Positions 1-64,000 of a stretch of 64,000 nucleotides of DNA are shown here, piece after piece. The notes beneath the pieces were generated by a model that was not told the DNA's origin, searched no databases, and was given only the letters and a program-made list of their open reading frames with translations. The stretch lies in assembly GCA_021399435.1 (NCBI GenBank), contig JAJTUP010000020.1, forward strand, positions 62,001 through 126,000, given 5' to 3'. The stretch is from Diaporthe sp. PMI_573 (Eukaryota > Ascomycota > Sordariomycetes > Diaporthales > Diaporthaceae). Position 1 is the first letter of the stretch; every line of letters starts with the position of its first letter. A program made the translations under genes and the position numbers.

Positions 1-1966
1 AAACCCATATCGAATTACTACATCAACAGCAGTCATAACACTTACATCGGAGAGGGTGATCAGGTCAGCGGGTTCATCACGACGGAACAATATCGAAAGG
101 CGAGTTATATCCCCCCAAGACATGTAGGCAAGCCCACGCATAACATAGTGGACTAACACATAGGCGCATAGGTCATCAGGGGAGGATGCAGGTGTGTAGA
201 GATTGATGTCTGGAATTCCCCGCGCTGCAACGACCCCCCTCGCAGCCCCCGATTCCGGCCAGCGCAAAGTGAACATTGGTCATTGGACTCTTTTCTCTCG
301 TGGATGAAGAGCCAATTCGATGATCGAGCTGGTGCCGGGAAGAGGGAGCCCTCCCGGAAGCCGCTTGCACGATCGTGGGCGCTCTCCAACAAAGACTGGG
401 ACGAGAAGCTCGATCTCGAGCCGCGCGTCTGCCACTGCCTCCCGACCATAGCAGGTGACCTCAGCGCTCGCACCGGATTGGCATTCAGGCTCGTGTGTAG
501 AGCGATCAGGGACGTGGCTTTCGAACAGACCGACCTGCCGCTCATCATCAGCCTGGAAGATCACACCACCGGCGACCAGCACAAGGAGATGGTCAAAATT
601 ATGAGGGAGGAATGGGCAGGCCTCCTACTCGAGAATCCCCTACCGGGGTGTGATCCTGAGACACAACAACCTAGGGTCGCGGATCTCAAGAGGAAGATAC
701 TCATCAAGGGGAAGAAGAAGGCCCAGAAGTGTGCCCCCAGCAAGCTGTCCAACTCTTTTCCCTCTCAGAAAGCACTGCTCCGCAGGATGACCGCGAGGGA
801 GTACTACGGCGCACCTCCGGAAGAGCAGCAAATCAAGGAGGGAAAGATCGATTGCGCACTGAACAAGCTGGCCATATATACCTACAGCGCCGGGCCGTTC
901 AAATCTCTCAACTCGAAAGACTCCCTGAAGCCAGCCCACATTTTCAGCTTCAGCGAAGAAAAGCTGAAGGCGCTCCACAGGACCAAGCACAAGGATGTCT
1001 TCCAGCACAACAAGAATTACTTGGCACGGACGTTCCCTGCCAGCCTCCGCTCGGCTAATCCCAACTTCCCAACATTGTGCTGGCGCAAGGGCGTGCAGAT
1101 GGTCTCGCTGAACTGGCAACACTGGGACACGGCCATGCATCTCAACGACGCCATGTTCGATGGCACACACGGCTGGGTCCTAAAGCCACCTGGGTATCAG
1201 TCCGAATCGGCGGCCTCTTGCCAAGCACATGTCGCCGGGAAGAAGAAGCTCAGTCTGCGTGTCACCATCATGGCAGGACAGAACATCCCGATGCCGCGAG
1301 CTGGAACATTCGACGATTCAACTAGCAAGACGAGCCCTAGCGTCTCGTCCACAACGGTCAACGGCGACTCAGATGTGCGGGCCATTCCAGCCACGCCTGA
1401 GGTGCACGATAACGATTTTCACGATTTCCGGCCCAGGGTCAAGTGTTACTTGCACGTCGAGAGCAACAGCGAGAGAAATCAATTCATGAAACTGGGCGAA
1501 GATGAGATCTGCATGGAGACGAAGCCCGCAGAAACCCAACACCCCACCTGGCCAGAAGATGAATCGAAGCTGCAGTTCCCGGATGTCAGCCACGTTGTCG
1601 AGGAGCTGAGCTTTCTAAGGTATTTGACACATAACCCTTGCCTCGTTCATCGCAGGAATTACAAGCGCTCACACCTCTTCCAGATTCAGAGTCGAGCACA
1701 CTGGCTTCATCAGAGACCAGTGCACCTCATGGGCCTGCATACGACTCGACAGGTTGCAAGAAGGATACAGGCTCATCAATCTGAAGGATCTCGGGGGTGG
1801 CCTGACCGAGGGAATGCTACTCGTCAAGGTCGAAAAGACTGTTCTGGAGGAGCCAGGTAGGCAGTTGTCGCTGAGGGCCAAGACTTGGGACGCTTGCAAG
1901 AAAGGCAGTGAGGAAGTAACCCGTTTGGGTTCGCGGTGGTCATGCTTTGGTCAGGGAACAATGTGA
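1..1966 (+). CDS. Phosphoinositide-specific phospholipase C (5' truncated by window edge)
   Basis: Hydrolyses PtdIns(4,5)P2 to IP3 and diacylglycerol at membranes. Exons read as <1-99, 172-1619 and 1684-1966. The window opens inside the X domain: SSHNTY with the first catalytic His at 34-36, then GCRCVEIDVWN after the first join. A second His sits at 433-435, followed by Cys where the family normally has Gly. The X domain ends near IISLEDHTTG, the Y domain contains PNFPTLCWRKGVQMVSLNWQ, and a C2 domain follows (FRVEHTGFIRDQ to LLVKVEKT). Intron 1 (100-171) starts with GC rather than GT (AAG/GCGAGT) and ends CATAG; it is the only join I found that keeps the X-domain frame. Intron 2 (1620-1683) is GT-AG and restores FLRFRVEH. 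The N-terminus lies outside the window. A Ser-rich insert sits inside the C2 region. Confidence 0.9.
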
Positions 1967-2265
1967 TGGAAATTGGCTCACACTTGGATTCATCAGTCTT
2001 GGACGGTCACAAAACTGGAGGTCTGAACAAACTGTTTTCCGGTAGATGGAGACAAGCACAGAGTCCACACCGTAATGGTACCATTGATGTCAGTCGTCCG
2101 AACTTAGCATCTCACGAAAGCTCACACGCGAGTCGTTGTCAGGCGGTCTATTTTAATTACAGACTTTGTGCAAATCAACCTTGTATCCCGACGTACAAGG
2201 TTGATCGAACCGAATTAATATACATTGAAAGATGTGCCGTCCTGCTCAGGCGTGCTGTCTGACCA

Positions 2266-4342
2266 TCACTTACTACCGGACATTGCTTCAGCTATCCTAG
2301 ATGCCTCCTGAGCGAACCTGGTCTTGCTTCGGATGATATGCCCCCATTTATAGAATCCCAAAAGACAGGGGACAAAGATGACTGACATGAAACCTGGGAC
2401 TGATGATGCCCAGTGAATGCCTAGTGAGTTGTACATGCTGCTCGTAAACAGAGGGAACACGGCAGCTGCCACAGACCTGCACACCGTCGATGCAGCCAAG
2501 GCGCTGGCCGCATATCCCAAGTAAGTATCAACAATGTAGTTTGTCAACGACATGTACAGCAGCACCATTCCGAAGCCTGTGAAGACACCTGCGCTGACAG
2601 AGATGAGCCAGAATGTGGACGGATCGTTAGTCCAGGCGAACCAAAACAGCCCAATGGGCAGTGCGACGGAGCCTAGCATCGCTGGTGGGAGACGGGCCTC
2701 AGGGGGTGCCCTGCCGCCGTTCCTGGCGAGGACATTGGCGTAACGTTTCTGGTCGAACAAGGCCGCGTAGAAGAGTGAAATGACGATTCCCAAGGCGACG
2801 GCGAGGAATGGCAGAGAAGCAATGCCCTGGCGCCACCCGCGGACTTGCTGGAAGACGATCGGATAGGCCGCAAACAGGAGGAACATGGTCCCCTGGACCA
2901 CGGATAGGAACACGCTGAGCAGTGCCACGATGGGCTCGAAAGCCAGAAGGAGCCACGGTCTGAGAGCACCGACCTTGAGCTGGCTCAGGAGCGTCTTCTC
3001 CTCCCCGACACCGTCGACGAGATGTGGTTTGCCGAGAATGGCCTCCATCTTGGCAGCGCGCCGACGGAGTAGGGTGGGCGCATATGTCTCTGGGAACGTG
3101 AAAGTCATGGCGATCCAGGTGGGGGCGGCGAGCGCAGCAATGAAGACGGCCAGCGAGCGCCAGCCAAATGCCGCGTCAAGGAAGCCACAGAAGATGGGAC
3201 CGAGCATTTGACCCATCAGGCCGGCCAGTGTGAAGATGGCAAGAACGAACCCACGCTCGTCCGCTCTGAACATGTCGGCAATGACCGCAGGCGCAACAGC
3301 CTGGGTGAAAGACCCAGCAATACCACCGAGGAACCTGCCGAGGATGAGCAAGGGAGCAGAGTTGAGAAGCCCTATAACACCCGAGAGAACAACAAAGGCA
3401 GCATATGTCCAAATGTAGAGCTCGCGTCGACCGTAGACCTCGCTCATCGGGGAGAGGGCGAGCGCGCCGATCGCAAAGCCCAGAACAAAGGCTGACGTGA
3501 GCAGAAGGGCGACGGTGTCATCGACATCAAAGTCGGTCTTGATATCCCGTGTGCCTATGGGAATTGGTGAGCTTCATGCTGGAAGGGGCGGACACGGACA
3601 GGTACTCACCTTGGGAAAATCCCGACGAGGCAATCGAGACAGTCCACACGGCAATGGCCAGGATCATGGCGTTGAGCCACTTCTTGCCCTTGGTAAAATT
3701 CAATGGGTTGGCGGGGTCACTCTCTGTCCATGAGACCATGTAAGGGTCATCAAGTGTGCCTTCACCGGGGAAGTCGTAGACGAGCACCTCTTTTGTCACG
3801 AGCCCCCCGGCACGGTCGGCCTGTTTAAGCTGATCCTCGGTCAGGGGCTCTCTCGGCTTCCGGTACTCGAACTTTTCCGGGTCGATCGTTTCGCGGTACC
3901 AACTCCTCTCACTAACACCCGAAGGGCGGCTGGCGAAGGAGTCCCTCTTCTCGACATCGAAGTTCCCCTCCCAGATTGGCGCGGAATCCTCCTCGTAGTC
4001 CCTCAGCACGCTCTGCATCCACGTGGCCCGGTCTCCGTGTCTCGACTTCTGATGTTGTGATTGTCCTGTCCATTTGTCTGGTACCGGTTGGCTCTGTGGG
4101 AGCAGGCCGTCGCCGACATAGACACTCATCCGAGACGCCAATGCCTCAGCGTCGAATGTACTAGTCCACCGCTGAGTGTTGCGAAATTGCCCGGGCCAGT
4201 TCATGCTGTTCTCTTCATCGTGGTTCTGGTGCTGCTGCTGCTGGAATGGCGAAGGCCACATCGTGACTCTGTTGGCACGCCTTTGTGGGATCCGGGAGTC
4301 CCTGCCGGTATCCCTGGCCGCGGAGGATGGGTGGAGTGACAT
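2266..4342 (-). CDS. MFS multidrug transporter, DHA1 (12-TM) type
   Basis: Predicted proton-driven exporter in the plasma membrane. Exons complement(3610-4342, 2266-3554) give 673 aa. The 55-nt intron (3555-3609) has donor CAAG/GTGAGT and acceptor CCATAG; the join preserves frame and restores a membrane segment leading to TDFDVDDTVALLL. A long hydrophilic N-terminus of about 230 residues precedes the first helix (KKWLNAMILAIAVWTVSIAS). The loop 2-3 motif reads LSPMSEVYGRRELY and motif C-like Gly/Pro residues follow, as in FLU1/CaMDR1-type transporters. The start at 4342 is the first in-frame ATG; a later Met is possible because the N-terminus is not conserved. It is convergent with the PLC gene, 299 bp away. 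Substrate unknown. Confidence 0.9.
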
Positions 4343-6572
4343 GCTGTATGACGATTTGGTATTTGGTATTTGTTGGTGCGTTAAGGAAGGGGCTCTGGCT
4401 CTGGCTGATACCAGGCGTAAGGGGAGGCAAGCACGAGCCGGTTCTGGCTAAACATATGAAGGAAAGGTAAGTGGACTCGAATGGGATGGTCAATAAATCT
4501 CAGTATTCAAGAACGAATATGCCAGCACAGAAAAACGAAATGAAAAACTTGTGACGAGTCAACGTCAGGTGGTCCAAAGACCAAGAGGAAACAAGAAGGA
4601 AGAAACAGAAGGAAGAATCGAAACACAAGTCCACCAGACGTGACACAGATGGGAAGACGTCAGCTAGCTTCCATCATCACTGCTGTGCCACAGAGGGCCA
4701 CGGCTCTTAAGAGGGCGCTTGATTGCCCATTTTAGGTGCAACCGCAGCGGGTGGGTTTCTAGACGCGCATCAAAGATATTATTATGCTGGGGTCCGAATC
4801 CACACCATGACAGGAGGGAGCAGTGGAGCTCTGTGCCGATAGGTTTCCAAAGTTCCTTGACGGCTACACTAGAAAGAGGCTTGCGGAGACTGCCGCCCTC
4901 TCGGGGGCTATGTGCATGGTGCATCAGGCCTGGAACCTTTGACGATCCCGGCGAGGCCCAGCATCGTTTCCGTCTCCCATCCCGAAGGGGGAGCATCCAC
5001 GATGGCGGTGGAGATATGAAGGGTCTCGGGTGGACAGTGGAGCTCACCGCAGCGCAATTGGTGTACTGCCATTGGCTGTGTCCAAGAAAATTGGCCCTGA
5101 ATACGTATGCCTCTGAGACCGGTCGGCCCGCTGAGGTAATATGAGGCTCAGAAAAGCAAGGTTCTGTCAAGGTTCTGTCACATGCACGGCACAGATCACC
5201 GGTTGGGATTGATAAAAGGGGGGATCAGCATCAAGGTCCGGGGATTGGACGACTGACTCGATTCCAGGATGACTGTGGTCGGGGCTGAGAATGCCTGTCG
5301 TCCGACATTGGATTCTGGACTGGCATGGCCCGAAAGCAAATACACCGCCGGCGAGGCTGGCGTCATTCCGGCACTGGGCATGAGGCAGGCGGCAAGGTGG
5401 CTAGTTCGTCTCTTCTTGATGGGTTGGCAACCTCAGCGTGTTTGGGGGCAGAGACCGTTCGAACCTTGGAACTTGCCGACAAACCGCCCCCCCCCCCGGG
5501 CTAGCAGCAAACTTAAGTTGAGACTCTTCCCGGTCAGCCCTACGCGAACTCAACATTCCTGGGCAGATTGCCTCAGAGGATTGAGATGATCGATACGCAG
5601 CCCCTGCTTGCCCCCCACGAACATACTCATTTGTTGGCGCTGAGACTGCCTGTGGATGTAATGAATTTGATTGACACAAGCATGGATCGACGAAACGCCC
5701 AGCGCTAGCACCTCGGGTCGAAAAGCATAAAAACTGGAAATAGCCGACACAGCGGCTCCCGAGCCACACTTCCATTCGGCAGTCCGCCAGTTATGTGGGC
5801 CCGGCGTGCTTGCGTACTTGTATGCAAACGTGGCAGCGGCTCCCTCGCCTCCTTAGCAAGCTGGTGGGTCTGACGTTTGGGATATCCCCTGACCTGGTCC
5901 AGGACGCTCTAGACAGCACGGGTTGAGGCTGATAAGAGGCCTTCCGCCCCTATTCCAAAAATTCTCTTGGCCCTTACTTGTCCAATGTTTTGCACAGTTG
6001 TTTCTTCCATTTGCAGGCTCCAGAACTCGGCCTTCATGGAGAAGCAAATTTTGAGGCGCAGGCTTGTTCAGGAAACGGCCGCCGGGAAAGAATTGTTCCA
6101 AGGCCACGCGTGCGCATGAGGACGACGCGCCACATCCCGAGGCCGTATCACCTTCTACAGCACTCGTAGCCCAGCCCTCTCTGTGGGCCCCTTGTCCAAC
6201 GCAAACATCGGGAGCCAAGCATACTGTTCCCTGGCCATGTCCGAGAGACCCAATTTGCTGATACGGGCGGCAAACTTGTCAGGGGGCAACCTATGGGAAA
6301 GAAAACATTTGGGAGGCGCCAAGCGGTTTGTCCGTGCTGCTGGGAAATTTGCTAGTCCAGAAGGGACGAAAAGGGAGCCAATTCGCGCCAAGACGGCAAT
6401 CGTCAAACAACACAAGAATACCAGCAACGAGCTCGGGCGCCATGGTGATCTTGTTCGTTCTCGCTTGTTTGATTCAAATGAGCCAATGAATCCCCACCTT
6501 GTCGTGTTTATTTCGAAACCCACGGCTGCTTGCCAATCACGCTCCAACCTTCATCACAACAATTAGTGTACA

Positions 6573-6614
6573 CATACTAGTAGGCCCAAGTCCATGCGAC
6601 TCTGCCATCGTTGG
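6573..6614 (+). repeat. Direct repeat, copy 1 (42 bp)
   Basis: The sequence from CATACTAGTAGGCCCA to the end of the copy recurs at 6667-6708 with two differences (A/G in CCCARGTCC and G/A in ATCRTTGG), both transitions. I see no coding sense or inverted termini. Confidence 0.85.
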
Positions 6615-6666
6615 ACACTCATTGTCGTTCCGGCTTAGTAGAGGAACTTAAAGAATACAAATAGTC

Positions 6667-6708
6667 CATACTAGTAGGCCCAGGTCCATGCGACTCTGCC
6701 ATCATTGG
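6667..6708 (+). repeat. Direct repeat, copy 2 (42 bp)
   Basis: Second copy of the 6573-6614 sequence, 94 bp offset between start points and the same orientation, 40 of 42 positions identical. Confidence 0.85.
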
Positions 6709-7864
6709 GGAGCTGTCTGCCCAAGCCCGGTGCCACGTCTAGATGATATTATCAATTCGATGCTTCGGCGGCACCTATGGTACTGGTGGAAGAGCGTAGC
6801 GAATACTTGGCTTTCTTGTAATAAAGCATCATCCAAGACTCAGAACATGGATTGCTTCCAATGATGCGCCCATTGATATGGCCATCACCGCATCGCCCAT
6901 CGATTTTGATTCCATCCTTTATAGAGACGTTACATATACATTGCTAGAGGGCAGCCTGCTGGTATTTGAGAGGCTGACACACTTTTCAACAGCTCTAGCC
7001 TTGATCGTTGATTGTACAGATTTAGTCACCTTCCGGTCGAGTATCAGGGGCGAGGATGGGTTTACTTGCCACCTTTTTGTTCTGATGTCTATATATAACG
7101 GGTTAATTCACAAACCCCCTCAGCCATGTGATACGTAGCAGGATTCAAGCAAAGATCCCCAGTAATGAAATAATGACGCTTTTCCTAGTCTAAAAAAGTC
7201 CTACCTTCTTTACAGAAGGCCGTATTCTGCATCATTTCCTGCAGCTTCTACGATCAGTCGGTGCTAATTTATCTTGCCAATGGCATTAATAATGCGTACT
7301 TTCGGTTTCTCTTCTGGTTTTCCCCTCTTATCCCCACGCAATCAAGGAGAAAGCACCAGCCATAATAAGCATCAAGTGTTGTCCACCTGCTACAATGATG
7401 TTTGACAAGCCCTGTGATGGTACAGTCATGAGTAATGCATTCACAGCAGCACTGGAACTCATGATTGCTACAAACACATAGCATAACTAGACTTGCAATT
7501 ACCTCTTTAATTTTTACAGCCACAAGGCTGAGGTAATCAGGCCAATACCTGGGAACGGATGCAACTCATGCGCATCCAGCGCGAGTGATCCCTGTCGGCG
7601 GAGAAAGGGTGCGGAACACTGCCCCACACTGCGATGCGGATGGTGCGGCCGCATTGTCCGCGTCCTAAGTCCGGCATCAATAGGATCGGCCGTAGAGCCC
7701 TAAATGCGCAGGCCTGCATGCAAGTGAAAAGTATAAGAGAATAGCTGCTACCACTTCTTGAGAGAAAAGGGTTCAGTCACAACCCCTGCAATATTTGCAA
7801 CCAACCGACTTTACAGTTTCCAGAAAACTCGTCCTTGAGCTGTGATTTTTTAACCTTCCAAGTC

Positions 7865-8985
7865 ATGTCTTCCGCAGCCAGATTCCCCACCAGACATCTC
7901 GGAAGAGATGGGCCAGAGGTTGCAGCAATCGGCTTCGGGGTGATGGGCTTGGGCGGCATCAGCTATGGGTCCGCAGGGTAAGCAATCCTTGAGTCTCCAA
8001 AAATCGATGAGCTTTTGCACCTTTACCCTTTGCTGAAACTTTGGTGGCCTTTCTAACGTTTCCCAGCGCCGACGAGGAGCGTTTCTCCATTCTTGACCGG
8101 GCTTGGGAGCTCGGTTGCACGTTCTGGGATTCTTCTGATATTTACGGCGACAGCGAAGTGCTGATTGGTAAATGGTTCAAGATGCACCCCGAAAGGCGAA
8201 GCGACATCTTCTTGGCTACAAAATTCGCCATCAAGATATCTGCCGATGGTATTGGTATAGACAGTTCTCCGGATTACTGTCGACAGGCTTGCGAGCAGAG
8301 TCTACAAAAGCTGGGGATCGACTGCATCGACCTATACTACATACATCGGCTTGACGAGAAGACCCCCATCGAGAGAACAGTGCAGGAAATGGTCAAGCTG
8401 AAGAGCGAGGGCAAGATCAAGCATTTTGGCATCTCGGAGTGCAGCTCCACCTCTCTGCGCCGGGCCCATGCCGTGCACCCCATCTCGGCCGTGCAGGTTG
8501 AATACAACCCATGGGACCTGGCGATCGAGAATGAGGACGGCACAAACCTGCTTTCTACCTGCCGGGAGCTCGGCGTTGCCACTGTAGCCTATTCGCCGCT
8601 TGGGCGTGGTATCCTGACTGGGCAGGTCAGGTCCACGCAAGACTTCGCCCCGGATGACTTTCGCCGCATTCTTGAACGTTACAACGAGGAAAACTTCCCG
8701 AAGAATCTGGCGATTGTTGACAAGCTCGCGGAAATCGCAAAGACGAAGAACGCCACACCCGGCCAGCTTGCACTGGCGTGGTTGTTGAAGCAAGGTGACG
8801 ATATCATTCCTATCCCCGGAACGAAAAGGATCAAGTACTTGGAGGAAAACATTGGTGCAGCCCAAGTTCAAGTCACAGACGAGGAGGAGAGGGAAATTAG
8901 GCGCAAGGTAGACGAGGCTGGAGTCAGAGGAGCTCGGACTCCCCAGGGCCTTTTGAATGTCTTTGCAGACACGCCCTCTCTCTGA
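7865..8985 (+). CDS. Aldo/keto reductase (AKR13-like)
   Basis: NADPH-dependent carbonyl reductase with a TIM-barrel fold. Exons 7865-7977 and 8067-8985 give 343 aa, the usual family length. The 89-nt intron (7978-8066) has donor GG/GTAAGC, a branch-like TCTAACG and acceptor TTTCCCAG, and rebuilds SYGSAGADEERF. The catalytic tetrad is visible: Asp59 and Tyr64 in DSSDIYGDSE, Lys90 in LATKF and His131 in YYIHRLD. The C-terminal cofactor loop IPIPGTKR is present. The start is the ATG opening MSSAARFPTRHLG, whose TRHLGRDGPEVAAIGFG matches the usual N-terminal hairpin. It lies about 5 kb from the giant cyclase gene, so it could supply a ketone reduction there, but AKRs are common and this link is only inferred. 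Confidence 0.92.
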
Positions 8986-10506
8986 GCCGTAGGCCAGCCT
9001 GTCGCTTATTCCAAGCGGAGTGAAGCAGACATGACCAATCAAACGAACGAATAAATTAAGACCACTCAAAGTCCGCATGCGTCTTCGTCTATCACACAAT
9101 TTACCGGTACCACTCGGCCAAGAAGGGAGGACTCGTACACAGCCGAGGGCAAGTGTATTGCAGAAAATGCTACGAGTTTCCTGGTGGCCTCGCGCATTAC
9201 CAGAAGTCGCGCTCGCAATCCTTCAAACATGCTGTTCTCCGTCACCAGACGCTGTTCCTGGCAGCGGCGTGCGCGGAAAGAACCGAAGGCCGGGCACCAA
9301 TTGATTGAATCTATTCCTGATAAGGCTAACGCACGACAAGCCGTCTGCCGTTGAACTGCCTGGACTTGACTTTACCAAAGCAGGAATGGTTACTCGGTAC
9401 TCCCGCTAGTCCGTGATCGTAGACAGCCGGAGGTCCACTGTGACAGGACTTTAGCCGTTGCCGCACCATGAAAAATCTCCGTAGACAAATTTGACTTGGT
9501 AAGCTCTTAGAATGGCTGAACTTCTCAGTTGTCACTTGTGCCGTACTTTTCGGCTTCATCATGAAGTATCCGCTGATGAGATGCTGCTCGACCTGGGTTT
9601 TTCACAACTGCGCCTGCACTTCGCCTTATCGTCCGGCGAGCCATCCAGCCGAGAGAGAGATTTTTCCTAAAAGGGAGCTCTCTGCCTGCTTGTAGTTAGG
9701 TCCGGAGGTGAATCTGGTCTAAGCAGGCCCGTATGCAGATCGATGAGACGCGCCTCCAGGGCTGCGGCAACTAATCCCCATTTGATCATTGATGGGTCTC
9801 TCAGCACTCCAGTCCTGATCGGCAAAGATTCAGTCAAATTTGGCGGGCTGTGTGGTCTTAGAGGAATATTCCATCAGGTTTGGATCGACCGCATGAGGTG
9901 CCTCCTGTCAATCATTGCGTTGTTTCACGCTGACTTCCAGGACACGTCTTCGATGGATTTTGCCGCTCCATACAGCTTCCACAGTATCCCTGGTACCAAC
10001 ATTGGTTACCCTTCGCGAATTCCTTACTTGCTCTAACCGTGATTAAAGGTTGAGCCAAGACAGCACTCGGCCGTCCTACCTCCACCAGCGAACTATGGCT
10101 ATATATGGGCCCAATATAGGTCCATAACCAGTTACGCTCCCCATGGTTTGAAACTTGAGGTCACAAAGGCGCCATTAAATACGGCCTTTTCTACGTTCAT
10201 GATCGCTTTGTAATCTACTACTGAATGAAGAATCCTGGTTGGCACAGGCTCCCCATGTCTCGGTGTTAATTAAGGGTCAAGAAAAGGGCCAGCATATCTT
10301 TAAATGTGCCTTGTCCTTCCACATAGCCCCTACATCTTTCCATCTTGTCTGGAAATATTTGGGTCCGACCTTTTGAATCCCCAGCAACACTGGATGTTCT
10401 CTCCTCGATGGGGCCTCTTAAGAACCCGCCGCCTCTTTAGCTCGTCCTCCTCTGACCATCTCGACAGCGGCCTGAGCAACCTGATTGGGCTTAAAGGATC
10501 AACGGC
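8986..10506. other. Intergenic, no supported gene
   Basis: Only short ORFs without recognisable domains. The right part (about 10200-10506) must hold the promoter of the rhodopsin-domain gene. No repeat or RNA gene seen. Confidence 0.55.
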
Positions 10507-11961
10507 ATGGATGAGGATGAAAACTTCAACTGGATACTTGTCATCACGACTTGCTGTCTAGCTGGAGTCGCACTCATATTTCTCTTGGCGCGGGTATCGC
10601 GCCAGGTGGTTAAGCATTTTGATGTCAGGTGGGACGGTTTTACATTGATCGCTTCATGGGTCAGTCCTTCCAGTATCAGTGTCTATTTTGATCGAGCCAG
10701 TGGATGTTGAGAAGTCATATCTGACCCCTATTTCAACAGGTACTACTATTGGTCGCGGCCCTACTGACCAACCTGACTGTTGGCCCTGAGGACCCAAAGG
10801 CACTGTACGGAGGGCTGGTCGGGCTCTTCCTCGTGGGCTCAACTGCTCTTTCAAAGACATCCTATGGCTTAACGCTTTTGCGCCTAATGGATACCCAGGA
10901 TGCTGCACCTCGAAGTCGCAAGAAGCTTTGGTGGCTTATCTTTTGTATCCTGGTCAGCGTCAACCTCACAACATGGCCTCCTGCTCTTTTCCCGTTGGTG
11001 GAATGCCACCTCGACTTGTCTTCTGCGCCAAGACCGTGCTGGAATTCCCGGGCAGGTGTTATTATTGGTGTTACTGCAAGTGGATGCTCTGGTGCAGCGG
11101 ACGTGGGTTTGGCTCTCTTGCCGCTCGTGGCCATCTACGAACACAATATGTGGAAGTTGAGCAGGCCCCTGGTCTTATTTGCCATGGCAATGGGTGTCAT
11201 AGCCGCACTTGCTGCTTTCACTCAGTGCAGTCAAATTCCGAATAACAATGACACCGCATTAGCTTGTGAGTATCCCCCCCCCTGCTTTGAGTTTGGATAG
11301 ATCAGACTCTGATATGATTTACTTAGCTGTGGGGTTTGTCTTTGTAATCTCGAGCTTCACGGAGTCAACATTGACGATCATCATGGCAGCTTCACTGCCT
11401 ATACCTCGAGTTAAATCCCACGCATCCAAAGGATCATCAACCAACCGGATGAGCCAGGCAAGGAGCAGGGCTTCAACGGCTTTTTGGCATGACAGGGGAA
11501 GACCAGAAGACATGGAAGCTGGTAATAATACAAACAGGCCACGGCCCAATTTCGCAAACGCCGTGGTAGGTTCGTCGGGGCCCACAGCTGATTGGCATGG
11601 AAAAGCATTGTCACGCGACATCTCAGCCAACCCGAACGGCGATATGGTCAGAGTTCTGCCACCAGCATCAAGAGACTCGAGGGCGAGCCTGTTTGGACGC
11701 ACCTGGAGTACCATATCATCCGCATTGCGGGACCTCGAGCCGGTATGGACGCATCGACGTTTGGAAGCCGCAATGCGCCATCCTTGTCGACCGTACACAC
11801 CAAGTGTTTACAGCAGTCGGACAATGGACGATGACCGCACCTCTACCTTGACAATGAGATGGGATAGCAACCACATTATCAGCCGCCTGAGTGATATTGT
11901 TGAAGAGTCATGGAGAGACAGGAGTATACTGAAGACACCTGAGCCAGCGGCTCTAATCTGA
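10507..11961 (+). CDS. Seven-helix fungal rhodopsin-domain integral membrane protein
   Basis: Exons 10507-10659, 10740-11265 and 11327-11961 give 437 aa. Intron 1 (80 nt) is phase 0 with acceptor TTTCAACAG; intron 2 (61 nt) has donor CTT/GTGAGT and acceptor TTACTTAG. About seven hydrophobic segments run from NWILVITTCCLAGVALIFLL to the segment after the second intron, followed by a hydrophilic tail of about 190 residues (KSHASKGSST to the stop). Length and topology fit the large family of fungal membrane proteins with a 'rhodopsin domain', related to Pth11-like receptors; no retinal-binding function is implied. The usual GLGKHIW-type loop is not recognisable and there is no CFEM domain, so it is a divergent member. 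It lies tail to tail with the giant cyclase gene. Confidence 0.75.
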
Positions 11962-13877
11962 ATCCCAGAGAGAGAATGTCCTCCACATAGAGGGAGCAAA
12001 AGTGACTGGGACATCGAAAAGGGATCGATGATTTAGATAGATTTTAGACTTGCACAACCTACTTGATAGAGGCTTTGCGCATGTTTACAATTTTGTATAC
12101 TAGAGCCAACTTCGCTAGACTTTATGGTCTTGGTCCAACAAAAGACGGACGAAACATGCATGGTCGGTTAAGCTTCCGCTTATTGTGAGCTGCTCAATGA
12201 ATGTTACGGTACGTATATGTGTAAGCCACGGTAATGATCTCGGCATTGCAACGTCCTCCTTTTATAGTTGGTGTTATGGCGCAACAGGCTTTCTTGTTCG
12301 TTCCATGACAATGAAGGGCCGTGGAGACGGGATGGTATCTGCTTCCAATGTTTACAACTAGAGAGGATACCACTTCGTACCAACTAGTTCTTCCGAAATG
12401 GAGGACCTCTGAAGCACTTGAGTTCCATGTCTCACCATATCCTCGGCCGGTCGAATGACGAATCAACGTATTGCAGAAATTCCACAGAGGCTTCAGAGGT
12501 TTAGCCTCTGCCTCAGAACTGGAGGAAGAGTATATTTGAGGTGCGTCACCCACGGATTCAATCCGAGTAGATCGGGACGGCCAGACTCGCATCATGTGTA
12601 GCTTTCATACGGAACACCGCCAGTAGACCCCGGGGGGGAGTTATGTAAAAACGTTGCATAACATGGCTGTTTCAGAGATTTCTTCAAGCCGTTAGAGTCA
12701 CACGAGAGAAGATACAGTGAAGGGCAGGATAAAGGCCAAGGAACGCAGCTCTGACGTGAGCACAAATCATATCCGCTCGGCAAGGGGAACCCGAGTTGGA
12801 AAACCAAGATCGACCCGCAAGACCCGGAAGAATAACGCCAAAGCAGCACGCGTGTGGAGTGTAACCCCAGATCTTGACAGTGTCGACCAAGAGATGCAAA
12901 AGCGATAACAAACACTTGTCACTGAAGGGGATTATGGCGATGTCCCCCTCCCCCGCTGCTGTATGACCAGCCCCAGGTGCCTTCGAGCATGGCATCATGT
13001 GATCGATTGGGTGTTCACGCTGTGGGTAGACCGGCGGGCTCTCGACGGTACCAAGTAGTGCTAGAGCACATTTCTCGTGGCCACATGTGACAAGGACAGT
13101 CACAGCATCCGGACCGCCGACACAAACAGTCCGAGTCTCACCTAGGCTAGGCACCCAGAGGCCGTCCGTCCGTCTAGTCTCGTCTCTACCTCTCCGATCC
13201 AGCCAGCCAGACTGCCGCCGCCCGTGGCGCCCATGAAACGGGACAGTGCATTTCGGCCTTAGCCATAACCCATCCTCCGTGTTCTCGTGCGGCGGGCGGG
13301 CTCCTGTCTTCTTCAACAACGATGTAGCGTGTGTGACCACAACGGCGTTCTCCGCCTGTTCCATTCGCTTCGGGCTTCCACAGAAACCACAACCTAGCGG
13401 CAAGATGCAGCGGCGATCATCTTTGCAGACCCATGTCACGAGCACGACACCCCTCCTGCTTCCACCGTGGAAACAGAAGATAACACCTGTAGCGCAGTGG
13501 CTAACCGTCTGCCACGAGATCGTCGTAGGCAATGAGTCGGCTTAGTTGGGTCTAAACCACCCCCCTGTGGCACCATCGAAAAAGCGATATCGTGCTTATT
13601 TGGTACAGACGAGTGCTTGGGAATAGTATACATGATGTAGCATGGTAGTCAGTGTGGTTGTGTTGATAATTTATTTGTTTTAATTGACGACCTGGTGTTT
13701 TGTGCACACACCAAGACTTGGATTTTATATGGGCGGAGCGAAATCTTGGTTATCCATTCGGTGGTCTTGCACGGTACAATATACCTCCCGGCACAGCTTG
13801 GGACATGTCGATTTCTATCACTGACGTACATACCGAATAGCCCCGCGCCCTGTGAGATAGAGACCGTGAAACTGCAA
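11962..13877. other. Intergenic between convergent genes, no supported gene
   Basis: Contains a 282-codon open frame on the minus strand (12684-13532) with unlike-protein composition (rich in C, G, H, R) and no recognisable motif, which I do not accept as a gene. Nothing else identified. Confidence 0.5.
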
Positions 13878-16800
13878 CTAGTTCTCTGCCACGCGAAAAA
13901 TCAAGGACCCTGGTAGCGTCTCCTGTGTCGCCCGGGCGATAGCGCGAAGCATGCGCATGTTTGCCTCTAGGGTTGTATCCGAGATGCCATGGATAGCAAC
14001 GCCTCGTCGGTCCGGAACCAAGATGACATGGAGACAGCCGGCCTGGGCTGCTTGATAACGTGAGTGGTTCCAGGTCTCGCCGTCGATGCACAGATCGGGG
14101 AATTCATATCGTTGACCTTGATCAAGGCCCCCGTATCGCAGAACTTGGACGGGCTCGGTGTGCTGCGAGTTGAGGCGAACGATGTCACCTACGGTATCCG
14201 GACTGGCCACACGTATGCCGGATAAGCCAAAGCTGGGCAGGTTGAACAACGACAGCGCCCGTTCCTTGTAGAAGGCGACGCGTGGATGCGAGACAAAGTT
14301 GATCCTTCTGTGGTAGGCGATGGAGGCAACAAAGATGGAGAGTGCGTTCATCGTGAGCATTGCCCTCGTGATAGATAGATGAGGCGTCGAATGCTGCACG
14401 GGAACTGTACTAGTAGCCTCGAGGAAGGATTCGTCGCTGGAGCCATCAGCCACGTGGGCCTCGGAGTTGACAATCTTCGGGGGGTTGACGGCGACGATAG
14501 CCTTGTCGCTCGCATGCGCACTTCTGACATCAACTTTTGGATTGAAGCCGTCGGCCTTGGCACCCAGAGCTTGTTCGATCAGCTGTATAACGAGGTTTTC
14601 CATTGCAGGCGTTCGTATGGCAGCGTCGACGTGGACGCTGAGACGGCTCGTATTGTTCAGGGCCACCGAGGAAGCCGTTGGCAGTAGGCTCCGGCCAACG
14701 TCATGGCGGGAGCGCACATACTCCTGATATATGCGATGCGTATCGTCCATACCAAGCAAGATAGCCAACGATAGAAACATCGGGATCGAATGGGGAACGC
14801 TGAACAGAGCGTTGATAGCACTGTGGCCCGGCACATTGACGGGAATAAACTCGGCATCGTCCCAGGTGTGCTTGCCCCTCGAGCGCAGGACGGCCTCACC
14901 GCACTCCGTATCAAGCACTTGCTGATAAGTGTCGGTCATCCAGACGAAGTGATTGCGGTAGTCTAGTCCGGCACCGTCGAAGAGCTCGCGCAGCGTATCC
15001 ATGAGCATCACAGTCTCGATGGTCGTGCCCGATTGGCTAATACCAATGCAGACGGTGGATTCAAGCCGAATAGTCGCCAAGAGAGCGCTGAGCGCTACTG
15101 GATCAAGCGTTTGCAAGACGTGGTAAGACTCTGAGGGTGCCAGCTCCTTCACGAGAGCCATCATGAAGCCCCAAGCACCGGTTCCAACCCAGATATAGTG
15201 CTTCTTGGCTCGTAGAGCACGCGTACGAAGGGCGGGCTGGACGGCTCTGCAGATGTTGTCCCAGGAAGGGGGGTTGACAAAGCCCAGAATGGGCCTGCCG
15301 CCTTCGAGAGCGAGGTCATCAACCTGGCTCGGTGGGAGGTTGGCTTGGGCCTCGAAATAGCGCCACGGAAGTTCCTCAGTAGGCTCGGGTCGAGGGTCAT
15401 CGCTCCCGGCGGACTTTGCGCTGCGAGTCATATCTATAACGACCCGCCCTACGTCTGACCCCATGCGTGCCATCATCTTGGGTACCTCGCTGAGAGAGAC
15501 GGTATGGGACACAATGCGCCCAAATGATAGCTTGTGCTCCTCAATCATCTTGGCCGACTCCATGACATGAGATTCTCGGCTTCCTCGATGCCCTGCCAGT
15601 TCCAGGGACTTCCCCTTGACACAAATTCGCTCCACTTTCCAGCCTGTGCGAATCGGCCATACAGGCACTTTGCTGTCACCAGCGTCGAGAACGTCGCTGG
15701 AAAGGAAACCCCCAAACAGGTAGACGCAACCGCCAGGGTTGGCGTAGTCGAGCGCCTCTTGAGCTACTGTCTTCGCCTGGCCCAGGGATACGCAGACCAC
15801 GACGACGTCGACGCCCTCGCCTTGGGAAACTCGCTGGATCTGCGCAGCCATATCGTCCGGTACGAAGGCGTGTTCTGGCTTCACGATGCCCTGCGCTATG
15901 GCAGAGTCGAGGCGTGCTCTGGACCTGTTGGCGAGAAAGACGTTGGCAGCGATGTCCGAATTGACAACCGCAAAGAGCTGGCCTAACGCCCCTGCACCGA
16001 CGATGAGTATGTTCTTTCCTGCCGCACGCTTCTTGATGCATTCTTGGGCGGCCAGCACGCACGACAACGGCTCGATGAGTGTATGAGTTACCGTAGGTGC
16101 CGGGGTGCTCAGAGGAAGCACCTGACGGCGATCGATGAACTCTTGGCCAAACTTGATGTACTCCTGAAAGAGCCCTTCACGGTTGTGGCCAATCTTCTCG
16201 TGGTCGTCCAGCGGGTTGTTCGGCAACAGGACAAAGCTGTCGCCGGGTAGCAGACCCCTAACCTGACTACCGACCTCGACGACCTGGCAGACTCCTTCAT
16301 GGCCGAGGACGGTAGGTTCCAAGCCCCTCTCCCCACGCAGGATTTGAAGATCAGTCGAACAGATGCCGGCGTAGAGGACCTTGGCGAGGACCTCAAGGGT
16401 GCCGCATCGAGCTAGGGGGCGAGATACGACGGCCAGTGACGGAGCGCCGATGGGCTTCTCAATGGCAAGGTACTGACCTTGCAGGTGCTGTATCAGGTTG
16501 CCCATGCCGACCAGCCCGTCATTGTCATCTGAGGGTCCAATCCGTACAAGACTGGTCAAGTCCGCGTCTGTCCAGCCGCTGAAAAACCCCGTGGTGTGCA
16601 GGAAGCGGCGTAGCTGCTGCTGAAGCGCTGGCAGGTACGCACCTTTAGCCGTCTTCGTCACGAACCCGCCCGTGATTATGAACTTCTCCAGGCCGAGGTC
16701 CGCCGAAAGCTGCAGGATACGTAGCGCCAGAGGATACACGACCTCGCCGAGGACACGAACGGCGAGTGGGTGTCGCGAGGCGATGCCGCGACGCAGCCAC

Positions 16801-19800
16801 TCGTCCGTGACATCTGCCGCGTCGACGCCAAACTTGCTCGCCAGTCTCCGCGCTTGGCGCAGGGTACCGCGGCCCGAGCTATAGGAGCACAGGTCGGCGA
16901 GGTTTCCGCAAGGGCATACCGGAACATCGGCCTCGTCGGCGATCCTGAGGGAGAACGCATCGCCTTGTTTGGCCGCGGTTGCGAGCTGCTGCGCGTCGAT
17001 GTTGTGCGCGTTGCCACCCGTCAGGGTAGCAAGCACGGATTGTGAAAACTCTTCTGGGTACATGAGCGCCTGAGACATCGCCATGCGTACCATGTTGTCG
17101 ACGGCCCGAGGCTCGACAAGGACGTGGCCCATTTCGCCACCCGTGCCATGAGCGCCGACGTCGAGCTTGTCGGGGGTGTCGAGCTGGAGATTGAAGACTT
17201 TGTTGCTGAGACCGGAGCTGACTGTGATGAGACAGAATCGTCCTTCGTCTTTGTATCTCCAAGCAGCGGCAGAGATGTCGTTCACTATTAGGATGCGCAG
17301 TCCAGGGAGGCGCTTCGAGAGCGCGAGCTGAATGTCGTAGCCTTTGGCGGCCTCGCCCCAGAAGATGCTGGCATCCCGAACAACGCCGTCGGAGACTACC
17401 GCGCCAAAAGAGATGCCGAGGTCGCGCAGAGAGAGCTCCGGATGAGAGCCCGCCATGTCTTCCGTCGCCTGGACAATGGTGTTGATGAGGCGATCCTGGA
17501 GCTCGGCGAGGGAGCTGTGTGGCGATGTGTGCTTACTCGGGCTGGGCACACATGATATGTCGATCAGTCCTTGCTGTGTCATGATTGCGGTGCGCATATA
17601 CGTCGAACCAATGTCGAGAACGAGGGCTGGTCTACCTCGAGGGCTGTATTTGTTGGCGACCGAGTCCCGATTGCCTTGGTCACGGCCGTTTCGAACCAAC
17701 GAGTCCCGGTGGCCGAGGCCACCTCTCGCGGTGCGTTTAAAGCCCTCTCGGAAGGGTACAAAGTCCCGGCCCAGCAACTTCCGAGCAAAGGCAACGTCCA
17801 GCCGGATTGGCGTCCGAGGTACACCGTCAAAAGCCTGAACCGGGTGAGCTCGGCCATCGGCGCGAGCTTCTTCGCCCGCCAGCCTCCAGACCTCCTCTAA
17901 GCTGACGTCTTCTCCCGATGCCGCATCGTAGACCCCCGCGAACGTGTAAGCTTTGAGCAGCAGCTCGCTGAGGTCATCCATGTAGATGAAGTCGCGAATC
18001 TCGGCCTCCTCCTTGCGACCGGGCACGGGATTCACCGCCCTCGACACAAATCCACGGCGAAACCCAGGCCCGTAAACGCCCGAGATTCGCAACAGAGAGT
18101 GCCGGGGCAGTGAAGACAACAAGACTTCGCCGAGGCGCTTGGATATCTCATAAGTGTTGTGACCAGGCGGCAGCGGACGCGAGGCCAATAGCTTATGTGC
18201 CAGGCCGTCGAGCGTCTCGGTGTAGTCGGGCTCAGAAAGGAGCATGCCCTCGTGCGAGTGATAGAACTCGGCCGCGTGTTGGATCCACTCGTTCACAGCG
18301 GGGTCGTCCTCGAGCAGGTGGACTCGCTGAGACGAAGGGTAAACGACGGTGACGTCCCATTCCCGCCCCGCCTGCTTGATGACTGACGCTATGATTCCCT
18401 GGCCGAAGCCGTTAAGAGCGATGACCTGTGCGGCATCCTCGGGCTTCGTGCTGAGGCTGACGATGGCTGCCATGTTGTAGAGAACGTCGACGTCTCGCAG
18501 CATAGCCTCGAGATTTGCCCTATCGAGGGGGTGGCCCGGCAAGACGCGCATCGCGGCGCTGGTCCGACGCTTCAGCAGCTGGAGAGATGATGTTCTTACA
18601 GATGCAGTTACTTCGACGCCCTTTTCGGCGAGATACTGTGCCAAGTTCGAACCAATGTCGCCTGAGGCGCCGATGACGGCGGCTCTGAGAGGAGAGGGGT
18701 GTGATGAAGCTGTGGAGACTGTCAATGACGACGATGATGACGACGGCGATGTTGATGGCGATGACGCCGACTCGATAGCTGGCGAGGTCGAAGACAATAG
18801 CTTGTTCGGAAGTCGCTGTCGTCCCTCCTCGGCCTTGTCGGGGTTCTGCAGCCTCTCGTTGCTCCAAGAAAATAGTAATAGCACCACATCCTCGAGCATC
18901 GTCTCGCTTATATCAGATATCTCGTCTATGAATCCACCCTTGCCGATCCCCTCGGGCACCGCGAGCCACAGCTTCCCATCCTTATGCTCGATGCCATCTG
19001 TCGATATCTTCTTCCAGACCGTACCGACATCGCAGTCGGTCGCGATTGGCAGCCCGAGACGAATCAGGCACTCCAGGGTCTGTTCCAGGTCGGACTCGGA
19101 GAACTTTCCCTTGAGATGGGCCAGAGATGATGAGATGGCCATCCCCATGCTCACGCATTCGCCGTGCGGAATCGTGAAGCCAGCCAGCGACTCGATGATG
19201 TGGCCAAATTCGTGCCCAAAGTCGACTATCCGAATGAGCGAGTCCTCCCGCAGATTGGGCTGCAGCTCCTCCAGCATCGTCCGTATCGATATGTAGATGA
19301 CTTCATCCGTGTACTCATTGATGGCGAGATCTGTCTGATGCTCACGAATCACGTCGAACAGCCTTCGGCTCTTGACCAGAGCCATCTTGATAGCCTCGGC
19401 CAGCCCGCAGGCATACTCGCGGGGCGGTAGCGTCGGAAGAAACGTCCTCGCGTCGTTGAGACATGCTACGGGGGCATAGTAACCTCCGATGAAGTTCTTG
19501 TGGGAGCCAAAGTTGACGCCCACCTTGACGCCCACCCCGGCGTCGATCATGCCCACGAGCGTCGTGGGGATGCGCAGATACGGCGTGCCTCCCTTGTACA
19601 GCTGTGCTGCAAACCCGACGACGTCCATGATGGTGCCGCCACCGATGGCAACGAACAAGTCACGACGAGTCAGGCCAAAGTCGAGCGCGCAATCCACCAC
19701 CTTCATTGTGCTCGTCGTGTCTTTCCCAATACTGGAGACGTGCATGGCCAGAAGACGGAAGTCGGCTCGCCCATGGAAATAGCTGCGGACCAGGTCGGTC

Positions 19801-21236
19801 ACACGGCTTCCCAGATGGGCATCTACCACAGCCAGGACCCTCTTGCCGGAGCAATAGCCGTGGAGTGTTGGATTGCTGAAGTGGAAGAGATCCGGCACCG
19901 ACGCAACGTGGTATCGCACCGTGAGGGGCGACTGGGAGACCAGCTCATCGGCAGGGGCATCAGTGCCGTTCTCCCTCCGGTTCAGGTCGATGCCCTCCAC
20001 CTTACAGTGCTTCTCGATTGCCGAGCCTGCGGCGCAGAGGTCCGTCGAACTGAAGCTCTTGGCTAGGTCGAGGTCAACACGTTTTCCAAGGAAGGTTCCG
20101 ACAACTGCTTCGCCATGCTCTCCGACGAACCGGGTCATGCATTCCCAGAGCCGCTCAGAATCTAGCTCATCATCATACACGGGCAGGCTGGCATGCTTGA
20201 AGAGCTTCAGAACACGCTCAAGTTCGGCGGCTGTCACCCTGTCGCGCAGGAACAGGAGAGAGCAGGTGACAGCTGTGCCGATAGCTGTCGATTCCGCATG
20301 GTCATAGTAGCCCGCAGCCTCCTTCACGCTGGCTACAGCAGCCTCGACGCCCAGCGTCGAGCCTGAGCCCCGCTGCGTGTTCGCCAGCGAGGAGCACGCT
20401 TCCCAGGCGGCCGAGACGAGAAATGATGCTGCAGTCTCGTCGGTGGCGGAAGCGAACTGTCCGACAAGCGTCTCGACATGGTCCAGAAGCTCACCGCCCT
20501 GAACGGCGGCAATGCTGACGACTTCGGCCAGCCCCTTGCGGATATCCGCCTTGTCCAAGGAGTCGGCGATGAAGCTTGGGTCGCAAAGGCTAGCGATGGG
20601 GGGGTGAGACAAGGCGAAGAGGTCTTCGCAGATGTTGGTCGGCTCTTGATAAGGATGATGATTTATGCTGACCTTGTCGAGGCAGGAGGAGCAGTGGATC
20701 AGGCCTGTTAGATCCGTTGGTATCAAAATCCATGGCGTCGATCGCCGATAGATGCCCGCAGCGAACCCAACAACGTCGAGGCTGTCCTTGTCTCCGATCG
20801 CCACAAACAAATCCCTGCGACGAAGGGCGAGGTGCTCAGCGGCCGCCACGACCTTGTATACTTGGGTAATATCTTTGTGGGTGGGTGAGTCGATGGAAAG
20901 TCGCAAGATATGATGGTCCTCGAGGAGGCCTCGTTCTCTACACCGGTTAAAGTACTCATCAATCTTGTCCTGCTGCGCTCGAGGCAACCGATCGCTCACG
21001 ACTACACAAGCTTTGCGCTTTGCCAAGTCCGGGCCTCGACTAAAGTAGCTGGCGAGGCGAGAGGGCGGTTTGGTCTGGTCTCCCAAGTCGAACAGTCCGT
21101 CAACTCTCGCCGTCGGGACGCGGACATGGAGCTCGCTGATGAGCTCTGAGCCAGAGTTCCCGTGCCGGTCGACCCAGTCGTGGACACCTGGAGTGGGAGG
21201 GACTTCGGATGACGTACCCATCTTTGGTCGGTACAC
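13878..21236 (-). CDS. Six-domain cyclitol-type megaenzyme: tandem sugar phosphate cyclase, SDR, ROK kinase, MDR dehydrogenase, PGI/SIS-like
   Basis: One 2452-codon frame without introns. Domains, approximate residues: degenerate cyclase 25-400; cyclase 440-810 with GGGT at 532-535 and metal ligands Glu614, His675 and His691 (His679 also kept), the spacing of dehydroquinate synthase; Ser-rich linker 812-845; extended SDR 850-1160 with GASGDIG (Gly856) and Tyr1029/Lys1033; ROK kinase 1203-1585 with DIGST (Asp1208), catalytic Asp1320 in VNDIS and CPCG at 1441-1444; zinc-type MDR 1590-1938 with Cys1626, His1646, Glu1647 and Glu1722; PGI/SIS-like 1960-2452 with SQSGTT at 2067-2072. Sugar phosphate cyclases convert heptulose phosphates to cyclitols or dehydroquinate. 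PTTLVGMIDAGVGVKVGVN and MLEELQPNL look closer to valiolone-synthase-type enzymes than to AROM, whose partner domains are absent. Combined with kinase, epimerase and dehydrogenase, a C7-cyclitol route is the best inference. The true start may be Met6 (21221). Confidence 0.9.
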   Translation of the reverse strand: MYRPKMGTSSEVPPTPGVHDWVDRHGNSGSELISELHVRVPTARVDGLFDLGDQTKPPSRLASYFSRGPDLAKRKACVVVSDRLPRAQQDKIDEYFNRCRERGLLEDHHILRLSIDSPTHKDITQVYKVVAAAEHLALRRRDLFVAIGDKDSLDVVGFAAGIYRRSTPWILIPTDLTGLIHCSSCLDKVSINHHPYQEPTNICEDLFALSHPPIASLCDPSFIADSLDKADIRKGLAEVVSIAAVQGGELLDHVETLVGQFASATDETAASFLVSAAWEACSSLANTQRGSGSTLGVEAAVASVKEAAGYYDHAESTAIGTAVTCSLLFLRDRVTAAELERVLKLFKHASLPVYDDELDSERLWECMTRFVGEHGEAVVGTFLGKRVDLDLAKSFSSTDLCAAGSAIEKHCKVEGIDLNRRENGTDAPADELVSQSPLTVRYHVASVPDLFHFSNPTLHGYCSGKRVLAVVDAHLGSRVTDLVRSYFHGRADFRLLAMHVSSIGKDTTSTMKVVDCALDFGLTRRDLFVAIGGGTIMDVVGFAAQLYKGGTPYLRIPTTLVGMIDAGVGVKVGVNFGSHKNFIGGYYAPVACLNDARTFLPTLPPREYACGLAEAIKMALVKSRRLFDVIREHQTDLAINEYTDEVIYISIRTMLEELQPNLREDSLIRIVDFGHEFGHIIESLAGFTIPHGECVSMGMAISSSLAHLKGKFSESDLEQTLECLIRLGLPIATDCDVGTVWKKISTDGIEHKDGKLWLAVPEGIGKGGFIDEISDISETMLEDVVLLLFSWSNERLQNPDKAEEGRQRLPNKLLSSTSPAIESASSPSTSPSSSSSSLTVSTASSHPSPLRAAVIGASGDIGSNLAQYLAEKGVEVTASVRTSSLQLLKRRTSAAMRVLPGHPLDRANLEAMLRDVDVLYNMAAIVSLSTKPEDAAQVIALNGFGQGIIASVIKQAGREWDVTVVYPSSQRVHLLEDDPAVNEWIQHAAEFYHSHEGMLLSEPDYTETLDGLAHKLLASRPLPPGHNTYEISKRLGEVLLSSLPRHSLLRISGVYGPGFRRGFVSRAVNPVPGRKEEAEIRDFIYMDDLSELLLKAYTFAGVYDAASGEDVSLEEVWRLAGEEARADGRAHPVQAFDGVPRTPIRLDVAFARKLLGRDFVPFREGFKRTARGGLGHRDSLVRNGRDQGNRDSVANKYSPRGRPALVLDIGSTYMRTAIMTQQGLIDISCVPSPSKHTSPHSSLAELQDRLINTIVQATEDMAGSHPELSLRDLGISFGAVVSDGVVRDASIFWGEAAKGYDIQLALSKRLPGLRILIVNDISAAAWRYKDEGRFCLITVSSGLSNKVFNLQLDTPDKLDVGAHGTGGEMGHVLVEPRAVDNMVRMAMSQALMYPEEFSQSVLATLTGGNAHNIDAQQLATAAKQGDAFSLRIADEADVPVCPCGNLADLCSYSSGRGTLRQARRLASKFGVDAADVTDEWLRRGIASRHPLAVRVLGEVVYPLALRILQLSADLGLEKFIITGGFVTKTAKGAYLPALQQQLRRFLHTTGFFSGWTDADLTSLVRIGPSDDNDGLVGMGNLIQHLQGQYLAIEKPIGAPSLAVVSRPLARCGTLEVLAKVLYAGICSTDLQILRGERGLEPTVLGHEGVCQVVEVGSQVRGLLPGDSFVLLPNNPLDDHEKIGHNREGLFQEYIKFGQEFIDRRQVLPLSTPAPTVTHTLIEPLSCVLAAQECIKKRAAGKNILIVGAGALGQLFAVVNSDIAANVFLANRSRARLDSAIAQGIVKPEHAFVPDDMAAQIQRVSQGEGVDVVVVCVSLGQAKTVAQEALDYANPGGCVYLFGGFLSSDVLDAGDSKVPVWPIRTGWKVERICVKGKSLELAGHRGSRESHVMESAKMIEEHKLSFGRIVSHTVSLSEVPKMMARMGSDVGRVVIDMTRSAKSAGSDDPRPEPTEELPWRYFEAQANLPPSQVDDLALEGGRPILGFVNPPSWDNICRAVQPALRTRALRAKKHYIWVGTGAWGFMMALVKELAPSESYHVLQTLDPVALSALLATIRLESTVCIGISQSGTTIETVMLMDTLRELFDGAGLDYRNHFVWMTDTYQQVLDTECGEAVLRSRGKHTWDDAEFIPVNVPGHSAINALFSVPHSIPMFLSLAILLGMDDTHRIYQEYVRSRHDVGRSLLPTASSVALNNTSRLSVHVDAAIRTPAMENLVIQLIEQALGAKADGFNPKVDVRSAHASDKAIVAVNPPKIVNSEAHVADGSSDESFLEATSTVPVQHSTPHLSITRAMLTMNALSIFVASIAYHRRINFVSHPRVAFYKERALSLFNLPSFGLSGIRVASPDTVGDIVRLNSQHTEPVQVLRYGGLDQGQRYEFPDLCIDGETWNHSRYQAAQAGCLHVILVPDRRGVAIHGISDTTLEANMRMLRAIARATQETLPGSLIFRVAEN

Positions 21237-22148
21237 GGCTGGTCGCTTTCTTTTGCCTCAAATGTGTCAAAATATATATAGATAGATATCGAAAGGGCGG
21301 CTTGGTTTGGTTGTTCTATCTAGTGATGAGATTATGACCTGACCTACTTCCTTGGTCGCGGCTCTCTTATATATGCGTATGTATACTCACATATGTATAC
21401 ATGTATATTTAAATCTACCCATACCTTCAACTGCTCATCTGCTTCAGCTCTCTTCCCAATTCTTTGTCGTTTCACTACAGATACAACTTCACTTTTCGTG
21501 AACCAATTCACTTCCAAATCAAGTCTCCATTCAAGAGTAAGGGAGGAGGGTGACCGAGCATCCTTGCAGATCGACAGAACACGCTGGCCAGAGGCCAGAG
21601 TGCACACGATACCTTCATCGGGCTTGCCTCAAATAACGCGGCAGTCGAGGTTCGTGAAAGGATTGGGCACAGGACTCTTGAACGCCGGTACGTGCCGACT
21701 TGGCCAGCTTGGCCACGATGCAGACGGGCTTGACTGCCATAACGGGTCGATCGATGCAGTCCGTAATCAAAGAGACACCAGAGTCAGATGGATGTGATGA
21801 ACATGGTTCTGTAGTGCTTTTGGAAGCAGTTTCGGCAGTGTTTTGCAAAGTAACTTTGTCGTCGACTCGTGTGTGACACGCAATGGACCAGAGATTGATC
21901 TGCAAAATCCCGCCAACCATGATCAGACAGCTGCATCGTCTGCTGCGGGGCATTGCCGCCAGAGAATTCTCCTTGGTAGATAAGAACGCATCTTTTCATC
22001 ACTGTCAAGTTGGTAGCCATCGCACCATCGTCTTTCCATCTGTAACTGCGGCTGCACCCGGCCCAGTACCAACGCATAACCGGTACCTTCCCTTGTCCCT
22101 AGGACTGTTGCGACTCTTGCTACATCGCGGCCCCCTCCTTAGCCTGCT
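21237..22148. promoter_or_regulatory. Bidirectional promoter region between megaenzyme and HAD phosphatase
   Basis: This 0.9 kb gap separates two divergently transcribed genes and so must hold both promoters. A TATA-like run (AATATATATA at 21271-21280) lies about 35-45 nt upstream of the first ATG of the giant gene on its strand. That is close for a fungal TATA box and would fit a very short leader or use of the second Met. Co-regulation of the two genes is inferred from this layout only. Confidence 0.5.
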
Positions 22149-22959
22149 ATGAATCCTGTATCCACCTCGGAGGCAGTGACCTGCCGCGGTCTTCTACTAG
22201 ACCTTGACGGCACGCTCATCGACTCCACCGCTGCTGTCGGACGGTTCTGGAGCTCGTGAGTTGACGAATCGGTCCCTGAACTTGGCAAATCTTAACCATG
22301 AGTAGCATCGCTGAAGAGCTGAACATGGATCCCGAGTTGATCCTCGCAACCTGCCATGGGAGGAGGACCATAGACACACTGCGCATGCTGTGTCCAGAGA
22401 AGGCCAGCTGGGAATGTAAGTACTAGAGGGGGGCAGTGAGAGTGTCTTGCGTAACGGGAGACTCACGCCTACAGATGTGCGGGAAATCGAGAGTAGGATT
22501 CCTACAATCCATGGCAAGGGTGCTACCACTATCAACGGGGCCGAAACCTTTCTCCGGGGGGTCATTGGGTCAGAGACACCCTGGGCCATTGTAACTTCAG
22601 GTTCGAAGCCTCTGGCTCAGGGCTGGCTCGACGCGCTCGGGTTGCCCCATCCGTCTCAGCTGATAACTGCTGAGTCTGTCGAGAACGGAAAGCCGGATCC
22701 TGCTTGCTATATATTGGGCTTGCAGGCGATCGGTTCTAGCAGGGCCGACGATGTCATCGTTCTGGAAGATAGCCCGGCCGGTATATTGGCTGCCAAGGCC
22801 GCCGGATGCCGAGTTATCGGGCTTGTCACGAGCCATTCGTTGGAGCAGGTGTTGAATGCAAAGCCTGACTGGGTCGTCCGAGATCTTGGCTCCGTTGACC
22901 TTGTCGGCTCTACCGATGGAAACCTTAGGCTGCAGATCTCCAGGTCACCGCTTATCTAG
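22149..22959 (+). CDS. HAD-superfamily sugar phosphate phosphatase
   Basis: Exons 22149-22255, 22306-22415 and 22475-22959 give 233 aa. Motif I is LLLDLDGTLIDS with nucleophile Asp18 and Asp20; motif II is IVTSGSK; the motif III Lys is in ENGKPDP; motif IV is VLEDSPAGILAA. The alpha-helical cap is typical of the DOG1/GPP group (2-deoxyglucose-6-phosphate or glycerol-1-phosphate phosphatases), which act on small sugar or polyol phosphates. Introns are 50 and 59 nt; the first ends GAGTAG, two possible in-frame acceptors that differ by one Ser. It is divergent from the megaenzyme gene and could remove the phosphate from a cyclitol phosphate; that role is inferred. The frame ends normally at 22959. 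Confidence 0.9.
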
Positions 22960-23784
22960 GCAGGGGGATAGTTTAGCTATGCAGCCATGCTCTTTCGAAA
23001 TACGGATTTTTATTTATATGGGCCGTTTATTACTGGAGCTCATATGTGGGACACGTAAACTGTGGAGATGACAATGGCGGAGGGTGGCTGGTTCGGCCTC
23101 CGAGTGCAATGCTCCTCCACCTACCTACAGCTACTCTTCGCCTTGAGCTTTTGCAGGCCTCGGATCGGACCCCCTCCCCACCCCCTAAAGGGTATAGCAC
23201 ATGATGATATACACGGTGATCTGTAGCATTGAGCTAGCCAATGTTGAAGGATAACAGCAGGCTGAACTTGGCAGCCACCCTCCCTCCCTCCCTCCCTTTG
23301 CAGCTCGGCCAATTACCGGCAAACAGACACCCCTACATACTGCGACCAAATCCAACCTTGCTTATCTATATACATAATGACAAGCCGAGGTTACAGGAAG
23401 GCTAGAAAGGCAATGTGCTGGCAAGGCCTGTGCTTGGAAAGCACTGTACTATCACTGAAGTTTTATGCTAGGGGGAAGTCAATGTTGTTCATCTCCGCTA
23501 AGCTATGCCTAAGATCAGTTTGTAGCCCAGCGCACTAGTAGTTTCGTATCGGAAGGTTAACTGCTGTGACGAGTGTAAGGGCTCATATGGAAAGAGCTCT
23601 CCGTTGGTACAATGATCGTTGGGGGGTGTTGAGTCCGCGAATTCAGAATGGGCAAATATACTCGAAGATGAGATGCGAGAATCGGGCTACAACCGATATA
23701 TTGGGCCAACTTGGTAGGGCAACTAGTAGCTAGCTCGGGACGTGACGCGATCGAGAGGAAGGATCGGCAAACGACCCGTAGCAT
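22960..23784. other. Intergenic between convergent genes
   Basis: Holds 3' flanks of the HAD and MFS genes and a short (CCCT)n tract near 23278-23298. No gene or RNA recognised. Confidence 0.5.
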
Positions 23785-25608
23785 CTAGTCCCTGTGAGCT
23801 GGTGTCACCTCCACAGCTGTGACGGTAGCTACTGGCTGGAGCTCTTCCGCCGCCGGCGACTCCCAACCCTCCCGCCTGTCCCTTGGAACCCTTACAAAGG
23901 TAAAATCAATAGCAAGTGCTACCAAGGCGATCCCAGCAGCAAAGTACAGAGCGGCACGGAAACCCGTTGCCTCATCTCTTGTCTTGGTGACCTCGCTCTC
24001 TATCGTCGCACCAATTCCCAAGCCCAGACTTGTTCCGTATAGATTGAGCGTGCCGATGAGGCTACTAGCTATGCCCTGCTGCTTGCGGTTCACGCTGCCG
24101 CTCGCGATGACTTGGGCCGCAACAAAGATGAGGTCGGGGCAGAATCCAGCGAGAAGGAAAGCAGGAAAGACCTGAGCCCAATATGTCTGCTGGACAGGCA
24201 TGGTAGCCAATAGGAGGCTGGTTGCAACCACCATGGCTATACCGATGGCCAAAATGAACTCGGCACGAACCCGTGAGATGAGCCAAGCTGCGAGAAATAC
24301 GGCGACGAGAGCAGTGCATCCAAATGGAATAAAGTATATGCCTGTTTGAAGCACAGAGATGGAGCGAAGCTGCTGCTGCCAGGCGACAGCATACCACAAG
24401 TCAATGCCGGCACCCATGTAGCTGAGCAGGAGAACCGAGATGAGCGCGGAAAATGTTGGAGCCTTGAAGATGTGCAAGGGCATGATGGGCTCCTCACATT
24501 TCTTCTCCCACGCAATGAAGCCGGCAAAGAGGATGACGGTGACGACTAAGCAGGCGATGACATACGGCGTTGACCAGCCAACTGCCGGAGCTTGGCTACT
24601 CGAACGTTAGTCGCGAGAATATGGCCAGCATTCGTTCGTCTCTTCCCTGTAGCCGAGGTGAACTTACTTGCAGACAATGTTTAGAAGTAGCAGGCTACTC
24701 AATCCAAGGACTGCACCGACATAATCGATCCGGCCACCTTTGTCGACGGGTATTTCGGGTATGGCTAGATACATCAGAAGTCCCATGATGACGCCTGTCA
24801 ACGAGGCACTGCCCGACATGTGAGAAGAGTCCGGCGGGAGAAGCTCATTTGGCGACACGACACGTACATTATGATAAACAACCACTTCCACCCCACGCCC
24901 TCGATGAAGGCACCGGCGAGAAGGCCGCCAAGAACACCGCCAATGGGAGGTGAAGCCGCGAAGAATCCCAAGAAGAGGTTGCGAGAGCGCCCAGGCGGTA
25001 CCATGATGGTGATCACGGACACAGCGTTAGGCAGAAAGAAGCCGCCTCCGACGCCGCTGAGGGCGCGAACGGCAACGAAGGCATCGTAGGACGTGCAGAA
25101 GGCGTTGGCCAGAGAGAAGGCGGCAAAGATGAGACATCCCAAGAGGACGAGGCGTTGATGGCCATAGATGGCGCCGAGTCGGCCAGTGACGAGTACGAAA
25201 GCGCCTTGGGTGAGCCTACAATTTTGCCCCTTCTTTTTTAGCGATGTCTGGGTTTCGAGTTACCGTTGGTTCGGAGGGGGAAAAAGGGGGGGGTTGTTAC
25301 GGATACGAGGCGGCCATCCAGTTCGTGTGGCCTGAGCCAACTTCCTTGCCCAACTCCTTCGTCAAGGCCAATCCACCAGCAAAGGTAACAAAATTGGAGA
25401 CGAATTGCACCGTGTTCGCACCTACCAACAACGAGGTGATTAAAAGTAGCCGAGGCTGGCTTGCTGGCGACGGGACAGCTTCGAAGATGCGCTGACTTTG
25501 CTGCGATGGGGTCTCGGCTGGTGGCTGCGAGCTTGAAGAGATGGATGGCTCCATCGAAGGAACGGCAGATTGTGCGGACAGGGCCATGCCGGCAAAGCTA
25601 TGGCGCAA
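23785..25608 (-). CDS. MFS transporter, DHA2 (14-TM) type
   Basis: Predicted drug/metabolite proton antiporter. Exons complement(25301-25608, 24868-25215, 24668-24808, 23785-24595) give 535 aa. Introns are 85, 59 and 71 nt with donors GTAAC, GTACGT and GTAAGT; every join keeps frame and rebuilds continuous helices (SYPLTQGAFVLVTGRLG, LFIIIASLTGVIMG, NIVCNQAPAVGWSTPY). The motif A region reads VLVTGRLGAIYGHQR and motif C-like PPIGGVLGGLLAG follows in helix 5. The N-terminus before the first helix is Ser/Pro/Gln-rich; Met1 at 25608 or Met8 could be the start. The last intron again ends GAGTAG. Placed next to the HAD and megaenzyme genes, it is a natural candidate exporter for their product; substrate is not readable from sequence. 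Confidence 0.9.
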
Positions 25609-26877
25609 GGCGAGAGTGAGTTCGAGTCGGATGCCTGGAGGTCAATGGTATCGCATGTGCTGAGAGCCTGAATAAATCATTACCAGTGCAAGAATAGGAG
25701 GTAGCATGCTTGCTCGGTTGGTTGGCTTGGTGTCGGCAATCTGTCGACCGACCGGAGCATGCGCCGCAGGCTGCACGTTCGATGCCCCTCTCTCCTCTCC
25801 GCTCTCCCCTTTTCCCCCTGGGGGGGTACTACTAAACACGTCAGGTTCTTCGGTCCGACAGCCGTTATTAAGGTTTCTGAGAGGACCAGATTCATCTTGT
25901 CCTTAACTGTCTCTTTCGTCTTTTTTCTCTCTACTATCTCCTTTTCTCTTTCTCCTCCTAACCATCCGCTAAAGGCTTGGCACAAGGCATCCACTATGCG
26001 GCCAAGAATACAAACCTTGTTTATAGTGGACTAAGTGGTGGGAGCTGAATCATGTACCGTTTAGTACTGTGTAGAATTACAAGAACGCCTAATTATTAAA
26101 TAGTTAATAAAAACACAGTGTAGCTGAAGCCATAAGGATATAAAAACCTTATTAGCGGCACTTAGATACTCATTTAGATATAGAGGTTGTTATAAAATAT
26201 ACTATGTGATGTTTTTAATAAAGATATATAACTAGATGTTTTTATTTAAATATCTTGTATTTGTTTTAAACTACTTTAGTTTAATTTCTTAACTTGGGTA
26301 TTATAGAGCTTGTTATTTTTCTCTTTAATTTAAGCTAAACTAATTTAATTATATAGAAACAGAATCTATTTAAATTTAAGTCTAAACTAAGTGTAAGTAG
26401 TCTCCTTTAAATGTATAAGATATAACCTTCTTGTATAGCACTATATATATATATTAATAGAGTTTCTCTAAATTTCTTTATGGCCCAAGCACCAATGTTT
26501 TTAACCCTTCTAAGACAAAAAAGAAAAAGAAAAAAGCCCCCCCCCCTTAGCTAACACTTTATGCCTTTGTATACTTAACAGTTAGATTCTATATAAACAA
26601 ACGGCGGCACGGATGCTTGTCTCGGTTCAGATAATTCCACCATCTCTATTGGGAAACTAATACTAGCATACAACTTGACGTGTACTAAAGTCGCAGTGTC
26701 TAGTGTCTAGCAGGGAACCAACTGGTCATCATCTCTGGTCCAAGATCTTATAGGGGCGGGAACGATGCTAGCATGTGATCTATAGCATCTGTAGGTGCGC
26801 TTGAGGCAATGATTAGAGGGAGTCCCGGCATTGTGTCACCTATTGCCTACGAAGTAAGCTTTCTGAGATTGGCAGAG
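25609..26877. other. MFS promoter region followed by AT-rich block
   Basis: About 25610-26030 is the upstream region of the MFS gene, pyrimidine-rich on the plus strand near 25900-25960. From about 26040 to 26620 the base composition shifts abruptly to AT-rich with many TTAA/TATA words and no long ORF. This is the look of RIP-mutated repeat DNA in Pezizomycotina, but no element can be recognised. Confidence 0.55.
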
Positions 26878-27532
26878 TCAAGGCGAACGAAGTGTCTGTA
26901 GAGGTAATGGCGTACCGTAGAACAAAGAAGAAGTGATGTCTATGGAACAAAGTCCATACCCCCCGTGGTCATCCGAAGACTCTCCGGAGGTATCCCGGCA
27001 CTCGCGGTACCCTGGCTCTGGTAGTAAGTTCAAATCGAGATTTTCATCGTGAGCAAAAGGAACCCCGTTGGTTTCTAGCGGAGACGTTTAGCAGCGGGAA
27101 CAAGGATGGGAACGGAACTAAAGCGGCCTTACCTCGGCTTGGGTACATCCCATATTCTCTGGCACATGACTCAATCTCGGGGCATTTGATAATGGCGTTC
27201 TCCTTGTTGAGCTCCATTACACTGACGAAGTCTTCCCGGGTCCTCTTGCGCATCGTCATTGATCTGTGCTGACCCAGCTGTATAGCGCACAGGAGCACGC
27301 CATGGGGACCGCATTTTTCGTAGATGTCGTAGAGGAAGACACGGTAGCCCTGGCGTGCTCGAGTCGACTGAGGCGTGTTGAGGACAACGGCTGCCTCGCG
27401 CGCCATGTTCTGCTTGCCTGCGGTCAGACCGCCACGGATGCGCAGATCTCGACCCGCTTGGAGAATAGACGCGAAGGCTTCCTCAGCCGTGATGGATTTT
27501 CGAGGGTTGCGCTTCCTCTTGTCGGGATCCAT
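26878..27532 (-). CDS. Hypothetical protein, two exons (doubtful)
   Basis: Exons complement(27133-27532, 26878-27074) would give 198 aa. The first exon starts MDPDKRKRNPRKSITAEEAF. The 58-nt intron has donor CGAG/GTAAGG, a branch-like GCTAAACG and acceptor CCGCTAG; splicing opens about 65 further codons (ETNGVPFAHDENLDL onward) before a stop, which supports a real gene weakly. The protein is basic at the N-terminus and acidic later, without membrane segments or a motif I recognise. It sits between two AT-rich patches, so it may be a lineage-specific gene or part of a decayed element. Confidence 0.35.
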
Positions 27533-30500
27533 TGCCCAGTTACCTCAAGCGAACTCTGGTGATAGGGCTCTCTCGTTGGGTTTCCCTATCTGTCCCTCTA
27601 GCCGGATGGCGTCTGGAATCAGGGCCAATGATCCTCTGGTATACCTGACGGGGGCACAATCAGCGGCGACGAAATTAGTTGCGGTTAGACAGTTGTTTCC
27701 GCGCATTAGAGTTGAGAATGGCGTTGGGGGCGGTCCAGGGCTGATACTGTTTAAGTGGTGGTTTCGTTTATAATCTGTGTACACATGCTTCTTAAGCAGT
27801 ATGTAGGCGGTCCCTTCATACAGTGGTAAACAGTTTAAAAGCCTTAGATTCATTATTGTAACTACCCTACCCCTCCTAGATATAAGGTTAAAAGACCTAT
27901 CATTGTTTTTTTCAACTGATTTTATTTAAGTCTATATATTCTACCACTATTTGTATTTATATATAACAGTTTAAACCCTTAATTTATAGAGCTGAATACT
28001 TATTTTTTGCTTATATACCCTGGTTGAGTCGTGTTCACAAATACAAATTCCTGTTCCATTCGAGATCCCACTCCTGTGCAGACGGCGTTTGAGTGCCGGA
28101 AGCATAGTGTCCACCATGGCTCAGCAGGGGATGGAGGAATCAGAGTTCACAGGGATAAGATGACGAGCTGCGCGTCCTGCCTATTCCGGAGTGAGAAAAA
28201 AAGTCCCAGGTCAAGAGTGGCCCTCAAGGACACGGACGGAGAAGTATACAGAGGTAAGATAAACGCTGGCAATAACAAATCATTGGCGTTGGTTAATCTC
28301 CTGAGAAGCTGCTGTCTCGATGATACGTTTCAGTTGCTTTTGCCGGAGCGCTTTGCAGGGTGCCCAGCGTCTAGTCACCACCTACCTCCCTTGCGGAGGA
28401 TATATACTGGAATGACGGTCGTGTAATCGTAAACACACTCCTGTTTACACTTACAAACTACAGACTCAACAACCTTAGTAGAACAAAACGATACATACGG
28501 GCTGGGCACAAGTTGACCGCAAGAGAGCGGGACCTCCCGTGCAGCCTCCCATGTCCCGTCCCACATTGACTCTCCACAGATTTACCTCGACGATGGCGAG
28601 ACTCCAAAGAAATCAGACGGCCCGCTGTTGATCGTCCGATGTGAGTTCTCATACAGATAATGGGCTCCACAGGGAGGAGGGAGTGCAGATTTAACGGGGG
28701 AAGTTAGGCACGGCACGAACCACTAGTTCACCGAGTGGGACCCTAGGTAGTTCACGGGGTGGGCCGCGGGCCACCAAGGTCGGCTGATCTTCCACTCGGA
28801 AAGGCAGACTGTGTAGGTTGCGTTGCCTGCCCACAACTTAAGGTTTTCAGGCTTTATTGTCAACGCAGGCTAAAACGGTGATGATACGAAATGGTCTTGA
28901 CTCCCTAGACTATTAAGTAATGTCTACAAACCAACAGTCACGGCACCCAGGGGAACCTGCTTGGAGGGCCGAGGCATCCCCGATGTAATGCCACGACGCA
29001 GAACCAACAGCACTACCTACCCACCCGTGGGTGATTCGGCTTCCGCTCACCCACTCGGGAGGGCGTTGGGTGCAACCGGAGAGAAGCCCCGCGGGTAGAG
29101 GCGGAAGACACGACAGAAAACCACACACTTTGGGCGCCGCCACCCGTCTCTTGCGCAGCTATTTTGCAGTCGTGTATTTTGTTTTGTCAAGGTTGGACGG
29201 AACTACCCAAGGACGGAAACCGGAGCGCTTTCGGGGTTTGAAGTGGAATGGGGAGGACAAGATCGGGCCTGCGGTGCTCAAGTGAAGTGAAACCGCCACA
29301 GCGGCGCGTTGCAGCGCAGGTCAGTCACCGCCATTACCGGCTTCGAGAAACTTCGCGTCAGATGCTCGATCTTTGGCTGGCCTGGTGCCTCCTGTTCTAG
29401 CCTGCCGTTATCCGCTGGGGAAGTCGGGCCAGGGCGTCACCGCTCTGTACCTCAGCAGAGACCGACTGCACGACCTATTGGCCGGACCGTCAATGTTAGT
29501 TATCGCAACCTACGATGTTCAACAGATGCATGTGCTGCTCCGATCGCCTTCTCAGATATCTCATATGGGGCCGACGCAGTTGATACCCCGCCTATTCTAT
29601 CCAGGACATCCCCTTCGGTCCGTCAGATTCTGTCATACCGCGTCCATCAGGCTACCTACGACTTTGTGTGGCACCAAAAGGAAGCCGAGCGTGTGGTGGG
29701 TAGATAGCCACCACCTCCGGGCGGCCACGATGGCGCAGCACACAGCCGTCACGCGCGCAAGGCTGCCTGTCTGTCATATGGGCATCGCCGTCCCACACCT
29801 CCCTCCCGTGCAAGACCCACAAAGACAAGTCTCGCCTGAGGTCGGTCGGTCCACTTGCCCCAGAAGAGGCAACACATACAGAGAAGAGAGAGAACTTGGG
29901 CAGCCACTGTTTTTTTTTTTTTTTTTTTTTGTCAATCCGCAATTTAACGCGGCCGAAAAGATCATCAGGACAATATATCCACCCACCCATCACGCTCACT
30001 CACAGCCCAAGACAAAAAAGCCCAAAGGGGGCACAGTCCCCAGTGTGGCTTTTCTGGCTCGGCTCGATCTGCCGGCACCCGCCGACCACCACCACCGCCA
30101 CCGCCCCCACGTATATGTCTTTTTGTCTACTAGTACTTGTAAGTACCTACCAAGTCAGAAATGGGTCGATATAATCTAATCCAGGGCAGTGCAAAGCAGG
30201 TATTCCCGAACGCCCCAAAATCGCCAAACATGCGCCTCCCCCTCACCTCACCTTGCACCTTCCACCCCCCACGCGCCACCGCAGAGGTGTGTGTGCCCAA
30301 GCCCACAGCGCGCCACGTGTTTCAACAACAGACATGCAACCGCGCCCGGGTCGGTCCTCTGCATCCTTTTCTTTTTTCTTCCCTCTCATTTTTCTTTTTT
30401 TACTTCCAGCCAACTAACTGTCTGCCACACTGAAGGAAGAGGTGGCAGGCCCTCGTCTCCTCCTGCCTCTGCCCGCTTCTCACCAAGCCACCCTCAAGCC

Positions 30501-31863
30501 TCTCAGTCGTGCCAGCATTCGTGTGAACCGGCCGGCTGGCTGCCCCTCGGATGCCTAAGGCCACGCGGTGCTTGTCTCAGCAAGCTGCAGCCCAACCGAT
30601 GGGCGGCGGTGACCACCGACAACCAAGTCCAGTGCCACCCACGGATGGAGAGCCACAGGTGGTGTGTGTCCTTGCGGCCCCAGACGGCATAGTACGTGCA
30701 CATCAGATTGACATTTGTTTGGATCCAGCTCTACGTCCAATGTCGTATCTCACACCTAGTTTGGTACATGCATCCCTGCCCAACAGCCAGCACCACTATG
30801 AGTGAATATTCATCTTATTGGTTCATATAGATATCAGAATATGTGCATCGCCAGACACCTGGGTTCTGCACCACAAGGCGTCCTGTTTGGGCCGATATCA
30901 ACTCCCATCCCGTTGCCATGCTGTGCCGGGTCAGGGACCGCTTTTCCCGATGCCGTGCTCAACCATTCATTCCTGTGCGCCATGGCTCCGTCTTTTCATT
31001 ACATGTTCCTGCGGGGGAACTATTTTTGTACCCGCCACACCGTCTAACCCATGGATCCCTTTGTACTCCACGCCGATAATAGAGAAATTGCTGCGTACAT
31101 GTGATGTACAACGCAGGAAGCTGGCTTTGCCGTGACTTCCTAGTATATATGGATAGTGAGACGCGTATGCGATCCTCACCCATCCGGGACAAGAGTGACA
31201 AGGAAAAGGAAAAGTATGGGAAGGAATGTCTCTCTTTGCTGCCTCTGCCCGGCGCCATCAGGCGCCCACAGTTCTGTTGTCAGCTCGGGCCCTGGCCAAG
31301 TCCGTCTGTACCTGTTGAAACCAGACCGCCACTCCGTCAAAGTCCTGACATGCTCCGGAAGCCCGCCGGCATTAGCTTCCACTCCTCGCGCTGGCGCCAT
31401 TTCCATAGCAGTGGCTCGGCACATGCCTTTCCTGGTGACCCCAAGTCAGGCGCAGCACCAATCACACGTCATGAAAACAGCTATGCTTGTTGAAAGGCCA
31501 ATCCCAGTAAGAGGGGCAGCTGCCCGTATTGAACAGTAGATATTGAGATTCTAGAAAATAAACATTGATGAATTAGGTGAGGACATGGCAGCCTTTGTCA
31601 GGTTGGTTGGCTGGCTGAGAAGAGCGTGCTCGTGCAGCCAATGTGGCACGGCGCAGCCAAAGAGATTGGGCCTTTCTTTTTCAAGAAAAAGTCCACCATG
31701 TAGAGTAGATAGATCGGGTACTGTGATTGGCATCCGGTACGGCGATGAAAATGAGAAGATGTCGGATACAAGAATCAAAGTTTCGCTGTGGTGATGCTAG
31801 ATCGTGTCGTCATGAAGGTCGTCAAGGGCGGCTGTTGATAGCCAGGCGGGGCGAGGAAAGCTT
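27533..31863. other. Intergenic with AT-rich patch, no supported gene
   Basis: About 27850-28020 is AT-rich. The rest is of ordinary composition with overlapping unconvincing ORFs. A 21-base T run lies at 29910-29930. The right end is the 3' flank of the Gln-rich gene. No tRNA, rRNA or element termini found. Confidence 0.5.
29910..29930 (+). repeat. Homopolymer T(21)
   Basis: Uninterrupted run of 21 T. It might be the tail of an old retroposed sequence on the minus strand, but no such body is recognisable; length may vary by sequencing error. Confidence 0.8.
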
Positions 31864-33856
31864 TTACTTCCTCAGTCCAACCTTGCCAGCCAGGTTCTTC
31901 CAGAATTTCTTCGCGCCATTCTCCGCCTCGGAGCTTGGGTCCCGGACCATAACGGCGTCACGCACCATGGGGCCAACGATGTCCTCGTCTCCCAGGTCAG
32001 GAAACTTGCCCTCGGCGTCCAGCATCTTGGGGATGGACGTCGGGGAGTCGTCCTGTAGGCGGTCCCACCGGAGCTGTGCGTCGCTGTACGGGTTCATGGC
32101 AGCCACGCGGTCAAGCAGGCTGTCGTGAGCATACTTCCACTCCCGCTCGGTCTCTGCCCACTTTGCCTCGGTGAGGGCGTAAGCCTTGGAGGTTGTGCCG
32201 TAGTGTTCGCCGGTGCGCACGATGTGCTTTGTGTAGTTGATCCTGGCCAGATCCCAGTCCGCGCGCAGGGTGCGAAGGGTGTCAAAGTCAGCGGCCTCGG
32301 GATGGTATGGCCTCGGCAGGATGGTGTAGTTGGCATGCCCAAGGCGGTCGGACCAGGCGTCGTGCTGTTCCAGCAGGTGAGGGATGGTACAAACCACGTC
32401 GCTCGTGGCAACCACCGGGGAGGACAGGCTGGTCAGGAGGGGAGGCCGGAAGGAGGAGAAGGACGGCTTCGTGCTCAGCGGCGGGGTAGAGTAGACGATG
32501 GGGGAGTTCAGCTCTGAGCCCAGCTGGGGCGCGATGGTGGGCGACTGGAGGGGGGAAGGCGCCCGGCTCTGCGTCTGGGAGGAGATGATGGAGGGGACCT
32601 CGGTCATCAGTGGCGGCAGCAGAGGGGTGGTTGCGAGGGCGCGCTCCCTCTCTATGCTCTGCCGCGCGTTCGCCCTCTCGATGTCGATGCTGGCGGTGTT
32701 GGGGAGGGGTATGCTCTCGGCGCTTCCGAACTCGTAGAAGGACAGGGCCGGCGTGGGCGGCATGGGGGGCTCGTTGGAGCGGTCGACAAACTTGCGGCTG
32801 GGAGCCGACAGGGAGGAGGACCGGCTCGTCGAGGTGGCACGGGACAGGGCTGGGGGCAGGTCGAGGGACGGCTCGGAGGCGGCAGTAAAGGCCCTGTGCC
32901 TCCTCTTGGTCGACCTCCACCGGCTCAGGGTCGGGAAGCGCGAGCCGAGTCGCATGGTGAGACCGGCGAGGGGCGAGTCGGCGCCATTGCGCTTTGAGGC
33001 GTGGAGGGCCGGGTCTTGGTCGCCGTCGCTTAGGAAGCCCATGTCGTACTCGAAGCAGGCGAGGTCATTGTCGACGGGGTGAGTCCAGTCGGCGCTGTGG
33101 ACCATGTCCGAGTTTTGGTGGATACACGGCGAGTCACCTGTTTGCCGCCGAGGTCAGTCAAGGCGCGCCACACAATGGTTTGGGAGTGGGAAAAGGAGGG
33201 TTTGTCTCAGATGTCGTCGCCGTCCTCCGGCCGGGGGTGGGGAAAGAAGAAAGAGCAGACGTACACAAACAGTCGTAGAGACTGCCCATCTGGTCGTCAG
33301 TGAGCATGGTAATTGCAGATTGGCCGTCGTCAAAGTCGAGGCCAGCGTCGCCGTCGCCGTCGCGCTCGAGGGGCTCTTCCTGGACGTCCGGCAGGAGTCT
33401 CTTTGCCGAGCCGGTGCTGGTGGCATTGTGCGAGGGCTGGAGGGGCTGGGCGGGCGAGACGGGGCTGTCTGAGCAGGTGGAGGAAGCAGCAGCAGCCTGG
33501 AGGTCGAGGGAGGAGGTGGAGCTGGCGTAGCACAGGTGGCTGCCGCCGTGGTGCGAGAAGGTCGGGGTGACGGGCGAGGTGAGGTCGGAGGCTGACGAGT
33601 TGGAGTTTGGGTTGTAGTAGACGAAGGACTGGTCGCGAGGCTCGTTGTGTAGCGAGACAGGGTTTTGGTGCGCAAGTAAGGAGGGCATCTGCTGTTGGTG
33701 TTGTTGTTGATGTTGATATTGTTGTTGAAACTGATCGTCACGCTGATCACCAAGTTCGGAAACGGAAGGATTCTGGTGCGGTTGCTTGAGCCAAGCACCT
33801 CCGTCGGCCGGCAGCGACAGATCGGCTGGCCGTGATCTTGCAGTAAAAGTAGACAT
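31864..33856 (-). CDS. Conserved fungal protein with Gln-rich N-terminus, unknown function
   Basis: Exons complement(33265-33856, 31864-33137) give 621 aa. The 127-nt intron has donor TTGT/GTACGT and acceptor CAAACAG and rebuilds SLYDCLCDSPCIHQNSD. The first third is low complexity with a poly-Gln/His tract (QFQQQYQHQQQHQQQ) and Ser/Thr/Pro-rich stretches; the middle is basic and Ser-rich (RSTKRRHRAFTAASEPSL). The last 170 residues look folded and charged (RPYHPEAADFDTLRTLRADW to the stop, with EAKWAETEREWKYAHDSLL) and are the part likely to be conserved. I do not recognise a named domain. The start at MSTFTARSRP was chosen because the frame upstream reads through what looks like promoter DNA; in-frame Met at about 33949 is an alternative. 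Confidence 0.75.
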
Positions 33857-36800
33857 TATGGTTTTGGGGGCCGTGGCCGTGGCCGTGGGGAAGAATTGGC
33901 TGTCGTCGTTTCGTACAATGAATCTGTCTTGGTGGTTGGTCGAATTCATTCGGGAGGTCTTGTCGTGTGGTCGTCCCCTCAGCACCCTGCTTTCCTCCTC
34001 TGGCGCGGCAAACAAACACTGCTCTCTTCGCTTGCTCCAACTCAGACACGAAGCAGACGAGTTCTCTTTCTTGGCTCTCAATTGTTGTGGTGATGTTTGG
34101 GGTTATCTGGGGTTGTCGGGGGGAATCGTGGTCGGAGTCAAGGAAGAGGAGGTAGGTGGTGGAGGTCGTAGATTTAGACAATGTTGTGTGTTGTCGCGTG
34201 GTATATCTTGTCTTTTTCCGGGGAGGGAGGTGGGTGGTGGGGGGTTAATGGGCGAGCTCGAATGTTCTGGGGCTTGTTTTTGGTTGGCGGGAAGAAGGTC
34301 GAAGCTCAGGGATCAAAGTTTCTGGGTCTGGCGGCCGTTGGGGTCAGTGCGGAGGTCTGTGGTGGGTGGGACGGCCGGTCTGTCTGTCTGCATGCAGTCT
34401 GCCCAGAAGAAGACCCGACGGACAGAAGACGGCAGACAGGCAGAGTGGGTAAAAAACAGGAAACGGGGCCCAACCTTGCAGGACTTGCAGCAACTTGCAG
34501 AGACTTGCAGGAGTGGGAAAGCTTTTTGCTTGGGCGGCGGCGGGTGGGCAGTAGCGCCGTGTGCCCGTTTGAACTGCGTACCTCTGTACCTGGGTACCCG
34601 GGTACCTACTACAGACTAGTAGCTACCCAATGAGCTTTGCAGCTACTGTGTACAACCTCGCTCACAGTTGCCTGCAGTCCACACGCCCAGAAGTGGTCGA
34701 CGCTAGGCCCAAAACGGTCCCCCCCGATGCACGGATTGGCCTTCGGCAGGTCGGTCCAGGTGGGCTGGAAGGAACAACCTGGACGTGAGCTGAGCTAGAG
34801 TTGCTGCTGTTGATGGCGGATAATTGCAAGCAGGCACTTTTGCTCGCTGCTCACGGAAACGGAACTGCTTCATCATCACTTCGTGCCTGCGCCTGCCTTT
34901 TCCAGCGTGGACAGGCGAGAGAAGAAACAAAGGAAGGGACGAAAGTGCGAGGGACAGGAACAGGGAAGGACAAGTCTGCTGTGTGTTGTGTGTACCTTTG
35001 TACCTTCCGTCATGCTGCTATCCACGCCGGCACATGTTTTGTGTGTACCACGGCAGTCGATGAATTCAATACAGCATGCAACACACACACACACACACAC
35101 ACCATGCACCCAAAATAATGGTTAGATACACCTCACACGAAACAAGCCATTCACTCCCTCATGCACCGCGAAAGCGCTGGTTCAAGCCCGCCCAACAGAC
35201 AGACACGACACGCAGGGCGCCGCGCGATGCGAGGCAAGGGATCGTGACGCCGGCAGAAGACTCGTTTGGAGGCTTGGATCCCACCCCGAAATACACAGTA
35301 CCGCCCAGCGCGATCCTCTTGCTTACACCCACCCTCAACCTCACCCACGATCCTGACCCAATCGATCTGACGTTGCAGTAATACTGCTGTTCTTGTCCAC
35401 TGTCTCGACACGTCCCACCGTGTCGCCTGACCTGCGTGCATTGACTACATGGGCAAGCTTCATGATCCATCAGAAACAAGCCGCGGACTGGTGCATGTCC
35501 GCCCGTTCTGGCCTCAACTACGCGCAGTCGTCCTCCTCCGTCGCAAAGACAGCACGGCAATGCAGGAATGCGCTGGCCCATGTCCCAAAGCCGCAAAATG
35601 GGGAGCCCATTGCCAATCGATTTTTTGGTCAAGGTCATCCTCGGTCCGGACACGTGAAGCGTCTACTGTGGTCGGGCAGCCGGGACGTGACCGTGGGTGG
35701 GCGCGGCGCGCGACCTAGACCACAGTAGAGACCTTGCTGCGTACACAAGAAACCATGCCTATATCACAGCTCTACTATTGCATGCTTGCCTACCTCCTAC
35801 CGGCCGCCCAACACCAGTAGATAACCGGACAAGCTGCTGAGGTGGCTGGGACGACTGCTGCTGCTGGGTGGTGTGGGTGCCTTTTGGGGGAGCACAAGCA
35901 CCCAATACCTAATCATTGCATGCAAGAAAGAGGTGGGTGGTGTGGTACTTGCTGGCACGGTGGATTGCGACAGGATTGAGAGCCCGACGCCGTGGTGTGA
36001 GCGGGAAGACGAACTGGGTGGGAGGCGGCCGTCTGGCCTGATCTGATGGTGGTGGTCCTCAACCAGTTGGCTGGGCTTGGCTGGGCTGCTGGGCTGCGCT
36101 GGGCTGGCTCGACGATTCTCGCCGGTCAACAAGGCCATGTAGCCCACCAAGCCCAGGTAGCATGGGGCAATGGGCACAACCTTGAGGGCGACATGATCCG
36201 GCTTACAAAACATGACTGCAGTCTGCAGGCGAGGGCATCTCGCCCACAGGCAGCCACGCAGGCACGTTGGACTAGCAAAAGTGTATGCGGGCTGTCGTAG
36301 TGCCAGAGTGCTAATGTCTGTATTCTAGATTTCCTTCCTTGCCCTGCCTCTTTTTGCTTTTGTCCTTCGTGTCTCTTCTCCTACAGCACAACCTGCAGTA
36401 GTGGGTGGGTGCGCAGTGGATATACACAGTAATGAGCATGAAGACATCGAGGAAGACCAGCCATTGGTTCGCTTCGAGCTTCTCAAGTAGGGGAGACTTT
36501 GGCTGTGCGTGGGTGGAAACGTACTTACCTAGGTCCCGTATGACGGCGCTGCCCCTAGACGACGTTGAATCGTCATCGCTGCATTCTGCGCTCTGGCTCC
36601 CGTCCGAATCGCCGTCATCTCGAAGGAATGGGAAAAAATGCCGCTACCGCTCGGGCTACTGCGCCGCCATGGCCAGCATGTGGGCTACCACTACCCGAAA
36701 GTCGTGCGTTGCGAGAGCGAGTGGTAGGGAGCGAGGGCCGAGGCGTCAGGCGTGTCGCCCGCCGACCAGCGGGCCGCGGAGACCAGCGCCGGCGGCCCAC

Positions 36801-39800
36801 GTTTTTTTTTTTTTTTGCCCTCGCGCGCGCTTTGGGACGGGAACGTTGAACCCCTTCCTTGTGCACTACCTAGGAATAGGAAAGTACGTGCACTACTGCA
36901 TTGTACCGCAACCGCGCCCTGGGCTAAGGGAGTTTCTTTTGGCCTAAACGCACTTGTTGTGAAACGGCGGTTCCTCGTGACAGGTCTTTGCGGCTCGCTC
37001 TAATACCACAAGCATCTGCCAGGTCCACAGTATAGCACTGCCCATCCGGACCAGAGTTTTGAATATCCAGCCAACTGTGTGCTAGTACAATACTGCCTCC
37101 CCGTTCTGTCCAAGTGCCTTGTGAGCCCGACGGTAAAACACTGGGATATACACACAGGCAGAGAGCTATGACGAAGCAGGACACTTCCAAGCCTGGTGGT
37201 TCTGTGCAGGCGGGCAGAGGCTGGCAGGTGGGTTTAGGCGGGCCAGGCCATTACTCTTTGTGTACTACCACAGCACTGCGCAGTCGAAAAGATCAACACG
37301 ACCCAGGGGGCTGGGCAGGCCTGGCACACTCGCAAGACGGCATTTGGGCCGGTGGGGCGGTGGGGCAGTGGGAACAACTTTCTCTGATCGGCTTCAGCCC
37401 TGGACCCGGGCCTGGGCCTCGGGTCTCCTCTTCAAGTGAAGTTCTGCTCGTCTTTTTTGCTCGTCTGCAGCTGTGACCTTGTCAACCAGCCCCCTGCCTG
37501 TCCCCTGGCAGGTGCCATGCCACGAGAGGCAGAATTGGCTTTTCCTGGAAGCCCCCCAGCCTCTGCGGCGAATTGACTCGGTGCTGTATGCCAGTCATTG
37601 TCAATTGGCTTAATAACGTACATGGGTAATTCAACACTGTGTGGGATCGAGGAAAGAAGCTCCTACGCCTAACCCAACATCGGTTGAACGCGGACGAGGT
37701 CGGATCAAGCACGCACTTGACTTGAGGCGGGATGAGGGATTAATCAGGACCCGACGTCCCACAGAGCAGATTAGGCCACTCCGTACAGACTGTTCACGAC
37801 TCACAGTTGTTATTTCGAGCTCAGGGACAAGAAAAAGTGCTATTTCAGGGCAGACCACATGCACGGGCCAGTGTTCGGGTTCACTGGGCCGTGGCGTGGA
37901 CATGCAAACACGAGGTCCGACGAGGATGATTGCTGCAGCCATTGATGACTGACGGCCTGAGCACAACTGTGGGCCCCCGGGTTGAGAGATTACGATGCAC
38001 CTACGGCGCAATTAGTTACCACTGCACCCAACAAGGATACTGTGGGAGAGTTAGGGGTGCTCAGGCACGTCATGGTCTGGGCAGAAAGTGTAACAGAAAA
38101 GAAAAACGCCATGAAAAAGAAAATCTGTTTAAAAAATAAAACAGCATCGTCGTTGCACACTGAAATGGTGTGGGTGGCAGACCACCTCAGAGGAGGAGAA
38201 ATGTGAAGAATTTTTCTCACAGAGTGTCTGTCTCGTTTCAGCTAGGAAAAGAAGAGGGTGGTGGCAGGCCATGGCAGACATGGACAAATAATGACATCAA
38301 CCGCAGTCGGTGGTGTCAGTGGTGTCGGCTATTTTGATCCATCAGAACCACAAGACCTGGAGGAAGAAGAAGCTTTGGTGCCAGGAAAAGAAGCACAACA
38401 CACAAGTAAGTCTGACTAAGTGCATGTGCATGCTGCTAAACGGATGATGATGATGATGATAATAATACAGTAAGTACACTAATACAGGCCCGAGGTGGAG
38501 GAGGTGGAGGATAGTGGGCCTGGCAGGGAGGCTGTGGACGCAGGGAGGAATGCGAGGGGGACAGCTGCCCAAGGCCTAGACAGACTGCATGCAAGTGACA
38601 GAAACAACAGACAAACCAAATTCGGAATGCGTACCCCCGAGCACTGGGACGTGCAGGCCCCGCCCTGTCCCCCTCCTTCTCTTCTGCGCAGGGTTGACGA
38701 AATCCGAGGGATCCTGTTGGGCCGGCATCGTCTTCCGGAACCCCACCAACGCAGCATCACATCGCTTTTTGGGATTTGGCAGTTGTCTGGTTCTGGACGT
38801 CCACGCACTACAGTACAGATCTGGACATGACATGTGGGATTGGGCCAGGCCGTTCACCAACTGGGTTTGTCCTTCCAGCCGTGTGTGCAGGACCAACAAG
38901 CTCAAGCTCGAAGGACGTGCCTGACGTTTTCACCCTGCAATGCATATATTGTGGTAATAGACACACACAGTACAGTACACACTCTGCACTGCACTGCACT
39001 GCACCCTGAGGCACCTTGATCACCCTGATCACCCGGCGTTGAACAATCAAACTTCAGCCTACCATATGCATGTAACTTCCGTGGGCAGTTGCTTTGCTCT
39101 AACGGGAAGACAGGCACACGGAATCATAGGCAGACAGGTACGGAGTAGTGCAGGTGCGTATTCGCGTCTTGCTGCAGGCCAGGCCGGCTGTGCGTCATGC
39201 TGGGCTTGTGTTCCGTACCCACTACGACCCAGTGCCTAAGCCTCCGGTCTGGTCTGCGCCAGTACAGAGTAGTTCTAGTGTGTATTGTACACTACACACT
39301 AGGTAGAAAGCTGCGGTGCTCCGAACCTGCTGCCGTCATCACCGGGCTTTTGTCCTCCCAGTTACAGTCTTCGCGAACAGGCAGAAATGAGAACCGAGGT
39401 CTCTCGCGCTCCTGGATGCTACCGTGTATACCCTGTCTGTCATCCGAGCCATCGCTCTTCTTCCCCTTCCACCGAGGTAGGATGATCTACCCTGTTTTAC
39501 TGTCATCTCAGGTCTGTCTGATGTGTGCACGGGTGGCAGGTGTGCCTCGGGAGGTTGTTTCGTTTCGATCCCCCCACAGAAAAACCTTAAAATATTGTCT
39601 TGTGGGTTACTTACAAGACTGACATATCATTTTGTCAGCCTCGGCCCTCAGCCTCAGCTCGGCATTGCCCAGGCACACGCTCCCAAGCGACCTGATCTGC
39701 ACCACTGACTGATTGATTGTCTGCCCAACTGGTGACGGTGCAGATCTGGCAGTTCCGGATCCCACCCAACCGGGCCAAGCAAGGCAACACAAACCCCCTC

Positions 39801-42619
39801 AATTCTTTCCCCCTTTGGGCTTCGCAAAGACGGCACCCTGAAACAGACGGACGACTCACAGCCAGAACAGCGTCCTGTCCTACCCCGTACGGCGGGGTCC
39901 TGTGCTATGGTGACACGGCAGCTGCACGAAGCACGCTTCAAGCAGCAGCCAGCTGCTGCAGCTCGGGGATCTTGTCCTGGTCTCGAGAGAGCTGCAACTC
40001 TGTGCTTCCCACATTCTCCATCAAACCCCAATCAGCCCCGGCCATCGAAGCTACCCTGCCCTGCGCTGGCAGGCTGGGCGGTGGTGTCCCGGCCGGGATG
40101 TGGTGACAGCATGCGAACACAACACATGCGAGCACAACCCAGTTCAAGCTGTCGTGGTCTGGGGTGAGCGGCCGGGGAAGGGGGGATATTGGCTTTTTGT
40201 GCCCCATCACTCGTCCACCAGAATCTCACCCCGAACCACGCCGTCCCTGTCAACTTGTCTCCAATCCAATCTTGACGTCTCACTAATACGCCTGTAACCA
40301 ATCTCTCGTCATCCCCGTCCCGCTCCCGCTCCCGCCCCTGCTGGTCCGGCCCGTCTGCCATGCTCCCTTCTGGTCTGAGTGGCCTGATTTTCCGGGAACC
40401 CTTTGACGGTCAACGGCGTGGGGAACACACGATCACACACACTGACACGATGGGCATGGCTGTCAAGCTGACAGGCTGACATTGAGGCCGAAATGTTCGC
40501 CTAGGGGCTTGCCCTGCTTCGTGCACCCGCGGTCAGGAAATTCGGCACCGTCGACGGTCTTCCTCACAGACTACGTGTCTTGCATCATTACCACTTTGGA
40601 CCAATGTCTTGGGACTAGTACTAAGCGCTGCTGACAGGCAGCATATAGCCACGCCGCCAATGCCAGCCATGTGTCTCCTCGGGCAGACTCAATCCCACGA
40701 GAGGGCGCCTGCGGGGCCCCAAGCGAACCAGGTCGTAGTCGTCAGGGTGCACTGCACGTCCTGGATTGCCTCAGCCCGGTCCTCCTGATTCCAGGCGTCC
40801 CGTCAGTCTCATGTGGCAGCATCGTCGGTCGTGCTTCTCGACAGCCCCTTATTCCCCGCCCAGACTCTTCAGCCTCCACGCTCGCAACATAGACGTTCGG
40901 GCCATACGTCTGTACTTGCCTCGGACAGAGAAATCCTTCCGATGTGCGACAGCACCAGTAGGCTCCCTGGGCCGTGGTGACGGGCAACTTAGAGTTTGTG
41001 ACGTCCGAGCCATTAGCTCAAGAGCGCCTTCAAACTTGACGGGATAGTACAAGTCCCTCCCCCCAGCGGCGAAACTTGACTCGGCGTGTCGGGTTGGGAA
41101 TCCAGCGGAGAGGATCCGAACGAAGGTCTTCCTGCTGTGGTACACTACACTAGTACGCGCCTGAACTTTTTGAGGAGGCGTCGTCGTTGACGAACAAGCG
41201 GTCGCCTCGCAGCAAGCTCCGGCCACTCACGCCCGCCGTGCCGCCCTCACCCCAGACGAAGCTCGGCCGTCTAAAGCTTCTCCCCAGGTGGCGAAACGTG
41301 TAAAGGTACCAGGGTACCAACCTGGTCACGTCTTGTGGCCGGAACCCAATGGATTACTCACCTTAATTTTTTTTTCCCCTTCCGCCATGATCCTTGTGCG
41401 GCGAGCTGCCTCCCCTGAGCAACAGCAGCGGTAGAGCACGCCGGATGGATTCCGTCATTAGAGGATTTCCAGGATATCGCACACCGCACACACGTCAGCC
41501 TCCTACTCGCCATCTCCATCAACTGCAAAGCTTACTCCTTCTGCGGGATGCTACACTTCTCTTCTCAGCCCCATGTTCGTCTGTCCGCAGCTCCTGTACT
41601 TTGTAAGCAGCGCTTCGTTTGCGACCATCCCGTCAATACAAGGAATGATGTGTCGTTCCTTGCATTAGCTCCCTTAGTCCACCCTTAGCCCCGTGTATTG
41701 GAGGGCCGCGCAGGCCGTCTATTCGGTGCCAACTTGAATGGCTTCGGGAATATACGCAGGCTGCACATACCAGGCTGCCAGGGTTGTAAAACATGGCCGC
41801 CCGGATTTCCCAACCGAGGGCCAGCCTTCGATCAGTCTTGACAACGGACGGCACTTGGGTCACACTCAACCTTTTTCTCTCGACCGCATCGATGCTACTA
41901 AGGGTTGCATCATCAATATGGATCGATCGACCTGATGGCTGACAGATATAGAGTGGCGCAAGCTAGGAGCCCTCTGGCCCTGTGGCGTCGCGCACCTCCT
42001 CCCAACTTCGGTGGATTGCTCGTTCAGATCCTCCAACAAGTGCGTCCGGCTGTGCCCCAACACGCTAGTAGTCACGAAGACATAGGTTGGTTGTTGTCCG
42101 ATGTCCAGGTATTCAGGGCGCCGCCACTCACGATGAGGTTACGTGGACAGCAATAGATATGCTTTCGAGGACCGGCTCCCACACCATCTCAACCAATTCC
42201 GGCAGCCAAGGCAGGACCCTCCTGCGGCCACGACCAATGTCTCCGTTGCCGTGCATCCTTAGACTGCCCTCTTACTTCAACTATTAGCCCATCGCGAGAG
42301 GGGCGAGAGGTTAAATCAACAGGATTGTGGACCAGAATACAGCATCAACGGTCGAACTGAGGGGCATGCATGCAGCCGTTGTGACAACTCACAGTAGTTC
42401 CGGCCGGTTACGAATTAAGAAAGGCGAAGCGGATGCAACAAGTACCAAGCATGAAGCAGACCACTTTCCCCTGGGCCTAGTCGATGTCCCCGCTGGAGTT
42501 TATTGTCGTGACCGTCGTTATTGGGCCTTCAATGGCTGGTGGCTGCATGCTCTGATGGCGAGACTCGTGATGATGATCAGCATCGCCATTGTCGGGAGTG
42601 CCAGTGAGTACGTAAGCAA
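33857..42619. other. Gene-poor stretch of about 8.7 kb
   Basis: I find no ORF with recognisable domain, consistent exon structure or protein-like composition on either strand. The left end holds the promoter of the Gln-rich gene. Notable short features are GGTAC-rich clusters at about 34575-34625 and 41300-41330, a T(15) run at 36802-36816, (AC)11 at 35081-35102 and a GAT tract near 38446-38462. Base composition is not AT-rich, so this is not obviously RIP-eroded transposon. Confidence 0.5.
35081..35102 (+). repeat. (AC)11 microsatellite
   Basis: Eleven AC units in a row, followed by CATGC. Confidence 0.9.
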
Positions 42620-43180
42620 GTGCACGGCGTAGGGTGGCAGGTTGGCTTGGTCCCTATCGACCATGTTGCTCGTGTTGTCGTCGCTTCAACGCTGAACCCC
42701 CTTCCTGGCATTAACGTTGTGCACGCTACTGCTCACCCCCGTCTGCAGATGAACGAGTTTCTCTCTGCACTAAGCTACTATAGTTATAACGTCCCCGAGG
42801 TCGACTACGATAATTAGAAGTCGCACCTAGAGGAGTTTGTCTCAGCTGGAGCCGTCGAGAAGGATCAGGAGTAAAGCGCACTAATGCCGCTATTCTACAT
42901 GGCTACTGTAAACCTCCCAAGCACCACTCGTACTCCTGAGCTGGATAATAGGAACGCTATGGCTATTCTCAGGGCTAATGCAGACCGCTGGACAGGCATT
43001 GATGATAGTGCAGGAGAGGGCATCACTCGTAAGGATATCGGTAGGTATCTCCGGTACCTCGTTGAGATGAAGTTCATGGCCGCACACACGGGTAGAGGTC
43101 GTGAGTTGCCCGCGATTGACGCCTCGATCGCTGGGGCGCTGGCACAGTGGGGAGTTGGTGGTCGCGGGGCTGCTTCTTAA
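42620..43180 (+). pseudogene. Decayed 3' fragment of LYS2-like alpha-aminoadipate reductase
   Basis: A single frame shows features of the C-terminal reductase region of Lys2: LVPIDHVARVVVAS, HATAHPRLQMNEFLSAL, YNVPEVDY, LMPLFYMATVNLPS, APELD-like TPELDNRNAMAILRA, GIGRYL-like DIGRYLRYLVEMKF and a GGRGAAS ending like fungal Lys2 termini. Two stops interrupt it, TAG at 42815-42817 and TAA at 42872-42874. Lys2 normally reduces aminoadipate in lysine synthesis and is about 1200 aa; only about 185 residues are recognisable here, with nothing convincing upstream. It is most simply a relic of a duplicated LYS2 or related reductase. Each stop can be explained by one C:G-to-T:A change. Confidence 0.7.
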
Positions 43181-46076
43181 GATCAGGCTCTTGTGGATGG
43201 AGGCATGAGGTTATGTCTTTGGTGATGAAGATGTTTTGGATGTTCAAAGGGGGGTGACTTGCAGTGCGCAAAGCTGCTTCAGACCTGCATCCCGCACATC
43301 GCACCTTTGCAAAGACCACCTAGTCGCATCTCAACAGTCTACGCCCACCTGAGGGCTTAGCTTTAACGGATCAAATCAAAACCTGCCCTCGCTCCAGCTA
43401 CCGCCCTAACATGGCAAGCACAGCCAACCACAAGAGCAATGCTTGCTTTGTTCGCTTCGATCCGTGCTGGAACCTCATCAGTGTCAGATCTTATCTTTTC
43501 TTGATCTCGAATTCAATTCCTCATCAAGGCAGGTGTGGGAGGCTGGAATCTGTAAATGCCAAAGGCGAAGTCGTCTTGGATTGCTGGACCAAGTACTCGC
43601 CCGTGGCGTTAGAAGATGTTGCTACTCGCACTGATCAGCTCAATTTTCGTATGCAGCGCATCTTGAAAGGGGCTACAAGTAAGCACTCTTGTCGAGAGAC
43701 TTCGCATGACAGCTCGCCAAGTTGCAAACAGACTCTGGACACTGGGAATTCACTGCTCAAACAACCTTTGTGGCATGGCACAACTACGCTGTAGATCTCT
43801 CAGTGCTGCGGGATTGGCTTGAGCCTGAGGGCGAGGCACGCACGGGATCTTGCCTGATGATTCCCACTGCGTTCTTGTTCTCAATGACTCTCGACAGAAC
43901 CTTGAGGCGGTAAGACTTAAAAGTGGCAGTCGTTTCCCGCTTAGTCTACCAATCCTCTTCCCTGCCTTCATGGGAACAAAAGCATCCACTCGCCGGCAGA
44001 AACCATCACGCTGCTGTTGATTGCTCAACAGCTGTACCATCTAGCCAATGCTCTTGCCTCACTCTGCAAACCGCCTAAGGATCGACCAGAGAGCTGGCTG
44101 CGTCAAATACAAACAAACGGGCAAGTCAACACTCGGACAAGTCAGCCTGAGGGACATGTCACGGTTGCAGAGAAGGCGGATCTGCCTCTACCTCGTCTGT
44201 GTGCAGATCTGAGATCGCAGGAGGAATAGTATGGTAGCAGGTTAGCTCATGAACATGTGGCTTGTGTCTACTGAATTTTCTAGGATAGCTAGTGGACAGA
44301 GACCAGATGACTCAAAAGGGTGGCCGATGTACAGATAAAGCAGGAATCGCAGCCGAGTAACTAGTGGTCCCATAGCGCGGATGGACACGAAACCCAAACG
44401 CTGTGAGACGTGCAGAAACGCCTGGCACAATGATGTAATTGTGCGACAGCGTCGCTGAACCAATCTCCGAATTGTTACGTGCCATTGCGGAAGTCCCGCG
44501 CATCGCAACACCCAACATCAGTAGTGTCAGTGGGGTCGTAAGATGAATTTGGCCACTCTAGTCCATTTCTGTTGGGGCAGTCCAAGTTCGGTTGCATGCG
44601 TTGGGAATAGTGCCTTTGGATCGTCGAGAAGTCTGACTTGTCAGAAACCCCCTCAGAAAGTGCGTTCAGCATTATCGTGAAAGAACCGAAGCGCGGCTGG
44701 TGTCAAATTCAGGAAGGATTTCGCAGTGTAACCCCAACGGCCACAATTCTGGTCAGAAGCAGCCTAGGCATATTCGACCTGACTTTTGGCCCTTGCGCCG
44801 GGCCGAATAGGTAACACATACATCACGCTTTTCGTGGGAAGGTGTGCCTAGTCAGCCAGGCTCGTATTCATCGGTCGTCATCGGTGGACTGGGGAGAAGC
44901 TATCCCATGGGATGTCAAATCGACCACTGCACGAGTAGCTGAGGATGGAGGAGGAGACAGGCTGTACATGGATTGAACATACCTTTCTGAAAGAATTAGA
45001 GCATCTCAAGACTATTGTAGAGTTAAGAGCTTACACTATATAAGAGTGGGCTTGGCTAGATCAGACTTGCAACTGAAGAGATTCAACACAGTACACGTTG
45101 ATTTGCAATCATCACACCCAAATACTTGTAGCTTAGCCTCATACTGCCGTGTTGCAAAACCGTTGATCCGAGCTCATCTGGTGACATGGTCTCCCCATTC
45201 CAGGGTTTTTGAGCGCAGCTATGGCGTTACTAGGATCTCCTGGCAAGGTATTCAAACCATTACTACTGCTACAGCTTCGTGTATTATGAAGTCTGTCGTC
45301 ACATGATGGATCCATTCAGCATTGCCATTCGGATGCAGATGAGCTTTAGATAGATGACCACTTGAGGTTTGTCTGTTACTTAGCTCGGCCCCGTTCGAAA
45401 TTGTGAAGTAATACAAACAATTTCTCGCTAATTCCGCAGGTTGTGAACTGGAACCAGCCTAGATACTATTTACTATGTTGACTGCCAGGAAGCCCAGGAA
45501 AAAGATTTGGCACAAACGATACTATTCTAACGTAGGAATTCCGTGATCAATTCCAATATATAATAACTGGTCTGCAATGTCAAATCTCGAAAACGTCATG
45601 CGAGGCATCATATTCAACCTGAGTGCGGCTTGGAATGATTGAGCTTATATATTGATAGCTGTGAAGTACATGAAGCAAAGTGTATTATAAATAGATCAGC
45701 AGACCCAAGATTCTGCCCCCAATTCTGCCACACTTGGAGGCGGGCACAAGTATCTTTTAGACATGTTGGTCATAATGAGAAATGATATGCAAATGCTTTC
45801 AATACATCCACATCACGTATGTAGACACTCCTCAGAGCCCCGATGAATGACCTGTTGGATCCAGGTACACAATCAGATGGATCTTTGTTCCATCTAACAA
45901 GAAGCGTGTTAGAGGGGAGAAACGGATACTCAGATGAGGAGCTAGTATCCCCGAAGGTTTCGAGTCCCTTAAGCCGCGTATGATGGCTAACGAACCTCCA
46001 AAGCATCTTAATGGCCAATAGGCCGGTGATCAGGACGTTAATAGAGGGTCCGGTAACACAGGAGGACCGGCCCAGC
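43181..46076. other. Intergenic; possible further gene relic at about 43411-44229
   Basis: Between 43411 and 44229 several plus-strand open segments have protein-like composition (GEVVLDCWTKYSPVALEDVATR; LQTDSGHWEFTAQTTFVAW; IAQQLYHLANALASLCKPP) and splice-like signals between them (GTAAGC at 43679, GTAAGA at 43912, acceptors near 43714 and 43999). I could not join them in one frame, so this is either a degraded gene next to the LYS2 relic or chance. The family is not recognised. The rest, 44230-46076, holds nothing I can support. Confidence 0.3.
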
Positions 46077-46965
46077 TCACCCTTTCGTGTCCAAAATTTC
46101 CCTAATTCCATCGGCAAAGAGCAACCTGGCATAGATATGATGAAGCCACCGGAAGAACGTCGAATACGGCCGGCCAGTAACGGAATTGCAGCTCACATGA
46201 GAGAATGTCACCGTGACGAGACCCCCCTTTCCTTCCTCCTCATGGTCATGCCCGCCGCGGGTGACCTCGAAACGATGGGAAGATATGAGCTCGAAGATCT
46301 CCGACCCACCCGCAACGAACTCAGCAGAGACAAAGCCCCGAGGACCTTCGGGGCCAGCATTCGGGAGAGGTTGCCCAATTTCGGGCCGTCCCGCCGTGCT
46401 CGAGGACAATTTCTTAGCAAGAAGAAAGTTGCCGAAGAGGAGTGACCCAGAAGGAGGAGGGTTTTCTCCCGAAAGGGCAGAAAGGTCCCACACCTCTTGT
46501 ATTAGGGATTGCTCCAATTCAATATTGTGTAACCCTAAGATTTGCAGCGGTCGATCAGTAAGAGTAAGGGACGGTACTCCTCAGAAGTCTACACCAAGAT
46601 GCCAACAGACTTCTATACTTACCATCAAGATTGGTCAGCGAAAGCCCCGTCAAGTGAAAAAACCACCGCTCCGGGCTGAAGATCCAGCCCCCAAAGAAGC
46701 CTTGCGTGAAACGCGCAAGAACCTCATCATTGCCCAAGCCAGTCTTAATTTGGCTGGCCGGGATCTCAATAGAAATCCTGTGTTGAAAGAGGTCCTGCTG
46801 TAGAGGGTTTAATATGGACACGGCGGTCGAGTTCTCATGGCCATGTGTTGCTAGAGGGATATCATTGGCTTTCCACGATGCTTGGTAGCGGCCAAGTAGG
46901 AAGAAAAGCAATGCTGAGCCTGAGCCTATGGCTAATATGCTTTTTGGATAACGTAGCCCGGCCAT
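46077..46965 (-). CDS. Fungal hypothetical protein with one N-terminal membrane segment
   Basis: Exons complement(46624-46965, 46077-46534) with the exon boundary read as donor GATG/GTAAGT (exon ends at 46623) and acceptor AATCTTAG give 266 aa in frame. The start MAGLRYPKSILAIG leads into a hydrophobic segment (SILAIGSGSALLFFLLG), a likely signal anchor. The soluble part contains ARFTQGFFGGWIFSPERW, an acidic stretch, FEVTRGG, VTVTFSHVSCNS and a C-terminal FRWLHHIYARLLFADGI. I recall this overall pattern (GFFGG, SPER, a short ARLLF-type helix near the end) from uncharacterised proteins of filamentous fungi, but know no function. The intron of 88 nt and intact frame argue for a real gene. Confidence 0.65.
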
Positions 46966-49068
46966 TATTAACCTCCGACTCGATGGTGAATACTTTATTA
47001 GATGATCCAACCTGGAAAAATTGCTAGTTGGCTCCTGTTCTTTATAAGTTGACGTTGTGGCTGACCAAAATCGTCGACATGTCAGCAACAACCACCCGGG
47101 TCCTTCGGTGCTCAATTAGCTCCGACAACTTCCGACTATTTGCCGTCTTCAACCGAATAATCATATTCAACTGACGTGGTCAACGGTCTAAATCCCCCCC
47201 GATGGTCTTTCTTAGCAGAATTGTATTTGCTGGATTGACAATAATATGCACGGCCTCTTAGTGATTGTAAGTAGTCGAGATGCTCACAAGGACCTTTCTC
47301 TCTGGTCACATCGACGGCCACATGTACCAAATAATTGATAACGTTTCAAACATTTCTAGAGGTTAGTTGAGCAATCCTGTAAAAGTCTGTAAAGGTGAAC
47401 TGCAAGTTAGGGAAAGTTCCTTGCTAGCATCGATAAGGCAATTGATCACCGTCGTCTTACGCATATGGACTTATTCAGGATTGCCTCCACCTAATGGACC
47501 ATAAGAAGCTTATGATTTGAAATCCATGTCTCTGAAACTCTCTCACAACATACTGCCCGCATCCCCAAAACACTATGCTCCTTGACTTGACTCTTTCACC
47601 CCTATGCGGTTACCTTCCAACCGAGTGGTCGATAACCCGTCCGAGGATTTGCTCGCGGACTAAGACCAGATCCGCTGGGTAGGGTTAGGTGTCAAGAGCC
47701 GAGTGAATAGATCCACTTATGTGGAGCAGTAATCACTCCGGGGTTCATAGGTGAATGGGGTTTGTGAAGAAGATGCTTGGGTGTCTCCCCCATCTACTGA
47801 TATTCAACACCCATCATATCGATCTATATTTCCCCTAAACGGTCAGTTCCAGTGCCATCTCATCACGACACGCACATTCAATAAAGGACCAGACACTCCG
47901 CATACGCCGTATAAGACATTTCACATCCATCGAGCTTTCTCCTTCTCAACACATCACTAGTGTCTGCAGCCGGCGGTGAGCCGCTGCTCGTATGGTTGAT
48001 GCGTGGTTTGTTTCTCAGGCTGGGATGTGTATCTGTTCTAACTGGGAGCAGGAATAGTGCAAGATGGCGCGGATGTAGTTTTCGAGATATCTAGGACATT
48101 CCAAATCGTGCCTGGACAATGTTGCTGTCCAGCCGCCAACCTCTGATTGGCCCGGCTGGGCGTGGGTGCTGCTCGACCTGTGCCTGGGTGTGATCTCGTC
48201 TCAAACCCGAGCACAAGGAATGTTTCACGTCACGAGGCTTACGACAGTAACATGACAGCCGCGCATAACTACTAGCCTCTCTTGTGTGTGTGTGTCAGGT
48301 GTCAATCAAGTCAAGAGGAAGGAAGCAGGAAGAGGGAGGGCGAGGCCCGGGGAGAAGGAAGAGCAGTTGATTGGCCCGCGTGGAATCCTACCCCTCGGTG
48401 TATCACACGGCGAGCCTCGACACGCGACATTTAGCGCGAAGGGGGAGAAGTTGGGGAACCTGGGGACAAGCTTCGGGGCCCCGGGCTAAATCTAGATCTG
48501 GCGTGCGGGGACGGGGTTAGTCTGGTGCGTGTCCGGGTAGCCTAGGTTCTGAACAAAGCCGTGGAACCAGTGCGCTGATTGGCCCTCATGCCGACAGCAA
48601 ACTGCAATTCTCGACAACAAATCACCGAGGCCCTTTAATAAAGTAGAGCCACCCATACCCGCCCAAGCGCTATCGACCGTTCCGGCTGGGCTGACCGGCG
48701 CTAAAGGCAAGCCTCGCCGGCAGGAGCTGGTGAGGACGAGCCCTGGAGCCAAGCGAGTCAATCACGGGGCCTGCAGTCGGCATAAGACCCAACATGCGAG
48801 CTAGGTAACGCGAGCTAGGATACCGCGCTGCTGTACGGTATATGCGTGTGTGTGTGTGTGTGATTGATGGAATGTTACAAAAGGTCGGATCCTACGTCCC
48901 TACCCTGGATGCAGTTCGCCAGCGAGCCTTTCTTGCCTCTCCTCAGGGGTTTTTCTTTTTTAAAAGGTGGAGGCTCTCCCAGACTCTCGGATCTTCCCAT
49001 CCCCTTTTCCCCCATCCCCCATCTTTTCCCCACACATTTGCCATCGCGGAGGTTGAACACCAGTCAAC
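46966..49068. other. Intergenic, divergent promoters
   Basis: Separates the minus-strand hypothetical gene and the plus-strand sugar permease. The right end shows the pyrimidine-rich tract common before fungal starts (about 48985-49045) and a (GT)n run at 48846-48862. No gene recognised. Confidence 0.55.
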
Positions 49069-50859
49069 ATGAGTGAGCCTATCGACAACAAGGCCCACGC
49101 CGGCGGCGACATCATCCACGAGGAGAAGGGGACCGGCATCGCTCACGTCGACGACTCGCACAATCTCGACAATGAGGCGAAACTCGAGGCCTACAAGGCC
49201 GCTGCCATGGAGGCAGAGGTCGCCGAGCAGCAGTCGGGTGTCGTCCAGGCGGTAAAGGAGTACCCCATGGCTGCCTTCTGGGCGTTTGTTATGTCCTGCA
49301 CTATTGTAAGACGCCTCCCGGCCCTTTCTCGGCCAAACCAACCCCCCTCTCGATGTGGTGTAGGAACTACTTGCTGACACGCTGGGGTGTGCTTGTGATG
49401 TAGATCATGGAGTCCTACTGTGTCTTCCTTGCGGGTAGTTTCATCGCCCTCCCCCAGTTCGCGAACAGATATGGCGTGTACAGCGCCGTCAAGAACAAGA
49501 AGATCATCGAGGCTAGTTGGCAGTCTGCCCTCCAGATGGGCGGGCCGGTCGGTGCGATCATCGGTGTCCTCCTGGCTGGCCCCCTCACCAGCAGGATCGG
49601 ATACCGCTGGGCCACCATCTCGGGCCTCATGCTGCTCAACGCCTTCATCTTCATCTTCTACTTTGCCGACTCGCTCCCCGTCATGTTCGTCGCGCAGCTC
49701 CTCGAGGGCATCCCCTGGGGCATCTTCATCGCCAACGCCCCGGCGTACTGCAGCGAGATCACCCCCATCCAGCTGCGCGCCCCCGCCACCCAGATGCTGC
49801 AGATGTTCTGGGCCGTCGGGTCCATCATCGTCACCGGCATCACCTACCATTACAACCAGTACCTGCAGGATATCGCGTTCAGGATCCCGATCGCCCTCCA
49901 GTGGATGTTCCCAACCCCTCTCGCCATCCTCCTCTTCATCGCCCCCGAGTCGCCCTGGTGGCTGGTCCGCAAGGGACGCCTCGCGGAGGCAGAAAAGGCA
50001 GTCGTGCGCCTGGGCCGCAAGACCAGGCTGAACGCCAGCGAGTCCGTCGCCATGATGCGCCGCACAGTCGACCTCGAGAAGACGATCAAGGAGCCCAACC
50101 TGGTGGAGCTGTGGAAGGGCACCGACCTCTACCGTACCCTCATCGTCTGCGGTGTGTACGCGGCACAGAACCTGACGGGCAACCTCATCGCCAACCAGGC
50201 CATCTACTTCTTCGAGCAGGCTGGCATGGACACCAACACTTCCTTCGCCCTGGGCCTCATCACCTCAGCCCTCCAGATGATCTTCGTCATGCTGTCCTGG
50301 ATCCTCACCTCCTACCTCGGCAGGCGTACCATCTACGTGTGGGGCTCCCTCATCAACGTGGGCTTCCTCATCGCCCTCGGCATCGCGGGCTCCGTCTCCC
50401 AGAACACATCAGCCTCCCTGGCGCAGGCCTCCCTGGGCCTCATCGTCTCCGTCCTGTTCGTCCTGGGTCCCGCGCCCGCCTCGTGGGTCATCATCGGAGA
50501 GACCTCCTCGGTCCGCCTCAGGCCCCTGACAACCGGAGTCGGCCGCGCTGCATACTACATCGTGAACATCCCCTGCATCTTCCTCTCCAGTTACATGCTC
50601 AACCCTGACGTAAGATGCCTATCCCCGAATTAATTTTTGAAATATGGACAATTGCTAACACATAGCGTAGGAGGCCAACCTCGGTGGCAAGTGTGGTTAC
50701 GTCTGGGGTGCCACCGGCTTCGTCTGCTTCCTCGCGGCCTTCTTCTACCTGCCCGAGATGAAGAACCGATCCTACCGCGAGATCGACATCTTGTTCAAGC
50801 GCAAGGTGCCGGCTCGCCAATGGACCAAGACTCACGTCGATATCGCAGCCGACGAGTAG
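49069..50859 (+). CDS. MFS sugar permease, alpha-glucoside/maltose type
   Basis: Sugar:H+ symporter of the plasma membrane. Exons 49069-49305, 49404-50609 and 50671-50859 give 543 aa. Introns of 98 and 61 nt are both phase 0 (donors ATT/GTAAGA and GAC/GTAAGA; acceptors GATGTAG and AGCGTAG). The first intron falls inside helix 1. Family marks include the SRIGYRW loop after helix 2, PESPWWLVRKGR before the central loop, the long loop DLEKTIKEPNLVELWKGTD, GRRTIYVWG after helix 8 and a final PEMKNRSYREIDILF like the PE(T/M)KGR-type ending. These match fungal maltose/general alpha-glucoside permeases (MAL11-like) better than hexose carriers. The hydrophilic N-terminus is about 70 residues. Substrate range cannot be read from sequence. 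Confidence 0.93.
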
Positions 50860-52205
50860 ACGGAAAGTTTACCAACAAGGCCGAGGTACGACTTGCACAG
50901 AGGCAAAGCATTAGTAAATGCTTGATATAGCTTATAGTTTGTTGGAGACGCAGTCGGTCGGGGTAAACATTCTTTTTTATATATCTTTTAGTAACAAGAT
51001 AAGCCAGCAAATGAACACAGACAGACATGTCTGAACGTAATAGCTGAACTATTGTATTCTCATATCGAGCATCAAATCCGTCGACCACATCTTGCAAACT
51101 GAGCTTTATATATAACTGAAAATGCTTCCGCAGTGGAGCCTGGGAGCCATTTGTTGCTACCATAGAGCCCCCCTATGGGGTTTCTGAAGACAGTCTGGTC
51201 ACTAGACCATCCCTCATGCAGCAAAACAGTCCCAATCCGTTAAGCGATGCATATAACCTCTTACAGTAACTGCCCTTTAAGAGCATCTAGTTTTTCAGAC
51301 CCTCTCAACCAAGACATTCCCTCTCCTAGGAAGACCGTCCTTTAGCTACCTAGAATTCTCTTTCCTCTAGGGAAACAAGTTAAAGAGGGAATCAAGATAT
51401 CCCAATAAGTAATTAAAACTTAATCAGAAGGACAACTAGGAGCTTATCTTTAGGAAAAGTATCACCAGAGAAATGAGAGAGAAAATCTATAGTGGTTAGT
51501 TCTTACGCCGAAGCATAAGCTCAAAATTTGAAATCCAAAGACCGACTCCTCTGAAGACCATATGACGAAAAAATGACCGTAAATAGTTATATGTGTCGCC
51601 CAATGATATTCAGCAAGAAATGGTCTGCACAAATCCCATAGGAGGCGCTATGCTATCTGCTTGTAGTTGATAACGCCCGCCGTCCTTGCCTGATAGGTAT
51701 GCGTGTGTGTGTGTGTGTGTCTCACAGCTCACCTCACGGCGCTGCGTCCTTCTACCACAATCCCTCTATCCAACCAAGCATCTAAGACGTGAAGAACCTT
51801 GCTGCAAGGAACATCATTCGGTTGCAACAAAATCGACCAGAATCACATTGATGATTCCGAAACGTGCCTCTCGGGGCATCTGAGACCGAAGGACCTCCTG
51901 GGCACCGCGACGAGGGCATTCTGCTCGTGCTCTTCGGATTTCTCAAGTCCAGTGTGATTCTGAAACATACGTCTCGGGGGAATCCAAGACCGAAGAACCT
52001 CTTGGGCACTGCGATGAGGGCATTCTAATGTGTGCCTCGGACTCTCCAAGTCCCCGTCCTCCCTTCTGAAAAAAAAATGACAGGTGGATGGATGCTGCTC
52101 AGACACACAAACACACCAGCACAGCCGATTGTCACGAGGAAGGAGCAGACTGTTTGTTTCTCAGCGCATTCAGTACAGGCCACAAAGATGACGACCGGTC
52201 ATGTT
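50860..52205. other. Intergenic with diverged tandem duplication
   Basis: Somewhat AT-rich between 50930 and 51560, with a (GT)n run at 51702-51720 and the 104-bp tandem duplication at about 51846-52056. No coding sequence supported here. Confidence 0.5.
51846..52056 (+). repeat. Diverged tandem duplication, unit about 104 bp
   Basis: GATTCCGAAAC (51852) recurs as GATTCTGAAAC (51956); GGGCATTCT and CTCAAGTCC/CTCCAAGTCC recur at the same 103-104 bp offset. Many differences between the copies are transitions. Copy 1 is about 51846-51950, copy 2 about 51951-52056. Confidence 0.8.
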
Positions 52206-52397
52206 TTATTGAGCCCGTCTAGTAGCTGTTTTGTGAAGCCGCCTCCTGCCGCACCCCCCGCAGAGTATTTGCAGATACCAATCCTGACGTTTCGGCCAGC
52301 TGACACGGTCGGGACAGGGCCCGTCATGGCAACGCACGGCCCAGGGCCGGTAGACCCGGTGGCCGCAGAGGTAACGGTCGTAAGGGCGGTAGCACAT
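52206..52397 (-). CDS. Possible Cys/His-rich microprotein (63 aa)
   Basis: The open frame starts MCYRPYDRYLCGHRVY and has Cys2, Cys11, His13, Cys23, His24, Cys28, Cys46 and Cys49, spaced like a small zinc-binding or disulfide protein. Short fungal proteins that open with MC and an aromatic run followed by CGH exist, so this may be genuine. An overlapping frame (52199-52405) is also open and there is no splicing to support the choice. No signal peptide. It lies 458 bp beyond the 3' end of the PNKP gene, on the same strand. Confidence 0.35.
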   Translation of the reverse strand: MCYRPYDRYLCGHRVYRPWAVRCHDGPCPDRVSWPKRQDWYLQILCGGCGRRRLHKTATRRAQ

Positions 52398-52854
52398 GGT
52401 GGCATGCAGATAGATAAATCGATCTTCTCTCAGGAGTGCGTGCGTGCCGATCCTTGGGATGCTCAGAGATGTTGTTAATTACGACGGCCGGCGATTCTCT
52501 CCCAAGACAGGTTGGAGTTGAAGATGCTCGCGGAAGTGGGCTGGGAGGCAGCTCCGGTCCCTCAGATAAATTACAAGTGGCAGTGTCAGTGACACGTTAG
52601 ACATTGTGTCCATCTCGGTCTCACCCGTTGCGATTCCCGGCTCAGCGGCTTCTTGCGTGCAAATCCCAGGTTGGGTGTTACGTCCCGTCTCAAAAAGTGT
52701 CAACCGCTGTCTCCGGGCTGGGCACGGTTGGTAGACAGGGCCCCTCTTTGACTCACGTGTCTCAGCAGCGCTGCTGGACGGTACCGACGATGACAATGAT
52801 GCTACGAGGTCTTCGCCAAGCTTGTCCCAGAGTGCCGCAGTGGCACGCACATTC

Positions 52855-54317
52855 TCACAGCCAGTACCTACCCCAGATTGCCAACTCCTCTTTGGACCCA
52901 CGGAACTGAAAGTCAACCTCGACAACATCCTGGAAGCCCTCGGCGGTCTTGGGCTGCCTGAAGCGGCTGGCGAACCCGTTGAACGCGAGCTTCGGGAGGG
53001 CGGTCCTCGCCTCCGGGTTCATATCCTTGTTCAGGGCCCTGACCGCGTCGTTGTGTTCCGCGACGCTCAGAGGCGTCTTGAACCACACACACCGGATCGG
53101 CACGCCGGCCATCTTGGCGAGGTCAACCCACTGGCCCCGTACCTCAGGGTCCGGGTTCGTGTTGTCGACTGCGACTGGCTCCCCGTCCTCGAGGTGCTCC
53201 CTGGCAGCCTTGAAGCACTTGTCCTTGCTCTTGAGCATGTCCTGGTTGACCCTCTCGTACCCCAGGGGTTTTAGGTACCTCCAGTAGAAGGTGCTCTTGC
53301 CCGCGCCTGGTGGTCCACAGAACAGCACAATGTCTTTGGCGTTCTTCTTCTCGAATACCACGTCATCCACTGGGCTGTGGTCGCCCGACACCGTGTTGTA
53401 GGATGACACGTCAAAGTCCCTGGAAAAGTCCCGGGGCTTCTCACCGAGGAAGAACTCCTCGGGGGTCTGGTATTTTATGCCGACATTGTACGCGAAGTTG
53501 CGGTCGGAACAGCTGAAGTCCTTTGCTATGGCCTTGTTCCCTCCGGAGGCGGGCACGGCGACCCGTCCGCCGGCGTCGCCAACAAAGATGCTGGCGTCCT
53601 CGTCGATGTCTTCCAGTTGGTAGTCGTGGCACAGCTCCTGCCACACGCCTGTCCTTGGCTTGCGAAACACGTCCTTGGCGGTGGCAGCGTATATAGAGGT
53701 GGGAATGTCAAGCTGGGCCAGGACGGCGCTGATCTTCTGCTTGAACGGGGCGACCCGTTTCGTGTTGTCAGGGCCTTTTGCGCCGGGTTCTCGGTGCAGG
53801 GAGAGCCCATTCTGGTTGGAGAGGATGACGACACGGTAGCCGTCCTGGTAGATGGTTCGCAGCTTGGCCGGGACGGTGGGGTCCCACCACTTCCAGTCCG
53901 AGGGGTCGTTGGGAAACTTCTTGCCAGAGATGGAGGTTATCAGCGTGGAGTCGAGGTCGAAGGCAGCAACTTTCGTCCTGTTGTTGGTCTTGTTGTCTTC
54001 CGATGGCTCCAGTGCGGGGCCACTGCCGTCGTAGCGTCCAACGAGCAAGGTTGCGGGCGAGTCAACGTCAGCGGCACGTTCTGACCAGGCGACTCGTGGC
54101 TGGTCTTTCTTCTGGGAGGCTGGCTTGAAGAAGTTGGCGACAGCGCCGTCTGGCTCAAGAGGTCGGTCAGTCAGTCAAACAAGCTCGGTGGCGGGCAGCG
54201 TCGCTGGGGCACCTTACTGGTGACGGTGCTCTGGACCTTGCGCTTGACAGGGGGCGGCGAGATGGAGGGGTCGTTGTCGTTGGGCGCTGCGGTGCGCTGT
54301 CGCTTGGAAGAGGACAT
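52855..54317 (-). CDS. pnk1: Bifunctional polynucleotide 3'-phosphatase/5'-kinase (PNKP/Pnk1)
   Basis: Cleans DNA strand-break ends in the nucleus. Exons complement(54213-54317, 52855-54153) give 467 aa. The 59-nt intron uses donor AAG/GTGCCC and acceptor CTTGAG; the stronger-looking GTAAGG four bases earlier in the transcript would break frame. HAD-type phosphatase motif AAFDLDSTLI has Asp101 and Asp103, with VILSNQNG as motif II. The kinase P-loop GPPGAGKST is at residues 315-323, with VAVDNTNPD and an RCVWF segment downstream as in the family. The N-terminus has a basic stretch (PPPVKRKVQS, likely nuclear targeting) and GAVANFFKP, which resembles a weak PCNA-binding box. There is no FHA domain, as is usual for fungal enzymes. 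Confidence 0.93.
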
Positions 54318-56758
54318 TGTGCAGGCGTGCCGTAGTAGTAGGAGGGGGGGATAGTGGTGGGGGATGCTACTCGGGCGGTTCCAGCCGACAAGGTTCACGA
54401 GATGGAAGCATTTCTGCCTGGTGGGTGGGTGCATCGACGGAAGAGCATTGCATGTTGAAAAGTAAGGGCGCATCCAACTACCAGCTTGGGACAACGCGTC
54501 TGACGCGTTGAGGAGCAGCGACTACCCCAACCCTAGATCGCCTCGGGTGTTGGGGGAGGGGGGGTCGAGTGGCTCGTCGATGGCCGATTCCCTTAGTTCA
54601 GATGAACCTATTAACCATCTTTGATTCCTCATATTCCTTGAACCCCAGTACTGAATGCAAAACTACATGTTAAAACTATGGTCTGAGCTTTTTCATTGGT
54701 ACTTGCAGTTGAGACTTGCCCAAATGAAGAGAGATGGGTCGGCAGGAAGGGAGGAACCCAGGTTGTGTCTGAAGAACAAGCTCGGACGCACCAACCAGTC
54801 TTGAATCGGATCCAAGGGCTTTCCGGAGTCACCCCATAGTTGTGGTGTCTTGCATTCCGCCTGTGATGAGAGGACCTGGGACGTTATGGGAGGCATGGAC
54901 ACTTGTGTACACCAGATTGGCCATACCATGAGGCAACCTTGGAATTGACACCACGGACAACGTCAGCATCACCTCATGGACATGATTCAAAAGAAAGGAT
55001 ATAGTTGACCAGGGGCAGCCATCAATATCAATAACAATAAGCCGTGCTCGGGCGACAGGACGTGAGACCCCTTCGTTACGCACGTGCCAGTGGAGGAACC
55101 CGGAACAACCAGAGCTTCCCCATGTAGCCCTATGGGTGAGCTTTGTGGGGAAGTTTCGGAATCGAGTTCGGCCTCGGAACAGGTAAGCATGCATAATAAT
55201 GCGGGTCTCTACTGGCATCTCGGTGCTGGACAATCGTTGTAACTACTACTGTGGGTTGAAGTTTAAGGTTGCAAGGTTGCGGTTGGTAGGGAATGCCGAG
55301 GCCGAACGAATACCGAAGAGCCGGCGAAGACAACAGGTCGTGTCATGTAGGCACATGATTATGCAGGTCGGACACTGCGGGTTCGAATCTGCCATAGCTT
55401 AATGTATGCCCATTCCTGTAGGTACTGTAGACATGGCTACAGAGGGAAAAAGGATTCTATACCAAGCAAGCTTGCTTACCCGACAGCCCGGAATCCGGAA
55501 TCCGGGGAGACATGGAGGTAAGCGCCGAATCTACATACACTACAGCCATTTACGGTAGTCTACTGTGTACTGTTTAGTCCGTCTTGTGTTCAAGTGGGGA
55601 GCATGCGGAGAGGCAATGTGGGGTGGGCTAAGCTGTGTGAGAGCCTGAGAGGTGCAAGGGCGACATCATTTGGTGGCGTTGTTTACCATGAGTAGTCACT
55701 ATGAGACTGAAGATCACAATTGTTACAAGTAGACTGATTGAGTGCTGGTGGATGGTCGACAGATGCCCGGGTCCGGTGAGGCTGAGGTGATTTGCAAGCC
55801 TCGTCGGACTTTGTCCATAGTGATGAGGGCCGTGCAGTAACACAAGGGTAATACGGTTGCCACATGTCAGTGCACAAAGGCAGTAATAATAAGTTTGTCT
55901 AACAGCAATTGTGGGATGTGCATGGTTCGTTATCGGGCGGAGGCGGGGACAAGCGCGGGGCAGGTATCATTGTATCTTGAACAGTAATCTGAATGTGTCG
56001 GCGAGTACGTACAGATCTACCTGCCCTGCTTGTGCCCTGGCATGGGGACGGGGCAGAACTGGCGGGCGGTATGGGACGATGCCTGCAAGGAATGGCGTGT
56101 TTCTGGCCCGTGCCTTTGCCCGAGATTCGGAGTTTGGGGGTTTACTTGTGTACCTGCGTGGTGTGATTGGCTGGGCTAGAGTGGGTGGGTCATGCCAGAA
56201 GAAAGTCCGTTCCTCGGTCCCCCAGGCAGGTGGGCAGGATGCAAAAGGAAAAAAAAAAAGTCAAAGATGCAGCCTGTTTGCCTGTATGCGCACACAGCCC
56301 ATGGGCCTGGCATGGGTTAAAAGTGGGCCCACTCCCACCTGCAGTCGCAACTGCCCTCCTCGGCGAAGCTCACCCGCTATTTCCCCAAATTCCAAAATCC
56401 GAAAACCGCCCGGCGGTTCCTGCCTACTTACCCTACTTGACTTGTGCCTGCGCCTACGCTCGAGCTTGTTGTGACCGTAACACTGACCGTGCCTGCTCTC
56501 ACTTCAAGTCGACCTTCCTCCTTCTTCACCTTTTCATCTATTCTCTCTGTCTCGTCCTATTCGACCTACAAACCCCACCATCGTGGCCCTTCTCTGTCAG
56601 TCTCTTCTACAGCAACACCGAGTACTCCGTATTATCCCGTGATTACCAATTCACGCCGACGCGACCACACTCCCGAGACAACTTGTTCATAGCCGCACGC
56701 AGTCGCTCACGAACATACTCCCACGGCCACGCCCACGCACCCTCACAAACCAGCCAAG
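54318..56758. other. Intergenic, divergent promoters of PNKP and Kgd4 genes
   Basis: 2.4 kb with only short ORFs. The right end is CT-rich from about 56500, as expected before a highly expressed mitochondrial-protein gene. A nine-base A run lies near 56251. A GGGTTCGAATC motif at 55378 resembles a tRNA B box but does not fold as a tRNA. Confidence 0.5.
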
Positions 56759-57267
56759 ATGCTTGCCACCAGAGCCCTCCGTCAGGCAGCTGCCCACGCC
56801 GAGCGTGTCCCCTCTATCAAGTTCATTGGAAAGCGCTCCATTCCAGGTACGTCATGTCGTCCCCCTGCCACAAGATATACATGTCTTCGGCCTCCTCGGC
56901 CTCCGTGCAACAAGACCTCAAGCTGACCTCGCGATGCTCCCCCGCAACAGCCTCCGTCGACCACAGCCCCAGGGCTCACCCTGCCAGCCCAAGCGGTTCC
57001 CTCCCCGCCGACTTCTCGGCCAGCTCCCACCACTCCTTCTCCGAGTACCGCCAGCGCTCCCAGCAGTACGGCCCGCTCCAGAAGACCTGGGCTCGCACCG
57101 CTGAGGGCGGCATCGGTGGTGCCTCGGGTGCGGCCCTGCCCTCCATCGAGCCTGCCAACGGCTTCTTCTTCGACCGTGACGACCTCCCTGCCCGCTTCCG
57201 CAGGACCTCCTGGACCGTCGAGGAGATCGAGGCCATCGAGAGCGGCGGCGCCTCGGCATTCGCTTGA
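56759..57267 (+). CDS. KGD4: Mitochondrial alpha-ketoglutarate dehydrogenase subunit Kgd4/Ymr31
   Basis: Small fungal protein that anchors the E3 component in the mitochondrial oxoglutarate dehydrogenase complex; older annotations call it a 37S ribosomal protein. Exons 56759-56846 and 56951-57267 give 134 aa. The 104-nt intron has donor CCAG/GTACGT and acceptor CGCAACAG. The N-terminus MLATRALRQAAAHAERV is a typical presequence, followed by IKFIGKRSIP, the SVDHSPRAHPASPSG segment, HGPL-like QYGPLQKT, FFFDRDDLPARFRR and the C-terminal EEIEAIESGGA. All are hallmarks of fungal Ymr31 orthologues. Length is normal. It is convergent with the CFEM receptor gene. Confidence 0.92.
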
Positions 57268-58193
57268 GACACGCCCGCCGTGGCTTTGAACCCGTTGGAT
57301 CAACCTATGACCAACGCCACCCATTAGAAGAGCAGCATGGCTATCCCTAACGCAGTGGTGAGCATAACAGTGCACACCGTGTCGCGGTATCGGCTGGACA
57401 GCAGATCCGGATGATCCTGTCCGTGCCTTTTAAGGACAAAAGTGGACAGAAGTGGACCCAAGTCAACGGGGCAGTGCCAGGAGCCCGCAGAGGCTGCTCA
57501 CATGGTCTTCTGGCTCATTATGTCGTCCGGAGACGGCGACCGTCCTGTTGTTTGGATTATGTAGGGCGCTACTCGACTCCGGGTTTATCGGCATCTTGGA
57601 GCGACGCAGAAGCTCTGCTTTGCCCATTTGGCGCAAGTTTTGTACATCCCCTCCGCGAGGCGTCGTCGAGGGGACAGAGGCGCTATTTGGGAGTTTATGC
57701 TAGTCACCCATTGCGAGGACTATAGCCTGAAAATTATGCTGCTCTTTACTTATAAGGGCCCTGCCCACTCTCCATGGTGCTGGTTCCATTCGTGATCCCT
57801 TGAAATGTATTGGCCCCCGCCTTCGTTCCATCATTAAACGTGCCCAGTCTTTCTGGCTTCCACATGCCAGCGTCGCCGGCTTCTCCACGATCTGAAGATG
57901 CCCTTCTTGCTTGCTGCTACCCTCCAAGACAACTATCGGTCAGCCTTCATTATTACCTCCACATGATTCTGCACCCATGTGACAATGCGGACCTACTCTG
58001 GCCAACCCCCCCCCCCTCTCTCAAGGATACATACGCCGATGAGTGGACATGCAGCCAGAACGTGTGCATACAGACACGGTACAACATTGGCAACGTGCGA
58101 TATCGAGTTTTGCATTACGGCCATCCTCAAGCCTCTCTGTTCGCTGTGATATACCAGCGATCAATACTGCCCCCCATATTCAGCTCTCCAACA
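57268..58193. other. Intergenic between convergent genes
   Basis: 3' flanks of the Kgd4 and CFEM receptor genes. Open frames extending across 57810-58595 are shadows of the receptor exon. Nothing else identified. Confidence 0.5.
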
Positions 58194-59907
58194 CTACACT
58201 GTTTCGTAATGGCTCTTGTGCTCGTCTTTGCAGTCGCCATCCGTCGACATGATGACCAGTTCCACCTGAGACCCCCCATCCCCATCCTCCCTAGCAGATT
58301 GCGAATAAGACGGCGGGCGTGGAGAACCAGCCTGGAACTCATCAATGCCCGGCCCGCTCCCCAACCCCAACTCTTCTCTGGGTGTTGTTGCTGTGTTGCC
58401 CTCCTCGTCGGTCTTACCCCCCTGCCCCTGGCTTGGGTGGACGGCGTTACCACCGGACCGGCTGAGGCTCTTGGCGCTGAACTTGGACCCTGTCGTGCGG
58501 AGGGTAGTGGTGGTGGTGCTCGCGTATCTGGCTATGAAGAGGCGGGCACCCGGCAGGCAGGCTACCATTACCCCGACTGTGATCTCTATATATGACCATG
58601 TTACTGTCGCGAAGAAGTCTCCTATGCAGTGGGATGGATTAGTCTTATCATTACCAGTAACCGATTTGCTCTCGTTCATACGCGGTCTTGGTACTTACTA
58701 GTTGGATTCTCCGTGTTGGCGAAGCTGACTAAAGTCTGTATGCGGATGATGCTCGTTAATGTCAGGCTGAGTGAGAGGTTAGTTGGCCCAGATCCATAAA
58801 ATGTGTGATACATAAGTTAGTGAGCATGGCATGGTACTCACAATATCCCAATCCCAAACATCAGAATAACCCCAATCTTCTTCTTCACCTTCATCTGGAG
58901 AGACCACACCTGCGTAGCCGGCAGGTAAAGCATCCAAAAGTCCAGCGCAATATTGATCGCAGAATGCGCCCACGCAAGCGCATTAATATTAAAACATCGC
59001 CCCTCGTGCTCGCCGTCCCACGACTCCCAGAAGAAGCTTACAGGCCGGCACTGGAAAAAATCAGACACGATGAAGCTGCCCACCAAGAGCAGGTTGAACG
59101 CCTGCGTGGCCCAGATCACGCGGCGGAACTTTGGGTCCGGGAACAGCCGCAGGTACAGGAACAATATAGAAGTCTTGATCAGGCCGAGGGTGAGCGTGTA
59201 GAGCACCTCAAACACGAGGAAGATCTTGAGGAACTCGGTGATGCGCCAGGGCTCGAGGGTCCAGATGTCGCGGCCCAGGCCGTTGCGCTCCTCGAGGATG
59301 CTGCCCGCGAGCCATCCGCCTGTGAGGAGCTATGTGTGGGGTGTGACTTGTCAGCGTAACTACGTCCTCAAATGCTAGATAGAGGCGAAACGATGGTGTG
59401 TGGTGTGGTATGGTAGGTATATACGAACCCCGGACATGACAATCGTGGTGTCGTCGTGGCCCCAAGGTGCGAGCCTCAAGGCCCTGGATGCTAGTCGCAT
59501 GGCGAAGAACAACAGCCCTACGAAGAACAGGAAGTATCTGAGGACATTAATGGTAACTGTCTCGTTCTGCACGGGTAGGCCACAGGTGGTCGAGGTGATG
59601 TTTTTGAGGGCTGTGACAAATGGTCAGTGACAAGTGACGCGTTCAACCTTAACGATATACTTACCGAGAGACTCTATTACGGTACAGTTGAGCTTCACAC
59701 AGGAGGTTACAAGTCTCTCGAACCCTATGTCCAAGCAAAGGCACGTCTGGTTCGTAGACGAGCACTCTGACTGTGGCAAGGAGGCTGCCAGGCATTCGAG
59801 CTGTGCAACTGTTGGTCAGCACTCTGTATTACCAGTATGTATGAACCGCACCACCTGGAGTCTGTATTGGAACTTACACCACAGCGCGGTATGGCATTTA
59901 GATCCAT
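58194..59907 (-). CDS. CFEM-domain, seven-helix rhodopsin-domain (Pth11-like) membrane protein
   Basis: Putative cell-surface receptor. Exons complement(59878-59907, 59665-59800, 59429-59610, 58842-59329, 58699-58766, 58194-58603) join in frame to 437 codons. The CFEM domain shows IPRC-GLEC across the first join, then SECSSTNQTCLCLD, SCVKLNCT and a Cys in TSTTCGLPV. After it come VTINVLRYFLFFVGLLFFAM, a DDTT loop, NGLGRDIWTLEPW, FFQCRPVSFFWESW, and the later helices with NPTITWSYIEI and VACLPGARLF, all standard for this family. Introns of 77, 54, 99, 75 and 95 nt have normal signals. The first exon listed begins at an ATG right after TAG and carries no signal peptide, so an upstream exon is probably missing; the 5' end is uncertain. 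The tail is Gly/Ser-rich and cytosolic. Confidence 0.85.
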
Positions 59908-62099
59908 CTAGCCTGTCCCACCGCCTAAGCGACACTGCTGTGTATAGAGATGAACCCAGAAATATCTTCAGTGCTCAAGTCGCTGCCCGTCTCGCAGGGC
60001 AAGTCCTGACACGAAGGGACTGCGGCAGTGTACGGGCTCTAGTCATGTGCCAAAGTAAATGAAGTTCATGATGAAGACCAACCGGCTCGTCACTCTGGGC
60101 AGCCGGCTGGATAGATAGATACAGCAAGCAGGACCCGGTTAGACCCATCCATCATCACGGACCGTACGATCTCAATCGCGATTAAGAAATCTAATCAATA
60201 ATACATGACTCTTCTTAGTACGCGATGGCCAGGGGGAGAACCTTGGAAGACCAAATAGAGTTCCCCGGACCAGCCACGGCGGGGGGGACGTGCGCTCCTG
60301 GATATGGCACACTTTTCACACGTTGTGCTGTGAAGATCTTCGCCCGAGCTCATTCATTTCTTAGAGTTCCCGCTTAGACGCTGGGGGCTTTGAGAGCTAA
60401 AGTTGGTGCAGGTCACAACTGGGACTAGGCGGGGTCAGGTTGCAGTAAAGACCGGCCCCTCATAGCCGGCAGTGTAACGGAATGACGAACCGATGCCTCG
60501 TGCCCTCAGAGCCAGGCCCCTTTCCCCCCTCAAAAATGAGTCTACTGTATGTATGCAGATGCATGCATCACAAAATTAGGTAGATTTGCAATGTTAAAGT
60601 TTTTACATCTCAGATTAGCGCCCCGCTCCTTGTGTCCCGGTCACCAATAACCTTGGAAGCCAAGGAGGTCCGGGCAAACGATCCCGCCCAGCGATCAGTT
60701 GACGGCATTCAAGCACTCCGGTTATGATCGTCCCTTTGAGGTGCATACATATGCATGGTAGTCCGTGAGGTCTCGAGAGAACCATCTGAAAGTATAGTAA
60801 GAAGTGTAACCCATCAGATTCATCTTAGTATTACCCACCCATCGTGTCTGCCCTGACGTGGCTCGATGTTGGGTTGGCTCGGGAAGTAAGAGGAGTGAGG
60901 CCGGAGAGTATCCCGATAGCAGTCCAGGGTCAAGGCCCGGCCATATATTAATTTATATACTCGGCATTTAGGATTTGGATTAGAAGCCTGCGATTGGCGA
61001 CGATTATATGATTCGCATAGACATCTTTTGTCCGTATGAATGCCAGTGCACAGCATGGAGATCAAACGAATTTCACTGTATGATCGTTCGGTCGCATCAA
61101 GTCTCTAACTACCTGCTCCGGAAGTCCAAAATGGTGGGATCATGAAATCTATTCTCAGATAACCTTAAAGCGGGAAAAGACTGTTTAAGTGATCCATGCA
61201 AATGGCCAACGATGGTCGCGCCTCAGCAAGACGTGACGCATCACCCTGCCTCCTCCCGTACGCACGTCACTCAAGCCTTGGGTGCTGAAGGTAATGAATA
61301 GTTTGCTGGGATCAATAGCCTGCCTGGAGCCGTCGAAGATTGCAATTACTAACTATGGCGACGATAAGATTGGCCGCCAGCCGAGCCCGCCTCCTTTGCT
61401 GCTTACATGCAATTGGCGGATGACATATGACACCTAGCTATTGATAGAGCCTTGCATACTCAACCTGTGCCAGTGCTGTACTATATTTCGCGGTTTCCAA
61501 TAAAAGTAACATATCGCAAGAAGTGTTCTTCTCGCCCACGCCCGGCTGTGCTGATGACGACTTGTGCGAAGACGATTGCATCATGGAGTACTAATGCAGC
61601 AGCTCCTGTGTCGACAACGTTCACCAGGGCACATGTTCGCTATTATCAAACTTTAGAGAAAACAATGGCCGTTACGGTTTTGTAAATACAAAGTCTCCTT
61701 TGCTGACGCGGTACGGTATTGGTGGCTGGTTGCCTTGACTATTGATCACATGCTTTGCGTAACCCCTGGTGTGCCAGATTTGATATAATTACTCGACAGC
61801 CTTGAAATGGAGCTTGATAATTTCGTTACCTACTCGAGTTGTTAGTTTGTTCTGCTGAGAAGAGGAACTCCGGGACCTGCTTACATTTCGGCTTCTTGTC
61901 ACCCCCTTAAATTGGTCTGCCCGGGCAAAGTGCACAGTGGCGTTGCGGCTTACCCCAGGGAATCATTCTTCACATATTGGACTAATAGTCTGGTCACGCG
62001 CTCAACTATCACGTCTTCTGGCTCGTCCAGCCCAGGAGTGGAGTTGCCAGCGTTGTGGTCCGGGGGCGGGTGATAACACCCAAGTAGGACGGCATCCTA
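59908..62099. other. Intergenic, no supported gene
   Basis: Its left end should contain the promoter and probably a missing first exon of the CFEM receptor gene, which I could not identify. The remainder has only short ORFs. Confidence 0.5.
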
Positions 62100-62893
62100 C
62101 CATACCGTGCTTTGGTGGCACCCATAGGGAGTCGTTCTAAACACCGTACCGATATTAGGTCTTTTCTTCTCTAAGGCCGACTATTAACATATTCTTAAAA
62201 CAGAACACCTAGTCTTCTAAGTAACCCTAACCAATTAGCTATTTGGCACCTTTCTGCAGCAAATGGTCATATAGCCCAAAAAACAGTCACACAACGAAAC
62301 AGTAGTCAAAGAGGTTAGTATATACCGCAAGCTTAGAGGTTAGAGGTTAGAGGAGGGAAGAGGTTAGAGGAGGGAAGAGGTTAGAGGAGGGAAGAGGTTA
62401 GAGGAGGGAAGAGGTTAGAGGAGAGACTTTCTTCCTTTCTTCCATCTTTAAGTGTAAGTCAACTTCCTCCCTCTACATTTAATCAAATCTAAGATTAAGA
62501 CTAGATATAGATTTAGATCTTTAATTTACAGCCAAGAAGCTTAAAACTTTTTTAAAGAAAAGACATAGTAGGAAGGAAAAGAAAGGGATTTTCGTTTAGC
62601 TAGCTAACATCTCGAAGTAGGAGAACAACTTTAGAAGAGTTAAGAGGAGTCTTCTCAAGAGGAAGGAACCTGTCTACAAAGTCTATTTTACTCAAAGACT
62701 ATTTTAACTTTAATAACTACTTTTAGCCTTTAAAGATTCTTTATATTTCTTAGCGATTTATTCAGATCTAATAAACCTACATTGAATTAAACATCGGATT
62801 AAGAAGAACCTTGTAGTAACCATTTTAGGTACTAAAAGGAGCACCTTAGCCTTCATAGTGGCCCTCTCTACGGGCCACCAAAGCACGGTATGG
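62100..62893. mobile_element. Non-autonomous TIR element (MITE-like, 794 bp, TA flanks)
   Basis: The 20-base left end CCATACCGTGCTTTGGTGGC (62100-62119) reappears exactly as its reverse complement at 62874-62893. Both ends are flanked by TA (62098-62099 and 62894-62895), the target duplication of Tc1/mariner/pogo-type transposons. The interior is AT-rich, has no transposase ORF and contains a 17-bp tandem array. Weak similarity continues inward from the exact inverted repeat. The AT-richness suggests RIP or a naturally AT-rich MITE. Confidence 0.8.
62343..62424 (+). repeat. Tandem repeat, 17-bp unit, about 4.8 copies
   Basis: Unit GAGGTTAGAGGAGGGAA begins at 62343, 62360, 62377 and 62394 without change, then a partial copy at 62411-62424. 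It lies inside the TIR element. Confidence 0.95.
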
Positions 62894-63463
62894 TAGACGA
62901 CAATATATTATAGTCATCACCACTTTAGAGTCAAAGGTTCCAAGATTGCACCTGGACGAACCCAGAACCGTCCCATGGCGCCTGTCTTACCGGGTCATTC
63001 TGTATGCCCCAAAATTGAAAAGGCGCAGAAGGATTCAAGCCGTCGAAAATAGGAGGTAGGTATTTGGGTATAAGCTAAGTAAAGTATGGGAGTTGGTCAT
63101 ACCATCGTCGTCCGTTGCACCTTTCTGTTCGCCTCCTATCTGCTTCTTTAGAGCACATAGCACTACTTGTATCCAAAACATGATAGGCAGGCGTTATCCA
63201 ACATTAGTATCCAAGTGTATTCCTGACCCAGCCAGGCGGCTTCACACATGCCCACTCACTCATTCGAGTTCCTTCCACCAGGGCCTCGTGGCGCTGAACT
63301 TCATTTCCTTGGCGTCGAGGTCAACATCCTCCCACTCATCAGTCGTGATATCCTTATCATCCCCTCCCCATCCAATGTGGCCAAGCAAGTCGTCTCCGAT
63401 GGGGCTCACCGCCAGGGGCACATCGACAAACTTGTCACTCCATACGCCCCAAGAATTAGACCT
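62894..63463. other. Intergenic, 3' flank of hexose transporter
   Basis: Between the TIR element and the transporter stop codon. An open plus-strand frame at 63093-63467 shows no domain and is not accepted. Confidence 0.5.
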
Positions 63464-64000
63464 CTAGTCCTTGTGCTCAACATCCCTCCGCGCCTCATCA
63501 TCGTGGACCGCCATGGATGTGATCTTCTCCTCGTCTCCCAACTGATTTCTCTCCTTCAGGACAGTCTCGTGGCGCACATTGTGCGTCTTCCAGGCCGGTG
63601 TGCCGATGAAGCGGATCGCACCAGGCTTGGTGTCGTCAAACATGGCGTCAACCTCCTCGAGCGCCTTGTTGGCAGTCTCGGGGAACAAAAAGAAGACGTG
63701 CCAGAACATGGTGAAACAGAAGACCGCGAACAGCACGTACGTCTGCCACGTGATGTTCTTGAACGCGGGCGGGACAAAGTACGCCAGCGCAAAGTTGAAC
63801 GCCCAGTTGCCGCTGGTGGCCAGAGCCACGGCCTTTCCTCGCAGGCGGAGCGGGAACAGCTCTGGGGGGTAGGTCCACGAGACGGGGCCCCACGTGGGAG
63901 CGTACGAGGCGACGAACAGGTAGGTGCTCGCGATGACTGCCTTGGCTGGGGCTCCCGAGATGGCCATCGACTCGGCATCGGACGGGAACTCGCCCGGGCG
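63464..64000 (-). CDS. MFS hexose transporter, C-terminal part (cut by window edge)
   Basis: The frame is open to the window edge and ends at 63464; 178 residues are seen. They cover the last helices of a sugar porter: SYAPTWGPVSWTYPPELFPL with the family Pro/Glu-Phe-Pro motif, LRLRGKAVALATSGNWAFNF, ITWQTYVLFAVFCFTMFWHV and the signature FFLFPETANKALEEVDAMF (a PETKG-type motif with altered middle). The hydrophilic C-terminal tail ends in HDDEARRDVEHKD. Glucose/hexose carriers of filamentous fungi look like this; no finer substrate call is possible without the N-terminal half. Confidence 0.9.
   Translation of the reverse strand, partial: RPGEFPSDAESMAISGAPAKAVIASTYLFVASYAPTWGPVSWTYPPELFPLRLRGKAVALATSGNWAFNFALAYFVPPAFKNITWQTYVLFAVFCFTMFWHVFFLFPETANKALEEVDAMFDDTKPGAIRFIGTPAWKTHNVRHETVLKERNQLGDEEKITSMAVHDDEARRDVEHKD

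Follow-up and report, generated by a model that had tools for sequence, protein, structure and literature searches.

Organization of the locus

The window analyzed here, a stretch of 64,000 nucleotides from Diaporthe sp. PMI_573 (host assembly of 83.7 Mb in 217 contigs), contains an open frame of 2459 codons on its reverse strand that encodes a six-domain megaenzyme; the runner-up stop-to-stop frame in the window has 562 codons. A first-pass annotation had described a single uninterrupted six-domain frame at 13878-21236 (-), and this was confirmed. From the N- to the C-terminus, the protein comprises a pseudo-cyclase, a sugar-phosphate cyclase, an extended SDR, a ROK kinase, a zinc MDR, and a PGI-fold domain. 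The frame had been counted as 2452 aa from a GTG at 21236. While the frame itself holds, the start probably does not: the ATG at 21221 is the first of the frame, and its good context, together with an existing 2447-aa protein found in the relatives search that is 99% identical, makes it the likelier start. The megaenzyme CDS is thus placed at 13878..21221 (-), with 2447 aa from the ATG and no intron needed. Residue numbers below follow the 2452-aa frame.

Divergent from the megaenzyme and about 0.9 kb apart lies a HAD phosphatase gene (22149..22959, +). Our model has three exons (22149-22255, 22306-22415, and 22475-22959; 233 aa) with intron borders GTGAGT/TAG and GTAAGT/CAG, is one among several splice choices that stay open, and includes a DLDGT motif. 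HAD genes also adjoin cyclases in the bacterial loci L005 and L028, where the proteins are 35 and 37% identical to the window HAD. Its nearest kin, however, is a paralogue on contig C1 of the same genome, with stretches of 46 and 56% identity, so that the link to the megaenzyme is one of position only. An MFS transporter gene (23788..25259, -), for which the Pfam-positive frames 23788-24606 and 24801-25259 were taken as exons, possibly encodes an exporter, again linked to the megaenzyme by position only.

Further genes in the window include an aldo/keto reductase in one open frame at 8011-8982 (+), about 5 kb from the megaenzyme, and a gene with PI-PLC X/Y domains at 172-1857 (+). Elsewhere in the host genome, a third sugar-phosphate cyclase gene (L003, G000:C141:1583235) is broken by likely introns. 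Its VVGGGLVTDVAG loop resembles that of DDGS, and it is possibly a mycosporine gene.

A fungal protein family

Of 7977 candidates scored in the relatives search, 54 proteins emerged as relatives. According to BLAST mapping, 31 of the 54 contain all six domains in the window order, the SDR alone goes undetected in 12, and 11 are shorter or cut. Named relatives come from Diaporthe, Geoglossum, Stictis, Cadophora, Monosporascus, Seiridium, Pestalotiopsis, Fusarium, Xylariaceae, Chlorociboria, Microdochium, Cladorrhinum, Apiospora, and Arthrobotrys, in addition to one bacterial protein, P0054. Where database names are given, most read '3-dehydroquinate synthase' or hypothetical. The first-pass annotation knew of no described protein with this domain order. 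In the sense of a protein unique to this genome the statement fails, as the family extends across many fungi under these labels; among the open-licence titles and abstract starts listed in a literature search, a scope outside which many papers of the field lie, none deals with this fusion.

Conservation was assessed in an alignment of 38 rows, in which 37 of the 54 relatives, the near-identical P0001 included, join the query. It bears on the reading that the megaenzyme is a decaying relic, or an artefact of a gene model that fuses neighbors, which we regard as highly unlikely. One of the two cyclase domains is indeed degenerate, and the corresponding parts in Podospora didyma are annotated as two proteins, P0059 and P0175, whose contigs are equally long. 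Against this stand a single stop-free frame with a GC content of 0.63/0.44/0.69 at codon positions 1/2/3, motifs that are intact in 38/38 rows, and a best named relative, from Diaporthe helianthi, that is 80% identical over 99% of the protein.

In some relatives, the ROK kinase is preceded by an additional domain of roughly 170 residues. In P0005, P0006, P0012, P0019, P0036, and P0052 this domain includes the motif HEGYH (HEGY[HA] matched in 6/54 relatives), and P0004 has the same domain with QEGYH. HEGYH looks like the zinc-hydrolase HExxH motif at the sequence level. The window protein has a short linker in place of this domain. Furthermore, residues 819-1065 of the Geoglossum megaenzyme P0012 are homologous to residues 1-200 of P0054 (24% identity, E 1e-14), and the WHxT and SITLG-type motifs of this common domain resemble, by eye, those of 2H/LigT phosphoesterases.

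A degenerate and an intact cyclase domain

The first cyclase-like domain (20037..21074, -; residues 55-400) has GDK in place of the GGG loop, and Ser stands where its AExxK motif should have Lys. Across the 38 rows, the position of the catalytic Lys is Lys in 16, Arg in 7, and Ser in the query, while the Glu of AExxK is kept in 31. At a metal-ligand site the query has His, and 21 of the 38 rows have Asp. In some relatives, the domain matches over merely about 120-180 residues. Without the GGG loop and the AExxK Lys, the first domain of the window protein counts as a pseudo-domain, and activity of both cyclase domains was rejected for this protein.

The second cyclase domain (18837..19928, -; residues 437-800) has ValA/EEVS (4p53) as its best solved relative and contains the active-site motif DFGHEFGH (19200..19223, -; residues 672-679). 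K571, E614, K617, R669, D672, H675, H679, H691, and K752 are found in 38/38 rows and H751 in 36/38; their roles we presume by analogy with DHQS and ValA. Of the two cyclase-like domains originally proposed, it is the second that is the predicted enzyme, and the first that is a pseudo-domain. Against solved structures, the second domain gave E-values of 6e-62 for ValA 4p53, 1e-45 for DDGS 5tpr, 5.2e-40 for the best DHQS (3qbd), 2.5e-32 for the best AROM (7u5s), and 1.1e-24 for DOIS 2d2x. The cyclase model superposes on ValA with a TM-score of 0.94 (by target length) and an RMSD of 1.5. In the alignment to ValA, D672 and H751 match the valiolone-synthase Asp and His, whereas H679 is DHQS-like at a site where ValA has Pro. 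As read from these residues, the active site is a hybrid of a valiolone-synthase Asp and His with a DHQS-like His.

The pairing of a dead and a live cyclase is also found in bacteria. In particular, the Scytonema protein P0063 can be aligned to 98% of the pair, with an identity of 32%; further proteins of the tandem clade, with 536-764 aa, come from Nostoc, Micromonospora, Phytohabitans, and Amycolatopsis, with a shortened first half in some. The N-terminal halves of the seven bacterial tandem proteins tested are weakly similar to the fungal pseudo-domain, roughly as much as to the second cyclase.

Phylogenetic placement of the cyclase

The cyclase tree comprises 69 rows, with EVS, EboD, DOIS, and aminoDHQS left out. 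The fungal cyclases (100/99) form one clade (99/98) with 21 of the 23 rows labeled as bacterial tandem. EEVS, DDGS, and P0174 make up a clade (99/97) beside it that does not contain the query, and the join of the EEVS side with cyclases of Acidobacteria/Eremiobacterota is weaker (91/73). Two labels entered as tandem, P0171 and P0174, were not borne out, and neither was that of L044, which had been put in as EEVS but falls with DDGS. The motif following the metal-binding GH was compared in the best 120 of 164 cyclases; it is of the EEVS type (SP) in 64 and of the tandem type (GH/AH) in 52, with no match in 4. The query, with GHEFGH, has the GH form.

The first-pass annotation had named valiolone synthase as a member of the same superfamily. 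In the 69-row tree, the query lies on the sedoheptulose 7-phosphate cyclase side, but we do not count the cyclase as an EEVS member, since it falls outside that clade. For this reason, and given the DHQS-like H679 where ValA has Pro, its product may differ from the EEVS product. The tandem clade could include 2-epi-valiolone synthase (EVS).

The tree also bears on the possibility that the label '3-dehydroquinate synthase' is correct and that the megaenzyme serves shikimate or quinate metabolism in the manner of AROM. Several relatives carry this name by automatic annotation, and the cyclase superfamily is common to both. The DHQS clade (100/100), however, consists of seven rows, the host AROM among them, and the query lies outside it; a placement inside AROM-type DHQS, which would have told against the first-pass reading, was thus not found. 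Pfam detected no EPSPS, shikimate kinase, or dehydroquinase in the megaenzyme, and Shikimate_DH reached 20.0 bits, below its cut-off of 24.3, on the Rossmann fold of the MDR. Moreover, the host has a separate AROM frame of 1579 codons. A shikimate function was rejected on the tree and the domain content, and its probability is close to nil.

Scarcely more credible is a maker of mycosporine- or gadusol-type sunscreens. Such routes likewise begin at sedoheptulose 7-phosphate, and one fungus is reported to have a cluster of an EEVS-like cyclase, an O-methyltransferase, and an ATP-grasp protein (PMC5103461). The megaenzyme gave no O-methyltransferase or ATP-grasp match, and neither did the 20 frames of the window that were scanned, out of 65 with at least 150 codons; the Ala and Thr positions of DDGS are Asp and His in the query cyclase. 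We disfavor this function, as the partner domains were not found within that scope.

Domains downstream of the cyclase

The extended SDR (17742..18704, -; residues 845-1165) is of the epimerase/dehydratase type, with GxxGxxG and YxxxK motifs. Its Pfam match scores 54.7 bits against a cut-off of 20.9, and, counting rows that have a residue at the position, Y1029 is present in 30/31 and K1033 in 31/31. No SDR counterpart was found at E 0.1 in the bacterial loci L022, L023, L005, L027, and L028. The ROK-family sugar kinase (16497..17645, -; residues 1198-1580; 33.7 bits, cut-off 22.9) contains D1320, H1371, C1441, C1443, and C1450 in 38/38 rows. We take D1320 to be the catalytic Asp and the His and Cys residues to be the zinc residues.

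The zinc MDR dehydrogenase (15357..16484, -; residues 1585-1960) matches ADH_N with 41.5 bits (cut-off 23.5) and ADH_zinc_N with 26.1 bits, below its cut-off of 31.8. C1626, H1646, and E1647, presumably the catalytic-zinc Cys and His-Glu, are found in 38/38 rows.

The C-terminal domain (13881..15284, -; residues 1985-2452) has both the PGI/SIS fold and the phosphate-loop motif SxSGxTxET. One of its columns is Gln in 37/38 rows (with one gap) and in the actinobacterial locus L022, while P0054 and P0176 have Glu there, which we take from the motif ESNGK to be the usual PGI base. If this is right, the Gln makes ordinary isomerase chemistry doubtful, and the sequence suggests that the PGI-fold domain may be without the usual base. 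The host genome has its own PGI; the hhalign alignment of the PGI-fold domain with it stops short of the catalytic part, as the cut piece ends before it.

Bacterial counterparts

Bacterial genomes were scanned with two kinase-only patterns, ND[VI]SAAAW and D[LI]GL[DE]KFI, and the hits were confirmed against P0054, a protein that is itself without a cyclase. Nine loci were found, and in seven of them (L005, L007, L009, L010, L011, L012, and L013, with L009 and L010 near-identical) a cyclase lies directly upstream of the ROK gene, while L006 and L008 have no cyclase gene. L005 alone among these cyclases belongs to the tandem clade; those of L007, L009, L011, L012, and L013 form a different clade.

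In the actinobacterial genome of L005 (G001), the tandem cyclase and the ROK kinase run off a contig end (C26), and another contig end (C119; locus L022) includes the terminal part of an MDR gene together with the gene for a 482-aa PGI-like protein. The two contig ends are putatively parts of a single operon. Further genes of L022, assigned by reading and not by family search, encode a cytidylyltransferase, an SDR, a DegT aminotransferase, a glycosyltransferase, a VOC protein, and a glycosidase. By its gene content, L022 80-8592 is a candidate aminocyclitol pseudo-oligosaccharide cluster around the MDR-PGI pair. A search for the PGI gene found G001 alone (1/148 genomes), as did a search for its tandem cyclase within its order (1/149); within its class, the latter found 3/60 at 1e-50, the two others being EEVS-clade cyclases. 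A search with P0097 gave 0/149 genomes and, having no positive control, is uninformative. In plasmids, the queries P0063 and P0176 returned no record covering at least 80% of the query, and the matches listed were EEVS/DHQS and mostly phosphomutases.

A comparable set of genes lies in one row in G032: an EEVS-clade cyclase, an SDR, a HAD phosphatase, a ROK kinase, an MDR, and a sugar-isomerase-like gene, the SDR and the isomerase being assigned by reading. This row weighs against a reading in which the cyclase takes another substrate, such as glucose 6-phosphate, the substrate of 2-deoxy-scyllo-inosose synthase, or some unknown heptulose phosphate, and yields a different cyclitol. Such a reading would fit the hybrid active site, a clade that stands apart from all reference cyclases in the tree, and, partly as a matter of general knowledge, the fact that ROK and PGI folds commonly act on hexose phosphates. 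In addition to the same kinds of genes surrounding an EEVS-clade cyclase in G032, the match of Asp672 and His751 to ValA and the far weaker similarity to DOIS, which is absent from the tree, than to ValA argue for sedoheptulose 7-phosphate, and we consider another substrate unlikely.

Fusions are also found outside fungi. P0054, named as Candidatus Omnitrophota, is a fused ROK-MDR-PGI protein in the fungal order, with 46, 36, and 29% identity to the respective query domains; it sits on a 5.2-kb contig, and its source needs care for that reason. In P0176 (1021 aa), a phosphomannomutase is fused to the same PGI-like domain, a sequence arrangement that hints that the product might go to a mutase in some bacteria. 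P0171 and P0174 are fusions of a cyclase to a ROK kinase according to their Pfam lists; as their cyclases lie in other parts of the tree, cyclase-kinase fusion seems to have arisen more than once. Together, the bacterial neighborhoods and fusions suggest that the megaenzyme originated in bacteria and that its intermediates are phosphorylated and sugar-like. The chances appear even that ascomycetes carry an AROM-like pseudosugar megaenzyme acquired from bacteria, either as an operon or as a pre-fused gene.

A proposed cyclitol pathway on one polypeptide

Taken together, the megaenzyme probably turns sedoheptulose 7-phosphate into a phosphorylated C7-cyclitol, that is, a pseudosugar, as an AROM-like fusion. 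The proposal is based on the domain order, the conservation, the placement of the cyclase, the intact motifs, and the bacterial neighborhood parallels, from which every reaction is inferred. The first-pass annotation had likewise read the protein as an AROM-like fusion for a cyclitol or pseudosugar and not for shikimate, and the cyclase outside DHQS and the bacterial ROK-, MDR-, and PGI-like neighbors lend support to it.

Known cyclases of the sugar-phosphate cyclase superfamily are dimers, and the degenerate first cyclase would serve as the dimer partner of the second. The second cyclase would likely close sedoheptulose 7-phosphate with loss of the phosphate, giving a valiolone-type ketone. 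The ROK kinase would then likely re-phosphorylate the 7-hydroxymethyl group, by analogy with AcbM in acarbose synthesis. The PGI-fold domain likely binds the resulting mimic of hexose-6-phosphate and, in the slot of AcbO, likely catalyzes a shift or epimerization next to the ketone. Reduction or dehydration by the MDR and the SDR would likely lead to a valiolol- or valienol-type 7-phosphate. Finally, the divergent HAD phosphatase may free the cyclitol, with the MFS protein as its possible exporter. That cyclization must be followed at once by a kinase step is the logic of acarbose synthesis (AcbC, AcbM, AcbO, AcbL, and AcbN) and not that of AROM.

In its predicted function, the megaenzyme is a known pathway logic in a new architecture, with a cyclase clade of candidate function. 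C7-cyclitol pathways with separate bacterial enzymes lead to acarbose and validamycin. If the proposal is true, a pathway fusion of the AROM type arose for a second cyclase route, a family now often labeled '3-dehydroquinate synthase' is explained, and the family points to genes for fungal carbasugars. Fungi make carbasugars such as cyclophellitol, MK7607, and pericosines. Furthermore, the function of the clade of tandem live and dead cyclases becomes directly testable in bacteria and fungi.

Comparison with known systems

Among known systems, the acarbose and validamycin routes (AcbC/ValA) are alike in that the cyclase is followed by a 7-kinase and dehydrogenases; the acarbose steps run through AcbC, AcbM, AcbO, AcbL, and AcbN (PMC9200736). 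In Actinoplanes, genes resembling those of AcbC, AcbM, and AcbL are reported to form a putative operon (PMC3364876). These routes use separate bacterial proteins, whereas the megaenzyme is one polypeptide with a cyclase in the neighboring clade. Its PGI-fold domain stands at the slot expected for an AcbO-type epimerase, and is set beside AcbO by role and not by sequence comparison.

In the ebo operon, EboD likewise belongs to a tree-defined cyclase clade, is annotated as 3-dehydroquinate synthase, and is thought to use sedoheptulose 7-phosphate. In contrast, the partners given in the accessible part of that source are a prenyltransferase, a metal-dependent hydrolase, a xylose-isomerase-like TIM barrel, and a phosphoester hydrolase, with no ROK, MDR, or PGI named there (PMC5133447). 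The vertebrate gadusol route of EEVS and MT-Ox shares a eukaryotic sedoheptulose 7-phosphate cyclase with a suggested horizontal origin, but consists of two proteins, the partner being a methyltransferase-oxidoreductase; the sections of the paper available name no kinase or PGI (PMC4426668).

Lastly, the pentafunctional AROM protein of fungi is alike in being a large fungal fusion that starts with a cyclase of the DHQS superfamily. It differs in its other domains, none of which scores above cut-off in the megaenzyme, and in its cyclase, since that of the megaenzyme lies outside the DHQS clade.
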